64,000 bases of DNA from Pseudomonadota bacterium. Lineage in GTDB: Bacteria > Pseudomonadota > Gammaproteobacteria > Xanthomonadales > Xanthomonadaceae. The stretch covers positions 50,443 to 114,442 of the forward strand of contig JAFEEL010000052.1 in NCBI GenBank assembly GCA_018241125.1, in the 5' to 3' direction. Every line of letters starts with the position of its first letter. Positions within the stretch are counted from its first letter, which is position 1. Made by a program: the position numbers and the translations under genes. Below, in pieces: positions 1 through 64,000 of the stretch. Under the pieces are notes generated by a model. That model was not told the origin of the DNA and ran no database searches. It saw only the letters and a list, made by a program, of their open reading frames with translations.

Positions 1-1161
1 TCGCGGCTGGTCGAAGTGGCCGCGCGCAGCGCGCTGCTGTCCGAACGCATCGCCGCCCATCCGTTGTTGCTCGACGAGCTGCTGGACGTGCGCGCGGAAG
101 GCGCGCCGCCGACGTTAGATGGTCTGCGCAGCGAGTGCCTGCACGCGCTGTCCGCCTGCGCCGCCGACGATGTCGAAGCGCGCCTGCACGCGTTGGCCGA
201 GTTTCGACAAGGTGTCGCGTTCCGTATCGGTCTGGCGCTGCTGCGCCAGCGCGTGGCCGCCGTGACCGCCGCCCGGCAACTTGCCGAACTGGCGCAAGTG
301 GTGCTGGATGCGGCGTTGGCGTTGGCGCGGCGGGCATTGCGGCGCGACGCCGACAGCGACGACGGCTTGGCGGTGATCGGTTATGGATCCATCGGCGGGC
401 AGGAACTGGGCTTCATGTCGGATCTGGATCTGGTGTTCCTGCACGCCGCCGGTGACGATCACGAACAGGCGCGGGCCAACGCCAAGCTGGCGCAAAAACT
501 GGTCAGTCTGCTCGGCACGCCAACGCCGGCCGGCGCGCTCTACGAAGTCGATGTGCGGCTGCGCCCGGATGGCGCCAAGGGCCTGCTGGTGGCCGGGCTG
601 GACAGCTTCGCCGACTATCAGCGCCAACGCGCGTGGACGTGGGAACATCAGGCGTTGGTGCGCGCACGCGGCCTGACCGGCGCAGCGGCGACGCTGGCGC
701 GGTTTGCCGCGATCCGCGCACAGATATTGGCGCAGCCGCGAGACACGACGATGTTGCGATCGGATGTGCTGGCGATGCGTGCACGCATGCGCGCGGCGCT
801 GGATCGCAGCGATGCCCGGCGCTTCGACCTCAAGCAGGGCGAGGGCGGATTGGTGGATCTGGAGTTCCTGCTGCAATACCTCGTGCTGGCGCACGGCCAC
901 GCGCATCCGGCGCTGCTGCACGCCACCCGCACCGATGGGTTGATCGCGACGTTGGCCAGCGCCGAAATCGTGTCGGCGGCGCAAGCGGCAACGCTCGCGT
1001 CTGCACACGCGCACCTGCTGCGCCGCGCGCTGGAGTGCACGCTCGATCGCCGTCCCCGCATGATCGTCATGGATGCGCCGACGCAAGCCGCTTGCGCCAG
1101 CGTGCGCGCGGCTTGCGCTACGCACGGACTGGAGTTTGCTGCGCTTGCGCCAAGCGCCTGA
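1..1161 (+). CDS. glnE: GlnE, C-terminal part (glutamine synthetase adenylyltransferase/adenylyl-removing enzyme), 5' truncated by window edge
   Basis: The reading frame is open from base 1, so only the C-terminal ~386 residues are present. GlnE adds AMP to, and removes it from, a tyrosine of glutamine synthetase in response to PII and glutamine, setting ammonia assimilation in the cytoplasm. The fragment carries the second nucleotidyltransferase domain with the signature GYGSIGGQELGFMSDLDLVF (Gly-Ser followed by Asp-x-Asp, the metal-binding acids) at about residues 126-145 of the fragment. RLRPDGAKG and the WTWEHQALVRAR stretch follow, and the usual helical C-terminal domain ends the protein. 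Both are typical of the adenylylating half. The gene ends 74 bp before a short ORF and 208 bp before the restriction-modification operon. The family assignment is firm; the N-terminal deadenylylating domain lies outside the window. Confidence 0.95.
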   Translation, partial: SRLVEVAARSALLSERIAAHPLLLDELLDVRAEGAPPTLDGLRSECLHALSACAADDVEARLHALAEFRQGVAFRIGLALLRQRVAAVTAARQLAELAQVVLDAALALARRALRRDADSDDGLAVIGYGSIGGQELGFMSDLDLVFLHAAGDDHEQARANAKLAQKLVSLLGTPTPAGALYEVDVRLRPDGAKGLLVAGLDSFADYQRQRAWTWEHQALVRARGLTGAAATLARFAAIRAQILAQPRDTTMLRSDVLAMRARMRAALDRSDARRFDLKQGEGGLVDLEFLLQYLVLAHGHAHPALLHATRTDGLIATLASAEIVSAAQAATLASAHAHLLRRALECTLDRRPRMIVMDAPTQAACASVRAACATHGLEFAALAPSA

Positions 1162-1235
1162 TCGGTTGTCGGAGATGCCGTTGTTATAGTGGCCGTCGCG
1201 GTATCGCTTCTTGCCATCCATCGCGGAATTCGCCA

Positions 1236-1352
1236 ATGCGCATCGCCCCGTTGCTGCTCTTGGGTTCGGCCGTGACCCTGCCGGTGGATCTTCCGGGCGC
1301 GGCCGGAGCGTCCGTTGCCGAAGGCGAGCCAGCGCCCGTTCACGGAAATTGA
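1236..1352 (+). CDS. 38-codon ORF with a signal-peptide-like start, possible remnant
   Basis: ATG at 1236 opens a 38-residue frame beginning MRIAPLLLLGSAVTLPVD: a short charged start, a hydrophobic core, then Ala/Gly/Pro-rich sequence. It resembles an export signal followed by almost nothing. A -10-like TATAGT lies at 1185-1190. Its TGA (1350-1352) overlaps an in-frame upstream ATG of hsdM (1352), so the two would be translationally coupled. It could be the leftover 5' end of a secreted-protein gene cut by arrival of the restriction operon, or a leader ORF for hsdM. No family was recognised, and it may not be expressed. Confidence 0.35.
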   Translation: MRIAPLLLLGSAVTLPVDLPGAAGASVAEGEPAPVHGN

Positions 1353-1369
1353 TGAGAGAAACCAAGCCG

Positions 1370-3781
1370 ATGCAGAACAAGCACCAAGACCAAAGCCAGA
1401 TCAAATGGGTCGCCGATTTCATCTGGAACATCGCCGACGACCGCCTGCGTGATGTGTACGTGCGCGGCAAGTACCGCGACGTGATCTTGCCCTTCACCGT
1501 GCTGCGGCGGCTGGACGCCGTACTCGAATCCACCAAGGACGCGGTGCTGGAGCGCAAGAAGTTCCTCGACGCGCATAACGTGGCCGAGCAGGACGGCGCG
1601 CTGCGCATGGCGGCGGGTCAGGCGTTCTACAACACGTCCGACTTCACCCTGGCCAGGCTCAAGGCCAGTGCGGCCGGGCAGCGCCTGCGCGAGGACTTCA
1701 TCGCCTACCTCGACGGCTTCTCGCCCAACGTGCAGGAAATCCTCACCAAGTTCAATTTCCGCAACCAGATTCAGAAGCTGGTCGATGCCCACGTCCTTGG
1801 CTACCTGATCGAGGATTTCCTCGATCCCGAGGTCAACCTGTCGCCACTGCCGATCAAGGACGCCGACGGGCGCGTGAAGCTGCCGCCGCTGGACAACCAC
1901 GGCATGGGTACGGTGTTCGAGGAGCTGATCCGCCGCTTCAACGAAGAGAACAACGAGGAAGCCGGCGAGCACTTCACGCCGCGCGACGTGGTCAAGCTCA
2001 TGGCCAAGCTGCTGTTCCTGCCGGTGGCGCAGCGCATCCAGTCCGGCACCTACCTGCTCTACGACGGCTCCTGCGGTACCGGCGGCATGCTCACCGTGGC
2101 CGAGGAAACCCTGGCTGCACTGGCCGAGGAACACGACAAGGAAGTCTCCATCCACCTTTTTGGGCAGGAGATCAGCGACGAAACCTACGCCATCTGCAAG
2201 GCCGACCTGCTCTTGAAGGGCGAAGGCGGCGCGGCGGAAAACATCGTCGGCGGTGCGGACAAATCCACGCTGTCCGCCGACCAGTTCCGCAGCCGCGAGT
2301 TCGACTTCATGATCTCCAACCCACCCTACGGCAAGAGTTGGAAAACCGATCTGGAGCGCATGGGTGGCAAGCAGGGCTTCAACGACCCGCGCTTCATCGT
2401 CAGCCACGGCGGCAACCCGGAACTCAAGCTCATTACCCGCTCCAGCGACGGCCAGCTCATGTTCCTCGTGAACAAGCTGTCCAAGATGAAGCGCAGCGCG
2501 CCCGCCGACGGCGTGGGCAGCCGCATCGCCCTCGTCCACAACGGCTCGGCGCTGTTCACCGGCGACGCCGGTCAGGGCGAGAGCAACATCCGCCGCTGGG
2601 TGCTGGAAAACGACTGGCTCGAAGCCATCATCGCCCTGCCGCTCAACATCTTCTACAACACCGGCATCGCCACCTACATCTGGGTGCTGGCCAACCGCAA
2701 GGCCGAGCACCGCAAGGGCAAGGTACAACTGATCGACGCGTCAATGTGGTTCCAGCCGCTGCGCCGCAACCTCGGCAAGAAGAACTGCGAGCTGGCCGAG
2801 GCCGACATTGCCCGCATCGTCGATCTTTATCTTCCCGCTCCCGCGAGCGGGAGAGGGCTTGGGGGTGAGGGTGCTTCGCAGGAATCCGAACACAGCAAGT
2901 GGTTCGATACGCAGGACTTCGGCTACTGGAAGATCACCGTCGAGCGTCCGCTGCGCCTGAAAAGCCAGTTGAAAGCCAGCGCCATCGAAGCCCTGCGCTT
3001 CGCGTCGGGCGACGAGAGCCTGCGCGCTGAAATCTATGCCCAGCACGGCGACACGCTCTACACCGGCTTCGCCAAGCTCAAGCCCGAGATCGAGGCGTGG
3101 CTCAAGGGTGACGGCGACAGCGAAGACGACGAAGCCGAGGATGGCGAAGACGGGGCACCGGCGAAGAAGGCCGTGCCGGAAAAACGCCGCAAGAAGCTGC
3201 TGGACGCCACGACGTGGCTGCGCGACAAGGCGTTGCTCGATCTGGCGCTGCTGGCGCAACGCGAACTCGGCGATGCCGTATTCGACGACCACAACGTCTT
3301 CCGCGAGAAGTTCGATGCGGCGATGAAGGCGCACGGCCAGAAGCCCGGCGCGGCGGACAAGAAGGCCATCTTCAAGGCCGTGAGCTGGCGCGACGAAACC
3401 GCGCCGCCGGTGGTCGCCAAGCGCACGAAGTTGAAGAAGGACGAGCACTTCGAGCCGGGCTTCGGCGGCGCGTATCTGGAAACGGTCGGCAAGGATCGCT
3501 TCATGGTCGAGTACGAACCCGACAGCGACCTGCGCGACACCGAGCAGGTGCCGTTGAAGGAACCGGGCGGCATCGAAGCCTTCTTCGGGCGCGAAGTGCT
3601 GCCGCACGCGCCCGATGCGTGGATCGACACTGAGAAGACGCAGATCGGCTACGAAATCTCCTTCGCTCGTTATTTCTACAAGCCCGCGCCGCTGCGCACG
3701 CTGGCGCAAATCCGCACCGACATCCTCGCGCTGGAGCAGCAAAGCGAGGGCTTGCTGCACAAGATCGTGGGGGGCGCGTGA
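1370..3781 (+). CDS. hsdM: Type I restriction-modification system, DNA methyltransferase (modification) subunit
   Basis: HsdM uses S-adenosylmethionine to make N6-methyladenine and forms the M2S core with HsdS. The 803-residue product has the HsdM N-terminal helical domain (about 1-150), the SAM-binding motif YDGSCGTGGML near residue 230 and the catalytic NPPY motif near residue 316. A long C-terminal region includes an acidic Asp/Glu stretch at about 580-600. The start at 1370 was chosen because GAGAGA (1354-1359) sits 10 nt upstream; an in-frame ATG at 1352 is the alternative. The stop overlaps the hsdS start (TGATG). Oddity: residues about 488-505 (PAPASGRGLGGEG and neighbours) are encoded by a REP-like palindrome inserted in frame where related proteins run straight from the IVDLY block to HSKWFD. 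Confidence 0.95.
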   Translation: MQNKHQDQSQIKWVADFIWNIADDRLRDVYVRGKYRDVILPFTVLRRLDAVLESTKDAVLERKKFLDAHNVAEQDGALRMAAGQAFYNTSDFTLARLKASAAGQRLREDFIAYLDGFSPNVQEILTKFNFRNQIQKLVDAHVLGYLIEDFLDPEVNLSPLPIKDADGRVKLPPLDNHGMGTVFEELIRRFNEENNEEAGEHFTPRDVVKLMAKLLFLPVAQRIQSGTYLLYDGSCGTGGMLTVAEETLAALAEEHDKEVSIHLFGQEISDETYAICKADLLLKGEGGAAENIVGGADKSTLSADQFRSREFDFMISNPPYGKSWKTDLERMGGKQGFNDPRFIVSHGGNPELKLITRSSDGQLMFLVNKLSKMKRSAPADGVGSRIALVHNGSALFTGDAGQGESNIRRWVLENDWLEAIIALPLNIFYNTGIATYIWVLANRKAEHRKGKVQLIDASMWFQPLRRNLGKKNCELAEADIARIVDLYLPAPASGRGLGGEGASQESEHSKWFDTQDFGYWKITVERPLRLKSQLKASAIEALRFASGDESLRAEIYAQHGDTLYTGFAKLKPEIEAWLKGDGDSEDDEAEDGEDGAPAKKAVPEKRRKKLLDATTWLRDKALLDLALLAQRELGDAVFDDHNVFREKFDAAMKAHGQKPGAADKKAIFKAVSWRDETAPPVVAKRTKLKKDEHFEPGFGGAYLETVGKDRFMVEYEPDSDLRDTEQVPLKEPGGIEAFFGREVLPHAPDAWIDTEKTQIGYEISFARYFYKPAPLRTLAQIRTDILALEQQSEGLLHKIVGGA
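2831..2882 (+). repeat. REP-like palindromic element inside hsdM, in frame
   Basis: CTCCCGC (2838-2844) and GCGGGAG (2847-2853) form a hairpin with a 2-nt loop. It is followed by AGGGCTTGGGGGTGAGGGTG, a G-rich tail of the same type as the elements at 22.4-22.7 kb and 53.7-53.8 kb. It lies within the hsdM coding sequence and is translated without a stop. It is read in the hairpin-then-G-rich-tail orientation. Confidence 0.75.
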
Positions 3782-5160
3782 TGGCGGTGGCGAGTGCCTA
3801 TCCGAATTACCAGCCACTTCGTTCGCGCTGGGTGCCGCGTGTGCCAGAGCACTGGTCGCTGCTGCGCGCCAAGAACTTCTTGCGTGAGATCGACGAACGG
3901 TCGAAAACCGGCGAGGAAGCGCTGCTGTCAATGCGCATGCAGCGGGGTTTGGTGCCGCACAACGACGTCTCCGTAAAGCGCATCGCCCCAGAGAACCTCA
4001 TTAGTTACAAGAAGGCACAACCGGACGAACTGGTGTTGAACCGGATGCAGGCGGGCAACGCGATGTTCTTCCGCAACCGCCAGCCCGGTTTGGTCAGCCC
4101 GGACTACGCCGTATTCCGCTTGCTTCGAAACGACAATCCCGAATATCTCGGCCACCTGTTCCGTTCGTGGCCAATGCGCGGGTTGTTCCGTTCGGAATCG
4201 AAGGGGCTTGGGACAGGCACGTCAGGCTTCTTGCGCCTTTACTCGGATCGCTTCACAGCGCTGGAGATTCCGCTACCCCCGCGCCCCGAGCAAGACCAGA
4301 TCGCCGCCTACCTGCGCGCGCAGGACGCGCACATCGCCCGCTTCATCAAGGCCAAGCGCGATCTGATCAAGCTGCTGACTGAACAGAAGCTGCGCATCAT
4401 CGACCACGCTGTCACGCGTGGCCTCGACGCTACCGTTACGCTGAAGCCTTCCGGCATCGAGTGGCTGGGCGAGGTGCCGGAGCATTGGGACGTCTCGAAA
4501 GTCAAACTCTTAGCCGACTACATAAACGGCTTCCCGTTCAAACCAGCGGAATGGGGCGCGAAGGGCCGCCCCATCATTCGCATCCAGAACCTCACCAAAG
4601 AGCACGCCGCGTTCAACTACTACGACGGGGCGGTTCCTGAGCGCAACCACGTCAAAGACGGTGACATCCTGCTTTCTTGGTCAGCCTCGCTCGGCGTATT
4701 CGTATGGAATCGTGGTGATGCGTGGCTGAACCAGCACATCTTCAAGGTCGTGCCAGATCCTAAGCGAATCACTCGTGGGTACTTCGTTTGGTTGGCTCGA
4801 TGGTTCTTGAACCACATGGAAGCCGAAGCGCACGGATCTACCATGCAGCACATTACCAAGCCGAAGTTCGGTTCCTTCCCTGTTCCTTTGCCTTCGCTGA
4901 GCGAGCAAGTGGAAATCGAGGCGCATATCAATCGGGAAACAAAAGACATTGATCTTGCTATTGCCCGTACCGAAGAGGAAATCAAGCTGATCCGCGAATA
5001 CCGCGACCGCCTGATTGCCGATGTGGTCACCGGCCAAGTGGATGTGCGCAGCTGGCAACCCGGCGCGGATGATGTGGTCGGCGACGACGTGCTCACCGCG
5101 CTGGGCGATGATGAGGCCGAAGCCGCCGAGGAGGGGGAGGCCGATGGCGAAGAAAACTGA
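3781..5160 (+). CDS. hsdS: Type I restriction-modification system, specificity subunit
   Basis: HsdS recognises the bipartite DNA target and positions HsdM and HsdR. The 459-residue protein has the classic duplicated layout. A first target-recognition domain (about 10-165) ends in a conserved helical spacer (PEQDQIAAYLRAQDAHIARF). A second follows (about 225-385, starting at GEVPEHWDVSKVKLLADY) and ends in the matching spacer (LSEQVEIEAHINRETKDIDLAI). A Glu/Asp-rich tail closes it. The ATG at 3781 overlaps the hsdM stop; a GTG at 3778 is possible but unnecessary. Base composition is visibly lower in G+C than hsdM in the recognition domains, as expected for parts exchanged between strains. The target sequence cannot be read from the protein. 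Confidence 0.93.
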   Translation: MAVASAYPNYQPLRSRWVPRVPEHWSLLRAKNFLREIDERSKTGEEALLSMRMQRGLVPHNDVSVKRIAPENLISYKKAQPDELVLNRMQAGNAMFFRNRQPGLVSPDYAVFRLLRNDNPEYLGHLFRSWPMRGLFRSESKGLGTGTSGFLRLYSDRFTALEIPLPPRPEQDQIAAYLRAQDAHIARFIKAKRDLIKLLTEQKLRIIDHAVTRGLDATVTLKPSGIEWLGEVPEHWDVSKVKLLADYINGFPFKPAEWGAKGRPIIRIQNLTKEHAAFNYYDGAVPERNHVKDGDILLSWSASLGVFVWNRGDAWLNQHIFKVVPDPKRITRGYFVWLARWFLNHMEAEAHGSTMQHITKPKFGSFPVPLPSLSEQVEIEAHINRETKDIDLAIARTEEEIKLIREYRDRLIADVVTGQVDVRSWQPGADDVVGDDVLTALGDDEAEAAEEGEADGEEN

Positions 5161-6226
5161 ATCCACCTTGACCGGCGCTGCCTTGCTCAGCGAACTGCGT
5201 GGCCTGATCGACGCCGCCCGCCAGCATGTGGCGCAAACGGCCAACGCCACGCAGACGATGCTGTACTGGCATGTCGGCCAGCGTATTCGCCGTGATGTGT
5301 TGAAAGATGGCCGGGCAGACTATGGCGCGGAGATTCTTGCGACGCTGTCGCAAGAATTGGCGAAGGACTACGGCAAGGGTTTCAATGTGTCGGCATTGAC
5401 ACGCATGGTCAAGTTCGCCGAAGCCTTTCCCGACGAGTCAATTGTCGCGACGCTGTCGCGACAATTGAGCTGGAGCCACTTCGTCGAAATCCTGCCGCTC
5501 AAACAGCCGCTGGAACGCGAGTATTACGCCGAGCTGTGCCGCGTGGAGCGCTGGAGCGTGCGCACCCTGCGTGAGCGCATCGGCAGCCAGTTGTACCTGC
5601 GCACCGCCATCGCCAAACAGCCAGAAAGCATCATCCAGGCGGAAATCAGCCACCTGCGGGACGGCGGCCAGATGACGCCCGAACTGGTGTTCCGCGATCC
5701 ATACATGCTGGATTTCCTCGGCCTGCCGCACGACTACGACGAGCGCGAACTGGAAGATGCCATCCTGCGCGAGATGGAGCGCTTCTTGCTGGAGTTGGGC
5801 GTGGGCTTCACCTTCGTGGCACGGCAAAAGCGCATCAGCGTGGGCGCGGATGATTTCCATCTCGACCTGCTGTTCTACCACCGCCGCCTGCGGCGACTGG
5901 TGGCAGTGGAGCTGAAGCTGGAGAAGTTTCAGCCTGCACACAAGGGGCAGATGGAGCTGTACCTGCGCTGGCTCGATCAGCACGACCGCGCGGCAGGCGA
6001 GGAGCCGCCCATCGGCTTGATTCTGTGCGCCAGCAAGGACGCCGAACAGGTGAAGCTCATGGACATGGAGGCCTCCAACATCCGCGTCGCAGAGTATCTG
6101 GCGCACATCCCGGACATGAAGGTTTTGCAGGCACATCTGCATCGCGCGGTCGAACTGGCGCGTGAACGCGCCGCGCCGCGCATGTTGTCGGGCAAGAAGA
6201 CGGAGGTTGGCGATGAAAAGGGGTGA
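5144..6226 (+). CDS. DUF1016 / YhcG-family PD-(D/E)XK nuclease domain protein in the hsd operon
   Basis: The 360-residue protein has the DUF1016 N-terminal helical domain (about 10-150, with MLYWHVGQRI and LSWSHFVEILPL). A C-terminal nuclease-like domain has an Asp in FHLDLLFYH (about 236) and the E-x-K in AVELKLEKFQPAHKGQMELY (about 256), the PD-(D/E)XK pattern. Members of this family often accompany type I systems, but their role there is not settled; restriction of modified or foreign DNA is an inference. The ATG at 5144 is preceded immediately by GAGGGGGAGG and overlaps the hsdS 3' end by 17 bp, so translation is likely coupled. The upstream in-frame extension to 5015 is out-of-frame hsdS sequence and was discarded. 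Confidence 0.88.
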   Translation: MAKKTESTLTGAALLSELRGLIDAARQHVAQTANATQTMLYWHVGQRIRRDVLKDGRADYGAEILATLSQELAKDYGKGFNVSALTRMVKFAEAFPDESIVATLSRQLSWSHFVEILPLKQPLEREYYAELCRVERWSVRTLRERIGSQLYLRTAIAKQPESIIQAEISHLRDGGQMTPELVFRDPYMLDFLGLPHDYDERELEDAILREMERFLLELGVGFTFVARQKRISVGADDFHLDLLFYHRRLRRLVAVELKLEKFQPAHKGQMELYLRWLDQHDRAAGEEPPIGLILCASKDAEQVKLMDMEASNIRVAEYLAHIPDMKVLQAHLHRAVELARERAAPRMLSGKKTEVGDEKG

Positions 6227-6347
6227 GCCCGGCGAGAACGTGCAGCCGCTGGCCGTGCCGGCTTGCACGATTAAAACTCCAACCACCGGTTGGAGAAGTC
6301 GGCCTCGTTCGCTCGAAGCCATTACCCGCTTGCTGGAGAGCCTATGA
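6213..6347 (+). CDS. 44-codon ORF linking the DUF1016 gene to hsdR
   Basis: ATG at 6213 has a strong Shine-Dalgarno sequence GGAGG at 6202-6206 (6-nt spacing). The ORF overlaps the last 14 bp of the DUF1016 gene and ends in a TGA that overlaps the hsdR start as ATGA (6344-6347). The product begins MKRGEPGENVQPLAVPACTI and ends in a basic, helical-looking tail (RSLEAITRLLESL). No family was recognised. The two-sided coupling argues that ribosomes pass through it on the way to hsdR. It may be a functional small protein or only a coupling ORF. Confidence 0.5.
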   Translation: MKRGEPGENVQPLAVPACTIKTPTTGWRSRPRSLEAITRLLESL

Positions 6348-9300
6348 AACCGACCGACACCAGCGAGTTGGGTTTGGAACGACTGATCGTGCGCCATCTG
6401 GCGGGCATCAGCGAGCATCCGCAGGTGACGGCCCATGCCGTTGCCGAGCCGCAGACACTGTACGGGCCGGGCGGCTACGTGCTGGGCCGGGCGAGCGACT
6501 ACAACCGCGACGTGGCGCTGGACGTGTCGAAGCTGCTGGAGTTCCTGCACGCCACCCAGCCCAAGGCGGTGGAGTCGCTGAATCTGGCCGCCGAGGGCAT
6601 CGCGCGCGCGCAGTTCCTGCACCGGCTGCAAGGCGAGATCGCCAAACGTGGCGTGGTGGATGTGCTGCGCAAGGGCGTCGCCTACGGCGCTGTGGCGAAG
6701 ATCGACCTCTACAAGCTGCTGCCGACGCCGGGCAATGCGTCCGCTGCCGAAGCCTTCGGCAAGAACGTCTTCAGCGTCACCCGGCAAGTGCGCTACAGCA
6801 ACGATTCGGGCAACGAACTGGACTTGGTGATTTTCATCAACGGCCTGCCGGTGCTGACCTTCGAGCTGAAGAATTCGCTGACCAAGCAGACGGTGGCGGA
6901 CGCCATCGTGCAGTACCAGACCACCCGCGACCCGAAGGAGTTGCTGTTCCAGTCGGGCCGCTGCATCGCGCACATGGCGGTGGACGATGCCGAGGTGCGC
7001 TTCTGCACAGAGTTGAAGGGCAAGGCGTCGTGGTTCCTGCCATTCAATCAGGGCTGGAACAGCGGCGCGGGCAACCCGCCCAACCCGGGCGGCCTGAAGA
7101 CCGACTACCTGTGGAAGCAGGTTCTGATGAAGGACTCGCTGGCCAACATCATCGAGAACTACGCGCAGGTGGTGGAGGACGAGGAGGAGGACGCCAGCGG
7201 CAGGCGGCGCAAGACCCGCAAGCCGGTGTTCCCGCGCTTCCACCAGTTGCGCACGGTGCGCGCCCTGCTACGCCGCAGCCGCGCCGACGGCGTGGGCCAG
7301 CGTTACCTGATCCAGCACTCGGCGGGCAGCGGCAAGAGCAACACCATTGCGTGGCTGGCGCATCAGTTGGTGGAGTTGAAGACGGCACAGGATGAGTCGC
7401 GGCCGCAGTTCGATTCGGTCATTGTCATCACCGACCGCCGCGCGCTGGACAGCCAGATCCACAAGACGATCAAGGGCTACGACCATGTGGCCTCGATCCT
7501 CGGCCATTCGGACAACGCACAGGAGCTGCGCGATTTCCTGCGCCGGGGCAAGAAAGTCATCGTCACCACGGTGCAGAAGTTCCCCTTCATCCTCGACGAG
7601 CTGGGCGATTTGGGCGACAAGAAGTTCGCGCTGCTGATCGACGAGGCGCATTCCAGCCAGGGCGGCAAGACCACGGCCAAGATGCATCAGGCGCTGGGTG
7701 GTGTGACTGAAGAGGAGTTCGAGGAAGACTCCACGCAGGATGCGGTGAACGCGGAAATCGAAAAGCGCATCGCATCACGCAAGCTGCTGGCGAACGCCAG
7801 TTACTACGCCTTCACCGCCACGCCGAAGACCCGAACACTGGAGTTGTTCGGCGAACGCGCGACGGTGGGCGACAAGGTGCAATTCCGCTCGCCCGAGGAA
7901 CTGACCTACACCACCAAGCAAGCGATCCAGGAGGGCTTCATCCTCGACGTGATCGCCAACTACACGCCGGTGGACAGCTTCTACCACGTCGCCAAGACCA
8001 TCGAGGACGACCCGCAAGTGGACAAGCTGAAGGCGCTGAAGAAAATCCGGCGCTACGTCGAATCGCACGACAAGGCCATCCAGAGCAAGGCGCAGATCAT
8101 GGTCGATCACTTCACCGCGCAGGTAATCGGCACGAGGAAGATCGGCGGCAAGGCGCGGGCGATGATCGTGTGCAACGGCATCGCGCGGGCCATCGATTAC
8201 TGGCGAGAGGTGTCGGACTACCTCGCCGAGATCAAAAGCCCCTTCAAGGCCATCGTCGCGTATTCGGGCGACTTCGAGATCGGCGGTTCGAAGAAGACCG
8301 AGGCCGACCTCAACGGCTTTCCGAGCAAGGACATTCCGGCCAAGCTGAAGCTCGATCCGTACCGCTTCCTGATCGTTGCCAACAAGTTCGTCACCGGCTT
8401 CGACGAACCGTTGCTGCACACGATGTACGTGGACAAGCCGCTGGCGGGCGTGCTGGCGGTGCAGACGCTGTCGCGTCTGAACCGTGCGCACCCGCAGAAG
8501 GCCGACACCTTCGTGCTCGACTTCGCAGACAACGCCGAAGCCGTGAAGGCGGCTTTTCAGGAGTACTACCGCGCCACGATTCAGGACGGCGAAACCGACC
8601 CGAACAAGCTGCACGACATCAAGGCCGAGTTGGATGCGCAGCAGGTTTACAGCGGCAGCCAAGTGGATGACTTGGTGGCGCTGTATCTGTCCGGCACCGA
8701 CCGCGACAAACTCGATCCCATCCTCGATGTCTGCGTGGCCGAGTACGCCAGCAAGCTGGGCGAGGACGATCAGGTCACGTTCAAGGGCAAGGCCAAGGCC
8801 TTCGTGCGCAGCTACGGCTTCCTCTCGGCGATTCTTCCCTATGGGCATCCGGCATGGGAAAAGCTCTCGATCTTCCTGAACTTTCTGATTCCGAAGTTGC
8901 CCGCGCCGAAGGAGGAAGACCTCTCCAAGTGCGTGCTGGAAGCCATCGACATGGACAGCTACCGCACGCAGGCGCAGGCGGCGATGAAGATGGCGCTGGA
9001 CGATGCGGATGCCTTCGTCGAACCGCCGCCGCCCGGTGGTGGTGGTGGCAGCGGCGAGCCGAACCTGGACAAGCTCTCCAACGTCATCCAGCAGTTCAAC
9101 GACCTGTTCGGCAACATCGAATGGCACGATGCCGACAAGATCAGACAAGTGATCACCGAGGAAATCCCGGCGCGCGTGGCGCAGGACAAGGCCTACCAGA
9201 ACGCGCAGGCCAACTCCGGCAAGCAGAACGCGCGGCTGGAGCACGACAAGGCACTCAACCGCGTGGTGCTGGAACTGCTGGACGACCACACCGAATTGTT

Positions 9301-9418
9301 CAAGCAGTTCAGCGACAACCAGAACTTCAAGCGCTGGCTGGCGGACATGGTGTTCGGTGCGACCTATCGCTCCGGCACGAACCCGCCTGCACCGCCGCAA
9401 GCCGGTGCGTCGGCGTGA
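6344..9418 (+). CDS. hsdR: Type I restriction-modification system, restriction/translocase subunit
   Basis: HsdR is the ATP-driven DNA translocase and endonuclease of the complex. The 1024-residue product has an N-terminal nuclease domain with LDLVIFINGLPVLTFELK (Asp ~158, E-x-K ~174-176). The superfamily 2 helicase core has Walker A SAGSGKSNT (~325), DEAH-box LIDEAHSSQ (~430), motif III FTATPK, and later helicase motifs around VANKFVTGFDEPLL and QTLSRLNRAHP. A glycine/proline linker PPPPGGGGGSGEP near residue 900 precedes the C-terminal HsdM-contacting region. All catalytic motifs look intact. The ATG at 6344 was preferred to an upstream in-frame start because it overlaps the preceding stop. 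The gene is the last of the hsd operon. Confidence 0.95.
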   Translation: MKPTDTSELGLERLIVRHLAGISEHPQVTAHAVAEPQTLYGPGGYVLGRASDYNRDVALDVSKLLEFLHATQPKAVESLNLAAEGIARAQFLHRLQGEIAKRGVVDVLRKGVAYGAVAKIDLYKLLPTPGNASAAEAFGKNVFSVTRQVRYSNDSGNELDLVIFINGLPVLTFELKNSLTKQTVADAIVQYQTTRDPKELLFQSGRCIAHMAVDDAEVRFCTELKGKASWFLPFNQGWNSGAGNPPNPGGLKTDYLWKQVLMKDSLANIIENYAQVVEDEEEDASGRRRKTRKPVFPRFHQLRTVRALLRRSRADGVGQRYLIQHSAGSGKSNTIAWLAHQLVELKTAQDESRPQFDSVIVITDRRALDSQIHKTIKGYDHVASILGHSDNAQELRDFLRRGKKVIVTTVQKFPFILDELGDLGDKKFALLIDEAHSSQGGKTTAKMHQALGGVTEEEFEEDSTQDAVNAEIEKRIASRKLLANASYYAFTATPKTRTLELFGERATVGDKVQFRSPEELTYTTKQAIQEGFILDVIANYTPVDSFYHVAKTIEDDPQVDKLKALKKIRRYVESHDKAIQSKAQIMVDHFTAQVIGTRKIGGKARAMIVCNGIARAIDYWREVSDYLAEIKSPFKAIVAYSGDFEIGGSKKTEADLNGFPSKDIPAKLKLDPYRFLIVANKFVTGFDEPLLHTMYVDKPLAGVLAVQTLSRLNRAHPQKADTFVLDFADNAEAVKAAFQEYYRATIQDGETDPNKLHDIKAELDAQQVYSGSQVDDLVALYLSGTDRDKLDPILDVCVAEYASKLGEDDQVTFKGKAKAFVRSYGFLSAILPYGHPAWEKLSIFLNFLIPKLPAPKEEDLSKCVLEAIDMDSYRTQAQAAMKMALDDADAFVEPPPPGGGGGSGEPNLDKLSNVIQQFNDLFGNIEWHDADKIRQVITEEIPARVAQDKAYQNAQANSGKQNARLEHDKALNRVVLELLDDHTELFKQFSDNQNFKRWLADMVFGATYRSGTNPPAPPQAGASA

Positions 9419-9443
9419 CGCGCCGTATACGGGTGCTGGTCAG

Positions 9444-10150
9444 TCAGGCTGGTGGCACCATGCCCAGCCGCTCGCGCACCACCGACCGGGCGATGCACCA
9501 CTGCGCGAGGTAGTAGCTGGCCAGCACCCACATCGCGGCTTTGTCGATGCCGCCGCCGAACTTGTCCCAGGCCAGCAGGCTATCGCTGAGCACGAACAGC
9601 GCGCCGCCGATCCCGGCGATACGCGCGGATTTCCATGAGGCGCCGGCGCGCAACGGCCACGCGCGTGCGCCGGCCAGTGCCGCCATCAGCATCAGCACCG
9701 CCACGTAGGCCAGTACCGCCACTCGCAAAGCCGCCGGTACCAGCGGCAGCAGGGCGACGAGGTTGCCCGCGGCCACCGCTGCGTAGCCCAGCAGTGCCAT
9801 GCCGCGCGCCGGCCACGACGAGCCGCTGGCGAAGGCGGCGATGTAGCACAGGTGCGCGAGCAGAAAGGACAGCAAACCCGCGATGAACGGGTCGAAGGGC
9901 AGTGCGGCAGCGGAAGCATCAGGAAGACATCGCCGGCCAGCGACAGCGACAATCCCGCACACACCAGCCATCGATAACACCGCCCGATCGGCGAGGGCGC
10001 GCCGGCGGCCATCAGCAACAGCAGCGCCGTGGCCAACGGCTTGCACAGGTAGTGCAGCCACAGCCACGGGCCGCCGAGCAGGGCGCCGGCGATGGCGCCC
10101 AGCGCGCTGACGGCGATGAGCAGGGTGAGTGGGAAGGATCGGTGCGGCAT
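9444..10150 (-). pseudogene. YhhN-family (lysoplasmalogenase-like) membrane protein, frameshifted
   Basis: YhhN proteins are multi-pass membrane proteins; some are lysoplasmalogenases that cleave the vinyl-ether bond of lysoplasmalogens. The N-terminal third (MPHRSFPLTLLIAVSALGAI through KPLATALLLLM and LSLAGDVFLMLPLP) is read from ATG at 10150. The rest (FDPFIAGLLSFLLAHLCYIA to the C-terminus) continues in another frame, ending at 9444. The switch falls near 9895-9910, between MLPLP and FDPFIAGL. Both halves match the family order, so one reading-frame change has broken the gene. It could be a true inactivating indel, a sequencing error or, less likely, a programmed frameshift. Confidence 0.75.
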
Positions 10151-10177
10151 CGGATGGACTCGGCGGCAAATTGCACC

Positions 10178-11155
10178 TTATCGCAAGTGCGGCACGGGCG
10201 AACCCATGCCCAGCCGCTCGCGCACCGCCGCCGCCACCCGTGGCAGTTCGCGCAGCTCCGTGGTCGGTGCGATCGGATCATCGGCGAGCACGCGCGCCGC
10301 GCCGGCTTGCAGCAAGCTGGCGATGAACGCAGCATGTTTGCCGCGCGCGACTTGCGGCCTCGCGACGCGCACATCCGCGCCGGTCGCGGCCGCTTCGCTG
10401 AGCATGTTCACCGTGTCGGGCGAGACCACGATCCGCTGCGCCCATGCCAGCAAGCCGGCGTAGGGATTGTCGCCGTCGCGTGCGTCGCGCCAGCGCAGGC
10501 CATCGATGCCGCCCAGCCCCGCGCACAGCTCATCGCACAACCACGCCGGCGTGCGTCGCGAGGCGCAGACCGACACGCTGCCGCCTTCGCGCGCGTGGAT
10601 CGAGCGCAGCGCCTGTATCACCTCGGTGCACCAGCGCCGATCCAGCGGCACGTTGCCGATCGGCCCGCCGAGCAACAACGCGGTGCGTGGTGCGGGAAGC
10701 TCGCCCAGCTGCGGGAACCGCGCGCGCGCGGCGTGCAGCCAGATCGCATCGACCGGATGCAGGCTGCCGCGCACGCTCACGATGTTTTCCCCGCGCAGGC
10801 CATCGTGCTCGGGCGCGACCACCACGTCCCAATGGCGTAGATCGATGCGCGGATCGAGGATTTGCAGCGTGCGCGCACCGGCCGCGCGCAGCAGGCGGGT
10901 GGCCAGTGCGCCCTGCCGTCCGCAACCGATCGCAAACCGCGGCGGCTGCACCAATGCCATACGAAACGCATCGCCAAACGCACGTTCGCTGGCAGGCAGC
11001 AGGCGCGGCGCGGCATGCTGCCACGGCGCCCGCGCGTGCAGCCGCCAGAGCTGCGGTTCCGGCGCGTCGGATGCCGACAACGCCGTCGCCAACGCCAGTG
11101 CCTGCCGCTCATTGCCGGCCGCGCCGTCGGTCACCACCCAGATGGCTGGCGTCAT
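10178..11155 (-). CDS. ELM1/GtrOC1-like (DUF1022) putative nucleotide-sugar-binding protein
   Basis: The 325-residue protein matches the bacterial relatives of mitochondrial fission protein ELM1: start TPAIWVVTDGAAGNERQA, middle VAPEHDGLRGENIVSVRGSL, then LLLGGPIGN and the late ISPDT-like VVSPDTVNMLSEAAATG block. The fold resembles glycosyltransferase-B enzymes, and many are annotated as nucleoside-diphosphate-sugar epimerases, but no activity is established. It lies 27 bp upstream (in transcription order) of the broken YhhN gene and is divergent from yceI. Its last residues, VRERLGMGSP, and those of the YhhN product, VRERLGMVPP, are encoded by a shared 21-bp stretch. Confidence 0.75.
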   Translation of the reverse strand: MTPAIWVVTDGAAGNERQALALATALSASDAPEPQLWRLHARAPWQHAAPRLLPASERAFGDAFRMALVQPPRFAIGCGRQGALATRLLRAAGARTLQILDPRIDLRHWDVVVAPEHDGLRGENIVSVRGSLHPVDAIWLHAARARFPQLGELPAPRTALLLGGPIGNVPLDRRWCTEVIQALRSIHAREGGSVSVCASRRTPAWLCDELCAGLGGIDGLRWRDARDGDNPYAGLLAWAQRIVVSPDTVNMLSEAAATGADVRVARPQVARGKHAAFIASLLQAGAARVLADDPIAPTTELRELPRVAAAVRERLGMGSPVPHLR

Positions 11156-11298
11156 GCGTTCGTTCCGCCAACGGGAAGCAGCGTTGCCATGCGCGGCATT
11201 TCATCCGGAAAATGCGACCATACACTGTCCACTGCCGCCGTTGCCGGCGCTATCCGCCAGCGTCGCGGCCACCTTTTCCAATCACTCCGGAGTCCTGC

Positions 11299-11889
11299 AT
11301 GCACGCATCGTCGATCCTGATCCGCGCCGGTTTGCTGGTCGCCACCCTCGCCCTCGCACCCGCTGCCGCATTGGCCGCCGATTCTTACGTCATCGACGCC
11401 AACCACACGCAGGTGCAGTTTGGGTACACCCACCTCGGCTATTCGCACATCACCGGGCACCTGGGCAACGTCGCCGGCAAGTTTTCGTTCGACGCGAAAG
11501 ATCCGACCAAATCCAGCATCCAGGTCGCCGTGCCGATCGACACCATCGCGGTGGTGCCGGCGCTGAACGACGAACTGAAATCGGCCAAGTTCTTCGATGC
11601 GGCCAAGTTCCCGACGGCAACGTTCCAGAGCCGCTCCGTGACCCGCACCGGCAAGGACACGCTGGCGGTGGCCGGCGAGCTGACCATCCACGGCATTACC
11701 AAGCCCGCAACGTTCAACGTGACGATCAACAAGATCGGCACCCACCCGATGCGCGGCGTGCGCGCGGTCGGGCTGGACGCGACCACCACCGTCAAGCGCA
11801 GCGATTTCGGATTGTCCTTCCTCGTGCCCAACGTCAGCGACGAGGTGAGCATCCACGCCACGATGGAAGCCTACGCGGCGAAGAAATAG
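11299..11889 (+). CDS. YceI-family periplasmic protein
   Basis: The 196-residue product has a clear signal peptide (MHASSILIRAGLLVATLALA to about residue 29, cleavage after ALA). A full YceI lipocalin-like beta barrel follows (YVIDANHTQVQFGYTHLGYS, then TFQSRSVTRTGKDTLAVAG, GELTIHGITKPATF and the terminal SDEVSIHATMEA strand). These proteins bind isoprenoid-type lipids in the periplasm; the ligand here is unknown. GGAG at 11289-11292 is spaced 6 nt from the ATG. The in-frame extension upstream to 10444 is antisense to the ELM1-like gene and is rejected. Confidence 0.9.
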   Translation: MHASSILIRAGLLVATLALAPAAALAADSYVIDANHTQVQFGYTHLGYSHITGHLGNVAGKFSFDAKDPTKSSIQVAVPIDTIAVVPALNDELKSAKFFDAAKFPTATFQSRSVTRTGKDTLAVAGELTIHGITKPATFNVTINKIGTHPMRGVRAVGLDATTTVKRSDFGLSFLVPNVSDEVSIHATMEAYAAKK

Positions 11890-11898
11890 ACAGTGGAT

Positions 11899-12012
11899 GC
11901 AAATGATTGGACATCCTGTCCAACATTTGCTCGCCGAGCCCGGTACGTGCCCGTACTCGGCTCCGTCGCAACGGCATTGCTGCCGTTGCGACGCGTGGCC
12001 CGTCCCTGGGCC
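11899..12012 (-). other. Four-hairpin structured element, copy A
   Basis: Read on the minus strand, four hairpins follow each other. H1 is 12012-11997 (GGCCC-AGGGAC-GGGCC). H2 is 11992-11965, with 12-bp perfect arms and a GCAA tetraloop. H3 is 11961-11933, containing GTACGGGCACGTACCGGG. H4 is 11930-11899, a 14-bp stem with one bulge and an AGGA loop in GGACAGGATGTCC. It fills most of the gap between yceI and the pirin gene. The same four-part layout recurs at 52623-52736. No U-tract follows any hairpin on either strand, so a simple terminator is unlikely. The family could not be named. Confidence 0.7.
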
Positions 12013-12063
12013 GCGATCCGGGCATCGTCAGGCACGTTCTTCCAGCATCCGGCCCGATAACCC

Positions 12064-12765
12064 ATGATCCTGTTACGACGTTCGCACGAACGCGGCCACG
12101 CGCAGCACGGCTGGCTCGACAGCCGGCACACGTTTTCCTTCGCCGACTATCACGATCGCCACTGGATGGGTTTCGGCCCGCTGCGCGTCATCAACGAGGA
12201 TCGCGTCGCGCCCGGCGGCGGCTTCGCGCCGCACCGTCACGCCAACATGGAGATCATCTCGTATGTGATCGCCGGCGGCTTGCAGCACCGCGACAGCATC
12301 GGCAACGGCTCGGTGATCGTGCCCGGCGACGTGCAGATGATGAGCGCCGGCAGCGGCATCGAACACAGCGAGTTCAACGCATCGCAGACTGAGTCCGTGC
12401 ACTTTTTGCAAATCTGGATCCAGCCCGACCGCCTCAACGCCACACCGCGCTACGCGCAGCAGCATTTCGCCGCGGACTCGCGGCGCGGTGTACTCAAGCT
12501 GGTGGCATCGCCCGATGGTGCCGACAGCTCGCTGCCAATCCGCCAGGATGCACGCATGTACGCGGCCACCCTGCCGGCCGGTGCTGATATCGAGCACACA
12601 CTGCACAGCGGTCGTCGGGCGTGGGTGCAGGTGGTGCATGGCCGCTTGCGACTGGGGGCCGATATCGCGCTGGAAGCCGGCGACGGCGCGGGCATCGCCG
12701 ATGTCACGCAATTGCAATTGACCGCCGAACGCGAGAGCGAGCTGTTGCTGTTCGATTTGCCGTGA
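12064..12765 (+). CDS. Pirin-family bicupin (YhaK / quercetin 2,3-dioxygenase-like)
   Basis: The 233-residue protein has the pirin N-terminal signature: HGWLDSRHTFSFADYHD, MGFGPLRVINEDRVAPGGGF, then APHRHANMEIISYVIAGGLQ. The metal ligands His58 and His60 are present, with later His/Glu in SAGSGIEHSEFN (about 100-104). The C-terminal cupin half is shorter and lacks the histidines, as is usual. Bacterial pirins bind iron or other metals and some oxidise quercetin; the physiological substrate here is unknown. The start at 12064 follows the four-hairpin element by about 50 bp. Confidence 0.88.
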   Translation: MILLRRSHERGHAQHGWLDSRHTFSFADYHDRHWMGFGPLRVINEDRVAPGGGFAPHRHANMEIISYVIAGGLQHRDSIGNGSVIVPGDVQMMSAGSGIEHSEFNASQTESVHFLQIWIQPDRLNATPRYAQQHFAADSRRGVLKLVASPDGADSSLPIRQDARMYAATLPAGADIEHTLHSGRRAWVQVVHGRLRLGADIALEAGDGAGIADVTQLQLTAERESELLLFDLP

Positions 12766-12839
12766 CTCCACCCGGCGCGCGATTCGCCGGATGCCGCGAC
12801 AGGTACAATGCGCCCATCGCTCCAGCCCGCCGTTTCGCC

Positions 12840-13040
12840 ATGACCACCGACACCGCCCAGCCCATCGCCCAGCCCAACGCGGAAAAGCGCTACGAGGTGC
12901 GTCGCGCCGATTTGCCGGTGGCGTGCCCGCTGCCGGCGATGGCGCTGTGGAACTCGCACCCGCGCGTGTACCTGCCGCTGGAGCAGGAACGCGAATGCGC
13001 CTGCCCGTATTGCGGCGCGCATTACGTGCTGGTCGATTGA
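12840..13040 (+). CDS. Small CHCC zinc-finger protein
   Basis: The 66-residue protein carries ACPLPAMALWNSHPRVYLPL followed by CACPYCGAHYVLVD. The Cys, His, Cys, Cys ligands match the zf-CHCC domain, also found in the NDUFS6 subunit of mitochondrial complex I. Bacterial members are small and of unknown function. It ends 17 bp before the glycosyltransferase gene, so it probably leads the LPS-type operon. The ATG at 12840 excludes an upstream frame that is shadow sequence of the pirin gene. Confidence 0.85.
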   Translation: MTTDTAQPIAQPNAEKRYEVRRADLPVACPLPAMALWNSHPRVYLPLEQERECACPYCGAHYVLVD

Positions 13041-13056
13041 CCCGCCGCGGGCGACG

Positions 13057-14172
13057 ATGCGCCCGCTCACCGTGGTGCAACTGCTGCCGGCGCTGGAGGT
13101 CGGCGGCGCCGAGCGCTCGGCGCTGGAAATCGCTGCCGCCCTCGTCGCCGCAGGGCATCGGGCCATCGTGGTATCCGCCGGCGGGCGCATGGTGCGCGAA
13201 CTGCAAGCCCTCGGCGGTGAACACGTCGAACTGGCGATCGGCCGCAAGTCGCTACTGACCCTGCGCCACGCGCGCACGCTGCGCGATCTGTTTCGTCAAA
13301 CCCGCGCCGACATCGTGCACGCGCGCTCGCGCATGCCGGCGTGGGTGGCACTGGCGGCGCTGCGCGGAATGAAAAATCCGCCGCACTTGGTCACTACCGT
13401 GCACGGGCTGAATTCGCCGGGCCGCTACAGCGCGGTGCTGACGCGTGGGCAGCGCGTGATCTGCGTGTCGCAGACCGTGCGCGCATATGTGTTGCGGCAG
13501 TGGCCGGATACCGATGCCGGCAAGTTGGCAGTGATCCCGCGCGGCATTGATCCGACGGCGTTCGCGCCCAATGCGCCGTTTGATCCGACTTGGCGCGACC
13601 GGCTGCTGACGGAACATCCGCAACTGGCCGGATCGCCGGTGCTGCTGCTGCCGGCGCGCGGCACGCGCCGCAAAGGCCATGCGCATGCGCTGGAACTGCT
13701 GCGCGCACTGCGTCGCGATGGCGCGGATGCGCGCATGCTGCTGGCTGGCGTGGCGCAAGACGGGCGTGAAAGCTACTTGCGCCAGTTGCGCGCACACGCC
13801 GCTGAACTGGGCGTCGCCAATGCGGTCGCCTTCGCGCCGCCGCTGGCGAACATGCGCGCTGCCTACGCGCTGGCCGATCTGGTGCTGCAACTGTCCGAGC
13901 AACCCGAGTCGTTCGGCCGCACCGTGCTCGAAGCGCTGTGCAGCGGTCGGCCGGTGCTGGGCTGGGATCATGGCGGGGTCGGCGAGTTGCTCCGCGAGCT
14001 GCAACCGCACGGCGCGGTTGGCCTCGGCGATGCGGCCGCGCTGGCACAACGCGCCAAGGCCCTGCTGGCCGCCCCGCGACCGGCCATCGCCTTGCCCGAA
14101 CGGTATACGCTTGCGCGCATGCAAGCCGACACCTTGGCCGTGTATGCCGACCTCACCGCCGACCCACGTTGA
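13057..14172 (+). CDS. GT4-family glycosyltransferase
   Basis: The 371-residue GT-B enzyme begins with VVQLLPALEVGGAERSALEI, the usual glycine-rich start of GT4 enzymes. It carries LLPARGTRRKGHAHALELLR (donor-side linker), SFGRTVLEALCSGRPVLGWD (the E-x7-E region: Glu in SEQPESFG and in LEALCSG) and HGGVGELL. It transfers a sugar from a nucleotide donor, probably to a cell-surface glycan. It sits 2 bp before an O-antigen-ligase gene, next to lpxL and waaA, so a role in LPS core or O-chain assembly is the best inference. The exact sugar cannot be told. Confidence 0.88.
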   Translation: MRPLTVVQLLPALEVGGAERSALEIAAALVAAGHRAIVVSAGGRMVRELQALGGEHVELAIGRKSLLTLRHARTLRDLFRQTRADIVHARSRMPAWVALAALRGMKNPPHLVTTVHGLNSPGRYSAVLTRGQRVICVSQTVRAYVLRQWPDTDAGKLAVIPRGIDPTAFAPNAPFDPTWRDRLLTEHPQLAGSPVLLLPARGTRRKGHAHALELLRALRRDGADARMLLAGVAQDGRESYLRQLRAHAAELGVANAVAFAPPLANMRAAYALADLVLQLSEQPESFGRTVLEALCSGRPVLGWDHGGVGELLRELQPHGAVGLGDAAALAQRAKALLAAPRPAIALPERYTLARMQADTLAVYADLTADPR

Positions 14173-14174
14173 AC

Positions 14175-15470
14175 ATGACCGTTGACGCACCCGCGCCACG
14201 CGCCGACCTGCCCGCCGCGCAGGCGCGCTGGGCACCGTGGACGGTGCTGGCTTGCCTGTCGCTGTGGCCGTGGGTGGCACCGGCGAACGTGGCGGTGGCG
14301 CTGACCGCCGTGCTCACCATCGGCTGGCTCGGGCTGCGCCGTTTTCGCGGCGGCGACGGCCTGCTCAGCCGCGAGGCGTGGGCGCTGACCACGGCGTTGT
14401 TCTTCAGCTACTGGCTGCCCGAGCTGTTCGCCTGCATCGGCGCGGCCGACGCCCGGCGCGCGCTGGTCGAGGTGCTGACCGGGCTGCGCTTCCTGCCCTT
14501 GCTGTGGCTGGCGGCGATCGCGGTGCATCGCGAACGCGAACGCCGCATTGTGTTTGTCGGCATCGCTGTGCTGGCGCTGTACTGGACCGGCGATGGGCTG
14601 GTGCAGGCGCTCACCGGGCACGGGCTGCGCGGCGCGGCGAACATCGAGGCGGGCAGCGGGCTGGTTCGCATCAGCGGCATCTTCGGCGCGCAGCATCCGC
14701 ACCTCGGACAGGTGCTGGCGAGCCTGGCGGTATTTCCACTGGGATGGGTGGCGCCGCGCGCCGGTCGCGCTGGCTGGCTTGGCGTGGCGCTGTTGCTGGG
14801 CTTGGTCATCGTGCTGTCCGGCTCGCGCGCGGCGGTGCTGACCTACGCGCTGGTGTTGCTGTTTTCCAGTTGGCGGCGACTGGATTGGAAGCAGTTGCTC
14901 GGCGTACTGGTCGCTGCCGTGGTCGGTATCGCCGCCTTGGCGACGGTATTCCCCGCCGAACTGCACTCGCGCATCGCGCGCAGTCAGGCGATCTGGCACG
15001 GTGGTATCGATGGACTGGACGCGGCCAGCAGCGGCCGCGTGCGCATCTGGGGCGCGGCGCTGTGCATGGCGCGCGAACACCCGCTCAACGGTGTGGGCGT
15101 GCGCGGCTACCGCGACGCCTACGCGCACTGCGCCCCGCACATGGACACGCCCGCGCCGTGGGGCGATGGCAGCGCCCTGCACGCGCACCAGATCGTGCTG
15201 GAAGTGCTCAGCGAAACCGGTCTGATCGGATTGGCGCTGTGGCTGATCGGCGCGGCGTTGGCGATCCGTGCGTGGCGCTTCGCCAAACCCGCGGCGCGCG
15301 CACGCGCCGCGCTACCTGCCGTGGCGCTGGCGGTCACCGTGTTCCCGCTCAACACGCATCTGGCGTTTTATTCGAGCTTCTGGGGCGGCTTCACCTTGCT
15401 GCTGGCCGGGTTGTATGTCGGGGCGCTATTTGGGGAGGATGCGACCATCGATACCGCTGGCGAGCGCTAG
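14175..15470 (+). CDS. O-antigen ligase / Wzy-like polymerase family membrane protein
   Basis: The 431-residue protein has about ten hydrophobic segments and the Wzy_C-type core: ISGIFGAQHPHLGQVLASL, LVIVLSGSRAAVLTYALVL, and a large periplasmic loop with NGVGVRGYRDAY and SALHAHQIVLEVLSETGLIG, where His and Arg residues are typical of O-antigen ligases. Such enzymes join undecaprenyl-linked O-chain to lipid A-core (WaaL) or polymerise repeat units. WaaL is slightly favoured by its place beside waaA and lpxL. ATG at 14175 is 2 bp after the glycosyltransferase stop, so the two genes are one transcription unit. Confidence 0.82.
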   Translation: MTVDAPAPRADLPAAQARWAPWTVLACLSLWPWVAPANVAVALTAVLTIGWLGLRRFRGGDGLLSREAWALTTALFFSYWLPELFACIGAADARRALVEVLTGLRFLPLLWLAAIAVHRERERRIVFVGIAVLALYWTGDGLVQALTGHGLRGAANIEAGSGLVRISGIFGAQHPHLGQVLASLAVFPLGWVAPRAGRAGWLGVALLLGLVIVLSGSRAAVLTYALVLLFSSWRRLDWKQLLGVLVAAVVGIAALATVFPAELHSRIARSQAIWHGGIDGLDAASSGRVRIWGAALCMAREHPLNGVGVRGYRDAYAHCAPHMDTPAPWGDGSALHAHQIVLEVLSETGLIGLALWLIGAALAIRAWRFAKPAARARAALPAVALAVTVFPLNTHLAFYSSFWGGFTLLLAGLYVGALFGEDATIDTAGER

Positions 15471-15499
15471 CGTCTTGTCCGCGCTACGCATCCGGGACA

Positions 15500-16402
15500 T
15501 CAATACACCCCCGTCTCCCCCGGCGGCCGGCGCTTGAAGCGCCGATGGATCCACAGGTACTGCGCGGGCGCGGCGCGCACCATCGCCTCGACGGCGGCGT
15601 TGACGCGCGCGGTGTCGGCGGCCACGTCGGTGGACGGGAAATCCGCCAACGGCGTGCCGATGCGCAGCACGTAGCGATCGCCTTCGCGGTGATGGAAGAA
15701 CGGCAGCACCGCGCAGCCGCTCACCCGCGCGAGCTGATGGGTGGCGGTGATGGTGGCTGCGGGGATGCCGAAGAACGGCGCGAACACGATGTCCTTGCCG
15801 AGCATGTCCTGATCGGGCGCGTACCACAGCACGCCGCCGCTTTTCAGGTGGCGGATCGCGCCGCGCAGTTCGTGCTGCTGGAACATCGCCGCCGCATAGC
15901 GCAACCGTCCGCGCAGCACCGCCCATTCCATCACCGCGCCGGCGTGGCGGCGATACATGCCGGCCAGCGGCACGTGATCGCACAGCAGGCGACCGCAGAT
16001 TTCCAGATTGAGAAAGTGCCCGGACACCAACAGCACGCCGCGTCCGCCGGCCATCGCCGCGCGCAGGTTCTCCAAGCCGTCGATGCGCACCGTGCGCCGC
16101 AGCGGCGCGATCGAGCCCCACCACGCGCGGGCGAACTCGAACGCGCCCACCCCCAACGCCGCGAAGTGTTCGCGCAGCAGGGCTTTGCGCGCGGCCTCAT
16201 CGAGGTCGGGAAAACACAGCGCCAGGTTGATGCGCGCGGCGCGTCGGCGCGAGCGCGCGAAAAAGTACGCCAATCGACCCAGCGCACCGCCGAGCGCGCG
16301 TTGCAGCGGCCACGCCAGACGCCCGGCCAGCCACGCGATGCCGATGCCAAACCATCCGGGCCAGTGGCGCGGGGCGAACGAGGGGCGTGGCGGCGTAGGC
16401 AT
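15500..16402 (-). CDS. lpxL: Lipid A biosynthesis lauroyl/myristoyl acyltransferase (LpxL/HtrB family)
   Basis: The 300-residue inner-membrane enzyme adds a secondary acyl chain to lipid A. Seen: an N-terminal hydrophobic anchor, then the H-x4-E catalytic motif GHFLNLEIC with His129 and Glu134, and the family block KSGGVLWYAPDQDMLGKDIV ahead of AT(I)TATHQLARVSGCAVLP. The C-terminus ends WIHRRFKRRPPGE. The start at 16402 was set at MPTPPRPSF; the longer upstream frame runs into waaA antisense. It is divergent from waaA with only 55 bp between them, so the two Kdo2-lipid A genes probably share a control region. Confidence 0.9.
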   Translation of the reverse strand: MPTPPRPSFAPRHWPGWFGIGIAWLAGRLAWPLQRALGGALGRLAYFFARSRRRAARINLALCFPDLDEAARKALLREHFAALGVGAFEFARAWWGSIAPLRRTVRIDGLENLRAAMAGGRGVLLVSGHFLNLEICGRLLCDHVPLAGMYRRHAGAVMEWAVLRGRLRYAAAMFQQHELRGAIRHLKSGGVLWYAPDQDMLGKDIVFAPFFGIPAATITATHQLARVSGCAVLPFFHHREGDRYVLRIGTPLADFPSTDVAADTARVNAAVEAMVRAAPAQYLWIHRRFKRRPPGETGVY

Positions 16403-16457
16403 CCGCGCGATTCTAGCCGCCGACAGCCACCCGGTGCTCCAGTATCCTTGTCGGCAA

Positions 16458-17786
16458 ATGTCCTTCTCGCCCTGGCAACGACTCTGGCGCGGCGCGTATG
16501 CGTGCGTGATGTATGCGCTGGCGCCAGTCCTGCTGTACCACCTGGTCTGGAAGGGGCTGGGCGATCGCGCGTATTTCCGACGCTGGGGTGAACGCTTCGG
16601 CTGGTACGGCGAACCCGCGCTGCCGGCGACGATCTGGATCCACGCGGTATCGGTGGGCGAGGTGATCGCCGCCGCGCCGCTGGTGGATGCGCTGCGCGCG
16701 CGCCATCCCGAGTCGCACATGCTGGTCACCACCACCACCCCGACCGGTGCGGCACAGGTCGCATCGCGCTGGCAGGGCGCAGTCGCCCATCGCTACCTGC
16801 CGTTCGATCTGCGCGGTGCGGCGCGGCGCTTCCTCGCCCACGCGCGGCCGCGCATCGGCATCGTGATGGAAACCGAGATCTGGCCGAACCTGTACGTCGA
16901 AACCGCGCGCGTCGACGTGCCGCTGCTGCTGGTCAACGCGCGCTTGTCGCAGCGCTCGCTGCGTGGCTACGCGCCGGTGCGGCCACTGATCGGCATGGCA
17001 CTGGCCTGCGTGGACGCCATCGCCGCGCAATCGCAGGCCGATGGCGAGCGCTTCGTGCAGGCCGGTGCAGTACGCGAGCGCGTGCAGGTGAGCGGCAACA
17101 TCAAGTTCGATCTGGCGCTGCCGGCTGGGCTGGATACGCAAGCGCGCGAGCGTCGCGTCAGTTGGGGCGCGGCGCGCCCGGTGTGGATCGCGGCCAGCAC
17201 GCACGAGGGCGAGGAAGGCTTCGTGATCGCCGCACACGCGCGCCTGCGCGAACGCTTTCCCGACTTGTTGCTGCTGTGGGCACCACGGCATCCGGCGCGC
17301 TTTCCGGCCGCCATCGCCGCATGCCGGCAACGCGGCTGGCGCACCGCCACGCGCAGCGCGCAGACGCTGGCCGCAGCCGAAACGGATTGTTTCGTGATCG
17401 ATAGTTTGGGCGAACTGCTGGGTTTCTATGCCTGCGCCGATGTGGCCTTCGTCGGCGGCAGCGTGCAGGCCATCGGTGGCCACAACGTGCTCGAACCGGC
17501 CGCGCTCGGCGTACCGGCCGTGGTCGGGCCGCACACCGCCAATTTCGTCGAGGCCACCGCGTTGCTGCACGCTGCCGGCGCACTCTTGCAAGCCGACGAC
17601 GGCGATGGCGTGGTGAATGCCTTGAGCCAGCTGCTGGCCGATCCGGGGCGCCGCCACGCGATGGGCGACGCCGGGCGCGCATTGGTCGCCAGCCAGCGCG
17701 GCGCACTGGCGCGGACGCTGGATTTGGTGGAAGCCGAAAGGGTCAAATCGGAACGGGTGAAATCGCGCCCACCGCTTACGGGGTAG
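16458..17786 (+). CDS. waaA: 3-deoxy-D-manno-octulosonic acid (Kdo) transferase
   Basis: WaaA (KdtA) attaches Kdo to lipid IVA at the inner membrane. The 442-residue product has an N-terminal membrane anchor (ACVMYALAPVLLYHLVWKGL), the acceptor-side blocks WIHAVSVGEVIAAAPLV and VTTTTPTGAAQV, the catalytic region METEIWPNL, and the donor-side block VGGSVQAIGGHNVLEPAALG. The start was set at 16458 because the longer frame overlaps lpxL antisense. The C-terminus carries a duplicated pentapeptide (ERVKS twice, from two 15-bp repeats) and overlaps the convergent tolC gene by 11 bp. Confidence 0.93.
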   Translation: MSFSPWQRLWRGAYACVMYALAPVLLYHLVWKGLGDRAYFRRWGERFGWYGEPALPATIWIHAVSVGEVIAAAPLVDALRARHPESHMLVTTTTPTGAAQVASRWQGAVAHRYLPFDLRGAARRFLAHARPRIGIVMETEIWPNLYVETARVDVPLLLVNARLSQRSLRGYAPVRPLIGMALACVDAIAAQSQADGERFVQAGAVRERVQVSGNIKFDLALPAGLDTQARERRVSWGAARPVWIAASTHEGEEGFVIAAHARLRERFPDLLLLWAPRHPARFPAAIAACRQRGWRTATRSAQTLAAAETDCFVIDSLGELLGFYACADVAFVGGSVQAIGGHNVLEPAALGVPAVVGPHTANFVEATALLHAAGALLQADDGDGVVNALSQLLADPGRRHAMGDAGRALVASQRGALARTLDLVEAERVKSERVKSRPPLTG

Positions 17787-19398
17787 ACGGGCTGGCCGTA
17801 GCGTCCGGACTCGGCGTGGCGTGCGCGGGCGAGACTGCCGCCGGGGCTGGATGCTTCGCCGCGTGCTTGGCGCGCTTGGCTTTCTTCGCGGGGGCAGCAG
17901 CCTTCGCTGCCGGTATCGTCGCGTCGGTGGCTGCCGGTTCGGCCGCTTTCGTCGGCCGCTCCGGCAGGCCCGGCATCGTGGTGTCGGCCGCATCGCCTGA
18001 CGCGTCCAGCGCCGCTTCGGCGTCGGTCACCAGAAATGCGTTCACCGCCGCCACGTCCGACGCCTGCACGGTACCAGCGGCCTGCTTGAGCAGCAAACCA
18101 TTGACGAGGAAGTTGTTGCGTGCGCGCGCGTAGTCGCGTTGCGCCGAGTACAACTGCTGCTCGTTGATGAGCACATCCACGATCGTGCGCGTGCCCACTT
18201 CCAGGCCCGTCTGCGTGGCGTCCAGCGCGGTCTGCGCCGACAGCAGCGCCTGCCGGCGCGCCTCGATCTCGATCAAGCCGCCCATCGTCGAGTTGAAGGC
18301 GTTGCGCGCCTGCCGCTGGGTCGCGCGGCGGGTTTGTTCGAGCGTGTCGGCGGCGCCGTCGCGGGCGGCGACGGCTTGCTGCACGCGCGAGGAAATTGCA
18401 AATCCGGAGAAGATCGGCACGTTCAGCGAAAGCTGGTAACTCGGGCCGTAGTTGACCGAGTTGTTGGGGAAGTTCACTCCGTTCGACCCCTGCGTGCCCC
18501 AGCTGCTGGAATCGCCATAGTTGGCGCTGAAGTTGAGCGTGGGCAGGCGCGCGGCACGGGCCGCATCGACTTGATGGTCGGCCGCGTCGAGTGCGCGCTG
18601 GGCGGCGACGACTTGCGGATTGCCATCCACCGCCTGCTTGACCCAGGCATCGACGTCGCCCGGGGTCGGCGCGGTAGGCTTGAAGTCGGCCGCCAGGCCC
18701 TTCAGGTGATCGACCGGTTGGCCGGTGATTTCGGTCAGCGCCTCGCGCGCGTCGGCCAGCGCGGTCTGGAAGCTGATCGTCTGCGCGCGCGCGATGTCGT
18801 ACTGCGCCTTGGCTTCCTGCATGTCGGTGATCGGCGCCAGGCCGACTTGCAAGCGCACGTTGGCCTGGTCGTACTGGCGCTTGAGCGCACGCTCCTGCGC
18901 ACGCGAAGAGGCCAGATCCTGGATGGCGCTGAGCACGTTGAAGTAGGCTTGCGCAACGCGCGTGATCAAGGCCTGGCTGGCGCCATCGTACAGCGCGTCG
19001 GTCTGTTGCCGGCCGCTGCGGCTGGCGCGGTACTGGTCGATGTTGGCCAGATTGAACACGCTTTGTTGCACCGAGATGCCGGTGGTGCGCGTGGTGGTGT
19101 CGCTACTGCCGCGGGTGGTGCCGTAGCACACCCCGCCGGGGCACTGGAACGGGCCGAAGGCGTGGCTGCCGCCCTGCGCCTTGCTGATCGACCCTTGAGC
19201 GCCGACCTGCGGCAACAGCGCCGAGCGCGCCAGGCCCACGCCGGCCTCGCCGCCGCGCTTGGCGGCTTCGGCGCCGGCCAGCTGCGGATCGGACTGCCGG
19301 GCCAAATCGTAGGCCTGTTGCAGATCGCCGGCCTGCGCACTGGCGCAGGCGAGGGCAAGCAACACGGCGAGGAGGGTCGGGCGTGGACGCAGGTTCAT
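17776..19398 (-). CDS. tolC: TolC-family outer-membrane efflux/secretion channel
   Basis: The 540-residue protein forms the outer-membrane duct for RND pumps or type I secretion. It has a signal peptide (MNLRPRPTLLAVLLALACAS, cleaved after AQA). Two outer-membrane-factor repeats follow: DLQQAYDLARQSDPQLAGAE near the start and its partner VDAWVKQAVDGNPQVVAAQR near residue 270. The late block VGTRTIVDVLINEQQLYSAQ is characteristic of TolC. The C-terminal ~70 residues are a Lys/Ala/Pro-rich tail that is not part of the channel fold. Start at 19398 gives the signal peptide directly; an upstream ATG at 19446 would add 16 unneeded residues. It lies 45 bp downstream of the methyltransferase gene on the same strand. 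Confidence 0.9.
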   Translation of the reverse strand: MNLRPRPTLLAVLLALACASAQAGDLQQAYDLARQSDPQLAGAEAAKRGGEAGVGLARSALLPQVGAQGSISKAQGGSHAFGPFQCPGGVCYGTTRGSSDTTTRTTGISVQQSVFNLANIDQYRASRSGRQQTDALYDGASQALITRVAQAYFNVLSAIQDLASSRAQERALKRQYDQANVRLQVGLAPITDMQEAKAQYDIARAQTISFQTALADAREALTEITGQPVDHLKGLAADFKPTAPTPGDVDAWVKQAVDGNPQVVAAQRALDAADHQVDAARAARLPTLNFSANYGDSSSWGTQGSNGVNFPNNSVNYGPSYQLSLNVPIFSGFAISSRVQQAVAARDGAADTLEQTRRATQRQARNAFNSTMGGLIEIEARRQALLSAQTALDATQTGLEVGTRTIVDVLINEQQLYSAQRDYARARNNFLVNGLLLKQAAGTVQASDVAAVNAFLVTDAEAALDASGDAADTTMPGLPERPTKAAEPAATDATIPAAKAAAPAKKAKRAKHAAKHPAPAAVSPAHATPSPDATASPSTP

Positions 19399-19442
19399 GG
19401 TGGTCCTTGAGTGATTCGGTCGCGGTGTGGGCGTCGATCCGT

Positions 19443-20090
19443 TCACAACGTGAAGCGCGGCGTCGGCTGGCCGCCGCGCAGGTAGGGGATGTCCGTCTCG
19501 AACAGGCTTTCGGCGTGCCAGCCATTGCCGCGCTGGGTCACGCGCACCGCCTGTTGCGCCGGCGTTTCACCGCGTACTGCGACGAGGCGGCCGTCGGGCT
19601 TGAGCCAGTCGAACACGCGTTGCGGGATTTCGGCCAGCGCACCGCCGATGAGGATGGCGTCGAATTGCCGGCCAGCGTTCCAGGCAAACAGATCGCCGGT
19701 TTCGATGCGCGCGTTGTGCACGCCGGCCCCGGCCAAGCGCGCGCGCGCGCTGTCCACGAAGTCGCCGTAGATGTCGATGGCGGTCACCGCATGCGCGAGT
19801 TGGCCGATGCAGGCGGTGAGGAAGCCGCTGCCGCTGCCGATCTCCAGCACGTCGTCGGCGGCGGCCAGATCCAGAGCCTGCAGCAGGCGACCTTCGACGA
19901 CCGGCTTGAGCATGACCTCGTCGTGATCGAGCGGCAGCGCGGTGTCGGCGAACGCCAGCAGGCGGTAGGCGGCGGGCACGAAGTCCTCGCGGCGCACCTT
20001 GCCCAGTACGTCGAGCACGCGTGGGTCGAGCACTTCCCACGGGCGGATCTGGTTCTCGATCATGTTGGCGCGGGCGGTTTCGATGTCCAT
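19443..20090 (-). CDS. Protein-L-isoaspartate O-methyltransferase family protein
   Basis: The 215-residue methyltransferase begins MDIETARANMIENQIRPWEV, as PCMT-family proteins beside tolC commonly do. It has the SAM motif VLEIGSGSGFLTACI (about residue 80) and the later FDAILIGGALAEIPQ block. PCMT enzymes repair isoaspartyl residues; several relatives in this context lack proof of that activity. Start at 20090 matches the family N-terminus; the frame extends further upstream but without a conserved start. It is co-directional with tolC. Confidence 0.85.
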   Translation of the reverse strand: MDIETARANMIENQIRPWEVLDPRVLDVLGKVRREDFVPAAYRLLAFADTALPLDHDEVMLKPVVEGRLLQALDLAAADDVLEIGSGSGFLTACIGQLAHAVTAIDIYGDFVDSARARLAGAGVHNARIETGDLFAWNAGRQFDAILIGGALAEIPQRVFDWLKPDGRLVAVRGETPAQQAVRVTQRGNGWHAESLFETDIPYLRGGQPTPRFTL

Positions 20091-20399
20091 GGGCGTGCTC
20101 GATGGTTCGGGATGAACGGGGATGGCTTGCACGAAAACGAATCGTGAACGGAAGATTTTAAGCCACGCCGACGCGGTGGGCGACGGCAGCATCGCTTGCA
20201 AGGGTCATGCCTGCGCAGTGCCGGAAGTAATCAGGACGGAAGGCATTGGCTCGCCAGTGGCCGCCACGGGCCGCGTCGCGGCGGCCCAGCGCTCGACCCG
20301 GCGCAGCGACATCGCCCCCGCACGGGCGTCCGCGACAGCCGACCCGGACGTCCGCGGACAGTGTGCCTGCGCGCGCGCGGTGGCCGACAGTGACGACCG
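20091..20399. other. Intergenic region between pcm-like gene and tetR
   Basis: No convincing gene was seen in these 309 bp. On the minus strand a -10-like TTAAAAT (around 20158-20164) lies upstream of the methyltransferase gene and could be its promoter. The rest is high-GC sequence with only short chance ORFs. Confidence 0.4.
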
Positions 20400-21104
20400 T
20401 CATGCGCGGCGCCTGCGTTCTTCAGGGCGTGGGGCGTAGGCACGCAGGAACAAGTCCACCGTCGCGCGGACATGCTCGGCGATTTGCCGACGATCCAGCC
20501 GTACCGCGCAACCGCACGCCATTTTCGCGTGCGCCTCGCCCTTGAGCAGGCAGAAGAACTGCGACGCGGCGCGGTGCAGGTCCGGAATTTCCAGTTGCCC
20601 GGTGGCCACCCGCGACTGCAGGAACTGCACGAAACCGGCTTGCAGGCGCTGCGGCCCGGCCTCCCAGAACATCTGCGGCAAGCGCTCGTCGCCGGCCGCG
20701 CGTGCGCTCATCAGCCGGTGCAACGCGATCGCCTCGGGGCTGGTCACCAACCCGAAAAAGGCGCGTGCGATCGTGGTGAGCTGCGTACGGATCGCGCCTT
20801 TGGGCGCAGCCGCGAACAGCGTCGGCGGCAGCATCTCCTCGCACTTGGCGTGGATGGTGGCGGCGAACAATGCGTCCTTGTCGCCGAAGTGGCTGTACAC
20901 GGTGAGCTTGGAGACGCCGGCCTGGATCGCAATGGCCTCCATGCTCACACCATCGAAACCGTGCTTGAGGAACAGCCGTTTGGCGGCCTCGAGCACGGCC
21001 AGCCGCTTTTCCGGATCCTTGGGCCGGCCCGGGCCGGCCTTGACGGGCTGCTTTCGCAGTCGCGATTTACCGATGTCGCGTCGGGTCGTGGCGGAAGGGG
21101 TCAT
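20400..21104 (-). CDS. TetR/AcrR-family transcriptional regulator of the adjacent RND pump
   Basis: The 234-residue regulator has an N-terminal basic extension. The TetR helix-turn-helix follows (KRLAVLEAAKRLFLKHGFDG, then VSMEAIAIQAGVSKLTVYSHF at about 50-72), and a C-terminal ligand domain of the AefR-like type contains a Cys pair (MACGCAVRLD). It is divergent from the RND adaptor gene with a 16-bp palindrome between them, so local repression of the pump with ligand-triggered release is the likely job. ATG at 21104 was chosen; an in-frame ATG at 21140 would leave almost no leader and would start within 4 bp of the palindrome. Confidence 0.88.
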   Translation of the reverse strand: MTPSATTRRDIGKSRLRKQPVKAGPGRPKDPEKRLAVLEAAKRLFLKHGFDGVSMEAIAIQAGVSKLTVYSHFGDKDALFAATIHAKCEEMLPPTLFAAAPKGAIRTQLTTIARAFFGLVTSPEAIALHRLMSARAAGDERLPQMFWEAGPQRLQAGFVQFLQSRVATGQLEIPDLHRAASQFFCLLKGEAHAKMACGCAVRLDRRQIAEHVRATVDLFLRAYAPRPEERRRRA

Positions 21105-21143
21105 CGACAAGAAATACTGGACTGGCCAGTTCTCTATCATTAA

Positions 21144-21159
21144 TATACTTCGCAGTATA
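21144..21159. promoter_or_regulatory. Candidate TetR operator, palindrome TATACTTCGCAGTATA
   Basis: A perfect 6-4-6 inverted repeat (TATACT, TCGC, AGTATA) lies between the divergent tetR (start 21104) and RND adaptor (start 21197). A second palindrome, ACTGGCCAGT, is at 21121-21130. Position and symmetry fit a TetR dimer site controlling both genes. Binding is inferred. Confidence 0.6.
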
Positions 21160-21196
21160 GCAATTCGCCGGCACGTCGGCGACGAGGGGAACGCCG

Positions 21197-22351
21197 ATGC
21201 GCCGAGCCATCCGGAGTTGGGCGATGCCCGCCCTGGCCTGCCTGTGGCTGGCCGCATGCGGCGGCAAGCCGCTCGCCAGCGATCCACCGCGCCCGGCGCT
21301 GGTGACGCAGCCGGCCACTCCGGACCGCAGCGCGCAGGCGTTCGCCGGCGTCGTGGTGGCGCGCCAGCAATCGCCGTTGTCGTTCCAGATCGGCGGCCAC
21401 CTCGTGCGCCGGTTGGTGGACATGGGCGCACGCGTGACCAAGGGTCAGGTGCTGGCGCAGATCGACCCGAAGGACGCGGCGCTGCAAAGCGATGCCGCCC
21501 GCGCGGCGCTGACCACCGCGCGCTCCGACCTGCAACTGGCGCAGGCCCAGCGCGACCGCTACCGTGCGCTGGCGCAGCAGCAGGCGGTCAGCCGCTCGCA
21601 ACTGGATACCGTGGAAACCAACTTCAAGGCCGCCGCCGCGCGCGTGCAACAGGCGCAGGCGCAGTACGACGTGGCGCGCAACCAGGCCGGTTATGCCGAC
21701 CTGCGCGCACCCGCCGACGGCGTGATCGCGCAGCGTCTGGCCGAGGCCGGGCAGGTGGTCGCTGCCGGGCAACCGATCTTCATGCTGGCCGCCGATGGCG
21801 ACCGGCAGGTGCAGATCTCCATCCCCGAGCAACGCGTGGCCGAGTTCAAGGTCGGCACACCGATGGCGGTGGAGCTGTGGACGCGGCAAGGCAGCCTCAT
21901 CCCGTCGCGCATCGACGAATTGTCGCCGCTCGCCGACGCACAGGCGCGCACCTACGCGGCGCGTGTGGAACTGCCGGCCGGCACGCACGTGGAACTGGGC
22001 CAGAGCGCACGCGTGTACGCCGACGCCGGCGCACACGCAACGATCAGCGTGCCGCTGGCGGCGGTGTACGAAAACAACGGCGCGCCCGCAGTGTGGGTCG
22101 CCACGCCCACCGGCAACCGTGCGAGCGATGGCGCGGCGCTGGCCAGCCTGCACCTGCGCAAGGTGACGCTCGGTACGTGGGGACAAGACAGCGTACCGGT
22201 GCTGTCGGGCATCGCCGCGAGCGACTGGGTTCTCGCCGCCGGCGTGCATCTGGTGCGTGAAGGACAAGTCGTGGAGCCGGTGGACAAGGACGACCGCCCT
22301 GTCTCAATCACAAAAGAACAAGCGGGCCCCGCATCGGGAAGATTGCGGTGA
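21197..22351 (+). CDS. RND efflux periplasmic adaptor (membrane fusion protein), lipoprotein
   Basis: The 384-residue protein bridges an inner-membrane RND pump and an outer-membrane channel. It has a lipoprotein signal with lipobox LAAC (Cys21), a biotinyl-lipoyl-like domain (LSFQIGGHLVRRLVDMGARV, paired with later YADLRAPADGVIAQRLAEAG), a coiled-coil hairpin rich in Gln/Ala (LTTARSDLQLAQAQRDRYRA), and a beta-barrel/membrane-proximal C-terminal part. GAGGG (21184-21188) precedes the ATG at 21197. The gene is followed by 343 bp of REP-type palindromes before the pump gene. The TolC-like gene at 17.8-19.4 kb may supply the outer duct. Confidence 0.92.
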   Translation: MRRAIRSWAMPALACLWLAACGGKPLASDPPRPALVTQPATPDRSAQAFAGVVVARQQSPLSFQIGGHLVRRLVDMGARVTKGQVLAQIDPKDAALQSDAARAALTTARSDLQLAQAQRDRYRALAQQQAVSRSQLDTVETNFKAAAARVQQAQAQYDVARNQAGYADLRAPADGVIAQRLAEAGQVVAAGQPIFMLAADGDRQVQISIPEQRVAEFKVGTPMAVELWTRQGSLIPSRIDELSPLADAQARTYAARVELPAGTHVELGQSARVYADAGAHATISVPLAAVYENNGAPAVWVATPTGNRASDGAALASLHLRKVTLGTWGQDSVPVLSGIAASDWVLAAGVHLVREGQVVEPVDKDDRPVSITKEQAGPASGRLR

Positions 22352-22694
22352 GGTCCTCGCGACGGCTCCCGCCCGGCACGATCGCCCTTCCCCCGTGCAC
22401 GGGGGAAGGGATGGGATGGGGGTGGTTTCCCATCAAGACCCGCCGATCGGGCACCACTCCATGAATTACTCTCCGAAGCAATTCCCATCCGGTACGATCG
22501 CCCTTCCCCCGTGCACGGGGGGCGAGGCGGGCCGCCTGCGAGCCACTGGCTCGCGGCCCACCGAGCGCCCGGAGGCTGCGCCGACGGGCCGGGATGGGAA
22601 CGGGATGGGGGCGATTCACCTCACACGAAACACCCCCACGCTGGCCCTCCCCCGCACGCGGGGGAGGGAGTTCCCAGTACGGAGACGCTGACCC
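22352..22694. repeat. Composite REP/BIME block between RND adaptor and pump genes
   Basis: Three palindromic units fill the gap. Unit a (22385-22410) is a perfect palindrome with 13-bp arms CCCTTCCCCCGTG, followed by a G-rich tail. Unit b (22502 to about 22612) starts with the same arm but is interrupted by about 70 bp containing another hairpin (22529-22559: arms GGGCCGC and GCGAGCC with complements), then resumes with the G-rich tail. Unit c (about 22632-22668) is inverted, with C-rich tail first and then a CCCTCCCCCGC hairpin. Units b and c form a tail-to-tail pair as in BIMEs. No ORF is supported here. Confidence 0.8.
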
Positions 22695-25600
22695 GTGCAC
22701 AGCCGCTTCAACCTCTCCGCCTGGGCGCTGCGCAATCGCGCGCTGGTGCTGTACGCGATGATCGTGCTGGCGGTGGCCGGCATCTTCTCGTATCGCGGCC
22801 TCGGGCAATCCGAAGATCCGCCGTTCACCTTCAAGGCGATGGTGGTGAAAACCTACTGGCCGGGTGCCACCGCGCAGGAGGTTGCGTTGCAGGTCACCGA
22901 TCGCATCGAGCAGGCGGTGATGCAGACCGGCGCCTACGACAAGGTCGTCAGCTATTCGCGGCCCGGCGAGTCGCAGGTGGTGTTTGCCGCGCGCGACGAC
23001 ATGCCATCGAGCAAGATGCCGGCGCTGTGGTACGACATCCGGAAGAAGGTCGGCGACATCAAGGACACCCTCCCGCAGGGCGTGCAGGGGCCGTATTTCA
23101 ACGACGAGTTCGGTGACACCTACGGCAACATCTACGCACTCACCGGCGACGGCTTCGACTACGCCACGCTCAAGCGCTACGCCGACCGCATCGAGTTGGA
23201 ACTCCAGCGCGTACCCGACGTGGCCAAGGTCGAGCTGATCGGGCAGCAGGACGAGAAGATCTGGATCGAGCTGTCCAACACCAAGCTGGCCAGCCTCGGG
23301 GTATCGCTGCCGGCGGTGCAGCAGGCGCTGGAGGACCAGAACGCGGTGGCCGACGCCGGCTTCTTCGAGACGCCTTCGGACCGCGTGCGGCTGCGCGTAT
23401 CCGGGCGCTTCGACACGGTCGCGGCGATCCGCGATTTCCCGATCCACGTCGGCGACCGTGATTTCCGCATCGGCGACGTCGCCACCGTGCATCGCGGGTT
23501 TTCCGATCCGGCCGCGCCGCGCATGCGTTTCATGGGCCACGACGCACTCGGCATCGCGGTGTCGATGCAACCCGGCGGCGACATCCTCAAGCTCGGCAAG
23601 AACCTTGAAGCCGCGTTCGCGCGGGCGCAAGCCGAGTTGCCGGTCGGGATGACGCTGGCGAAGGTGTCCGACCAGCCGGCGGCGGTGCGCGACTCGGTGG
23701 CCGAGTTCGTGCACGTGCTGGCCGAGGCGGTGGTGATCGTGCTGCTGGTGAGCTTCTTCTCGCTGGGCCTGCGCACCGGCAGCGTGGTGGCGCTGGCCAT
23801 CCCGCTGGTGCTGGCGATGACCTTCACGGCGATGAAACTTTTCGACATCGGCCTGCACAAGATTTCTCTCGGCGCATTGGTCCTTGCTTTGGGCCTACTC
23901 GTCGACGACGCCATCATCGCGGTGGAGATGATGGCGGTGAAGCTCGAACAAGGCTTCGACAAGCTGCGTGCGGCGGCCTTCGCGTGGGACAGCACGGCGT
24001 TCCCGATGCTCACCGGGACGCTGGTGACGGCGGCAGGTTTTCTGCCGATCGCCACCGCCGCATCCAGCACCGGCGAATACACGCGCTCGATTTTCGAGGT
24101 GGTGACGATTGCGCTGCTGCTGTCGTGGATCGCCGCGGTGGTGTTCATCCCGTACATCGGCAGCGCCTTGCTCAAGGATCTCTCGCACCGCCCGCCCGGC
24201 ACGCACGGCGAAGCCGCGCACGCGCACGACCCGTACCAGACGCGCTTCTACCAGCGCTTCCGCGCCCTCGTGGGCTGGTGCGTGGGGCATCGCAAGACCG
24301 TCATCGCCATCACCCTGGCCGCGTTCGTCGCCTCCATCGGCCTGTTCCGTTTCGTGCCGCAGCAGTTCTTCCCAGACTCCACCCGGCTGGAGTTGATGGT
24401 GGACATCAAGCTGCCCGAAGGCGCCTCGCTCACCGCCACGCAGGCGCAGGTGAGCAAGCTCGAAGCCCTGCTCAAGGGCCACAAGGGCTTGCAGAACTAC
24501 GTCGCCTACGTCGGCACCGGCTCGCCGCGTTTCTACCTGCCGCTGGATCAACAACTGCCAGCGGCCAGCTTCGCGCAGTTCGTGCTGCTGGCCGACGACA
24601 TCGGCTCGCGCGAGGAGATCCGCCAGTGGCTGATCGACACCTTCGCCAAGCAGTTCCCCGACGTGCAGGCGCGGGTGACGCGGCTGGAGAACGGCCCGCC
24701 GGTGGGCTACCCGATCCAGTTCCGGATCTCCGGCGAGCACATCGACGCGGTACGCAAGCTGGCGCTGCAAGTAGCCGCGCAAGTGCGCAAGAACCCCAAT
24801 GTGGCCAACGTCAATCTCGACTGGCACGAACCGAGCAAGGTGGTGCGGCTGGTCATCGACCAGGATCGCGCGCGCGCGCTGGGCGTGAGCAGCGCGCAGC
24901 TTGCCGGCTTCTTGCGCAACTCGCTGTCCGGCGGGCACGTTTCGACCTTCCGCGAGCACAAGGAACTGATCGAAATCCTGCTGCGCGGGCCGCAACAAGA
25001 ACGTGATCGCCTCGATCTGCTGGGCAGCCTCGCCGTGCCGACCAGCAACGGCGGCAGCGTGCCGCTGTCGCAGGTGGCCACGGTCGAATACGGTTTCGAG
25101 GAAGGCATCATCTGGCGACGCAACCGCCTGCCGACTGTGACCGTGCGCGCCGACATCTACAAGCCCGATGTCACCCCGCCGACGGTGACCGCGCAGATCG
25201 AGCCCACGCTCGATGGTATTCGTGCGCAACTGCCGGCCGGCTATCTGCTGGAAACCGGCGGCACGGTCGAGGACTCGGCGCGCGGACAGAACTCGGTCAA
25301 CGCCGGCATTCCGTTGTTCATCTTCGTCGTCACCACCTTGCTGATGGTGCAGTTGCGCAGCTTCTCGCGGGTGGCGATGGTGTGGCTGACCGCGCCGCTG
25401 GGGTTGATCGGCGTGACCTTGTTCCTGCTGGTGCTGCGGGTGCCGTTCGGCTTCGTGGCGATGCTCGGCACCATCGCCCTGTTCGGCATGATCATGCGCA
25501 ACTCGGTGATCCTGGTCGACCAGATCGAGCAGGACATCCACGCCGGGCAGCCGCCGTGGACGGCGATCGTGGATGCTACCGTGCGCCGCTTCCGCCCGAT

Positions 25601-25772
25601 CGTGCTCACCGCGCTGGCCGCGGTGCTGGCGATGATCCCGCTCTCGCGCAGTGCGTTCTACGGGCCGATGGCGGTGGCGATCATGGGCGGCTTGATCGTC
25701 GCCACCGCGCTGACGTTGCTGTTTCTGCCGGCGCTGTACGCGGCGTGGTTTCGAGTCAAGCCCGCGCAATGA
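22695..25772 (+). CDS. RND-family efflux pump, inner-membrane transporter
   Basis: The 1025-residue proton-driven exporter has the AcrB-type layout: TM1 (LVLYAMIVLAVAGIFSYRGL), two large periplasmic loops, TM2-6 near 335-470, and TM8-12 near 860-1015. The proton-relay Asp pair is in TM4 (GLLVDDAIIAVEMM, about residues 400-408). RND signature blocks include GQSEDPPFTFKAMVVKTYWP and FGMIMRNSVILVDQIEQDI. The substrate class (drug or metal) cannot be set; the motifs resemble the hydrophobe/amphiphile group. The GTG start at 22695 is preceded by GGAG at 22681-22684. It is probably co-transcribed with the adaptor despite the REP block between them. Confidence 0.93.
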   Translation: MHSRFNLSAWALRNRALVLYAMIVLAVAGIFSYRGLGQSEDPPFTFKAMVVKTYWPGATAQEVALQVTDRIEQAVMQTGAYDKVVSYSRPGESQVVFAARDDMPSSKMPALWYDIRKKVGDIKDTLPQGVQGPYFNDEFGDTYGNIYALTGDGFDYATLKRYADRIELELQRVPDVAKVELIGQQDEKIWIELSNTKLASLGVSLPAVQQALEDQNAVADAGFFETPSDRVRLRVSGRFDTVAAIRDFPIHVGDRDFRIGDVATVHRGFSDPAAPRMRFMGHDALGIAVSMQPGGDILKLGKNLEAAFARAQAELPVGMTLAKVSDQPAAVRDSVAEFVHVLAEAVVIVLLVSFFSLGLRTGSVVALAIPLVLAMTFTAMKLFDIGLHKISLGALVLALGLLVDDAIIAVEMMAVKLEQGFDKLRAAAFAWDSTAFPMLTGTLVTAAGFLPIATAASSTGEYTRSIFEVVTIALLLSWIAAVVFIPYIGSALLKDLSHRPPGTHGEAAHAHDPYQTRFYQRFRALVGWCVGHRKTVIAITLAAFVASIGLFRFVPQQFFPDSTRLELMVDIKLPEGASLTATQAQVSKLEALLKGHKGLQNYVAYVGTGSPRFYLPLDQQLPAASFAQFVLLADDIGSREEIRQWLIDTFAKQFPDVQARVTRLENGPPVGYPIQFRISGEHIDAVRKLALQVAAQVRKNPNVANVNLDWHEPSKVVRLVIDQDRARALGVSSAQLAGFLRNSLSGGHVSTFREHKELIEILLRGPQQERDRLDLLGSLAVPTSNGGSVPLSQVATVEYGFEEGIIWRRNRLPTVTVRADIYKPDVTPPTVTAQIEPTLDGIRAQLPAGYLLETGGTVEDSARGQNSVNAGIPLFIFVVTTLLMVQLRSFSRVAMVWLTAPLGLIGVTLFLLVLRVPFGFVAMLGTIALFGMIMRNSVILVDQIEQDIHAGQPPWTAIVDATVRRFRPIVLTALAAVLAMIPLSRSAFYGPMAVAIMGGLIVATALTLLFLPALYAAWFRVKPAQ

Positions 25773-26042
25773 TGTCGGCGTGAATGGTCTTCGTCGCCCC
25801 GGCGAAATCAGCAAGCGCTGCATTGCTTCCCAAAGGCACTGGACTCCCACCTGCACGGGAGTGACGATCCCCAGCCCGGACTGCCGCGATAGCGATGATC
25901 GCACGACTGCCTGCGTGCTGCCGATATGCGTGGTGGCAGTGGTAGCGCACGGCCAACGCGAGGCGGGCTCAAGTTCCACGTGGGTTGCTCTCCATCCAAC
26001 GACGGTATAACATTCGTTATAACTCGGCGATCGGGCGCGAAC
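25773..26042. other. Intergenic region with a widespread REP-type hairpin and the TA promoter region
   Basis: At about 25838-25871 the sequence ACTGGACTCCCACCTGCACG continues into GGGAGTGACG: CTCCC and GGGAG arms with the flanks of the common proteobacterial repeat usually seen as GGATTCCCGC...GGGAATGACG. A second small hairpin (GCGAT/ATCGC) lies near 25885-25900. No gene is supported. The right end holds the operator of the toxin-antitoxin pair. Confidence 0.55.
26006..26021. promoter_or_regulatory. Candidate antitoxin operator, palindrome TATAACATTCGTTATA
   Basis: A perfect 6-4-6 inverted repeat lies 21 bp before the abrB-type antitoxin start. Its half-sites look like -10 hexamers (TATAAC), so bound antitoxin would block RNA polymerase, the usual autorepression of toxin-antitoxin operons. 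This function is inferred. Confidence 0.6.
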
Positions 26043-26264
26043 ATGAAACTCAAAATCTCCGCCATCGGCAACTCTGCCGGCATCATCCTGCCCAAGGAAT
26101 TGCTGGCCCGACTGCGCGTGGAAAAGGGCGACGAAATCTACGCGCTGGAAACGCCCGACGGCATCCGCCTGACTACCTACGATCCGGTCTTTGCCGCACA
26201 GATGGAGGTGGCGGAGAAGGTCATGCGCGAGGATCGCGAGCTGCTACGCAAGCTGGCTCAGTAG
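26043..26264 (+). CDS. AbrB/MazE-type antitoxin
   Basis: The 73-residue protein has the SpoVT-AbrB swapped-hairpin fold: MKLKISAIGNSAGIILPKEL then LARLRVEKGDEIYALETPDG. An acidic helical tail (EKVMREDRELLRKLAQ) would mask the toxin. It ends 9 bp before the Doc toxin gene. It should neutralise the toxin and repress the operon. ATG at 26043 was preferred over upstream in-frame codons because it gives the canonical family N-terminus and follows the palindromic operator. Confidence 0.9.
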   Translation: MKLKISAIGNSAGIILPKELLARLRVEKGDEIYALETPDGIRLTTYDPVFAAQMEVAEKVMREDRELLRKLAQ

Positions 26265-26273
26265 AGGGTGACG

Positions 26274-26708
26274 ATGATTGTTTGGATCGACCGCACGCTG
26301 GCGCTGGCCATCCACGAGCGGCAACTGTCCGAGCACGGTGGTGGCAGCGGCGTGCGCGATGAGTCATTGCTTGAGTCGGCGCTGGCGCGTCCGCAGCAAC
26401 TGTTCGCGTATGGCGATCCGCGACCGGATCTGGCCGACTTGGCGGCGAGTTTGGCCTTCGGGCTGGCGCGCAACCACCCCTTCGTCGACGGCAACAAGCG
26501 CACCGCACACGTTTGCTATCGCGTCTTTCTCGCCATCAACGATTGCCTGCTGGATGCCAGCGGCGAGGAAAAATACCTGCACATGCTCGCCCTCGCCGAA
26601 GGTTCGCTCGGCGAATCCGACTTCGCCGCGTGGCTGCGACTGCGGCTGAAGATCGAACCGACCGGTGCGGTGCACGAAGCCAAAGCGCGTTATCGGCGCA
26701 GGCGTTGA
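26274..26708 (+). CDS. doc: Doc-family (death-on-curing, Fic-fold) toxin
   Basis: The 144-residue Fic-fold protein has the Doc signature HPFVDGNKRTA at about residues 68-78, preceded by GGGSGVRDESLLESALARPQ. Doc phosphorylates elongation factor Tu and stops translation. All motif residues (His, Phe, Asp, Gly, Asn, Lys, Arg) are present, so the toxin looks active. ATG at 26274 was chosen with GAGGG at 26264-26268; a GTG at 26268 is in frame. It is paired with an AbrB-type antitoxin rather than the Phd type of phage P1. Confidence 0.9.
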   Translation: MIVWIDRTLALAIHERQLSEHGGGSGVRDESLLESALARPQQLFAYGDPRPDLADLAASLAFGLARNHPFVDGNKRTAHVCYRVFLAINDCLLDASGEEKYLHMLALAEGSLGESDFAAWLRLRLKIEPTGAVHEAKARYRRRR

Positions 26709-26896
26709 ACGCCCTTGCCCTCCGGCGGGGCTTTGATGCCCCATGGGCGCATGGCTTCGCTGCCAGTTCCAGACCTTCGCCGGTGACACTACCTGCTGAG
26801 ACTTCCACGCACAGCTTCTTGCCGCATCTGGTCAGCGACACTGCTCGACCTTGTCGCGCGCAGCTACACTGCCCACGACTCGAAGGGAACGCGCAC

Positions 26897-28774
26897 ATGT
26901 CCGGCAACAGCCAGTTCGATCTCCTGCGCCAGCGGCGCTTTCTGCCATTCTTCCTCACTCAGGCCTCGGGCGCGTTCAACGACAACGCGTTCCGGCAGGC
27001 GTTGATCGTGATGGTCGGGTTTCAGCTCGGGCTGAGCGCCGATGCGGTCAGCAACTACTCCAATCTGGCGCCGGCGCTGTTCATCCTGCCGTTCTTCCTG
27101 TTCTCGGCCAGCGCCGGGCAGATCGCCGAGAAGTTCGAAAAGACGCGGCTGATCCGCTTCGTGAAGCTGTTCGAGATCGCCGCGATGACGCTGGCGGCGT
27201 TTGCGTTCTACGCCAAGTCGGTGCCGCTGCTGCTGACCGTGCTGGTGATGATGGGGGTGCATTCGACCGTGTTCGGGCCGATCAAGTACGCAATCTTGCC
27301 GCAGGTGCTGCATCCGCAGGAGCTGGTCGGCGGCAATGGCTTGGTGGAGATGGGCACCTCGATGGCGGTGCTGATCGGCATGATCGGCGGCGGTGTGGCG
27401 ATGACCGCCTACGGCGCACCTGCCGCGGCGGCGTTGGTGATCGGCATGGCGATCGTCGGCTACCTGTGCAGCCGCGGCATCCCGGCCGCGCCGGCGACCG
27501 CGCCCGAGCTGGCCTTCGACTGGAACATCGGGCGCGCCACCTGGCGTTCGCTGAAGTTCGTCGCAGAAAACCGCACTGTGTTCAACTCGGTGCTGGGCAT
27601 TTCGTGGTTCTGGTTTTTCGGGCTGGTGTTCACCGCGCAACTGCCCAACTACACCAAGGATTACCTCGGCGGCAGCGGCAGCGTGGAAACTCTGGCGCTG
27701 GCGTTATTCTCGATCGGCACCGGGATCGGCTCGCTGCTGTGCGAGAAACTCTCCGGGCGCACGGTGGAGATCGGGCTGGTGCCGTTTGGCGCGATCGGCC
27801 TGACCGTGCTGGGCGTGGATCTGTATTTCGCGCGGCACGTGCCGGCGCACGTACACGAACTGGGCGCGCTGGCCTTTCTGACCGCGCCCGGTAACTGGCG
27901 CATCGCGCTGGACCTGACCCTGATCGGCGTGTTCGCCGGCTTCTACATCGTGCCGTTGTTCGCGCTGGTGCAGGCACGCACGCCGCGCGCGCAGATCTCG
28001 CGGGTGATTTCCGGCAACAACATCCTCAACGCGGTGTTCATGGTCATCGCGTCGGTGTTCGGGTTGGGGATGTTGAAGCTCGGCTTGAGCGTACCCGAAC
28101 TGTTGCTGGCCACCGCCGTGCTCAACGCCCTGGTGGCGATCTACATCTTCACCCTGGTGCCCGAGTTCCTGATGCGCTTCTTGAGCTGGCTGCTGATGAA
28201 GGCGCTGTACCGGCTGCGCGTGGACGGCATGGAGCGCGTGCCCGACGAGGGCCCGGCGCTGCTGGTGTGCAACCACGTCAGCTACCTCGACGCGCTGTTG
28301 ATCGGCGGCGCGGTGCCGCGCCCGGCGCGCTTCGTGATGTACTACAAAATCTTCCGCACGCCCGGCGCGGCGTGGGCGTTCAAGGCCGCCAAGGCGATCC
28401 CGATCGCCGGCGCGAAAGAAGACCCGGCATTGATGGAACGCGCCTTCACGCAGATCGACGCGGCGCTGGCCGCCGGCGAACTGGTGTGCATCTTCCCCGA
28501 GGGTGCGCTGACCAAGGACGGGCAGATCGCGCCGTTCCGTCCCGGCATGGAGCGCATCCTCGCCCGCCGCCAGGTGCCGGTGATCCCGCTGGCGTTGCGC
28601 GGGATGTGGACGAGCATGTGGTCCAAGCGCGATTCGCGTCTGCATCGGTTGCGCATGCCACGGCGCTTTCGCGCCCACGTCGAGTTGCTGGTCGGCGCGC
28701 CAGTCGATGGTGCGGCGGCGAGTGCGGCGTCGCTGGAGGCGGTCGTGCGCGACCTGCGCGGGGACGCGGCTTGA
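26897..28774 (+). CDS. MFS transporter fused to a PlsC acyltransferase (lysophospholipid flip/re-acylation type)
   Basis: The 625-residue protein has about twelve membrane segments (residues ~10-430) with the LplT-like start FFLTQASGAFNDNAFRQALI. A cytoplasmic PlsC domain follows with the H-x4-D motif NHVSYLDALLIGG (His ~459) and the FPEGALTKDGQIAPFRPG block. By analogy with Aas/LplT it would flip lysophospholipids inward and re-acylate them. Unlike full Aas proteins it lacks a third, AMP-binding acyl-ACP synthetase domain, so it must take acyl groups from acyl-CoA or acyl-ACP. A TACACT -10-like box lies near 26866. ATG at 26897 follows GAAGGGAAC. Confidence 0.88.
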   Translation: MSGNSQFDLLRQRRFLPFFLTQASGAFNDNAFRQALIVMVGFQLGLSADAVSNYSNLAPALFILPFFLFSASAGQIAEKFEKTRLIRFVKLFEIAAMTLAAFAFYAKSVPLLLTVLVMMGVHSTVFGPIKYAILPQVLHPQELVGGNGLVEMGTSMAVLIGMIGGGVAMTAYGAPAAAALVIGMAIVGYLCSRGIPAAPATAPELAFDWNIGRATWRSLKFVAENRTVFNSVLGISWFWFFGLVFTAQLPNYTKDYLGGSGSVETLALALFSIGTGIGSLLCEKLSGRTVEIGLVPFGAIGLTVLGVDLYFARHVPAHVHELGALAFLTAPGNWRIALDLTLIGVFAGFYIVPLFALVQARTPRAQISRVISGNNILNAVFMVIASVFGLGMLKLGLSVPELLLATAVLNALVAIYIFTLVPEFLMRFLSWLLMKALYRLRVDGMERVPDEGPALLVCNHVSYLDALLIGGAVPRPARFVMYYKIFRTPGAAWAFKAAKAIPIAGAKEDPALMERAFTQIDAALAAGELVCIFPEGALTKDGQIAPFRPGMERILARRQVPVIPLALRGMWTSMWSKRDSRLHRLRMPRRFRAHVELLVGAPVDGAAASAASLEAVVRDLRGDAA

Positions 28775-28813
28775 TCGAGCAAAGCGGTGGGCAAGCGGTG
28801 CCTGCCGGTGGCC

Positions 28814-29770
28814 TCAATCCACGTACAGCGAACTGACCGATTCGCCAAACGCGATGCGGCGGATCGTTTCGGCGAGCAACTCGGCCACCGAGAGCTGGCG
28901 GATCTTGGAGCAGTTGGCGGCGGCATCGCGCAGCGGGATGGTGTCGGTGACCACCAGTTCGTCGAGCTTGGAACGATTGAGGTTGTCGATCGCCGCGCCC
29001 GACAGCACCGGATGCGTGCAGTAGGCCACCACCTTGCGCGCGCCTTGTTCCTTGAGTGCGGTGGCCGCCGCGCACAGGGTGCCGGCGGTATCCACGATGT
29101 CGTCCACCAGCACGCAGGTGCGGTCGCGCACGTCGCCGATGATGTTCATCACCGTGGCCACGTTGGCACGCGGACGGCGCTTGTCGATGATCGCCAGGTC
29201 CGCGTCGTCCAGTCGCTTGGCGACCGCGCGCGCGCGCACCACGCCGCCGACGTCCGGGCTGACCACGACCAGATTGTCGGTGCCTTGCTCGCGCCAGATG
29301 TCGGCCAGCAGCAGCGGCGAGGCGTAGACGTTGTCCACCGGCATGTCGAAGAAGCCCTGGATCTGGTCGGCGTGCAGATCCACCGTGAGCACACGATCGG
29401 TGCGGGTAGCACCGAACATGTTGGCCGCGACCTTGGCGGTGATCGGCACCCGCGCCGAACGCGGGCGGCGATCTTGCCGGGCATAGCCGAAGTAGGGCAC
29501 CACCGCGGTGACGCTGGCTGCCGAGGCGCGCTTGAGGGCGTCGATCAGCACCAGCAGTTCCACCAGGTTCTCGGCGCTGGGCGCGCTGGTGGGTTGCAGC
29601 ACGAACACTTCCTGCCGGCGCACGTTCTCCTCAATCTCGACCTGCACCTCGCCGTCGGAGAACTTGCCGACCTGCGCCTTGCCGAGGCCAATACCGAGCA
29701 CCTTGCACACCGCCTTGGCGAGCGGGCGGTTGGCGTTGCCGGTGAACACCATCAGGTTTTCGTTGGTCAT
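28814..29770 (-). CDS. prs: Ribose-phosphate pyrophosphokinase (PRPP synthetase)
   Basis: The enzyme makes PRPP from ribose 5-phosphate and ATP for nucleotide, histidine and tryptophan synthesis. The 318-residue product shows [20 protein letters not shown], the [15 protein letters not shown] block, the flexible-loop region [32 protein letters not shown], and the PRPP-binding loop [13 protein letters not shown]. Length is close to the usual 315. Start at 29770 (MTNENLMVF); a longer frame to 29818 is less likely. It is convergent with the MFS-PlsC gene. The tRNA often found upstream of prs in gammaproteobacteria was not seen. Confidence 0.96.
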
Positions 29771-29897
29771 GGCGGCGTCAAAAGGGGAGAAGGGAGTCAA
29801 TTGTAGGAATTTTTCCACAATGTTTCGCGCAATTCGTTGAACGTGTGGGGGTCGGCGTGGTTCCTGCGATCACGTCATGCCGCCACACACTCACCCG

Positions 29898-30100
29898 ATG
29901 CTACCGAATGTCTCCGTCCAGATCACGCTGCGCGGCGTGAACCGTTGCGCGACCTTCGTGGATGGTGACGAACGCACGCACTGCAATCACGGACAGCCGC
30001 TACGAAAGAGGAAGTCGTCGCCGTCCACGCCTGCGTGCTGATGGGCAACCACCTGCATGTGCTTGCACGGCTCCTGCGTCCATTGCCCTGTCACCAGCGA
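29898..30100 (+). pseudogene. Decayed REP-associated tyrosine transposase (RAYT / IS200-like Y1 family)
   Basis: From ATG 29898 the frame reads MLPNVSVQITLRGVNRCATF VDGDERTHC, like the family N-terminus (HVIQRGNNRQACFF type), and stops at 30039-30041. The next family block is in another frame at 30008-30067: EEVVAVHACVLMGNHLHVLA, matching the VHAYVLMPNHVHLL region with its HUH motif (His-Leu-His). About 15 residues between the blocks and the whole 3' part with the catalytic tyrosine are missing. RAYTs mobilise REP palindromes, which are abundant in this window, so this is probably a dead copy of their mobiliser or a relative. Confidence 0.65.
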
Positions 30101-30539
30101 TGCGTCACGCCGGCCAATGCTGCGTGCGGTTGTTCATCCTGTTTCCCGCAGTTGACCCTACTCGATCTGGTTCAGACTGAGCGCTGTTGCGCCTTGGCGC
30201 GGCTTCTGGGAGGGCACCCTATGGGTGATGAAGGGGAAGCGAGTGGAAGCGCGCACCAGTCGCCCGCTGCTGCTGGCGGCGGTCGGGCGTGGCAGCCAAC
30301 ATGCCGGGCAGCAACGCCTGCTGCTGACCGTGATGCATGCAGCCCAGGATCGGGTGAAACAGATGGTAGCCACGATCCGTGCGGGTCTGGACACCATCCG
30401 AGGCAATGCGCCGCAGTTGGCGGCACCCGAGCGCTGGCCCGCCCTTGTGCACTACATCGTCGACCGAATCATCGCTGCCATGCGTGTGGATCTACGTCCA
30501 CTTACGCCATTGGAGTCGGGGTAACTGAGGAATCCAGGT
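30101..30539. other. Region with a 99-codon ORF of unknown status (30225-30524, plus strand)
   Basis: A plus-strand ORF from GTG 30225 or ATG 30228 would encode about 99 residues with a helical C-terminal half (RVKQMVATIRAGLDTIRGNA, then HYIVDRIIAAMRVDL). AAGGGG-type purine sequence overlaps its start rather than preceding it. No family was recognised. It lies directly after the transposase remnant and may be mobile-element debris. Otherwise nothing is seen here. Confidence 0.3.
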
Positions 30540-31445
30540 TCACCGATCGCCGCAGGACTGGATCAACCGCTGCATGTCGCTGTCGCGCGCGGCGGTATCG
30601 TTCGGATCCAGATTGGCCAGGTGCTGCTCCAACTCCGGGCAGGGGTCGTAACCGTCATCGTGAACTGTGTTGATGCCCACGCGCAGGTGGCCGTTGACGT
30701 CGCGGTGCGGCTTTAGGCAGGTCAGCGGATTGCGGACGCACATCAGGGCGGTGGCGATGCGATCACGCCCGGTCACGTCGTGGAACTCGTAGGTCGGCGC
30801 CTTGCCCAGCGGCGGGTCGGGCAGGAACCGATCGGCGGTGCGGTGGGCGCGGCCCAGCGGATCGTGTGCGCTTTGCGTGATCTGCCCGGGCGGCAGGTGC
30901 ACGCTGCCGTCGGGGTTGAACAGCGTCAGCGTGGTCGTGGGTGATTCAGCGGCCGGTGGTGGTGCCGCGACAGGTGCCGCTGGCACGGGCCGGATCGCAT
31001 GCGTTGCGTTTGCGGATGTGTGCCCGGAGGGCGCGGCACGGCGAGCGGTGTGCGCAGGCACGGTGGACGGCGTCGGCACGCGCGCGGCGAGCGGCGTCTT
31101 CGGTTGCGTGCGCGGCGGTGTTGGCGCTGGTGCCGAAATCAGGTACACGATCTGCAACACATCCCGGCGCGCCGTGTGGTGGATCGGCACCGGTGTCATC
31201 GCCGCCCGCAGGCTCAGGAACAACAGCGCATGCACCGCCAGCGTGATCGCGATGGCACTCCAGCGTTCGCGCGCTGGAATCGGCGTGCGCTGGCGCACGC
31301 TCCACGGGCGCAGCGGCGGTTCTTCCGCGTATGGCAGGCCCTCCGCGGCTTGCGCGGGTTCGCGATCCGCCGGCGGACGATCACCTGTCGCCGCGAACAC
31401 TGGCAAGGCGTCTGGCTCGACAGCGGTGTCGGCACGAATCGTCAT
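30540..31445 (-). CDS. Membrane-anchored, proline-rich protein of unknown function
   Basis: The 301-residue protein has a cytoplasmic N-terminus of about 60 residues. One membrane segment follows (about 64-84, around AIAITLAVHALLFLSLRAAM), then a Pro/Ala/Thr-rich stretch (about 100-165) and a C-terminal periplasmic domain with four cysteines (MCVRNPLTCLKPH; DPCPELEQHL; QSCGDR) that could form two disulfides. The layout resembles TonB-type anchored proteins, but the C-terminal domain does not look like TonB. It follows the secreted 491-residue protein gene on the same strand. No family was recognised. Confidence 0.65.
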   Translation of the reverse strand: MTIRADTAVEPDALPVFAATGDRPPADREPAQAAEGLPYAEEPPLRPWSVRQRTPIPARERWSAIAITLAVHALLFLSLRAAMTPVPIHHTARRDVLQIVYLISAPAPTPPRTQPKTPLAARVPTPSTVPAHTARRAAPSGHTSANATHAIRPVPAAPVAAPPPAAESPTTTLTLFNPDGSVHLPPGQITQSAHDPLGRAHRTADRFLPDPPLGKAPTYEFHDVTGRDRIATALMCVRNPLTCLKPHRDVNGHLRVGINTVHDDGYDPCPELEQHLANLDPNDTAARDSDMQRLIQSCGDR

Positions 31446-31543
31446 CGTGTGCTCACGTGCCGAAAACCTTGACCGAATCCGACGCCTCGCGGCGCCAAGC
31501 TCGCGCGACCATCCGCGCAGGCCCCATCACCGCGCCACGCTAC

Positions 31544-33019
31544 TCATTGCGTTCCCGCCGGCGCACCGGCAGCGGCAGGCGTTGATGCCAGCAATGCGCC
31601 CAGATCGGGAAGTTCCTTCTTCGAGAACACGATCGTGGCCACCACGTGCAGGTCGCCGTCTGCGCTGGGTGTCGCGGTGAACCCGTTCAAGCCCAGCCCG
31701 CGGTGGAAGGCGTTGTAACGGTTGCCGTTGTCGAGGCGGATGACGTTGAGGTCGCGCTCGCTGTTTTCCTCCGCCACCGCCAACGGCCCGTACTTGGTGG
31801 TCTGCCAGGTCAGCGCCCAGAAATAATGGTCGAGGTTGGGGCGGCCATCGGGCTGCCAGATCGACTCGTATTGCGTGTAGCCGCGGCACTTGTCGACGAA
31901 CTTGTTCTGGCGGCGGCAGTTGGTACCGTAGCCGACGTTCTTGCCGCGCATCGACAGGTTGAGCGGCACCAGCGCGCGCGTGCTCATGTTGTACAGCGCG
32001 TAATCGTAGGCTTGGTCCTTGGCGCCGAACAGGTCGCCGACGACCGCGCCCAGATCCTTGATCGCATGTGCCGGGTTGTTCGGGTCGGCATCGACGCGCT
32101 CGAGCAGCATGTAACCGGTGCCGGCGACGTCACCGTGCTGGAAGCGCGCAACGTGGAAACCTTGCGGCACTGCCACCGCCTGCATGCCACGGGTGAGGTC
32201 GAAATCCACCAGGCTGGCGTCGCGCTCCACCATCACGCCGTTGCTGGTCAGCAGGATGCTGGTGCCGCCCGCGGTCTGGCCGTCCCTGGAACGGAAGTTC
32301 ACGAAGCCGTCTTGCTCGGCGACTTCGCCGATGGTCACTGGCGGCAGATTGGAGTGGACGTTCTGGTGCTTGATGAGGTAGTGGCCCGGCCCGATGGCGG
32401 CCATGTAGGTCACCCAGCCGGTGGCGAAATCCGCGCCGTATTTCACGATGCGGCCATCGGCGTCGACGTAGGGTTGGCCGTCGAAGTTGAAGCCGTCGCC
32501 TTGCGGGGCGAACAGGGTGAAGCGGTTGGCGGCGTTGCGCTGGGCTATCTGCGCTTGCAAGCCGCTGCCGGCCGGCGTGCTGCCTGCCGTTTGCGTGGCA
32601 GCGACCGCTGCCGGAGCGGGCTGCACGGCGACCGCGGCGGGTGCGACCGGTGCCGATGCGACCGGTGCCGATGCGACCGGTGCCGATGCGACCGGTGCCG
32701 ATGCGACCGGTGCCGATGCGATGGGTGCCGGCTGCAATGCCATCGCCGGCAGGGCGACGTGCCCCGACTGCATCTGTTGGGCTTGCAACTGCATGCCCGC
32801 CGCCACGCCCAGCATGTTCAAGCGAACCTCCCGCATCTTGCGCACCATCGCGGCGAGCTGTTCATCGGTCAACGCCGGCATGCCCTGTGCTTTCCATTGC
32901 TGCTGCATCTGCACCACCATCTTCTGCTCGGCGGGCGTCAGCGGTGGGTCGATGGCGGTTTGCGCGAATATCGGGGCGATGCACAGGGCCAGGGCGCACG
33001 AGAACAGCAGTTTCCGCAT
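31544..33019 (-). CDS. Secreted protein of unknown function with VASAP tandem repeats
   Basis: The 491-residue protein has a signal peptide (MRKLLFSCALALCIAPIFAQ). An N-terminal helical segment is rich in Gln and Met (about 28-90). A linker of five-residue repeats (PVASA, about 100-127, encoded by 15-bp units at about 32639-32720) leads to a long C-terminal domain of about 330 residues (NRFTLFAPQGDGFNFDGQPY; GYGTNCRRQNKFVDKCRGY; VVATIVFSKKELPDLGALLA). The Cys pair may form a disulfide. Start at 33019 gives the signal peptide; the same frame is open far upstream, but that part is antisense to fadE's other frame. Function unknown. Confidence 0.75.
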   Translation of the reverse strand: MRKLLFSCALALCIAPIFAQTAIDPPLTPAEQKMVVQMQQQWKAQGMPALTDEQLAAMVRKMREVRLNMLGVAAGMQLQAQQMQSGHVALPAMALQPAPIASAPVASAPVASAPVASAPVASAPVAPAAVAVQPAPAAVAATQTAGSTPAGSGLQAQIAQRNAANRFTLFAPQGDGFNFDGQPYVDADGRIVKYGADFATGWVTYMAAIGPGHYLIKHQNVHSNLPPVTIGEVAEQDGFVNFRSRDGQTAGGTSILLTSNGVMVERDASLVDFDLTRGMQAVAVPQGFHVARFQHGDVAGTGYMLLERVDADPNNPAHAIKDLGAVVGDLFGAKDQAYDYALYNMSTRALVPLNLSMRGKNVGYGTNCRRQNKFVDKCRGYTQYESIWQPDGRPNLDHYFWALTWQTTKYGPLAVAEENSERDLNVIRLDNGNRYNAFHRGLGLNGFTATPSADGDLHVVATIVFSKKELPDLGALLASTPAAAGAPAGTQ

Positions 33020-33201
33020 GGGTTGAATCCTGATCGGGGATGGGTCGCCGGAGCCGGGAACGTGACGGCACGTTTGCCGGCAGCCGGGCGGGGCCGCGGA
33101 TTCTGCCACGCAGATGTTCAGATGATCTGTTGGCGGGCTGATCGTCGCGGATCGCGTCGCCCACGCTGCCCCGTCGACGCGCGTGGAGCCCGTCGCGCCG
33201 C

Positions 33202-35670
33202 TCACGCCGCCTTGTCTACCGAGGTCGCGCGCGCGGCTTGCGTGCCCGTAGCCAGCGCGGCCGGATCGAAATCGTCCACGCTGATCGCATCGAGCGTGAT
33301 CGCGCGCAGCTCTTCGAGCTGGCGGCGTTCTTCCGGCGTGATCCAGCCCTGCTGCACGCCCAGATCGAGCTGCGCGGGAAGGTCCAGTGCGATGGCATCG
33401 CTGGCCTTGAGCGCCTTTGCGAACTTGCGCTCGATCGGTTCGGCGAGGATGACCTTTTCCAGATAGCTGTCGATGCGCCCGGCGGGATTGTTCGCGGTGG
33501 GCGTGAGGAACAGGCCGGCGGCCAGGCGGTCGCGGGCGTCGCCCGGCGACATCAGCAGCGCGGCGGCGCGGTGACCGAGGCGGTCGGATGGCTCCTGCGC
33601 ACGCCGTCCCCACGGGAACACCAGCAGCCACAGCAACCAGCCCACCGGGCGGATCGGAAAGTTGCGCAGCGCCCCGGAGAACGCCCCTTCGATGCGGTGC
33701 ACGGCATCGTGGAACGCCCACGCCAGCAGCGGGCGGTCGGATGTCGGCGCACCCTCGTCGTGGTAGCGCTTGAGCATGCTGCTGGCGATGTACAACTGGC
33801 TGAGCACGTCGCCCAGTCGCGCGGAAAGTTTTTCCCTGAACTTGAGCTTGCCGCCCAGCAGCAGCATCGCGGTGTCGGCCATCAATGCCAGCGCCGCCGA
33901 ATAGCGGTCGAGTTTGCGGAAAAAGCGCCGCGTATACGCGTCGCCGGGTGCGCTGCCGATCCGCGCGGCAGTCAGCCCGAACCACGCCGCACGCACCGCG
34001 TTGGAGATCGCGAAACCGATGTGGCTGAACAGGGCGTGGTCGAACTGGCGCAATCGCTGCTGCGGGTCGGATGCTCCCGCGGCCTTCATCTCCTTGAGCA
34101 CCCACGGATGGCACAAGATCGCGCCCTGGCCGAAGATCATCAGGCTGCGGGTCATGATGTTGGCGCCCTCGACGGTGATCGAGATCGGCGCCTGCTGCCA
34201 GTTGCGACCCATGAAGTTGCGCGGCCCGAGGATGATGCCCTTGCCGCCCAGAACGTCCATCGCGTCCTGGATCACCTCGCGCGCGGTGGTGGTGCAGTGG
34301 TATTTGGCGATGGTCGATGGCACTGCCGGATTTTCGCCGCGCGCCACTGCCGCAGCGGTAGCCTGCGCCAACGCGCTCACCGCGTAAGCCTTGCCGGCCA
34401 TGCGCGCCAACGCCTCCTCCACGCCCTCGAAGCGGCCGATGGACAGGCCGAACTGCTTGCGGATGCGCGCATACGCGCCGACCGCCACCGCGGCCATTTT
34501 CGAGCCACCGCTGGCGGTGGAGGGCAGGGTGATCGAACGACCGATGGACAGCACTTCGACCAGCATCTGCCAGCCCTTGCCGGCGTATTCCTCGCCACCG
34601 ATCAGCGCCGACAGCGGCACGAATACATCCTTGCCGCGCACCGGCCCGTTCATGAAGGCGGCGTTGAGCGGGAAGTGACGACGATCGGCCTCCACGCCCG
34701 GCGTGTCGCGCGGGATCAGCGCCAGGCTGATGCCCAGATCTTTTTTCTCGCCGAGCAATCCATCCGGGTCGTACAGGCGAAACGCCAATCCGATCAACGT
34801 GGCCACCGGGGCCAGAGTGATGTAGCGCTTGTCGAAGGTCAGGCGGATGCCGACCACGTGCGCGCCGTTCCACTCGTGCGAGCAGACGATGCCGTAATCG
34901 GGGATCGAGGTGGCATCGGAACCGGCGAACGGCCCGGTCAATCCGAAGCAGGGGATTTCGCGACCATCGGCCAGCCGCGGCAGGTAGTAGTCCTTTTGTT
35001 CCGGCGAGCCGTAGTGCATCAACAACTCGCCGGGGCCCAGCGAGTTGGGCACGCCCACGGTGGAGGCCAGCGTGGTGGAGATCGAGGCCAGTTTCTGGAT
35101 CACCCGGTGGTGCGCCAGCGCGGAAAATCCCAACCCGCCGTACTCGCGCGGGATGATCATGCCGAAGAACTTGTGGCGCTTGATGAACTCCCACGCCGTC
35201 GGCGACAGGTCGGCGCGCACATGGATGGTTTCCCACTCGTCGGCCAGCTTGCACAACTCCTCGCACGGCCCGTCGAGGAAGGCTTGTTCTTCCGCGGTGA
35301 GCGTGGGCTTGGGCTGGCCGAGCAGAAGCTTCCACTTCGGCTTGCCAGAGAACAGCTCGCCTTCGAAGCCGACCGTGCCCGCTTCCAGCGCGGTGCGTTC
35401 GGTGTCGGTCAGCGGCGGCAGGATGCGCGTGTAGAACGCCAGCAGGGGGCGCGAGATCCACATCCGCCGCAGCGGCGCGATCAGCAGCGGCAGCGCGACC
35501 AGTGCGAACACCGCACCGACCACGATGCTGGCGATGTGGCTGGCGCCCAGCCACGCGCCGGCGATCAGCGCCAGCGCCGTCAGCGGCACGTACACGAACA
35601 ATCGCAGCCGGTGGTACGCCGCCAGCGCGCTGGCCACGAGCAGGATCAGGATCGGTGCGGCGATGCCCAT
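33202..35670 (-). CDS. fadE: Acyl-CoA dehydrogenase FadE (membrane-anchored, fatty acid beta-oxidation)
   Basis: FadE catalyses the first oxidation of acyl-CoA to trans-2-enoyl-CoA. The 822-residue protein, the usual FadE length, has two N-terminal membrane segments (MGIAAPILILLVASALAAYH and about 27-75). The acyl-CoA dehydrogenase core follows with FGMIIPREYGGLGFSALAHH, CFGLTGPFAGSDATSIPDYG and RNFMGRNWQQAPISITVEGA. The long C-terminal FadE extension ends in the SVDDF region. Start at 35670 was chosen over 35787 because it begins directly with the hydrophobic anchor. A perfect 11-bp-arm palindrome at 35714-35740 lies 44 bp upstream. It transcribes toward the two unknown genes at 30.5-33.0 kb. 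Confidence 0.95.
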   Translation of the reverse strand: MGIAAPILILLVASALAAYHRLRLFVYVPLTALALIAGAWLGASHIASIVVGAVFALVALPLLIAPLRRMWISRPLLAFYTRILPPLTDTERTALEAGTVGFEGELFSGKPKWKLLLGQPKPTLTAEEQAFLDGPCEELCKLADEWETIHVRADLSPTAWEFIKRHKFFGMIIPREYGGLGFSALAHHRVIQKLASISTTLASTVGVPNSLGPGELLMHYGSPEQKDYYLPRLADGREIPCFGLTGPFAGSDATSIPDYGIVCSHEWNGAHVVGIRLTFDKRYITLAPVATLIGLAFRLYDPDGLLGEKKDLGISLALIPRDTPGVEADRRHFPLNAAFMNGPVRGKDVFVPLSALIGGEEYAGKGWQMLVEVLSIGRSITLPSTASGGSKMAAVAVGAYARIRKQFGLSIGRFEGVEEALARMAGKAYAVSALAQATAAAVARGENPAVPSTIAKYHCTTTAREVIQDAMDVLGGKGIILGPRNFMGRNWQQAPISITVEGANIMTRSLMIFGQGAILCHPWVLKEMKAAGASDPQQRLRQFDHALFSHIGFAISNAVRAAWFGLTAARIGSAPGDAYTRRFFRKLDRYSAALALMADTAMLLLGGKLKFREKLSARLGDVLSQLYIASSMLKRYHDEGAPTSDRPLLAWAFHDAVHRIEGAFSGALRNFPIRPVGWLLWLLVFPWGRRAQEPSDRLGHRAAALLMSPGDARDRLAAGLFLTPTANNPAGRIDSYLEKVILAEPIERKFAKALKASDAIALDLPAQLDLGVQQGWITPEERRQLEELRAITLDAISVDDFDPAALATGTQAARATSVDKAA

Positions 35671-35713
35671 GGACGAACTCCGTGACGCCATCGGAAGGCT
35701 GCGGGAACCATCC

Positions 35714-35740
35714 ACACCGGCGATAGCAGATCGCCGGTGT
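35714..35740. promoter_or_regulatory. Perfect palindrome upstream of fadE (operator or leader hairpin)
   Basis: ACACCGGCGAT (35714-35724), a 5-nt centre, and ATCGCCGGTGT (35730-35740) form a perfect inverted repeat 44 bp before the fadE start. It has no U-tract and is unlike the REP units nearby. It fits a dimeric repressor site or a leader hairpin of fadE. Confidence 0.5.
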
Positions 35741-35823
35741 ACGGTCGCCGCATGCGCTGGCCAAGTCGCGGCCATGCGCAGGGGCATGGTGGGCGCATCG
35801 GGCTAGTGCAAATGCTCGGAAGC

Positions 35824-35900
35824 GGGAGACGGGAGACGGGAGACGGGAGACGGGAGACGGGAGACGGGAAGCGGGAAGCGGGAAGCGGGAAGCGGGAAGC
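35824..35900. repeat. Heptamer tandem array: GGGAGAC x6 then GGGAAGC x5
   Basis: Eleven 7-bp units in register: six GGGAGAC followed by five GGGAAGC, exact within each block. The array lies about 150 bp upstream of fadE on the outer side. The sharp block structure suggests recent slippage, so the copy number may vary between strains. Confidence 0.9.
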
Positions 35901-35931
35901 GGCTGCCGGGAGATCGCATTTTGTGGGAGCG

Positions 35932-36052
35932 GCTTCCAGCCGCGACAGCGAACAGCATCGGGCCTGGAAGGCCCTCCCACAGGGAGATGCGATGTGGGAG
36001 CGGCTTCCAGCCGCGATCAGAATTCGATCGGGCTGAGGACGGCCCTCCCACC
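35932..36052. repeat. Two tandem copies of a TGTGGGAGCGGCTTCCAGCC-type palindromic repeat
   Basis: Copy 1 (35932-35981) and copy 2 (35993-36052) both open with TGTGGGAGCGGCTTCCAGCC and close with GGCCCTCCCAC, making long imperfect hairpins. The type is common between genes in Pseudomonas and Xanthomonadales. No coding potential is supported. Confidence 0.8.
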
Positions 36053-36056
36053 GGTG

Positions 36057-36139
36057 GTAGGGTGGGTCGATCCCGGATCGACCCATCGCGTAGTGGAGAT
36101 TGGCTGCGATGGGTCTCGCGTGCGCTCGACCCATCCTAC
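36057..36139. repeat. Pair of convergent GTAG-headed REP elements (BIME-like)
   Basis: The forward unit starts GTAG at 36057 and folds through GGGTCGATCC/GGATCGACCC. The inverted unit ends CTAC at 36136-36139 and folds through GATGGGTC/GACCCATC. A GTAG head plus hairpin is the layout of REPs mobilised by RAYT transposases in Stenotrophomonas and relatives. Confidence 0.7.
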
Positions 36140-36215
36140 GGGACTGCGGCGATGAATAGCAGATCCATCACGTTGCTCTGGATGACAGGGCTTCGGAAGC
36201 CGGTACCGTGTTCCC

Positions 36216-36430
36216 GGCTCACGGCTATCGGCTCACCGCTCACGGCTCACGACTCACCGCTCACGGCTCACGGCTCACGGCTCACGGCTATCGGCTCACC
36301 CCTCACGGCTCACGGCTCACGCCTCACGGCTCACGGCTATCGGCTCACGGCTCACGGCTCACCGCTCACGGCTCACGGCTCACCGCTCACCGCTCACATC
36401 TATCGGCTCCCGTCTATCGGCTCCCGTCTG
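36216..36430. repeat. Degenerate heptamer array of GGCTCAC units (~30 copies)
   Basis: About thirty 7-bp units with consensus GGCTCAC and variants GGCTATC, CGCTCAC and CCCTCAC keep register for roughly 215 bp. The array ends about 30 bp before the ATG of a TetR gene, just upstream of a TACACT -10-like box. It is not CRISPR: there are no spacers. Confidence 0.85.
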
Positions 36431-36461
36431 GGCATGGCAGCCCGTCGGCTACACTGCGCCG

Positions 36462-37061
36462 ATGACCGAAGCCGCCGCCCGCGCCGCCCGCGCCGCCCGC
36501 ACCGCCCGCACCGCCCGCCTGAGCGCATCCGACTGGGCGCAGGGCGCGCTCGACTTGCTCGCCGAGCAGGGCTTGGCGGCGGTGGCCGTGGAGCCGCTGG
36601 CGCGCCGGCTGGGCGTGACCAAGGGCAGTTTCTACTGGCATTTCAAGTCACGTGACGCCTTGCTGTCGGCCGCGCTGGAACGCTGGGCCGCGGTCGAGCA
36701 GGAAACCGTGTTCGGCCAGCTCGAAGCCATCCCCGATGCGCGCGAGCGCCTGCGCGCGCTGTTCGGGCTGGTCGCGCGCGAAGTGCAATCGCACGTCATC
36801 TATTCCGAACTGCTCAAGGCGCTCGACCACCCGCTGGTGCAGCCGGTGATGGCGCGGGTCTCCAAGCGCCGGCTGGATTATTTGATCGCGTCGTTCCGGC
36901 AAGCTGGCCTGCCGCGTGCACAGGCACAGCACCGCGCCCGCTTGGCCTACGCGGCGTACGTGGGCTTCCTGCAACTGTCCTTGCAACTGCTGCAACCGCG
37001 CCTGCACCACGACGAGTTCGAGGCGTATGTCGAGCACGTGATGCAGACGCTGATCCCATGA
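36462..37061 (+). CDS. TetR-family transcriptional regulator
   Basis: The 199-residue regulator has an unusual N-terminus of Ala/Arg/Thr repeats (AARAARAARTARTARL, from 9-bp repeats). The helix-turn-helix follows (ALDLLAEQGLAAVAVEPLAR, then RLGVTKGSFYWHFKSRDALL) and a C-terminal domain without recognised ligand motifs. It lies 133 bp before pckG on the same strand and downstream of the GGCTCAC array. Targets are unknown. A TACACT box 20 bp upstream is a -10 candidate. Confidence 0.85.
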   Translation: MTEAAARAARAARTARTARLSASDWAQGALDLLAEQGLAAVAVEPLARRLGVTKGSFYWHFKSRDALLSAALERWAAVEQETVFGQLEAIPDARERLRALFGLVAREVQSHVIYSELLKALDHPLVQPVMARVSKRRLDYLIASFRQAGLPRAQAQHRARLAYAAYVGFLQLSLQLLQPRLHHDEFEAYVEHVMQTLIP

Positions 37062-37194
37062 GCCTGCCGGGCCCATCGCAAGTCATTGATTTGTAGGGAT
37101 AGCCTCGCGGCGCTATACTTTTCCGGTTATATCGCACGCCTGCTGCGATGCCACTTTCCTCACTGCCGCCGGCACCGCCGGAAATCCCGATCGC

Positions 37195-38958
37195 ATGTCC
37201 AGCCAACTCGAAGCGCTCAACCGATGGGTCGATGAAGTCGCCCGCCTCACCCAGCCCGATCGCATCGTCTGGTGCGATGGATCGGATGCCGAAGCCCGCC
37301 AGCTCAATGACCTGATGGTCGCGCGCGGCGACCTCATTCCGCTCAACGCCAACACCCACCCGAACTGCTTCCTGCACCGCTCCAGCAAGTCCGACGTGGC
37401 GCGCGTCGAGCATCTGACGCTGGTGTGCACGCCCGAGCGCGAGGACGCCGGCCCGAACAACCACTGGATGGCGCCCGCCGAAGCGCACGCCAAGATGGAC
37501 GCCCTGTTCGCCGGCTGCATGAAAGGCCGCACGATGTATGTGATCCCGTATTGCATGGGCCCGATCGATTCGCCGATCAGCCGATGCGGCGTGGAGATCA
37601 CCGACAGCCCTTACGTGGTGGCCAACATGCGCATCATGACGCGCATGGGCAGCGCCGCCCTGGCGCGGATCGAGCGCGAAGGCGCCCAGGGCAAGCCGTT
37701 CGTGAAGGGCCTGCATTCGATCGGCGAGCTCGACCCCGAGCGCCGCTTCATCATGCATTTCCCCGAGGAACTCACCATCAAGTCGTTCGGCTCGGGCTAC
37801 GGCGGCAACGCCCTGCTCGGCAAGAAGTGCCACGCGCTGCGCATCGCCAGCTATCAGGCGCGCCGCGAAGGCTGGCTGGCCGAGCACATGCTGATCGTGG
37901 GCATCGAAAACCCCAAGGGCGAAACGAAGTACGTCGCCGCCGCGTTCCCCTCGGCCTGCGGCAAGACCAATCTGGCCATGCTGATTCCACCGGAAGGCTA
38001 TCGCAAGGCCGGCTGGAAAGTGTGGACGGTCGGCGACGACATCTGCTGGATGACACCCGGTGCCGATGGCCGGCTGTGGGCGATCAACCCGGAAGCCGGG
38101 TTCTTTGGCGTCGCCCCGGGCACCTCGCAGAAAACCAATCCGAACGCGCTGGCGATGCTTGGCCACGACACCATCTTCACCAATGTGGCGGTTACCGCCG
38201 ACAACAACCCGTGGTGGGAAGGCCTGCCCGATGGCACGCCGGTCAAGGATTGGCAGGGTCGCGATTATCAGCCCGGCAACGGCCCGGCCGCGCACCCGAA
38301 CTCGCGCTTCACCGTCGCTGCCAAACAGTGCGCGAGTTTTTCACCGCACGCCGAAGATGCCAAGGGCGTGCCGATCAGCGCAATCGTGTTCGGTGGTCGT
38401 CGCGAATCGCTGGTGCCGCTGGTGTTTCAGGCGCGCGACTGGACGCACGGCGTGCTCATCGGCGCGGCGATGGCCTCGGAAACCACCGCCGCTGCCACCG
38501 GCGCGGTCGGCGTGGTGCGCCGCGACCCGATGGCGATGAAGCCGTTCTGTGGCTACAACTACGGCGATTACTTCGCGCACTGGCTGTCGTTCGACCAGCC
38601 CGGCGCCAAGCTGCCGCAGGTCTTCCACGTCAACTGGTTCCGCAAGGGCAGCGATGGCAAGTTCCTGTGGCCGGGCTTCGGCGACAACCTGCGCGTGCTC
38701 GAGTGGATCCTCAAGCGCGTGGAAGGCAGCACCGCGGCGCACGACACCGCCATCGGCCACCTGCCGCACGCCGCGGATCTGGACGTCGCCGGACTCGGCC
38801 TCGACCCCCACCACGTCTCCGAACTGCTGCACGTCGACGCCGAGGGCTGGAAGCGCGAAATCGGCGAGATCGGCGCCTACCTCGACAGCTACGGTGAGCG
38901 CGCACCCGCGGCGCTGCATCGCGAGCGGGAGAGGATCGCCGAGGCGCTCAAAGACTGA
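37195..38958 (+). CDS. pckG: Phosphoenolpyruvate carboxykinase (GTP)
   Basis: PckG converts oxaloacetate to phosphoenolpyruvate with GTP at the head of gluconeogenesis. The 587-residue protein has the GTP-type motifs: FPSACGKTNLAML (kinase loop, ~250, with the reactive Cys), VGDDICWMTPGADGRLWAIN (metal-binding Asp), NPEAGFFGVAPGTS, and the guanine-specific region FGGRRESLVPLVFQ. Length matches the family (~600). The leader (37062-37194) contains TATACTT and TTATAT boxes suitable for a -10. No strong Shine-Dalgarno is visible before 37195. Confidence 0.96.
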   Translation: MSSQLEALNRWVDEVARLTQPDRIVWCDGSDAEARQLNDLMVARGDLIPLNANTHPNCFLHRSSKSDVARVEHLTLVCTPEREDAGPNNHWMAPAEAHAKMDALFAGCMKGRTMYVIPYCMGPIDSPISRCGVEITDSPYVVANMRIMTRMGSAALARIEREGAQGKPFVKGLHSIGELDPERRFIMHFPEELTIKSFGSGYGGNALLGKKCHALRIASYQARREGWLAEHMLIVGIENPKGETKYVAAAFPSACGKTNLAMLIPPEGYRKAGWKVWTVGDDICWMTPGADGRLWAINPEAGFFGVAPGTSQKTNPNALAMLGHDTIFTNVAVTADNNPWWEGLPDGTPVKDWQGRDYQPGNGPAAHPNSRFTVAAKQCASFSPHAEDAKGVPISAIVFGGRRESLVPLVFQARDWTHGVLIGAAMASETTAAATGAVGVVRRDPMAMKPFCGYNYGDYFAHWLSFDQPGAKLPQVFHVNWFRKGSDGKFLWPGFGDNLRVLEWILKRVEGSTAAHDTAIGHLPHAADLDVAGLGLDPHHVSELLHVDAEGWKREIGEIGAYLDSYGERAPAALHRERERIAEALKD

Positions 38959-39034
38959 GCGCAGAATCGTCGCGCGCCCGGAGCGCATCCGGGCGCGGGA
39001 TGGGAGTCAGACGCGCAAATCCGGCGAGCGAAGC

Positions 39035-39126
39035 AAAGGCGCAAATCAAAAGGCGCAAATCAAAGGCGCAAGTCAAAGGCGCAAGTCAAAGGCGCAAGTC
39101 AAAGGCGCAAGTCAAAGGCGCAAGTC
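39035..39126. repeat. 13-bp tandem array (AAAGGCGCAA[A/G]TC, seven units) running into a gene end
   Basis: Units: AAAGGCGCAAATC once, a 14-bp variant once, then five exact AAAGGCGCAAGTC. The array starts in the pckG-sulfotransferase gap and covers the stop codon (39112-39114) and last codons of the minus-strand sulfotransferase gene. Confidence 0.92.
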
Positions 39127-40818
39127 GGCCGTCGCCTCGCGCGCGTCGTGTGCGACGATGGCCTCCAGACGCGGCAGGATGGGCGCAAGCGCGAACTCGT
39201 AGTTGCGCCAATGCCCGATGCCTCTAGAGTTCAGCGGGGCTTCGACTTGGTACTGGCTGGCCGTGCGGATATGGCCCTTGCGTCCAGTGTGCTCAAGCAC
39301 CCCCGCATCCCACTCCAGCCCGATGGCTTGCACCAGCCGACGCAGTACCGGCTCGGGATCGGCGATCAGGTTTTCATACCTCAACTCAGTCAGTCGCTCG
39401 CCGATCGTGGCGCGCCAGTGTCGCATCATCCGTCGGTGCTGTTCGATGCGGTGCGCGATGTGTTCCAGTTCGCGGGTCCAGTTGATCCGCGAAAAATTGG
39501 TGCGCCAACACGAGATCGCCACGTCGCGTGGATCGCGCAGGCAATGAATGATCGTCGCGTTCGGGAAAGCTGCGCTCAACCAGCCGGCGAACACGAAGTT
39601 GTCAGGCAGTTTGTCGATGATGCGTTCGGCATCGGTGCGCAAGGACAGGCGAACCAGACGGTCTTCCATCTGACCGACGTGCCAGTCGGCAGCTTCGCGC
39701 ACGACCGAGTGCGGCATCCGCGCCATCGGCAAGTCGCCGGCGGCCATCATCGCGCGCCGGAAGCTGGCGTCTGCGAACGTTTGCTCGCCGACGCTGGTGA
39801 TCCCGGGGTGTCCGCACAGCATCTGTTGCAGCAGGGTAGTCCCCGAGCGCGGCATGCCGACGATGAAAACGGGTCGGGAATCCGAACTGCCGGCATCACG
39901 CATGCGTTCGAACCAGGCCGGCCGGAACATCTCGATGGTCACGTCGGCTTCGCGCTCGCGCAGGCGCGGGTCGTAATGATCCTGCGGCAGGGCCAGTTCG
40001 CGCTGGATGGCCTTGACGGGTTCGAGGTGCGCGATGGCCCTCGCGAAGTCGCCCGCGCGATCGAAATGGCGAGACAGCACATCGTGCAGGGGTGCCAAGC
40101 GCCGTGGGTCGGTCGTGTGGCGGGTCATTCCTTCAACGTGGGCGAAGGTGTCACCGTCGAGCAGGCCGCCTTCGATCTGCGCTTGTTCCCACAGGGCGGC
40201 GCCATTGTCGGGGTCGAGCACCAAGGCGGTGCGCAAGTGATCAAGCGCGGCATCCCGGTCGCCCCGGTTGGTGGCAAGGCGCGACAATTCGACGTGGGGC
40301 GTAGCGTCATCGGCACGCAGCGCGGCGTAGCAGGTGAAGGCGCCACATGCATCCGCGAGGCGTTCGGCGTTGGTCATGAGGTAGGCGAAGTGCAAGACGA
40401 GATTCGCACACTTGGGGTGCCGTTCGACCAACGGCCGCAGCAGTTCGCCGGCTTTGTCGGGATCGTTTATTCCGGTGACGATCATGTCGAGCATGCCGCC
40501 GGGGTCTGCGAATGCGGAATCCAGCGCGAGGGCGCGATCGAGCAACTCGATGGCTTGCGGCTTGTTGCCCGCAAGCCAAGCAGCGCGCGCCCAGCCCGCA
40601 AGGATCTCGGGATGATCCGGAAGCGCGGTTGCCGCGTCACGGTACCGGATCACCGCCGCGTTGCGTCGCCCCGTCGCCTGCAGGGCGCTGGCGAGGGCGT
40701 GCAGCAGCGCCAGATTCGCCGGTTCGCGTCGATGGGCACGATCCAGATGGGGTAGTGCCTCCTCGAACCGCCCTTGATGGGCGAGGCGCATGCCGGTCGA
40801 GGCGTCTTGTGATGTCAT
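39112..40818 (-). CDS. TPR-sulfotransferase (Sulfotransfer_3 / tyrosylprotein-sulfotransferase-like), copy 1
   Basis: The 568-residue protein has TPR repeats in the first ~220 residues (GMRLAHQGRFEEALPHLDRA; ATGRRNAAVIRYRDAATALP). A PAPS-dependent sulfotransferase domain follows, with the 5'-phosphosulfate loop VFIVGMPRSGTTLLQQML (~315-330) and the 3'-phosphate block IIHCLRDPRDVAISCW. A conserved LTELRYENLIADPEPVLRRL end is present. It should move sulfate from PAPS to a protein or glycan. It lies in tandem with copy 2 and near the TonB-dependent receptor. Its stop codon and last three codons come from the 13-bp array. Start at MTSQDAST; the frame continues upstream without support. Confidence 0.88.
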   Translation of the reverse strand: MTSQDASTGMRLAHQGRFEEALPHLDRAHRREPANLALLHALASALQATGRRNAAVIRYRDAATALPDHPEILAGWARAAWLAGNKPQAIELLDRALALDSAFADPGGMLDMIVTGINDPDKAGELLRPLVERHPKCANLVLHFAYLMTNAERLADACGAFTCYAALRADDATPHVELSRLATNRGDRDAALDHLRTALVLDPDNGAALWEQAQIEGGLLDGDTFAHVEGMTRHTTDPRRLAPLHDVLSRHFDRAGDFARAIAHLEPVKAIQRELALPQDHYDPRLREREADVTIEMFRPAWFERMRDAGSSDSRPVFIVGMPRSGTTLLQQMLCGHPGITSVGEQTFADASFRRAMMAAGDLPMARMPHSVVREAADWHVGQMEDRLVRLSLRTDAERIIDKLPDNFVFAGWLSAAFPNATIIHCLRDPRDVAISCWRTNFSRINWTRELEHIAHRIEQHRRMMRHWRATIGERLTELRYENLIADPEPVLRRLVQAIGLEWDAGVLEHTGRKGHIRTASQYQVEAPLNSRGIGHWRNYEFALAPILPRLEAIVAHDAREATADLRL

Positions 40819-40982
40819 GGTGGTCGCGGGCCGCAGTCGAAGGGTGTGCGAATATGCTACCTGCAACGGCATTTCGACGCCGGTTCCGTTGCCCGCGATC
40901 GCCCTCGCGTCACGGACCGCCGCGATCCATGGTAGCGTCGTCGCGGCGCGGTGCCGGTGATCGACGTGAGAATCGCAATCAG

Positions 40983-42686
40983 TCAATCGATGTCCAGCTT
41001 CGCCAGTTCCCTGTCGTCTTGCCGTGCGACGTCGTCGAGCCGATGCAGCACCGGTCGCAGCGCCCGAGCATAGTTGCGCCAGCGGTCGACGTTGCGCGTG
41101 TTCAGAGGTTCGCGGACTTGGCGCATGCTCGCGCTGCCGACGAACCGACCGCCTTTGTGGAATTCGAGCATGCCCGGGTGCCAGTCCAGCCCGATCGCGC
41201 ACAGGGCGCGGCGCAGGTGCGGTTCCGGGTCGGATGCGAGTGCCTCGTAGCGGATTTCGGTGATGGTACTGCCGAACACCGACCGCCAATGGCGAAGCAG
41301 GCGACGGTGCTGTTCGACGCGATGGGCGATATGGTCGAGAGTGAAACTCCACGGCACTGCGGCGAACTGGGTGAGCCAGCAGGAGAATGCCACGTCGCGT
41401 GGATCACGCACGCAATGGATGATCGCCGCCCGTGGAAATGCGATCCGCAGCCAGCCGAGCAGCAGGTAATTGTCCGGCATCTTGTCGACCGCGCGCAGCG
41501 CATGACGGGCGTTCGTGAGTCGCAGCAGGGCATTGTCGATCCCCTGCAGGTGCCAAGCGGTGGCGGCGTGCACCGCGGCGGGCGATAGATCTGCGACCGA
41601 GCCGCGCGACGCCGCGAGGGCGTTCCGCAGGCTGGCGGCTGCCAAGCCCTGTTCGCCGATACCGTCGATCTCCGGGTGTGATGCGAGCATCTGTTCGAGC
41701 AATGTGGTACCGGAGCGCGGCAAGCCGACCACGAATATCGGGCGGCGCCCAGTGTGGCCGACCCCGTGCAGGCGCTTCAGGAGATCCGCCGTGAAGTCGC
41801 GGATCGTGGAGTCGACCTCGGCGGCATGCGCCGCTGGGTCGTAGCGTTGGCCCGGGGACGCGAGCGACTGCATGAGAGCGTTGGTCTGCCCGATGTGCCG
41901 TGCCGCCGCCTCGAAATTTCCAGTGCGGTCATGGTGCCGCGCGAGGATGTCATGTAGTCCTGCGCTCGCCTTCGGATCACGCTCACTCGTGACCAGACGC
42001 TCAACATGTCTGGCTGTCGCCGAATCCAACGCGCCCCCGTCCAGATCAGCCAGATGCCACAGTGCCGCGGCGTAGTCCGGATTGGCATCCAGTGCGGATC
42101 GAAAGTGCTTGCGTGCGGTTACGCGATCACCGCGGTTGAGCACGAGCCTGCCCAGCTCTACGGGCGCATACGGATCGGACGGAAACAGTGTGTGGTAGCG
42201 TTCAAGGACAACGTGTGCATCATCCAGTCGTTCAGCGTCCAGCAAACTTCGCACGTACTGTCGCAACAACACCGTATCCGTCCGCCGGCGCTCGACGAGC
42301 GGCAGCAACAGGGCGCAGGCCAGTTCCGGCCGATCGAATTCCCGCAACAACGACTGCAGGTAGCCATGGGCCGCGTCAGATTCGGGCTCGAGGTTCAGCA
42401 GGTTGTGTAGCTGGTCGACGGCCGCGGCGCGGTCGCCAGTCAGCAATAGCGCTCGGGCCCATCCCGCCAGCACGCTGGGCTCTTGCGGAAGAATGGTTGC
42501 TGCGAGGCGATAGCGCTCGACTGCCTCGCAGCGCCGACCGACGCTCTGCAGGAGCTGCGCGAGCGCGTGCAGAACCGGCAGGTCGCCGGGCGCCGTCCGG
42601 TTCGCGTCGGCGAGCAGGGGCAGTGCCTCGACAAGTCGCCCCGACTGCAGGAGTTGCATGGCCAGTTTGCGCGGGTGGACGGTCAT
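40983..42686 (-). CDS. TPR-sulfotransferase, copy 2
   Basis: The 567-residue protein is parallel in design and length to copy 1: TPR region (~1-230, MQLLQSGRLVEALPLLADAN), PAPS loop IFVVGLPRSGTTLLEQML (~316-331), 3'-phosphate block IIHCVRDPRDVAFSCW, and the end ITEIRYEALASDPEPHLRRA. The two are clear paralogues from a duplication. It reads away from the TonB-dependent receptor across a 357-bp control region. The acceptor substrate is unknown; tyrosine sulfation is possible because the domain resembles tyrosylprotein sulfotransferases. Confidence 0.88.
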   Translation of the reverse strand: MTVHPRKLAMQLLQSGRLVEALPLLADANRTAPGDLPVLHALAQLLQSVGRRCEAVERYRLAATILPQEPSVLAGWARALLLTGDRAAAVDQLHNLLNLEPESDAAHGYLQSLLREFDRPELACALLLPLVERRRTDTVLLRQYVRSLLDAERLDDAHVVLERYHTLFPSDPYAPVELGRLVLNRGDRVTARKHFRSALDANPDYAAALWHLADLDGGALDSATARHVERLVTSERDPKASAGLHDILARHHDRTGNFEAAARHIGQTNALMQSLASPGQRYDPAAHAAEVDSTIRDFTADLLKRLHGVGHTGRRPIFVVGLPRSGTTLLEQMLASHPEIDGIGEQGLAAASLRNALAASRGSVADLSPAAVHAATAWHLQGIDNALLRLTNARHALRAVDKMPDNYLLLGWLRIAFPRAAIIHCVRDPRDVAFSCWLTQFAAVPWSFTLDHIAHRVEQHRRLLRHWRSVFGSTITEIRYEALASDPEPHLRRALCAIGLDWHPGMLEFHKGGRFVGSASMRQVREPLNTRNVDRWRNYARALRPVLHRLDDVARQDDRELAKLDID

Positions 42687-43043
42687 CGTGGCGTTCGCTG
42701 GCCCGTGGGAGGTGTCGTCGGGAGAGATCGGCAGGATCGCGGCGGTAGCTGCGGTCGGGGTCTCGATGTGCGATCGGATCGCGTGCCGAATCAGAAATTA
42801 CCGCGCATGCTGCGTCGCAACAACAACCATCTCCCGCGATCAGGGAGGAAAAATCATTTCAAATCAATAGGTAAGCAGCCGTTGGCCGAGAGTTGAAAAA
42901 GGTATTTCTTTTTCGTTAAAACTTCGCTAGCATTCCGTGCTACCGGGAAACCTTGCACCAGGATGTGGTGTGTCCCGGTGCTGCCATGGATGGCGAATGT
43001 GTCCCGAAACTGCTCACCACCCTGACGCTGGAGAGAAATCCAA
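42687..43043. promoter_or_regulatory. Divergent control region between sulfotransferase copy 2 and TonB-dependent receptor
   Basis: This 357-bp gap is locally AT-rich around 42840-42940 (AAAAATCATTTCAAATCAAT; TTTCTTTTTCGTTAAAAC), unlike the rest of the window. It is the natural place for both promoters, but no single -35/-10 pair stands out. GGAGAG at 43030-43035 is the ribosome site of the receptor gene. Confidence 0.45.
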
Positions 43044-46000
43044 ATGACCCCTATCCGTAACTTGCTGAGCGACGCGGTACGCTATGGCCTCGCTGCTGGC
43101 GCCGTCGGCTTCGCCGGCTTGGCCAGCATGTCCGCCTTCGCGCAAGACACCACCGCCCCCAAGCCCGATGAGACCAAGGCCAAGGAAGTCGGCCGCGTGG
43201 AAGTCATCGGTTCGCGCATCAAGCGCTCTGTCGACACCGAGCCGACCGCTCCGGTCACGGTGATGACCAAGGCCGACATCCAACAGACCGGCCTGACCTC
43301 GACCTTCGACGTGCTGAACCACATCACCGCATCCGACGGTACCGGCTTGAGCACCGTCACCACGCAGACCAACGGCAGCGACGGCAGCACCAGCGTGTCG
43401 TTGCGTAACCTCGGCGCCAACCGCACGCTCGTTCTGGTGGACGGCAAGCGCTGGGTCACCGACATCACCGGCACGGTCGACCTGTCGTCGATCCCGGTTG
43501 CAATCATCGAGCGCGTGGAAGTCCTGAAGGACGGCGCTTCGACGATCTACGGTTCCGACGCCATCGCTGGCGTGATCAACATCATCACCCGCCGCAAGTT
43601 CGAGGGTGCCCAAGCCGGTTGGTCGTATGGCCAGACGAGCCACGGCGACGGCGCGCAGGAATCCGAGGACGTCACCATCGGCGCCAACGGAGAGCACTCC
43701 AATGCGGTCGTTTCGCTCAGCCGCTCGAAGCAAACCGCCATCTATTTTGCCAACCGCACCCGCACGCAATTCCCGTTCTTTGGCTGCGCCAGCCTGCTCT
43801 CGCATTGGCCGGCCTCCGACCCGAACAGCTTGGCCAGTTCCTGCGGTTCGTCTTCGGGCCAGTTCGGGCGCATCGGCATCCGTTGGAACGGCAGCCTCGG
43901 CCCCAACCCGGGCATCTTCGGGTTCGGCGGCTCGGTGGCGTTGAACAACAGCTTCAATGACCAAGGCTCGCAAACGGCCAACCCCGCCAACGCCACCGCC
44001 ACAGCGCCGGGTACGAAGATCACCGATTTCCATGTGTTTGACCCGCTGGATCGCTACAACTACGCGCCGATCAACTACCTGCAGCAGCCGGCTGTGCGCA
44101 ACAACCTGTTCGCTTCAGGTCGCTTCGACATCACCGACAACATCCAGGCCTACGCGCGCGTGTCCTACACCCAGCGCCAGTCCTCACAGCAGTTGGCGCA
44201 GGTGCCGGACGGCCTGAACCGAGCCAGCTTCGGCGCACCGTGGCAGTTCAATGTGGATCCGAACGACATCTTCAATCCGTTTACCGCCGCCGGTTACACG
44301 GTCACCAACGTGCGCTTGCGCAACGTTGCGATCGGTCCGCGTCATAACACCTACGATTTCAATACCTTGGGCTCGACGGTGGGCCTGCAGGGGAGCTTCA
44401 CGCTGGGCGAGCGCAGCTTCGACTGGGAAGTTTACGCGCAGTACAACTCCGAGCACGATTCGCTGGTCGGGTCGAACTACGTCAACCTGTTCAACCTGAA
44501 GACCGCCATCGGCCCGTCCTTTGCCGATGCCAACGGCCTGCATTGCGGCACATACAACCCGCTGGCCCCCAACAACGGCGCGATTGCGGGCTGCACTCCG
44601 TTCAATCTGTTCAGCGGCCCGACTTTGGGCGTGGGCAACAAGTACAAGACGGCTGATGGCAGCGGCCCCGGTGGCTACTACACCGTCACCGCCGCCGACG
44701 TGCAGGCGATGATAAACTACGTGCGTTACACGCTGACATCGTCCGATGGCAACAAGGACTACAACTACGGTGCCACCATTTCCGGTGAGATCGTGCCCCT
44801 GCAGGGTGGCATGCTGCAGTTCGCGGCGGGCGCGGAGCAGCGCCGATCCACGTCTTTCCAGCAGCCCGATGCGCTGGTTGCAGGGGGAGGTTCCTCGACC
44901 AACTTCCAGCAGCCCAGCAGCGGCGGCACCAAGCAGACCGACGTTTATCTGGAAATCGACGCGCCGCTGCTGAAGAACCTGCCGGGCGCGAAGGAGCTCG
45001 AGATCGACGCGGCCGTTCGCCACAGCTCCATCACGGCGCAGGGCAACTTCGGCCAGCAGTTGGGCAACGGCACGATCTTGCCGCAGGTGCACCTGAACGA
45101 GAACATCGGCAGCCCGACCAACAAGAAGTTCAGCCTTCGCTGGAAGCCGGTCGATGACTTGCTGGTTCGTTCGAGTTGGGGCGATACCTTCCGCTCGCCT
45201 TCGGTGTTCGACCTGTTCAGCGGCGTCTCGCAGAACTTCCCGATTGCGCTGGATCCTTGCAACGCGCGCCAGTTCAGTGCGTTGCCGGCCGCTGGTCAGG
45301 CACGGTGCTTGGCCGCAGGTATTCCGCCGGGCGGCATCAACGATCCCTCGCAGTATTTCGGCTCGCAGCTCAGCGGTACCACCGGCGGCAACCCGTTGCT
45401 CAAGCCCGAACATGGTCATGATTTCACGGCCGGCTTGGTCTGGAGCCCGAGTTGGGATGTGCTGAAGGGGCTCAACGTCACCGTGGACTACTGGCGCATC
45501 AATCTCAAGGATGCGATCGTGGCCAACGGCGCCCAGACCACCTTGAACAATTGCTACAAGCTGAACCAAGCTGACAGCTGCGCGCAGATCGTGCGCTTGC
45601 CCAACGGCAACCTGTTCAATGTGGCCAGCACCGAGTTCAACGCCACCAGCTTCAAGACAGATGGCTTCGATTTCGGCGCAACCTACAGCTACGAAACCTC
45701 GTCCTGGGGTCGGTTCGGCGTGAAGTTGGACTCCACATACACGCGCCATGCTTCGACCGACGGCGCCAACGGGGTCGGCTTCTACAATGGTGGCCCGTCG
45801 TGGAAGTGGCGCACGAACATGACGCTGGATTGGACGCGCGGCGATTGGGACGCGAGTTGGACGATGCGCTACACCTCGGCTTTGATCGAGAACGTAGGCT
45901 GCAGCACGAAAGTCGATACGGGTATCAACACTCCGTTCGGCTTCCTGCCTGAAGCGACCAATGCCGGTGCAAATGCGATCATCTGCAACCACCCGAACTC

Positions 46001-46274
46001 CACGTACATCAACGACACCTTCAACCCGTCGGTTGGCAGTGCCTTGGGTGTGGGTGGCCGCTTGCTGGGCTACAACCGCATCGGCGGTACCGTGTTCCAC
46101 GATGTCCAGGTCGGCTGGAAGGCCCCGTGGAAAGCGCACCTTTCCGTCGGCGCCCGCAATGTATTCGGCAAGGAACCGCCGCTGATTGCCAGTTCGTTCG
46201 CGGGTTCGTTCGATGCCGCCTACGATCTGCCGGGTGGGCCGTTCTACTACTTCCAGTACCGTCAGGACTTCTGA
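43044..46274 (+). CDS. TonB-dependent outer-membrane receptor
   Basis: The 1076-residue transporter has a signal peptide (cleaved after SAFAQ, ~34) and a TonB-box-like VGRVEVIGSRI (~49-59). The plug domain (~65-180) has NRTLVLVDGKRWVTDITGTV and VEVLKDGASTIYGSDAIAGV. The 22-strand barrel ends in the terminal strand YYFQYRQDF (C-terminal Phe). It imports a large ligand across the outer membrane with energy from TonB. The ligand is not predictable; barrels of this length and the INPYY-free 'GTG' class are common in Xanthomonadales for glycans or peptides. Flanked by three sulfotransferase genes. A strong terminator follows. Confidence 0.93.
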   Translation: MTPIRNLLSDAVRYGLAAGAVGFAGLASMSAFAQDTTAPKPDETKAKEVGRVEVIGSRIKRSVDTEPTAPVTVMTKADIQQTGLTSTFDVLNHITASDGTGLSTVTTQTNGSDGSTSVSLRNLGANRTLVLVDGKRWVTDITGTVDLSSIPVAIIERVEVLKDGASTIYGSDAIAGVINIITRRKFEGAQAGWSYGQTSHGDGAQESEDVTIGANGEHSNAVVSLSRSKQTAIYFANRTRTQFPFFGCASLLSHWPASDPNSLASSCGSSSGQFGRIGIRWNGSLGPNPGIFGFGGSVALNNSFNDQGSQTANPANATATAPGTKITDFHVFDPLDRYNYAPINYLQQPAVRNNLFASGRFDITDNIQAYARVSYTQRQSSQQLAQVPDGLNRASFGAPWQFNVDPNDIFNPFTAAGYTVTNVRLRNVAIGPRHNTYDFNTLGSTVGLQGSFTLGERSFDWEVYAQYNSEHDSLVGSNYVNLFNLKTAIGPSFADANGLHCGTYNPLAPNNGAIAGCTPFNLFSGPTLGVGNKYKTADGSGPGGYYTVTAADVQAMINYVRYTLTSSDGNKDYNYGATISGEIVPLQGGMLQFAAGAEQRRSTSFQQPDALVAGGGSSTNFQQPSSGGTKQTDVYLEIDAPLLKNLPGAKELEIDAAVRHSSITAQGNFGQQLGNGTILPQVHLNENIGSPTNKKFSLRWKPVDDLLVRSSWGDTFRSPSVFDLFSGVSQNFPIALDPCNARQFSALPAAGQARCLAAGIPPGGINDPSQYFGSQLSGTTGGNPLLKPEHGHDFTAGLVWSPSWDVLKGLNVTVDYWRINLKDAIVANGAQTTLNNCYKLNQADSCAQIVRLPNGNLFNVASTEFNATSFKTDGFDFGATYSYETSSWGRFGVKLDSTYTRHASTDGANGVGFYNGGPSWKWRTNMTLDWTRGDWDASWTMRYTSALIENVGCSTKVDTGINTPFGFLPEATNAGANAIICNHPNSTYINDTFNPSVGSALGVGGRLLGYNRIGGTVFHDVQVGWKAPWKAHLSVGARNVFGKEPPLIASSFAGSFDAAYDLPGGPFYYFQYRQDF

Positions 46275-46302
46275 TCGGTCAGGAGCCAGTACGTTGTCAT
46301 TC

Positions 46303-46333
46303 AAGCCGCGGCCTCGTGCCGCGGCTTTTTTTT
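46303..46333 (+). terminator. Rho-independent terminator of the TonB-dependent receptor gene
   Basis: AAGCCGCGGC (46303-46312), loop CTCGT, GCCGCGGCTT (46318-46327), with eight T (46326-46333). It is a textbook intrinsic terminator 28 bp after the receptor stop and the clearest one in the window. The downstream sulfotransferase therefore probably has its own promoter. Confidence 0.93.
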
Positions 46334-46472
46334 GGAGGCGCTGCATTTGCGACGTGGAGTCGGGAGCGCGCCACCGGCGCGCCGCGATGGCACATGACGG
46401 CGCAACCGCTATGATGACCTTGCGATTGCGCATCCGCAGAGCGTGCGCACCAGACACCCAGTCGAGTTGAGT

Positions 46473-48698
46473 ATGCCCGCCCCTCTTGGCCGCCCGTTGC
46501 TGATGGCGGCAATCGATGCCGTTCAGCGAAGGGATCTCGATCGAGCCGAATCGTTGTTCCGCAAGCACGTCCAACAGATGCGCGATGATGTGCCCGGGTT
46601 GGCCGACTACGGGGATTTTTGTGTGCGTACCGGACGTTTCCCCGCGGCGATCTATTTGTTGCGCAAGGCAATTTCTCTTGGTGGTGGCGAAGCCGATGAT
46701 CTGGCCCAACTAGGGTTCGCGCAACTCGAGGTCGGCCAGTCCGAGGCCGCGCATGCAAGCTTTGGGGAAGCGATTCGGATCGCTCCACGGCATGCCATGG
46801 CACGTTACGGAGCGGCTCAATGCCACCAGTTGCGGCGCGAGCCCGCCTTGGCACTGCCACACTTGGAGGTGGCGTCGCAGGAACTGCCGGGTCATCTGCT
46901 GATCCTGCTGAACTTGGCCGAAGCGCAACGGTGCGCCGGCCATCTGGAGCGTGCGGGCGCCAGTTACGAACGGGCAGAGCGGCTGGCGCCGGGCAACGAA
47001 ATGCTGCAGTTCGAGCGCGCGAAGTTCTTTCGCGCGACGAATCGTGTCGGATTGGCGCTCGAGTTGTTGGAAGGGTTGGTTCGGCGGGGTGTGCGTGAGC
47101 CGGTCGTACTGCTGGAGCTGGTGGCAGTGCGTCGCCTGTCCGGGAATGTTGCTGGCGCCCTGAAAATGCTCGCGGAAGTCGAGCGGATCGACCACGCCAT
47201 GCCGGAGTTGCATCAGGAAATCGGAAATTGCCACGATGATCTGGGTGATTCGCAGCGGCGAGCCTTGCATTGGGGATTTGCCGTTGATTTGCTGATACGG
47301 AACCATCGCCTGGATGAAGCACGGGAATTGCTTGATCGGTTGCTGGCGGCCAATCCGGGCTACGAAACGGCGTGGAACCTGCTGGGCATGATGCAAGAGG
47401 CGGCCCAGCAGTTTGATGCAGCGTTGGAGTCCTTCCGCAAAGCGGATCAGATCAATCCGCGTTGGCTGGACGCCGCGGCCAATCAGGCAAATCTACTGGA
47501 GCTCACCAATCGCGTCGACGAGGCCGGTGAACTGGCGTTCGTGGCACTTTGCCGTGTGGACGATGATTTGCGCAGGCAGTCACAGGCTTGCGCCACCCTC
47601 CATCTTGTGGCGGCGCGTGTCGCCCGGCGTAACAAGGATCTCGTTCAGACGTTGTCGCACCTCGCCAAAGCGGAAGAGTTCCCGTTGGACACCACACAAC
47701 GCCGACTCGTATGGTTTGAGCGGGGCAGGGTGCATGATCTGGCGGGTGATCCGGATTCGGCGATGGTCGCTTTTGCCGAGGGAAATAGGATGGCTCGCGT
47801 TGATTGGGAGCGTTCGAATCAGCCTGACAAGTATTCGCGTTGGGTGGATATCGCGTTGGCCCAGGCGCGGGCCGGGACACATCGGGATTGGCTGGAAGTT
47901 TCGGGACTGCGCTCGAGCCAGGAGCCTGCATTTCTGGTCGGATTTCCGCGGTCAGGGACAACGCTGATCAACCAGGTTCTGGATTGCCACCCGCAGCTGC
48001 AGACCATCGAGGAACGCGAAATGGTCGCCGACGTTTTTGACTGTCTGCGACATATGCCGGAAAGCTATCCGGATTCCTTGCGTGTGCTTGATCGTTGGGA
48101 TGTAGAGTACCTGCGCGCGACGTACTTCAAGACGGCGGCCAAGTACTGCACTCTGGATCCCGAGCGGCAACTTGTCGACAAGCTTCCGTTGAATCTGGTG
48201 AAAGCGATGGTGCTGCATCGCGTTTTTCCGAATGCGCGTTACATCCTAGCGATTCGTCATCCCTGCGATGCGGTATTGAGTTGTTTCATCCAGGATTTTC
48301 GCATCAATGATGCGATGGCTAGTTTTTTCACGTTGCCCGACACCGTCTCGTTGTACGTGCGCGCGATGGAAACCTGGAACATTTACCAGCGCGATCTGGG
48401 ATTGCGGTTCCACCGAATACGGTACGAGGACGTGGTGGACGACTTCGAGGGCGAAGTGCGGGCATTGTGCGGATTTCTGGGGGTTGCGTGGATGCAGGAA
48501 TTGGAGCGGTTTTCCGAACGCGCCATGAGCCGCCGTCGGATCTACACGCCGAGTTACGAACAGGTCAGCCAGCCGATCTATCGACAAGCGCGCTACCGCT
48601 GGGAGCGCTACCGCAAGTACCTCGAACCGTTCCTGCCGGCGCTACGCCCGTACATCCTCCAGTTCGGCTACGAGGATCCCTTGGCGAAGGCGAGTTGA
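46473..48698 (+). CDS. TPR-sulfotransferase, copy 3 (long form)
   Basis: The 741-residue protein has an extended TPR superhelix (~1-450; AIDAVQRRDLDRAESLFRKH, LDEARELLDRLLAANPGYET and others). The sulfotransferase domain has FLVGFPRSGTTLINQVLD (~486-503) and ILAIRHPCDAVLSCF, where His-Pro-Cys replaces the Asp-Pro-Arg of copies 1 and 2. It ends FLPALRPYILQFGYEDPL. ATG at 46473 was chosen over GTG 46443. It lies after the receptor terminator on the same strand. The different TPR length suggests a different partner or substrate from copies 1 and 2. Confidence 0.88.
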   Translation: MPAPLGRPLLMAAIDAVQRRDLDRAESLFRKHVQQMRDDVPGLADYGDFCVRTGRFPAAIYLLRKAISLGGGEADDLAQLGFAQLEVGQSEAAHASFGEAIRIAPRHAMARYGAAQCHQLRREPALALPHLEVASQELPGHLLILLNLAEAQRCAGHLERAGASYERAERLAPGNEMLQFERAKFFRATNRVGLALELLEGLVRRGVREPVVLLELVAVRRLSGNVAGALKMLAEVERIDHAMPELHQEIGNCHDDLGDSQRRALHWGFAVDLLIRNHRLDEARELLDRLLAANPGYETAWNLLGMMQEAAQQFDAALESFRKADQINPRWLDAAANQANLLELTNRVDEAGELAFVALCRVDDDLRRQSQACATLHLVAARVARRNKDLVQTLSHLAKAEEFPLDTTQRRLVWFERGRVHDLAGDPDSAMVAFAEGNRMARVDWERSNQPDKYSRWVDIALAQARAGTHRDWLEVSGLRSSQEPAFLVGFPRSGTTLINQVLDCHPQLQTIEEREMVADVFDCLRHMPESYPDSLRVLDRWDVEYLRATYFKTAAKYCTLDPERQLVDKLPLNLVKAMVLHRVFPNARYILAIRHPCDAVLSCFIQDFRINDAMASFFTLPDTVSLYVRAMETWNIYQRDLGLRFHRIRYEDVVDDFEGEVRALCGFLGVAWMQELERFSERAMSRRRIYTPSYEQVSQPIYRQARYRWERYRKYLEPFLPALRPYILQFGYEDPLAKAS

Positions 48699-48728
48699 GT
48701 CTATGGAACTGCGGGAAACCCGCCCGGC

Positions 48729-49673
48729 TTACAGATCCTGGTGATACCGCACGTAGGGCACGGTGCCCTCGTCGGTCTGGCCGGCTTTTGCGGCAGGGGT
48801 GTTGTTGGTGGACTTCTCGGCGCCGAAGCTCAGGCTGGCCTTCCACGGGGTCTGCCACGAGAAGCCTACGCCGAACGAGCTGAACGCGCTGGGTTGGCCG
48901 GGCAGGTCTACCACGCGCCCGATCACCTCGCCGCTGAGCTTGCCGCGACCGACCGCAACGCCAACGCTGGTGGTATTCCAGCGCTGCACTTCCGCACCAG
49001 TTTGCCCGGCGGCGGGGATGAGTTGGGCGTGCGCCAGGGTGCCGCCGATCGACACCCAGCCGTTGTCGCCGATGTTCATGCGCCCGCTGGCGGAGACGTC
49101 CTGGGAGCTGACGTGGCCGCCGAGAATGCCCAAGCCCGGCAGCAAGCCGGAGTTGGGCGAGAGCCAGTCGTTGGCGGTGGTGTCGAACTCGGACTTGCCG
49201 GCGCTGAGCGCGAACAGGCTCTCGGGCCGGGTGAAGCGCACTTCGGCGCTCGCCGACGAAGCGCTGCGGGCCGGCTGCGCCAGGAACGGGTTGTTGTCGC
49301 CCGCGTCCAGCGACGTCACCAGACAGCGCCCGGCGAGCGAACCCAAGGTCACCAGCCCGGTGGTGCTGTTGCACAGCAGTGCCAAGCCATTGCCTCTTTC
49401 GAAGCTGACATCGCCCTGCAGGAAACCGTGCCCGGTATTGACGCGGGCGCCGGCGCCGAACAGCGCCGAGCCGTTGAGCGTGGGCGCCGGTTGCAGCAGC
49501 AGCAGCGCCTCGACCTTGCCGCTGTGGTTGTTCCACACCGGCAGCACTTCGGTGTTCCTGGTCGTCATCACCCCGAACGGGTCGGTGCCGCCGCGCGGCG
49601 TGGCCGTTTGCGCATGCGCCGACATCGCCAGACAGGCGATGGTCAAGGCTGCGGCGAGACGGCGGATGGACAC
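48729..49673 (-). CDS. Small outer-membrane beta-barrel-like protein of unknown function
   Basis: The 314-residue protein has a signal peptide (VSIRRLAAALTIACLAMSAH, cleaved after AHAQ) when started at GTG 49673, which has GGAAAG upstream. The mature part alternates polar and hydrophobic residues in strand-like runs (VSIGGTLAHAQLIP; FGVGFSWQTPWKASLSFGAE) and ends YVRYHQDL. The ending parallels the receptor's WKAHLSVGARN ... YFQYRQDF. An ATG at 49742 is the alternative start. It is convergent with sulfotransferase copy 3. No named family was recognised. Confidence 0.7.
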   Translation of the reverse strand: MSIRRLAAALTIACLAMSAHAQTATPRGGTDPFGVMTTRNTEVLPVWNNHSGKVEALLLLQPAPTLNGSALFGAGARVNTGHGFLQGDVSFERGNGLALLCNSTTGLVTLGSLAGRCLVTSLDAGDNNPFLAQPARSASSASAEVRFTRPESLFALSAGKSEFDTTANDWLSPNSGLLPGLGILGGHVSSQDVSASGRMNIGDNGWVSIGGTLAHAQLIPAAGQTGAEVQRWNTTSVGVAVGRGKLSGEVIGRVVDLPGQPSAFSSFGVGFSWQTPWKASLSFGAEKSTNNTPAAKAGQTDEGTVPYVRYHQDL

Positions 49674-49784
49674 GGGACTTTCCGGGTGGTTCCGATGGTT
49701 AGGGGTTGAGACTGCGCCGGCTTGGAACGGTTCCACAGGCACAGCGCGAAACTACCACATTTACGATCATTTAACAAGACGATT

Positions 49785-50705
49785 TCATTGCAAAGTCGCC
49801 GGCCCGCAGGCCGTTGGTGGCTGCGCGAACAGGCCCAGGATTTCGTGGCGATCCAGCGCGTAGGTCTTGCCGCAGAACTGGCAGCTCACCTGCGCCACCG
49901 GCGGGATGTGCTCGTCGGCTGCGGCCAGCGCCTCGGCGCGCCCGAGGCTGCGCAGCATGTCCGCGACCCGCGCGTGCGAGCACGAGCAGCCGAACCGCAG
50001 GCCGCGTAGGTCGCGGATGCGCACGCCGTCCTCGTGGAACAGGCGGTACAACAGCGCCTGCGGCGGCGTGGCCAGCAGTTCGGCGGAGCCGAGTGTCTGG
50101 AAACAGGCCACGGCGCGCGGCCAGCCGTCGGCGTCGGCGTCTTCACCGGGCAGCTTTTGCAGCATCAGGCCGACCGCGTGGACGGCGTCGGCGGCCAGCA
50201 GCATGCGCGTGGGCAGTTGCTCGGATTGATCGAAATAGCCCTCGAACGCCTCCGCCAGCGTATCGGCATCCAGCCCCACCAAGCCTTGATAGCGGGTGCC
50301 TTCGCGGTCGGTCGAGGCGATGGTTTCGATGGTGATGGCCAGCAACGAGCCGTCGCCGAAGGCGCGCGGGCCCAGCGGCTCGGGCAGCGGTTCGGCAAAA
50401 CTGGCCAACCCGCGCAGGCTGCCGTCGCGGGTGCACTCGGCGAACAGCGAGCGCAGCGCGCCGGTGCCGCGCATCTGCACGCTCAGGCGGCCGTCGATCT
50501 TGGCGTGGCCGGTCATCAGCGCGGTCGCGGCCAGTGTCTGCCCCAAGCAGGCGGCCACCGATGGCGGATAGGCCGCGCGCTCGCGCACCGCCTGCCACGT
50601 CTGGGTCAAGCGCACCAGCACGCCGCGCACGCCCGAGACCTCCAGCCAGAAGCGCAGCAAGATGTCGTCTGGCGGGCCATCGGCGGGGCTGCTGTGCGTA
50701 CTCAT
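49785..50705 (-). CDS. hslO: Hsp33 redox-regulated holdase chaperone
   Basis: Hsp33 is switched on by oxidation plus unfolding to bind aggregating proteins. The 306-residue protein has the N-terminal substrate domain ([39 protein letters not shown]). The C-terminal zinc switch has CSC (~239-241, in GCSCSHARV) and CQFC (~272-275). All four zinc cysteines are present. It is divergent from mtgA with 128 bp between. Confidence 0.95.
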
Positions 50706-50833
50706 CGATCAAGGACACCGGTTGCATGGATGCGGGCCGCAGGTATGCTCGCGGCGGTGAAAGCCTGCCAGCACACAATGGGACGGCCATCGGCCCGGAT
50801 CAAGCCCCGATCGCAGACGCGAGGCGTGCCACC

Positions 50834-51565
50834 GTGGCGGTGACCGCGCCGCCGCCGCGGCGGCGCATGCGCCCGCTGCGCTGGATTTTCCTCTGGCTGC
50901 CGCTGGCGTTCGTGCTGGTCAGCGTGGCGCAGGTGCTGTGCCTGCGCTGGCTCGATCCGCCGACCAGCGCGTTCATGCTCGAACGCAGATTCGAGGCGTG
51001 GCAGGTGGGCGATCGCGATTTCCGCCTGCATTACCGCTGGCGACCGCTGGGCGAAATCTCACGCTGGCTGCCGGCCAGCGCGATCGCCAGCGAGGACCAG
51101 AAGTTCTTCACCCACCACGGTTTCGACTATCAGGCCATGGACAAGGCGTGGGACCACAACGAAGACGGCGGACGCATCCGTGGCGGCAGCACGATCAGCC
51201 AGCAGGTCGCCAAGAACATGTTCCTGTGGGGCGGGCGCAGCTATGTCCGCAAGGGGCTGGAGGCGTGGTACACGGTGCTGATCGAGCAGCTGTGGGGCAA
51301 GCGGCGGATTCTGGAGGTGTACGTCAACGTGGCCGAGTTCGGCGATGGCGTATACGGCGCCGATGCCGCCGCCCGCGAGCTGTTCGCCACCACGCCCGAG
51401 CGCCTGAGCGCGGCGCAGAGCGCCCGGCTGGCGGCGGTGCTGCCCAGCCCACGGCGTTGGTCGGCGGCCCATCCGGGCGCCTATGTGCAGCGACGTGCGG
51501 CGTGGATCGAACGGCAGGTACGGCAACTGGGCGGGCCGGGGCTTGGTGACATGCAGCGGCGGTGA
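50834..51565 (+). CDS. mtgA: Monofunctional biosynthetic peptidoglycan transglycosylase
   Basis: MtgA polymerises lipid II into glycan strands in the periplasm. The 243-residue protein, matching the E. coli length, has one membrane anchor ([20 protein letters not shown]). The GT51 catalytic domain has the catalytic Glu in [16 protein letters not shown], then [39 protein letters not shown] and a late second Glu region. The GTG at 50834 was chosen because GAGG (50821-50824) is 9 nt upstream. ATG 50867 has no ribosome site, and ATG 50726 would add 36 residues. Confidence 0.93.
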
Positions 51566-51667
51566 GGTGCTGCGGGTTTGATGTTTGGCTGCATCGATGG
51601 GCCAGCCGCGCGCTATGATCGTCCCACCGCGCCGCTGCGGCGCGAACCGTACTCGCAGGAGTCCGCC

Positions 51668-52096
51668 ATGAAACTCGTTCGACACCTGTTGGCGCAAAAA
51701 TCCGTTGCCCTCGTCGCCGTCGAGCCGTCCGCCACCGTGTTCGAGGCGATCGGGGTGATGGCCCGGCACGAGACCGGCTCGGTGCTGGTCATGCACGCCG
51801 GCACACTGCTCGGCATCCTCTCCGAGCGCGATTACACCCGCAAGATCGTGCTCAAGGGGCGGGCGTCGGCGACCACGCCCGTATCGGAAATCATGAGCTC
51901 GCCGGTGGTCACCGTCGGGCCGGACGAGTCCGTGCAGCAGTGCATGCAGTTGATGACCCAGCGCCGCTTTCGTCACTTGGCCGTGGTCGAGGCCGGCAAG
52001 GTGATCGGGGTGGTGTCGATCGGCGACATGGTCAAGGCGATGCTGGAGCTGCAACAGGAAGAAATCGCGCAGTTGCAGCAGTACATTTCGAGCTGA
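51668..52096 (+). CDS. Two-CBS-domain protein
   Basis: The 142-residue protein consists of two CBS motifs (ATVFEAIGVMARHETGSVLV with GILSERDYTRKIVLKG; PDESVQQCMQLMTQRRFRHL with VIGVVSIGDMVKAMLE) and a short helical tail. Stand-alone CBS pairs bind adenine nucleotides and sense energy charge; the effector here is unknown. AGGAG (51658-51662) is 5 nt before ATG 51668. Confidence 0.9.
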   Translation: MKLVRHLLAQKSVALVAVEPSATVFEAIGVMARHETGSVLVMHAGTLLGILSERDYTRKIVLKGRASATTPVSEIMSSPVVTVGPDESVQQCMQLMTQRRFRHLAVVEAGKVIGVVSIGDMVKAMLELQQEEIAQLQQYISS

Positions 52097-52200
52097 AGTC
52101 GCCAGCGTACCCGTGGGGCCGACGGACGGATCGCTCCGCCGTCGTGCTGCCCGGTAGACTGGTCTGCCGCCAAGCCCTGCGTTCCGAGCGCCCCGCTGCC

Positions 52201-52554
52201 GTGCGACTGATCGAACTGCTGCCCAACTTCATCTCCGAACTGCAGATCGTCTGCGAGCAGCTCGGTCGTCAGGATTTGACCAAGCAACTGGCCACGGTCG
52301 AGCTGGACTCCAACAGCTACGATGCCGACACCCGGGTCGTGCACCTGCGTTTGCGCCCGGGTCGACCGATCGCCAGTCTCGGCGACCAGCCGGCGCGCAC
52401 CGAGCCGGCCCCGGCCAACGAGGATGTGCTGCTGCGCCATCGCTATGGGGTGCGCGTGCATACCGACAACGTCGGATACCTGCGGCAGATGACGGTGGCC
52501 GAGGGCGTGGAGATCGCCGAGGCGCTGGGGCGCTATTCGCCGCTGCGGCGTTGA
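52201..52554 (+). CDS. Conserved small protein of unknown function
   Basis: The 117-residue product starts at GTG 52201 (VRLIELLPNFISELQIVCEQ). It contains a strand-rich central part (VELDSNSYDADTRVVHLRLR) and ends NVGYLRQMTVAEGVEIAEAL. The VVHLRL and DNVGYLRQMTVAEG pieces resemble DUF2283-type folds, but the match is weak. No clear ribosome site precedes it. It lies 104 bp after the CBS gene, possibly in the same transcript, and ahead of the four-hairpin element. Confidence 0.55.
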   Translation: MRLIELLPNFISELQIVCEQLGRQDLTKQLATVELDSNSYDADTRVVHLRLRPGRPIASLGDQPARTEPAPANEDVLLRHRYGVRVHTDNVGYLRQMTVAEGVEIAEALGRYSPLRR

Positions 52555-52590
52555 TCGAGCCGTCGGCGCCGGCGCGGGCCGCGGACGCTG

Positions 52591-52736
52591 CCCGCAGGCT
52601 GGTGAACACAGCCTGCGGGAGAGATCCGGGGATGGATCGCACGCCAAGCAAACGCGCAAGTGTTTGATTGGGCGCAGCCCAGTACGGGCATGTACCGGAC
52701 TGGGTGACTTGAAAATGGGCAGGAACGCCCATTTTC
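52591..52736 (+). other. Multi-hairpin leader before yheS, including four-hairpin element copy B
   Basis: First comes a hairpin at 52591-52619 (10-bp perfect arms, CCCGCAGGCT). Then the element: H1 52623-52638 (GATCC-GGGGAT-GGATC), H2 52644-52671 (12-nt arms with one mismatch, GCAA loop), H3 52678-52704 (contains GTACGGGCATGTACCGGA), H4 52711-52736 (GAAAATGGGC arms, AGGA-type loop). H4 ends 25 bp before the yheS ATG. Order, sizes and loops match copy A at 11899-12012, with changed but still paired stems. Confidence 0.75.
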
Positions 52737-52761
52737 AACAACCTGATAATATCCGCGCCCC

Positions 52762-54750
<1,989 letters not shown>

Positions 54751-54819
54751 TCCGCGCCACGCTTGAACGCTGCTGCCGGCAACCCCACTTCCATCACGTT
54801 TCATCGCCACCCCACCGCC

Positions 54820-55200
54820 ATGCCCATCTACGGATTCGAGTGCGACGCCTGCGGCCATCGGTTCGATCGCCTGCAAAAACTCTCCGACGCCGACCCATCC
54901 ACCTGCCCGCAGTGCGGCAAGCCGGCGCTGCGCCGACAACTGTCCGCGCCGTCGTTCCGCCTGTCCGGCAGCGGTTGGTATGAGACCGATTTCAAGAAGG
55001 ACGGCGAGAAGAAACACAACCTCGCCGAGAAAGGCGACAGTGCGGCAGCGGGCGACAAAGCCAGCGACAAAACCGCAGCGTCAAGCACGACGGAGAGCAA
55101 ACCTGGCGGCGGCGAGCCCAAATCCGCCGCGCCCGCAGATAGCGCGAAAGCCGCGCCCAAGGCCGAGACCAAGCCCGCCAGCCCGCCGACCGCGGACTGA
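54820..55200 (+). CDS. FmdB-family zinc-ribbon protein
   Basis: The 126-residue protein begins MPIYGFECDACGHRFDRLQK and has a second pair in CPQCGKPALRRQLSAPSFRL: the four-cysteine FmdB ribbon. A low-complexity tail of Lys/Ala/Ser/Pro follows. The family is a putative regulator of unknown role. Start at 54820 gives the canonical N-terminus. It lies upstream of aspS, as often seen in Proteobacteria. Confidence 0.9.
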   Translation: MPIYGFECDACGHRFDRLQKLSDADPSTCPQCGKPALRRQLSAPSFRLSGSGWYETDFKKDGEKKHNLAEKGDSAAAGDKASDKTAASSTTESKPGGGEPKSAAPADSAKAAPKAETKPASPPTAD

Positions 55201-55421
55201 CTCGCGCGGGACACGGCGGCGCGACGGCGTCACGGACATCCCGTTCGTGGTGAGGAGCCATCGAGTCGCGCGCAGCGCGATCGAGATGGCGTCTCGAACC
55301 ACGCCGGACGGTGGCCAATCGTTCCAGTACGCCACGTGTCAGGCACCGCGTCGGCGCAGTCGGTAAACTAGGCGGCTATGCCGTGGATTGGTTCGCGGCC
55401 CCCGATAGCTGCGGAGCATCC
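55201..55421. other. aspS upstream region with a long nested hairpin
   Basis: At about 55244-55304 nested arms CGTGGT/ACCACG, CCATC/GATGG and GCGCG/CGCGA form one long imperfect hairpin, of the kind seen for mobile REP-type repeats in this group. The remaining ~115 bp before the aspS start at 55422 has a TAAACTAG-type box near 55364 that could act as a -10. No gene is seen. Confidence 0.5.
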
Positions 55422-57188
55422 ATGCGCACCCACTTTTGCGGCCTCGTCGACGAGGCGCTGATCGGCCAGATCGTCACCGTGTGCGGCTGGGTCAACACCA
55501 ACCGCGTGCAAAGCCACGTCGTGTTCACCGACCTGCGCGACCACGAGGGCGTGGTGCAGGTGGTGGTGGATTCGGACATGGGTGAGTTGTTCAAGACGGC
55601 CGGCGGCTTGAGTCTGGAAAGCTGCCTGTGCGTGACCGGCACGGTGCGCACGCGCCAGGCCGCGAATGAAAAAATCCGCAGTGGCAAGGTGGAACTCGTC
55701 GCCACCGCCATCGACGTGCTCAATCGCGCCGAGCCGCTGCCGTTCCACGCCCACGAAAATGCCGGCGAGGACGTGCGCCTGACTTATCGCTACCTCGATC
55801 TGCGTCGCCCGGAGATGCAGAAGATGATGCGCACGCGCATCGCCTTGGTGCAGGCGCTGCGCCGCTGGCTGGACGCACGCGGCTTCCAGGACATCGAGAC
55901 GCCGATCCTGACCAAGGCCACGCCCGAGGGCGCGCGTGATTTTCTGGTGCCGGCGCGCATGCACCCGGGCGAGTTCTATGCGCTGCCGCAGAGTCCGCAG
56001 TTGTTCAAGCAGATCCTGATGGTGGCCGGCTTCGACCGTTACTACCAGATCGCGCGCTGCTTTCGCGACGAAGCCCTGCGCGCCGACCGCCAGCTCGAGT
56101 TCACCCAGCTCGACATGGAGTTTGCGTGGGTGTCCGAACGCGACGTGCAGGACTGCGTGGAGGCGATGATCCGCGACGTGTTCGCCGAAGTGATGAACGT
56201 TGAGCTGGCCGATCCGTTTCCGCGCATGGGCTATGCCGAGGCGATGGCCCGCTACGGATCGGACAAGCCCGACCTGCGCATCGATCTGGAACTGGTCGAT
56301 ATCGCCGACGCGGTGAGGAACTGCCAGTTCAAGGTGTTCACCGACTGGGCTTCCAACCCTGAGGGTCGCGTGGTCGCGCTGCGTGCGCCCGGGGCCGCCG
56401 GCCATTCGCGCAAGCAACTCGATGCGCTGGCCGCGCACGCGGCGAAGTTCGGCGCCAAGGGCTTGGCGTGGATGAAGATCGAAGACGCCGGCAAGGGCCG
56501 CGACGGCATCAACTCGCCGATCGGCAAGTTCCTCGATGATGCGACGCTGACCGCGATCGTGCATGCAACCGGCGCCACCACCGGCGACCTGCTGCTGTTC
56601 GGTGCCGGTGCGTACAAGACCTGCAGCGAGTTCATGGGCGCGGTGCGCTTGCAGGTCGGCAAGGAACTCCATCTCGTCGCGAAGGAATGGAAGCCGTTGT
56701 GGGTCACCGATTTCCCGATGTTCGAATGGGACGCCGAGGCGCAGCGCTTCGTGGCCCTGCACCATCCGTTCACCGCCCCGGCGGTGGACGACGAAGCCGA
56801 CCTGCGCGCCAACGCCGCCACCGCGGTTTCGCGCGGTTACGATCTGGTGCTCAACGGCAACGAGATCGGTGGCGGTTCGATCCGCATCCATCGTTCGTCG
56901 ATGCAGTCGGCGGTGTTCGACCTGCTCGGCATCGGTCGCGAGGAAGCGCAGGGCAAGTTCGGGTTCCTGCTGGATGCGTTGAAGTACGGCGCGCCGCCGC
57001 ACGGCGGCATCGCGTTTGGCATCGACCGCATCGCCGCGTTGATGGCCGGCACCGAGTCGATCCGCGACGTGATCGCCTTCCCCAAGACCACCACCGCGCA
57101 ATGCCTGATGACCGGCGCGCCTTCGGCCGTACCCGACGCGCAACTGGCGGAAGTGCACGTGGCGGTGAAGGAAAAGGGCACAGCGTGA
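55422..57188 (+). CDS. aspS: Aspartyl-tRNA synthetase
   Basis: The class II synthetase charges tRNA-Asp. The 588-residue bacterial-type enzyme has an N-terminal OB-fold anticodon domain (~1-110, [20 protein letters not shown]). Class II motif 2 is [20 protein letters not shown], a bacterial GAD insertion domain spans ~290-400, and motif 3 is [20 protein letters not shown]. Length matches the family (~590). ATG at 55422 (MRTHFCG) was chosen; the frame is open upstream but not conserved in style. The next gene begins 1 bp after the stop. Confidence 0.96.
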
Positions 57189-57189
57189 A

Positions 57190-57903
57190 GTGTCGCGATC
57201 AGCGAATGCGCAGCAAAATCATGAGTGGAGAAATCTGCTCTGGCCCCTGTTCCCCGTGAACGACCACGTCGTCCTCCTGCACGGTCTGTGGTTGCGCGGC
57301 AGCGCGATGGGTTGGCTGCAGCGGCGCCTGCAACGCGAAGGGTTCGCCACGCGGGTGTTCGATTACGCCAGCGTGGACGCGGGGTTGGAGGCGACCGGCG
57401 CGCGCCTGCGCGAGGTGGTGCGCGGGTTGGCCGGGCGCGTGCATCTGGTCGGGCACAGCCTCGGCGGGGTGCTGGCAGCGCTGGTGGTGCAGCGTGATCC
57501 GGATCTGATTGACGGGAGTATCGTCGGCCTTGGCGCGCCGGTGGCTGGCAGCGTGGCGGCGCGGTCGCTGGTGCGGTTACCGGGCGGCCCGGCGCTGCTG
57601 GGCAGCAGCGCGCAGGTGTTGACGCATGGACTGTCGCGCTGGGAGGGCCCACGGCAGCTCGGGATCATCGCTGGGCGCATGCCGCTGGGTTTGGGCTTCC
57701 TGTTCGGCGGTCTGCACTTGCCGCACGATGGCACGGTGGCGGTGGCCGAAACCCGATTGTCCGGGCTGACCGATCACCGCGTCATCGCCGCCGCGCACAC
57801 CGGGCTGGTGTACTCCGAGCTGGCGGCGCGGCATGTGGTGACGTTCTTGCGTGAGGGCCGTTTCGCTGCGGCAAGTCAAACGCGCGAGCGCGCCAGCGCG
57901 TAG
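57190..57903 (+). CDS. Alpha/beta hydrolase (lipase/esterase-like)
   Basis: The 237-residue protein has the alpha/beta-hydrolase core: HVVLLHGLWLRGSAMGWLQR (oxyanion region), the nucleophile elbow VHLVGHSLGGVLAALV, an acid near LPHDGTVAVAET and a late His in LTDHRVIAAAHTGLV. It resembles PGAP1/lipase-type esterases; the substrate is unknown. GTG at 57190 follows the aspS stop directly; GTG 57256 (VNDHVVLL) is an alternative that starts at the fold itself. It is probably in an operon with aspS and yebC. Confidence 0.82.
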   Translation: MSRSANAQQNHEWRNLLWPLFPVNDHVVLLHGLWLRGSAMGWLQRRLQREGFATRVFDYASVDAGLEATGARLREVVRGLAGRVHLVGHSLGGVLAALVVQRDPDLIDGSIVGLGAPVAGSVAARSLVRLPGGPALLGSSAQVLTHGLSRWEGPRQLGIIAGRMPLGLGFLFGGLHLPHDGTVAVAETRLSGLTDHRVIAAAHTGLVYSELAARHVVTFLREGRFAAASQTRERASA

Positions 57904-57936
57904 AATCGCGCGCTTGACCAACGTACGGGGAGTTTC

Positions 57937-58644
57937 ATGGGCCGGGGTCCATCCATCGAAGGCCGCAAGAACGCCGAGGACGCGCGGCGCGGCAAGATTT
58001 TCACCAAGATCATCCGCGAGATCTCCGTGGCCGCCCGCGCCGGTGCCGACCCCAACGGCAACCCGCGACTGCGCGCCGGCATCGACAAGGCGCTGGCCGC
58101 GAACATGCCCAAGGACACCATCGAGCGGGCGATCAAAAAGGCCACCGGCGGGCTGGAAGGCGTGAGCTACGAAGAAATCCGCTACGAGGGCTACGCGCCC
58201 GGCGGGGTGGCGGTGATCGTGGATTGCCTGACCGACAACAAGGTGCGCACGGTGTCCGACGTGCGCCACGCCTTCACCAAGTTCGGCGGCAACCTCGGCA
58301 CCGACGGCTCGGTGGCCTTCATGTTCAAACGCTGCGGCGTGTTGCAGTTCGCCAACGGCAACGAGGAGAAGATCACCGACGCGGCGATCGAGGCCGGTGC
58401 CGATGACGTGATCGCGCACGACAACGGCGTGATCGAAGTGTTGACCGCGTTCGAGTCGTACCTGGCGGTGAAGGCGGCGATCGAGGCGGCGGGCTTCAAG
58501 CCCGATGTCGCCGAAACTACCTACCGCGCCGAGAACGCCATCGCCGTGGCCGGCGAAACCGGCCTGCAGGTCGGCAAGCTGCTGGGTTGGCTGGAAGACA
58601 TGGACGACGTGCAGAACGTGTATTCGAACGCGGAGCTGGAGTGA
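57937..58644 (+). CDS. yebC: YebC/PmpR-family protein (translation factor / transcription regulator)
   Basis: The 235-residue protein shows the three-domain YebC layout: [40 protein letters not shown], and the [20 protein letters not shown] core. Family members have been described as transcription regulators and, more recently, as factors easing ribosome stalling at proline-rich stretches. Location before ruvC-ruvA is standard for Proteobacteria. GGGGAG lies at 57928-57933. Confidence 0.95.
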
Positions 58645-58648
58645 GAAA

Positions 58649-58833
58649 CCGGGAGCAGGGAGCGGGGAGCCGTGAGCGGGGAACCGGAAGCCGGAAACCG
58701 GGAACAACGCGCGCGCGCCTGTTCCGCAGGTCAGGCTTGTTATATCTACTCGCCGGCTGCTCCCTGTTTCCCGCTCCCCGCTCCTTGCTCCTCGCTCCCC
58801 GCTCCCCGCTTCCCGCTCCCTGCTCCCTGCTCC
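58649..58833. repeat. Two inverted heptamer arrays between yebC and ruvC, abutting the ruvC start
   Basis: The left array (58649-58705) has about eight 7-bp units of the GGGAGCx type. The right array (58757-58833) has about eleven units of the complementary GCTCCCx type. They face each other across about 50 bp, so the transcript could fold into one long hairpin. The right array ends 1 bp before the ruvC ATG (58835) and leaves no Shine-Dalgarno sequence. Confidence 0.88.
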
Positions 58834-58834
58834 A

Positions 58835-59356
58835 ATGACCCGCATCCTTGGCATCGACCCGGGTTCGCAACGCACCGGCGTTGGCATCATCGATGTCGAT
58901 GGCGGTGGGCGCGTCGCCCACGTGTACCACGCGCCGCTGTTGCTGCTGGGCGAGGGCGAGTTCCCGCAGCGGCTCAAGCGCCTGCTCGACGGGCTGGGTG
59001 AGGTGATCGAAGCGTATCAACCGCAGGAAGTGGCGATCGAAAAGGTGTTCATGGCGCGCAACCCGGATTCGGCGCTCAAGCTCGGGCAGGCACGCGGGGC
59101 GGCGATGTGCGCGGCGGTGCTGCGCGAGCTTCCCGTGCACGAGTACGCCGCCAAGGAAATCAAGCTGGCGGTGGTCGGCAGCGGCGGTGCGGACAAGGTG
59201 CAGATCCAGCACATGGTCGGCATCATGTTGAACTTGCACGGCAAGTTGCAGGCCGACGCCGCCGATGCGCTGGCGGTGGCGATCACCCATGCGCACGTGC
59301 GCGCCACCGCGCAGCGGCTGGGCGTGGGCACCCGCACGGCGTGGGGACGGAAATGA
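58835..59356 (+). CDS. ruvC: Holliday junction resolvase RuvC
   Basis: RuvC cuts Holliday junctions made by RuvAB branch migration. The 173-residue protein has the acidic residues of the RNase H fold: Asp7 in [15 protein letters not shown], Glu69 in [12 protein letters not shown] and the late Asp pair in [17 protein letters not shown]. Length matches the family. The stop overlaps the ruvA start as ATGA. The start codon sits directly behind a heptamer array, so initiation signals are unusual. Confidence 0.96.
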
Positions 59357-59949
59357 TCGGCAGGCTCAAAGGCATCGTTCTCCACAAGCAACCGCCGTGG
59401 CTGGTGGTGGACGTGCACGGCGTGGGCTACGAACTGGAAGCGCCGATGAGCACCTTCTACGACCTGCCCGAGGTCGGTCGCGAGGTGGCGCTGTTCACTC
59501 ACTACGCGCAGAAGGAAGACTCGGTGTCGCTGTACGGGTTTCTCAGCGAAGCCGAGCGCCGGCTGTTCCGCGACGTGCAAAAAGTGAGCGGCATCGGCGC
59601 GAAGATCGCGCTGGCGATCCTGTCCGGTGCCAGCGTGGGCGAGTTCGCGCGGCTGGTGCAGACCTCCGACGTGGCCGCGCTCACGCGCATCCCGGGCATC
59701 GGCAAGAAAACCGCCGAACGCATCGTGGTGGAACTGCGCGACCGCGCCACCGATCTGGGCGGCCTGCCCTCGGCGCTGTCCGGCAGGGCCGGGGCGCCGG
59801 TCGATCCGCTGGGAGAGGCCATCGCCGCCTTGCAGCAGCTCGGCTACAAACCCGCCGAGGCGTTGAAGATGGCCGAGAAGGTGCAGGTCGACGGCGACGA
59901 CGCCGAGGCGATCATCCGCAAGGCGCTCAAGTCGGCGCTCAAGGCCTGA
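59353..59949 (+). CDS. ruvA: Holliday junction branch-migration protein RuvA
   Basis: RuvA binds the four-way junction and loads RuvB. The 198-residue protein has domain I ([20 protein letters not shown]), the two helix-hairpin-helix motifs ([29 protein letters not shown]) and the small RuvB-contacting domain III ([18 protein letters not shown]). ATG overlaps the ruvC stop by 4 bp. RuvB is not in the window. Confidence 0.96.
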
Positions 59950-59966
59950 ACGGATTGCCATAGACC

Positions 59967-61874
59967 ATGAGCCAGCCTGCGGCCACGCCGATGTCCTCGC
60001 ATCCATCGCACCAGCCGCAGGGCAGCCTGCGCGCGTTGATGCTCGGCGCGATGGGCGTGGTATTCGGCGACATCGGCACCAGCCCGCTGTATACCCTGCA
60101 CGAGATGTTCCTGCCGCACTACCAGCTGCGCCCGGACGAAACCACGGTGCTGGGCGTGCTCTCGCTGATCGTGTGGTCGCTGATCCTGGTGGTGGCGGTC
60201 AAATACGTCTCCATCATCATGCGCGCCGACAACAAGGGCGAGGGCGGCATCATGGCGCTGATGGCGCTGGCGCAGCGCTCTCTGGGCGAGTCGCGCAAGC
60301 TGCGCTATGCGGTGGGCATCCTCGGCATCTTCGGCGCGTCGCTGTTCTTCGGCGACAGCGTGATCACGCCAGCGGTGACCGTGCTGGGCGCGGTCGAAGG
60401 CCTGGAGGTGGCGGCGCCGGGCTTGCGCCCGTTCGTGGTGCCGATTTCCGTGGCGGTGCTGGTGGGCCTGTTCTTGTTCCAGAGCCGCGGTACCGCCAAG
60501 GTGGGCCGCGTGTTCGGGCCGGTGATGCTGCTGTGGTTCGTGGCGATCGGGCTGATCGGGCTGTGGCGAATCGCGCATGCACCCAGCGTGCTGGGCGCGC
60601 TCAACCCGTGGTGGGCGCTGCGTTTTTTCCTCGACCACGGGGTTGCCTCGTTTTTCGTGCTCGGTGCGGTGGTGCTGGCGATCACCGGTGGCGAGGCGCT
60701 GTATGCGGACATGGGCCATTTCGGCCGGGTACCGATTCGCGCGGCATGGTTCCGGTTGGTCATGCCGGCGTTGGTGTTGAATTATTTCGGTCAGGGTGCG
60801 GTGCTGCATGCCGATCCGGCAGCCGCCGCCAATCCGTTCTTCCTGACGGTACCGGGTTGGGCGTTGTACCCGATGATCGGGCTGGCCACCGCGGCGGCGG
60901 TGATCGCCTCGCAATCGGTGATCTCCGGCGCGTTCTCGGTGGCGCGCCAGGCCATGCTGCTCGGCTACATTCCGCGGCTGGCGGTCAAGCACACGTCGGC
61001 CAGCGCCGAGGGGCAGGTCTACGTGCCGGCGGTGAACCGCTTCTTGCTGGTGCTGGTGCTGCTGCTGGTGCTGGCCTTCCAGTCGTCGGTCAAGCTGGCC
61101 GCGGCCTATGGCGTGTCGGTGGCCGGGACGATGCTGATCGACACCTTGTTGCTGATCGTGGTGGCGCGCAACACCTGGCCCGACTCGCGGCGCTGGGTGG
61201 TGCCGCTGGCCTGCGGCCTGTTGCTGGTGGACTTGTCCTTCCTCGGCGGCAACGTGGTGAAGTTCTTCGACGGTGCCTGGGTGCCGGTGGCGCTGGGGCT
61301 GGCCGCATTCACGGCGATGCGTACCTGGCGCCGTGGACGGCTGCTGGTGGCGCAGAGCTTGCGCACGCAGGAGCTGGATCTGGACGTGTTCCTGGCGTCG
61401 TTGGCGGCGCACCCGCCGCACCGCGTGGAGGGCACGGCGGTGTTCCTCACCCCGCGCGGCGAGCACGTGCCGCACGCACTGTTGCACAACCTCAAGCACA
61501 ACAAGGTGCTGCACGAGCGCAACGTGTTGCTCAGCGTGAAAACGCTCGACGTGGCCTACGCCGACTCCGAGGACGCGTGCGCGGTGACCGAACTGGGAAA
61601 TGGCTTCCAGCGCATCGTGCTCAGCTTTGGTTTTGCCGAGGAACCCGACGTGCCGGCGGCGCTGGTGCATGGCGTGTGTGGGCAGGAGTTCGACATGATG
61701 GACACCACGTTCTTTTCCAGCCGCGAGAGCCTGGTCGCGGCGCAGAAGGCGGGAATGGCACGCTGGCGCGACATGCTGTTCGCGTTCATGGCACGCAACG
61801 CCACCTCGGCGACCGATTTTTTCCGCATCCCCGGCAATCGCCTCGTCGAGTTGGGCACCAAGATCGAGATCTGA
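59967..61874 (+). CDS. kup: Kup-type potassium uptake protein, copy 1
   Basis: Kup is a proton-coupled K+ importer. The 635-residue protein has twelve membrane segments in the first ~450 residues: [18 protein letters not shown] with the conserved Asp/Gly, [37 protein letters not shown] and [13 protein letters not shown]. The long cytoplasmic C-terminal domain ends [10 protein letters not shown]. It starts 17 bp after ruvA, so it is likely in the ruv transcript. Confidence 0.95.
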
Positions 61875-61997
61875 TCGTCTCGCCGGAGCGTGATCGCTTT
61901 GGTGGAAACAATCCGCGGAATGTGCACAATGCGCACTTTCCGCCGCCCGACGCCCCGCGCCGTACGACTGGATGCGTTCGACGCAGCGAGGCAGGTC

Positions 61998-63881
61998 GTG
62001 GATCAAACAACCAAGGGTGCGGGTGGGTCGAAGCTGGCCGGTCTGGCCTTGGCCGCCATCGGCGTGGTGTACGGCGACATCGGCACCAGCCCGCTGTACG
62101 CGTTGCAGACCGCCTTCAGCGGCAAACATGCGGTGTTGCCGACCGCGGACAACGTGCTGGGCATCCTGTCGCTGGTGTTCTGGTCGATCATGTTCGTGGT
62201 TTCGTTCAAGTACGTGGCCTTCGTGCTGCGTGCCGACAACAAGGGCGAGGGCAGCATCCTGTCGCTGATGACCCTGGCCCAGCGCGGCCTGCGTGCGCAG
62301 TCGCCGATGAAATGGACGGTGCTGGCGCTGGGCGTGTTCGGCGCGGGCATGTTCTACGGCGACTCCGTGATCACCCCGGCGGTATCGGTGCTCTCGGCGG
62401 TCGAGGGCCTGGAGGTGCTCAAGCCCACGCTGGCCGAGGTGGTGGTGCCGTTGACGGTGGCGGTGCTGGTCGGGCTGTTTGCAGCACAGCGTTTCGGCAG
62501 CGGTCGGGTGGGGGTGGTGTTCGGGCCGGTGATGGTGTTGTGGTTCATCTGCATCGCCGCGTTCGGTTTCCTGCGCATCGTCGGCCATCCGGAAATCCTC
62601 AAGGCGATCAATCCGTATTACGGCTGGGAGTTTTTCTCCCGCAATGGCTTTCTGGCCTTCGCCACCTTGGGCGCGGTGGTGCTGGCGCTCACCGGCGCCG
62701 AGGCGCTGTACGCGGACATGGGCCATTTCGGCAGGAAGCCCATTCGTCTTGCCTGGTTCGGCTTGATCCTGCCGGCATTGCTGCTGAACTACTTCGGGCA
62801 GGGCGCGCTGCTGTTGCACGATCCCAAGGCAGCCGACAATCCGTTCTACCTGCTGCTGCCGCACTGGGCGCTGGCGCCGATGATCGTGCTGGCCACCGCA
62901 GCCACCGTGATCGCCTCGCAGTCGGTGATTTCCGGTGCGTACTCGATGACCCGGGAGGCGATCCAGCTCGGCCTGTTCCCGCGCAGCCCGGTGTTGCACA
63001 CCTCCGAGGAGCACGTCGGCCAGATCTATCTGCCGCTGGTGAACTGGGGCTTGCTGGTGGCGGTGCTGGCGTCGGTGCTGGGCTTCGAATCCTCGGCCAA
63101 CCTCGCCGCCGCCTACGGCATCGCGGTGACCGGCACCATGACCATCACCAGCGTGCTGGTGCTGATCGTGGCGCGGCGCTTGTGGCATTGGCCGCGTGCG
63201 GCCGTGGCGCTCGTTGGCGTGCTGCTGCTGACGGTGGACTTGGCGTTCTTCGGCGCCAACGCGCTCAAGATCGAGCACGGTGGCTGGTTCCCGCTGGTGA
63301 TCGGCGGCATGGTGTTCGTGGCCATGACCACCTGGCGGCGCGGCCGCGAGTTGCTGGTGACCAAGCTGGAAAGTGGCCTGAACTTGCGCACGTTCATCGA
63401 TTCGATCGTCGAGCACCCGCCGGTGCGCGTACCGGGCACTGCCGTGTTCCTGACCGCCGCGCGCGACAGCGTGCCCAACGCCATGCTGCACAACCTCAAG
63501 CACAACAAGGTGCTGCACGAGATCAACGTGATCCTCACCGTGCAGACGCAAGAGACGCCGCGGGTGGAGCCCGAACAGCGTCTTAAGCTCGAACCGCTGG
63601 GGAATGGGTTCTTCCGCATGTGGTTGCGTTATGGTTTTGCCGAGCATCCGCACATCCCGCAGGCGCTCAGCGAATGCCGCTGGCAGGGCCTGGGCATGGA
63701 CCCGATGGACACCACCTACTTCCTCAGTCAGGAGCGCGTGGTCGCCGGAGCGCACCACGGCATGGCGACGTGGCGCGACAAGCTGTTCGCCTTCATGGCG
63801 CGCAACGCCAGCCCGCTGACCGAGTTCTTCCGCATCCCGCGTAACCGCATCGTGGAGCTGGGGGCGCAGGTGGAGATCTAG
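61998..63881 (+). CDS. kup: Kup-type potassium uptake protein, copy 2
   Basis: The 627-residue paralogue of copy 1 has the same marks: [68 protein letters not shown] and the end IVELGAQVEI. It is about as diverged as an old tandem duplication. GTG 61998 was chosen with GAGG at 61987-61990; in-frame ATGs at 61923 and 61932 and a start at 61890 would add a 22-36-residue basic leader. Its TAG stop (63879-63881) supplies the TA where an IS630-type element appears to begin. Confidence 0.93.
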   Translation: MDQTTKGAGGSKLAGLALAAIGVVYGDIGTSPLYALQTAFSGKHAVLPTADNVLGILSLVFWSIMFVVSFKYVAFVLRADNKGEGSILSLMTLAQRGLRAQSPMKWTVLALGVFGAGMFYGDSVITPAVSVLSAVEGLEVLKPTLAEVVVPLTVAVLVGLFAAQRFGSGRVGVVFGPVMVLWFICIAAFGFLRIVGHPEILKAINPYYGWEFFSRNGFLAFATLGAVVLALTGAEALYADMGHFGRKPIRLAWFGLILPALLLNYFGQGALLLHDPKAADNPFYLLLPHWALAPMIVLATAATVIASQSVISGAYSMTREAIQLGLFPRSPVLHTSEEHVGQIYLPLVNWGLLVAVLASVLGFESSANLAAAYGIAVTGTMTITSVLVLIVARRLWHWPRAAVALVGVLLLTVDLAFFGANALKIEHGGWFPLVIGGMVFVAMTTWRRGRELLVTKLESGLNLRTFIDSIVEHPPVRVPGTAVFLTAARDSVPNAMLHNLKHNKVLHEINVILTVQTQETPRVEPEQRLKLEPLGNGFFRMWLRYGFAEHPHIPQALSECRWQGLGMDPMDTTYFLSQERVVAGAHHGMATWRDKLFAFMARNASPLTEFFRIPRNRIVELGAQVEI

Positions 63882-64000
63882 TGTAGTGCTTGCGAAATAG
63901 ATGAACTATTTGCGTCCGCTTCGGTCCTAACGATAGCCTCAGGACTGGAGCGAACGATGACTCGTGCTACAGCGATCACTCTGACCGATGAACAACGAGC
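63881..64000 (+). mobile_element. Left end of an IS630-family insertion sequence (cut by window edge)
   Basis: Sequence changes character after the kup stop: lower G+C, GTGTAGTGCTTGCGAAATAG at the presumed terminus, and a transposase start within 76 bp. IS630 elements insert at TA, and TA is present at 63879-63880. The right end and the second TA are outside the window. Confidence 0.6.
63957..64000 (+). CDS. IS630-family transposase, N-terminal fragment
   Basis: Only 14 full codons are visible: MTRATAITLTDEQR. The ITLTDEQR start followed by a helix is the usual opening of IS630-type transposases (helix-turn-helix before the DDE domain). GGAG at 63947-63950 is 6 nt before the ATG. The family call rests on this short stretch and the TA context. 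Confidence 0.6.
   Translation, partial: MTRATAITLTDEQR

Follow-up and report, generated by a model that had tools for sequence, protein, structure and literature searches.

The question raised by this locus is what kind of element forms two hairpin-rich sites in the window (the whole stretch of DNA analysed, 64,000 nucleotides), and whether it acts as DNA, as RNA or as a leader of the yheS-like gene beside one of them. The original prediction described two copies of a four-hairpin element with fixed loops and covarying stems. Copy A lies on the minus strand, flanked by genes for YceI (PF04264) and pirin (PF02678), and copy B lies on the plus strand with its 3′ end 16 bp ahead of the yheS-like start codon (Table 1).

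Structure of the two copies in the window

Refolding of A and B bore out two sites with four hairpins each in identical order. H2, which had been given as 28 nt in both copies, is actually 30 nt long in A and 33 nt long in B; the constancy of H3 was upheld, with GTACGGGCA[C/T]GTACCGG kept exactly in both. Copies A and B are therefore real as described, but the two-copy picture gave way to a family of dozens of copies in which B is a five-hairpin member with terminal repeats. Compared with dinucleotide shuffles, folding was strong for A (z −7.9) and B (z −4.9), with 0 of 200 shuffles as good. The complements folded equally well against shuffles (z −7.5 for A and −5.6 for B), so the strand is not told by folding alone. 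A covariance model built from seven copies (R1) had strong matches in the window at A (79 bits) and B (120 bits) only, and opposite-strand matches reached at most 22.6 bits. Simple patterns for a sigma-70-like promoter or a terminator detected neither around these two copies.

Table 1. Positions of element parts, the gene beside copy B and the helper-candidate repeat (window coordinates unless a contig is named)
Feature	Position	Strand	Remark or basis
Copy B, whole element	52591..52745	+	diverged main-subfamily member; five hairpins, eroded inverted repeats
B H0, left terminal hairpin holding left inverted repeat (CAGGCTG...)	52591..52619	+	by eye, aligned copies
B H1, GATCC-GGGGAU-GGATC, GGA loop	52623..52638	+	folding, model R1
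B H2, GCAA loop	52642..52674	+	folding
B H3, GTACGGGCATGTACCGG core	52677..52705	+	core pattern
B H4, loop AGGAAC, stem overlapping right inverted repeat	52709..52738	+	folding, aligned copies
B right inverted repeat, outer part (TCAACAACCTG)	52735..52745	+	by eye
yheS-like gene, two-domain ABC ATPase	52762..54750	+	neighbouring gene, outside element
Copy A, second subfamily	11899..12014	-	inverted repeats not recognised
A H1, GGCCC-AGGGAC-GGGCC, CsrA-type hexaloop	11997..12012	-	folding
A H2, GCAA loop	11964..11993	-	folding
A H3, GTACGGGCACGTACCGG core	11933..11961	-	core pattern
A H4, tip GGAC-AGGAU-GUCC, alike in fellow subfamily copies	11899..11930	-	by eye
Helper-candidate repeat	G000:C47:1-123 and ends of C22, C17, C14		multi-copy, CAGGCTGTTGAAAAAC with YTAR flanks

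The window also holds repeats of other kinds. Tandem arrays occupy 36170-36457 and 39009-39139 (periods 14/21 bp and 13 bp), and within the yheS-like gene a palindromic GC-rich repeat of the CCCCCGC..GCGGGGG type takes up about 34 codons in frame (53737-53838). A repeat resembling the latter, CCTGCCCCCGCGCAGGCGGGGG, occupies the H4 loop of 14 of 42 element copies in the genome that contains the window (the own genome).

Dispersal and transposon features of the family

Covariance-model searches recovered many further copies, and the family is dispersed well past A and B. With up to two mismatches allowed, the own genome has 46 places that match the 17-base H3 core, against 3 for a reversed-pattern control. 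A second covariance model (R2, built from 61 matches) scored 53 times in this genome of 3.07 Mb, with one match lying on the reverse strand of another. R2 matched 16 of 40 genomes comprising the own genome and its relatives, very unevenly (1 to at least 91 matches each). In a sample of the class 33 of 274 genomes had R2 matches, and in one of the phylum 40 of 299 had them, the own genome being counted in both samples and the filters there being stricter, with loss of weak matches. Outside the class, 37 element-bearing genomes of the phylum sample were found, 30 of them from one family. One model search was given 72 of 152 sources, and others were given 55 (toward R2), 94 and 32. When species genomes were scanned for just the core, at least 107 stretches matched; among the matches listed, true copies came from Lysobacterales, Rhodanobacter, Immundisolibacter, Chromatiales, Halothiobacillus and others, those in Streptomyces and other actinomycetes were judged by eye to be chance from their context, and the sole match in Bryobacteraceae (L124) may be contamination. 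The GC content of the elements ranges from 39 to 79 %. By eye, the copies in the own genome consist of one near-identical subfamily and others with widely differing stems, and these divergent copies (L031, L037, L039, L043; L030; L038) keep the order, the spacing and most of the loops.

Some copies stand in tandem. One locus contains five head-to-tail cores with an exact 130-bp period (L209, G025:C1:3396600-3399300), and the Immundisolibacter MAG STE_186 carries element pairs spaced 153 and 155 bp (L108, L089) with an inverted repeat of another type (CTCAGAGYTTGTGAA). Virus-borne spread was considered and rejected, the single exact match in viral contigs being without the surrounding hairpins (by eye), and blastn found no B-like copies in plasmids or phages.

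Overlooked in the original prediction was the nature of the main-subfamily copies, which are miniature transposons of about 155 bp with inverted repeats and a 4-bp target duplication. They start at CAGGCTGTTGAAAAAC and finish with its near-inverse, and their flanks are mostly YTAR; the terminal inverted repeats read CAGGCTGTTGAAAAA and CAGGTTGTTGAAAAA at either end. None was recognised by eye in the subfamily of copy A. When up to two mismatches were allowed, the inverted repeat was found at 58 places in the own genome (0 for the control), most of them paired around elements. The target duplication, also mostly YTAR, was counted in copies with both ends at no more than three substitutions (17, 1, 17, 1 and 15). 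In the own genome its first base agrees in 17 of 17 copies, as does its last, and whole 4-mers are identical in 7 of 17, which 145 of 2000 permutations equalled; identical 4-mers number 10 of 17 in G033 and 6 of 15 in the MAG Ru_enrich_XN, with 0 of 2000 permutations as good. The central TA is unlike between the two sides in the other 10 of 17 own copies (within loci L006-L044), one side having TA and the other always CA or TG, and the outer bases always agree.

At the intergenic places of A and B, four sister genomes (G001-G004) have spacers of 4-93 bp, which are too short for the element, so that it is absent from all four; their flanks are too diverged for a clean empty target to be read. 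A 4-bp target duplication next to inverted repeats is characteristic of double-strand (DDE) transposition. That the four-hairpin element is mobile DNA is well supported.

The same inverted repeat occurs on another sequence at four contig ends, and the window's own contig begins with one of these. This sequence is identical over 122-123 bp, is flanked by TTAA, TTAG, CTAG or CTAA, and its interior is absent from the assembly. The longer repeat at these contig ends is probably a helper insertion sequence; a search for its end in plasmids found none. Members of the IS5 group have an IS5-type transposase and a YTAR duplication, and of these two traits the duplication was observed here.

Covarying stems and GGA loops

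Paired changes beneath fixed loops had been taken to indicate selection on structure, probably of RNA, and the larger set of copies agrees with this, since stems covary across copies and G-U exceeds A-C. In a MAFFT alignment that was not fitted to a structure (A2, 31 of the 34 reference copies, omitting L044, L021 and the minus-strand copy of L018), 31 pairs of H1-H3 were scored on a structure that RNAalifold itself derived from the same alignment. Of their cells 90.6 % were paired, two-sided changes occurred in 18 of the 31 pairs, and the covariation score was 0.335 compared with 0.143 for shuffled alignments and at most 0.077 for slid structures; H4 was left out because it is misaligned there. 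A set of distant copies (36 rows including one antisense echo), whose model-fitted alignment leans toward the model, had 96.8 % of cells paired, two-sided changes in 42 of 45 pairs and a score of 0.847; its shuffled alignments scored 0.218 and its slid structures no more than 0.156. Relatedness among copies is controlled by the slid structures and not by the shuffles.

The two strands differ in the mismatches that they tolerate. On the strand with GGA loops, G-U pairs outnumber A-C pairs by 41 to 13 in A2 with near-duplicates removed, and by 88 to 44 and 39 to 7 in two model-fitted sets. Tolerance of G-U points to RNA of the GGA strand, although the excess may reflect strand-biased mutation or the preference of the folding program for G-U. 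Taken from these alignments, selection on structure, most likely on RNA of the GGA strand, is very likely.

The likeness of the H1 and H4 loops to CsrA/RsmA targets became stronger with more copies. GGA is found at both tips in 72 of 88 non-redundant copies, with one or both tips lacking it in 16; H1 has the form C-ANGGAN-G in 69 and H4 the form CAGGA(U/A/C)G or C-ANGGAN-G in 55. The median distance between the two GGA motifs is 92 nt, with two hairpins between them. These 88 copies join a set of 55 (114 matches, 105 without antisense echoes, the best 97 of these, and 55 at no more than 85 % alike) to 33 distant copies (36 rows, 35 with one antisense echo out, then 33), redundancy having been removed within each set. 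Counted in the loop and closing pair, one base fewer on each side than for the 88, GGA tips in the 55 copies number 47 at H1, 48 at H4, 1 at H2 and 0 at H3, and in the 33 distant copies 30, 30, 2 and 0. Sets drawn with the model favour GGA because it is part of the model. Of the copies found through the H3 core alone and possessing an extended stem (n=41, including duplicates, many from two genomes), 30 had a GGA hairpin toward H1, 34 had one toward H4 and 28 had both, compared with 4 % and 7 % for shuffled flanks on the H1 and H4 sides; no other loop triplet was as common on either side. Core matches lacking an extended stem (n=63), which are a mix of real short-stemmed copies and chance matches, had 12 and 13 GGA hairpins. 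Among the 42 distinct copies of the own genome, H4 has NGGA in 20, another repeat replaces AGGA in 14 and 4 are cut by a contig end; the loss of AGGA in 14 indicates that copies are not all kept intact.

The commonest loops are close to published CsrA targets. H1 is AUGGAU in 19 of the 55 copies and 6 of the 33, with AGGGAU also common, and H4 is mostly AGGAN. In the passages that bear on it, PMC7652899 gives a SELEX consensus of RUACARGGAUGU for CsrA, an ANGGAN hexaloop bound by RsmE and CAGGA(U/A/C)G as the CsrB repeat; H1 and H4 fit this hexaloop and this repeat. The same source notes that very stable stems may disfavour CsrA and that bridging in E. coli covers 10-63 nt. The stems of the element are long and the median GGA-GGA distance exceeds this range. 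Judged from loop sequence, CsrA binding by H1 and H4 appears somewhat more probable than its absence. The H3 loop, which is GCAUGUA or ACAUGUG in 29 of the 55 copies, changes in distant copies, where GGA stays. Often it can be written as G-CAUGU-A or A-CAUGU-G, with a possible G.A or A.G pair closing a palindromic CAUG, which could permit kissing of two RNAs.

Genomes that carry the element mostly carry csrA. In the phylum sample csrA was detected in 38 of 40 element-bearing genomes compared with 180 of 299 overall, the two exceptions being 74 % and 69 % complete, and when the count was restricted to completeness of 90 % or more and contamination of 5 % or less, it was detected in 23 of 23 compared with 131 of 239. 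The corresponding proportions were 32 of 33 and 235 of 274 in the class sample, where the exception (G131, 90 % complete) has one weak csrA match, and 15 of 16 and 37 of 40 among the own genome and its relatives, where the exception is 72 % complete. Three element-bearing genomes without detected csrA (G011, G524 and G575) are 69-74 % complete. This co-occurrence is compatible with a need for CsrA, yet it is confounded by phylogeny, as 30 of the 37 bearers outside the class belong to one family.

Proposed mechanism, alternatives and related families

The reading that we favour, at a probability of roughly 0.6, is that of a mobile cassette whose RNA, transcribed together with neighbouring genes, binds CsrA dimers. 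Its DNA form would move by the terminal inverted repeats, with help in trans from an insertion sequence that shares these repeats and the YTAR target, and each copy would be transcribed with the adjoining gene. The RNA would fold into four hairpins of which H1 and H4 offer GGA loops of the CsrA/RsmA type, and H2 and H3 would bring these two together so that a CsrA dimer clamps both. Tens of copies per genome could then titrate CsrA, or place it on many mRNA ends. In effect the element may titrate CsrA, mark host transcripts or control its helper, and the insertions may also be neutral.

The genomic context bears on the suggestion that the element serves yheS or other downstream genes as a cis-regulatory leader. 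In six genomes or groups, with a home-made gene finder, 1 of 108 copies lay inside a predicted gene. For this set the upstream gene was in the sense of the element in 58 cases against 34 (P=0.016) and the downstream gene was convergent in 52 against 36 (P=0.11); where both neighbours ran in the same direction, the element was sense in 23 and antisense in 16 (P=0.34). Neighbouring gene ends outnumbered gene starts by 110 to 70. These counts indicate that copies are intergenic, near gene ends and weakly biased to the sense direction. In 9 of 34 own-genome copies the target duplication is a neighbouring gene's stop codon, and insertion into stop codons was rejected as a rule, the corresponding counts elsewhere being 0 of 16 and 3 of 15. 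A fixed partner gene was likewise rejected: within 400 bp of 284 positions, 3 of 242 ORF families occurred at three places, a count made after removal of ORFs overlapping the element and with two of the three families inflated by a doubly identified place (before that removal, the 25 clusters listed of 350 were mostly read-through of the element). Copy B does end just ahead of the yheS-like start, and two further copies (L038, L262) directly precede an apparent start codon by eye. The leader role considered possible for B is not supported as a reason for the element, however, because the element is missing ahead of yheS in G001-G004 and neighbouring ORF families hardly recur; B is not a conserved yheS leader, and the closeness to gene ends rather than starts speaks against leaders elsewhere. 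A leader is thus highly improbable as the general role, and domestication of single copies is possible.

The remaining alternatives concern the origin and the partner of the hairpins. Transposases that act on single strands read hairpins with fixed loops and free stems, and the hairpins of the element have just these properties, its terminal repeats lie inside H0 and H4 (by eye), and the five cores of period 130 in G025 are arrayed as in REP clusters. The hairpins might accordingly work as single-stranded DNA read by a transposase during replication, in the manner of IS200/IS605 or REP-like systems, with no role as RNA; this is quite unlikely given the DDE signature, the excess of G-U over A-C and, by eye, an order and spacing of H1-H4 that is kept where terminal repeats differ between subfamilies and genomes. 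Mutation alone could also keep stems perfect, as correction of quasi-palindromes by template switching between imperfect arms is known and would give covariation without function. Many stems are indeed near-perfect inverted repeats, but such a process leaves unexplained why GGA is found at the tips of H1 and H4 and not of H2 and H3, why G-U exceeds A-C and why order and spacing are common to elements across the whole GC range, and we regard it as very unlikely. Unlikely, though less so, is a selected RNA with a partner other than CsrA, whether another protein, an anti-Shine-Dalgarno interaction or loop-loop dimerisation through the CAUG of H3. The frequent H3 loop sequence is not required by CsrA, and CsrA is so common (32 of 33 compared with 235 of 274) that co-occurrence says little within the class; against this, the same ANGGAN/AGGA motif in two loops fits a homodimer, and the H3 loop varies in distant copies while GGA persists.

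Comparison with Rfam families gave no name for the element, in line with the original prediction, which had named no known family. Rfam 15 had no family at gathering in the window, and relaxed thresholds on the scanned copies gave only sub-threshold matches. The complement of copy B (window 52650-52760, minus strand) matched AS-pc02 at 14.5 bits (gathering 40, E 0.23), and L279 (1505-1594, minus strand) matched AS-pc01 at 28.8 bits (gathering 79, E 0.22); these overlaps are probably chance, though the two names are related. With many copies, covarying stems and no Rfam match, nothing was found that contradicts the original description of a structured family. No title among the open-licence papers listed describes the family, which is weak evidence that it is absent from print.

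CsrB/CsrC and RsmX/RsmY/RsmZ are fixed sRNA genes with their own promoter and terminator, a typical MITE derives from a single insertion sequence by internal deletion, and REP elements have a fixed GTAG-type foot. The element resembles the CsrB/Rsm RNAs in having several GGA motifs in hairpin loops, which in those RNAs are paired for a CsrA dimer according to parts of PMC4333381 and PMC7652899. In contrast to them it is mobile and multi-copy, has two GGA loops and shows no promoter or terminator pattern at A and B; the CsrB/Rsm clan models gave only RsmW around the window copies (13.2 bits, gathering 52, E 5.2). It is also like TwoAYGGAY (RF01731), an RNA with two GGA-loop hairpins that has been proposed to bind CsrA, as has Bacillaceae-1, another Rfam family with paired CsrA-type loops (both in a passage of PMC4333381); TwoAYGGAY is reported from the human gut, gamma-Proteobacteria and Clostridiales (PMC2864571, in part). 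The element differs from TwoAYGGAY in having four consecutive hairpins and terminal inverted repeats and in being present tens of times per genome, and that model had no gathering match in the window, none at E≤1 in 5 + 8 further loci and none at E≤10 around A and B. Like bacterial MITEs it is short, with inverted repeats, target duplication, many copies and a probable helper in the same genome, but its interior is a covarying RNA common to genomes in which the inverted repeats vary. REP, BIME and REPIN sequences are intergenic, hairpin-forming, miniature mobile DNA (PMC3116915, in part), as is the element, which is set apart by its four hairpins, inverted repeats and duplicated target and in which a GTAG-type foot was not noticed by eye.

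Returning to the CsrA-binding mobile cassette, a wider form of this reading is offered tentatively, as a possibility suggested by sequence comparison: a self-spreading cassette that has been fitted with different insertion-sequence ends in different lineages of Pseudomonadota might titrate CsrA by its copy number, or its transposon might use CsrA for control of the helper or for stabilising host transcripts. Bacterial miniature transposons are usually viewed as inert debris with inverted repeats, and here the part that is kept is the interior, as RNA, across bacterial classes and differing transposon ends. For annotators, the covariance model covers a common family that Rfam 15 missed. If the loops bind CsrA, this would be a selfish element with a handle on a main global regulator, and copy number would turn into a regulatory variable.
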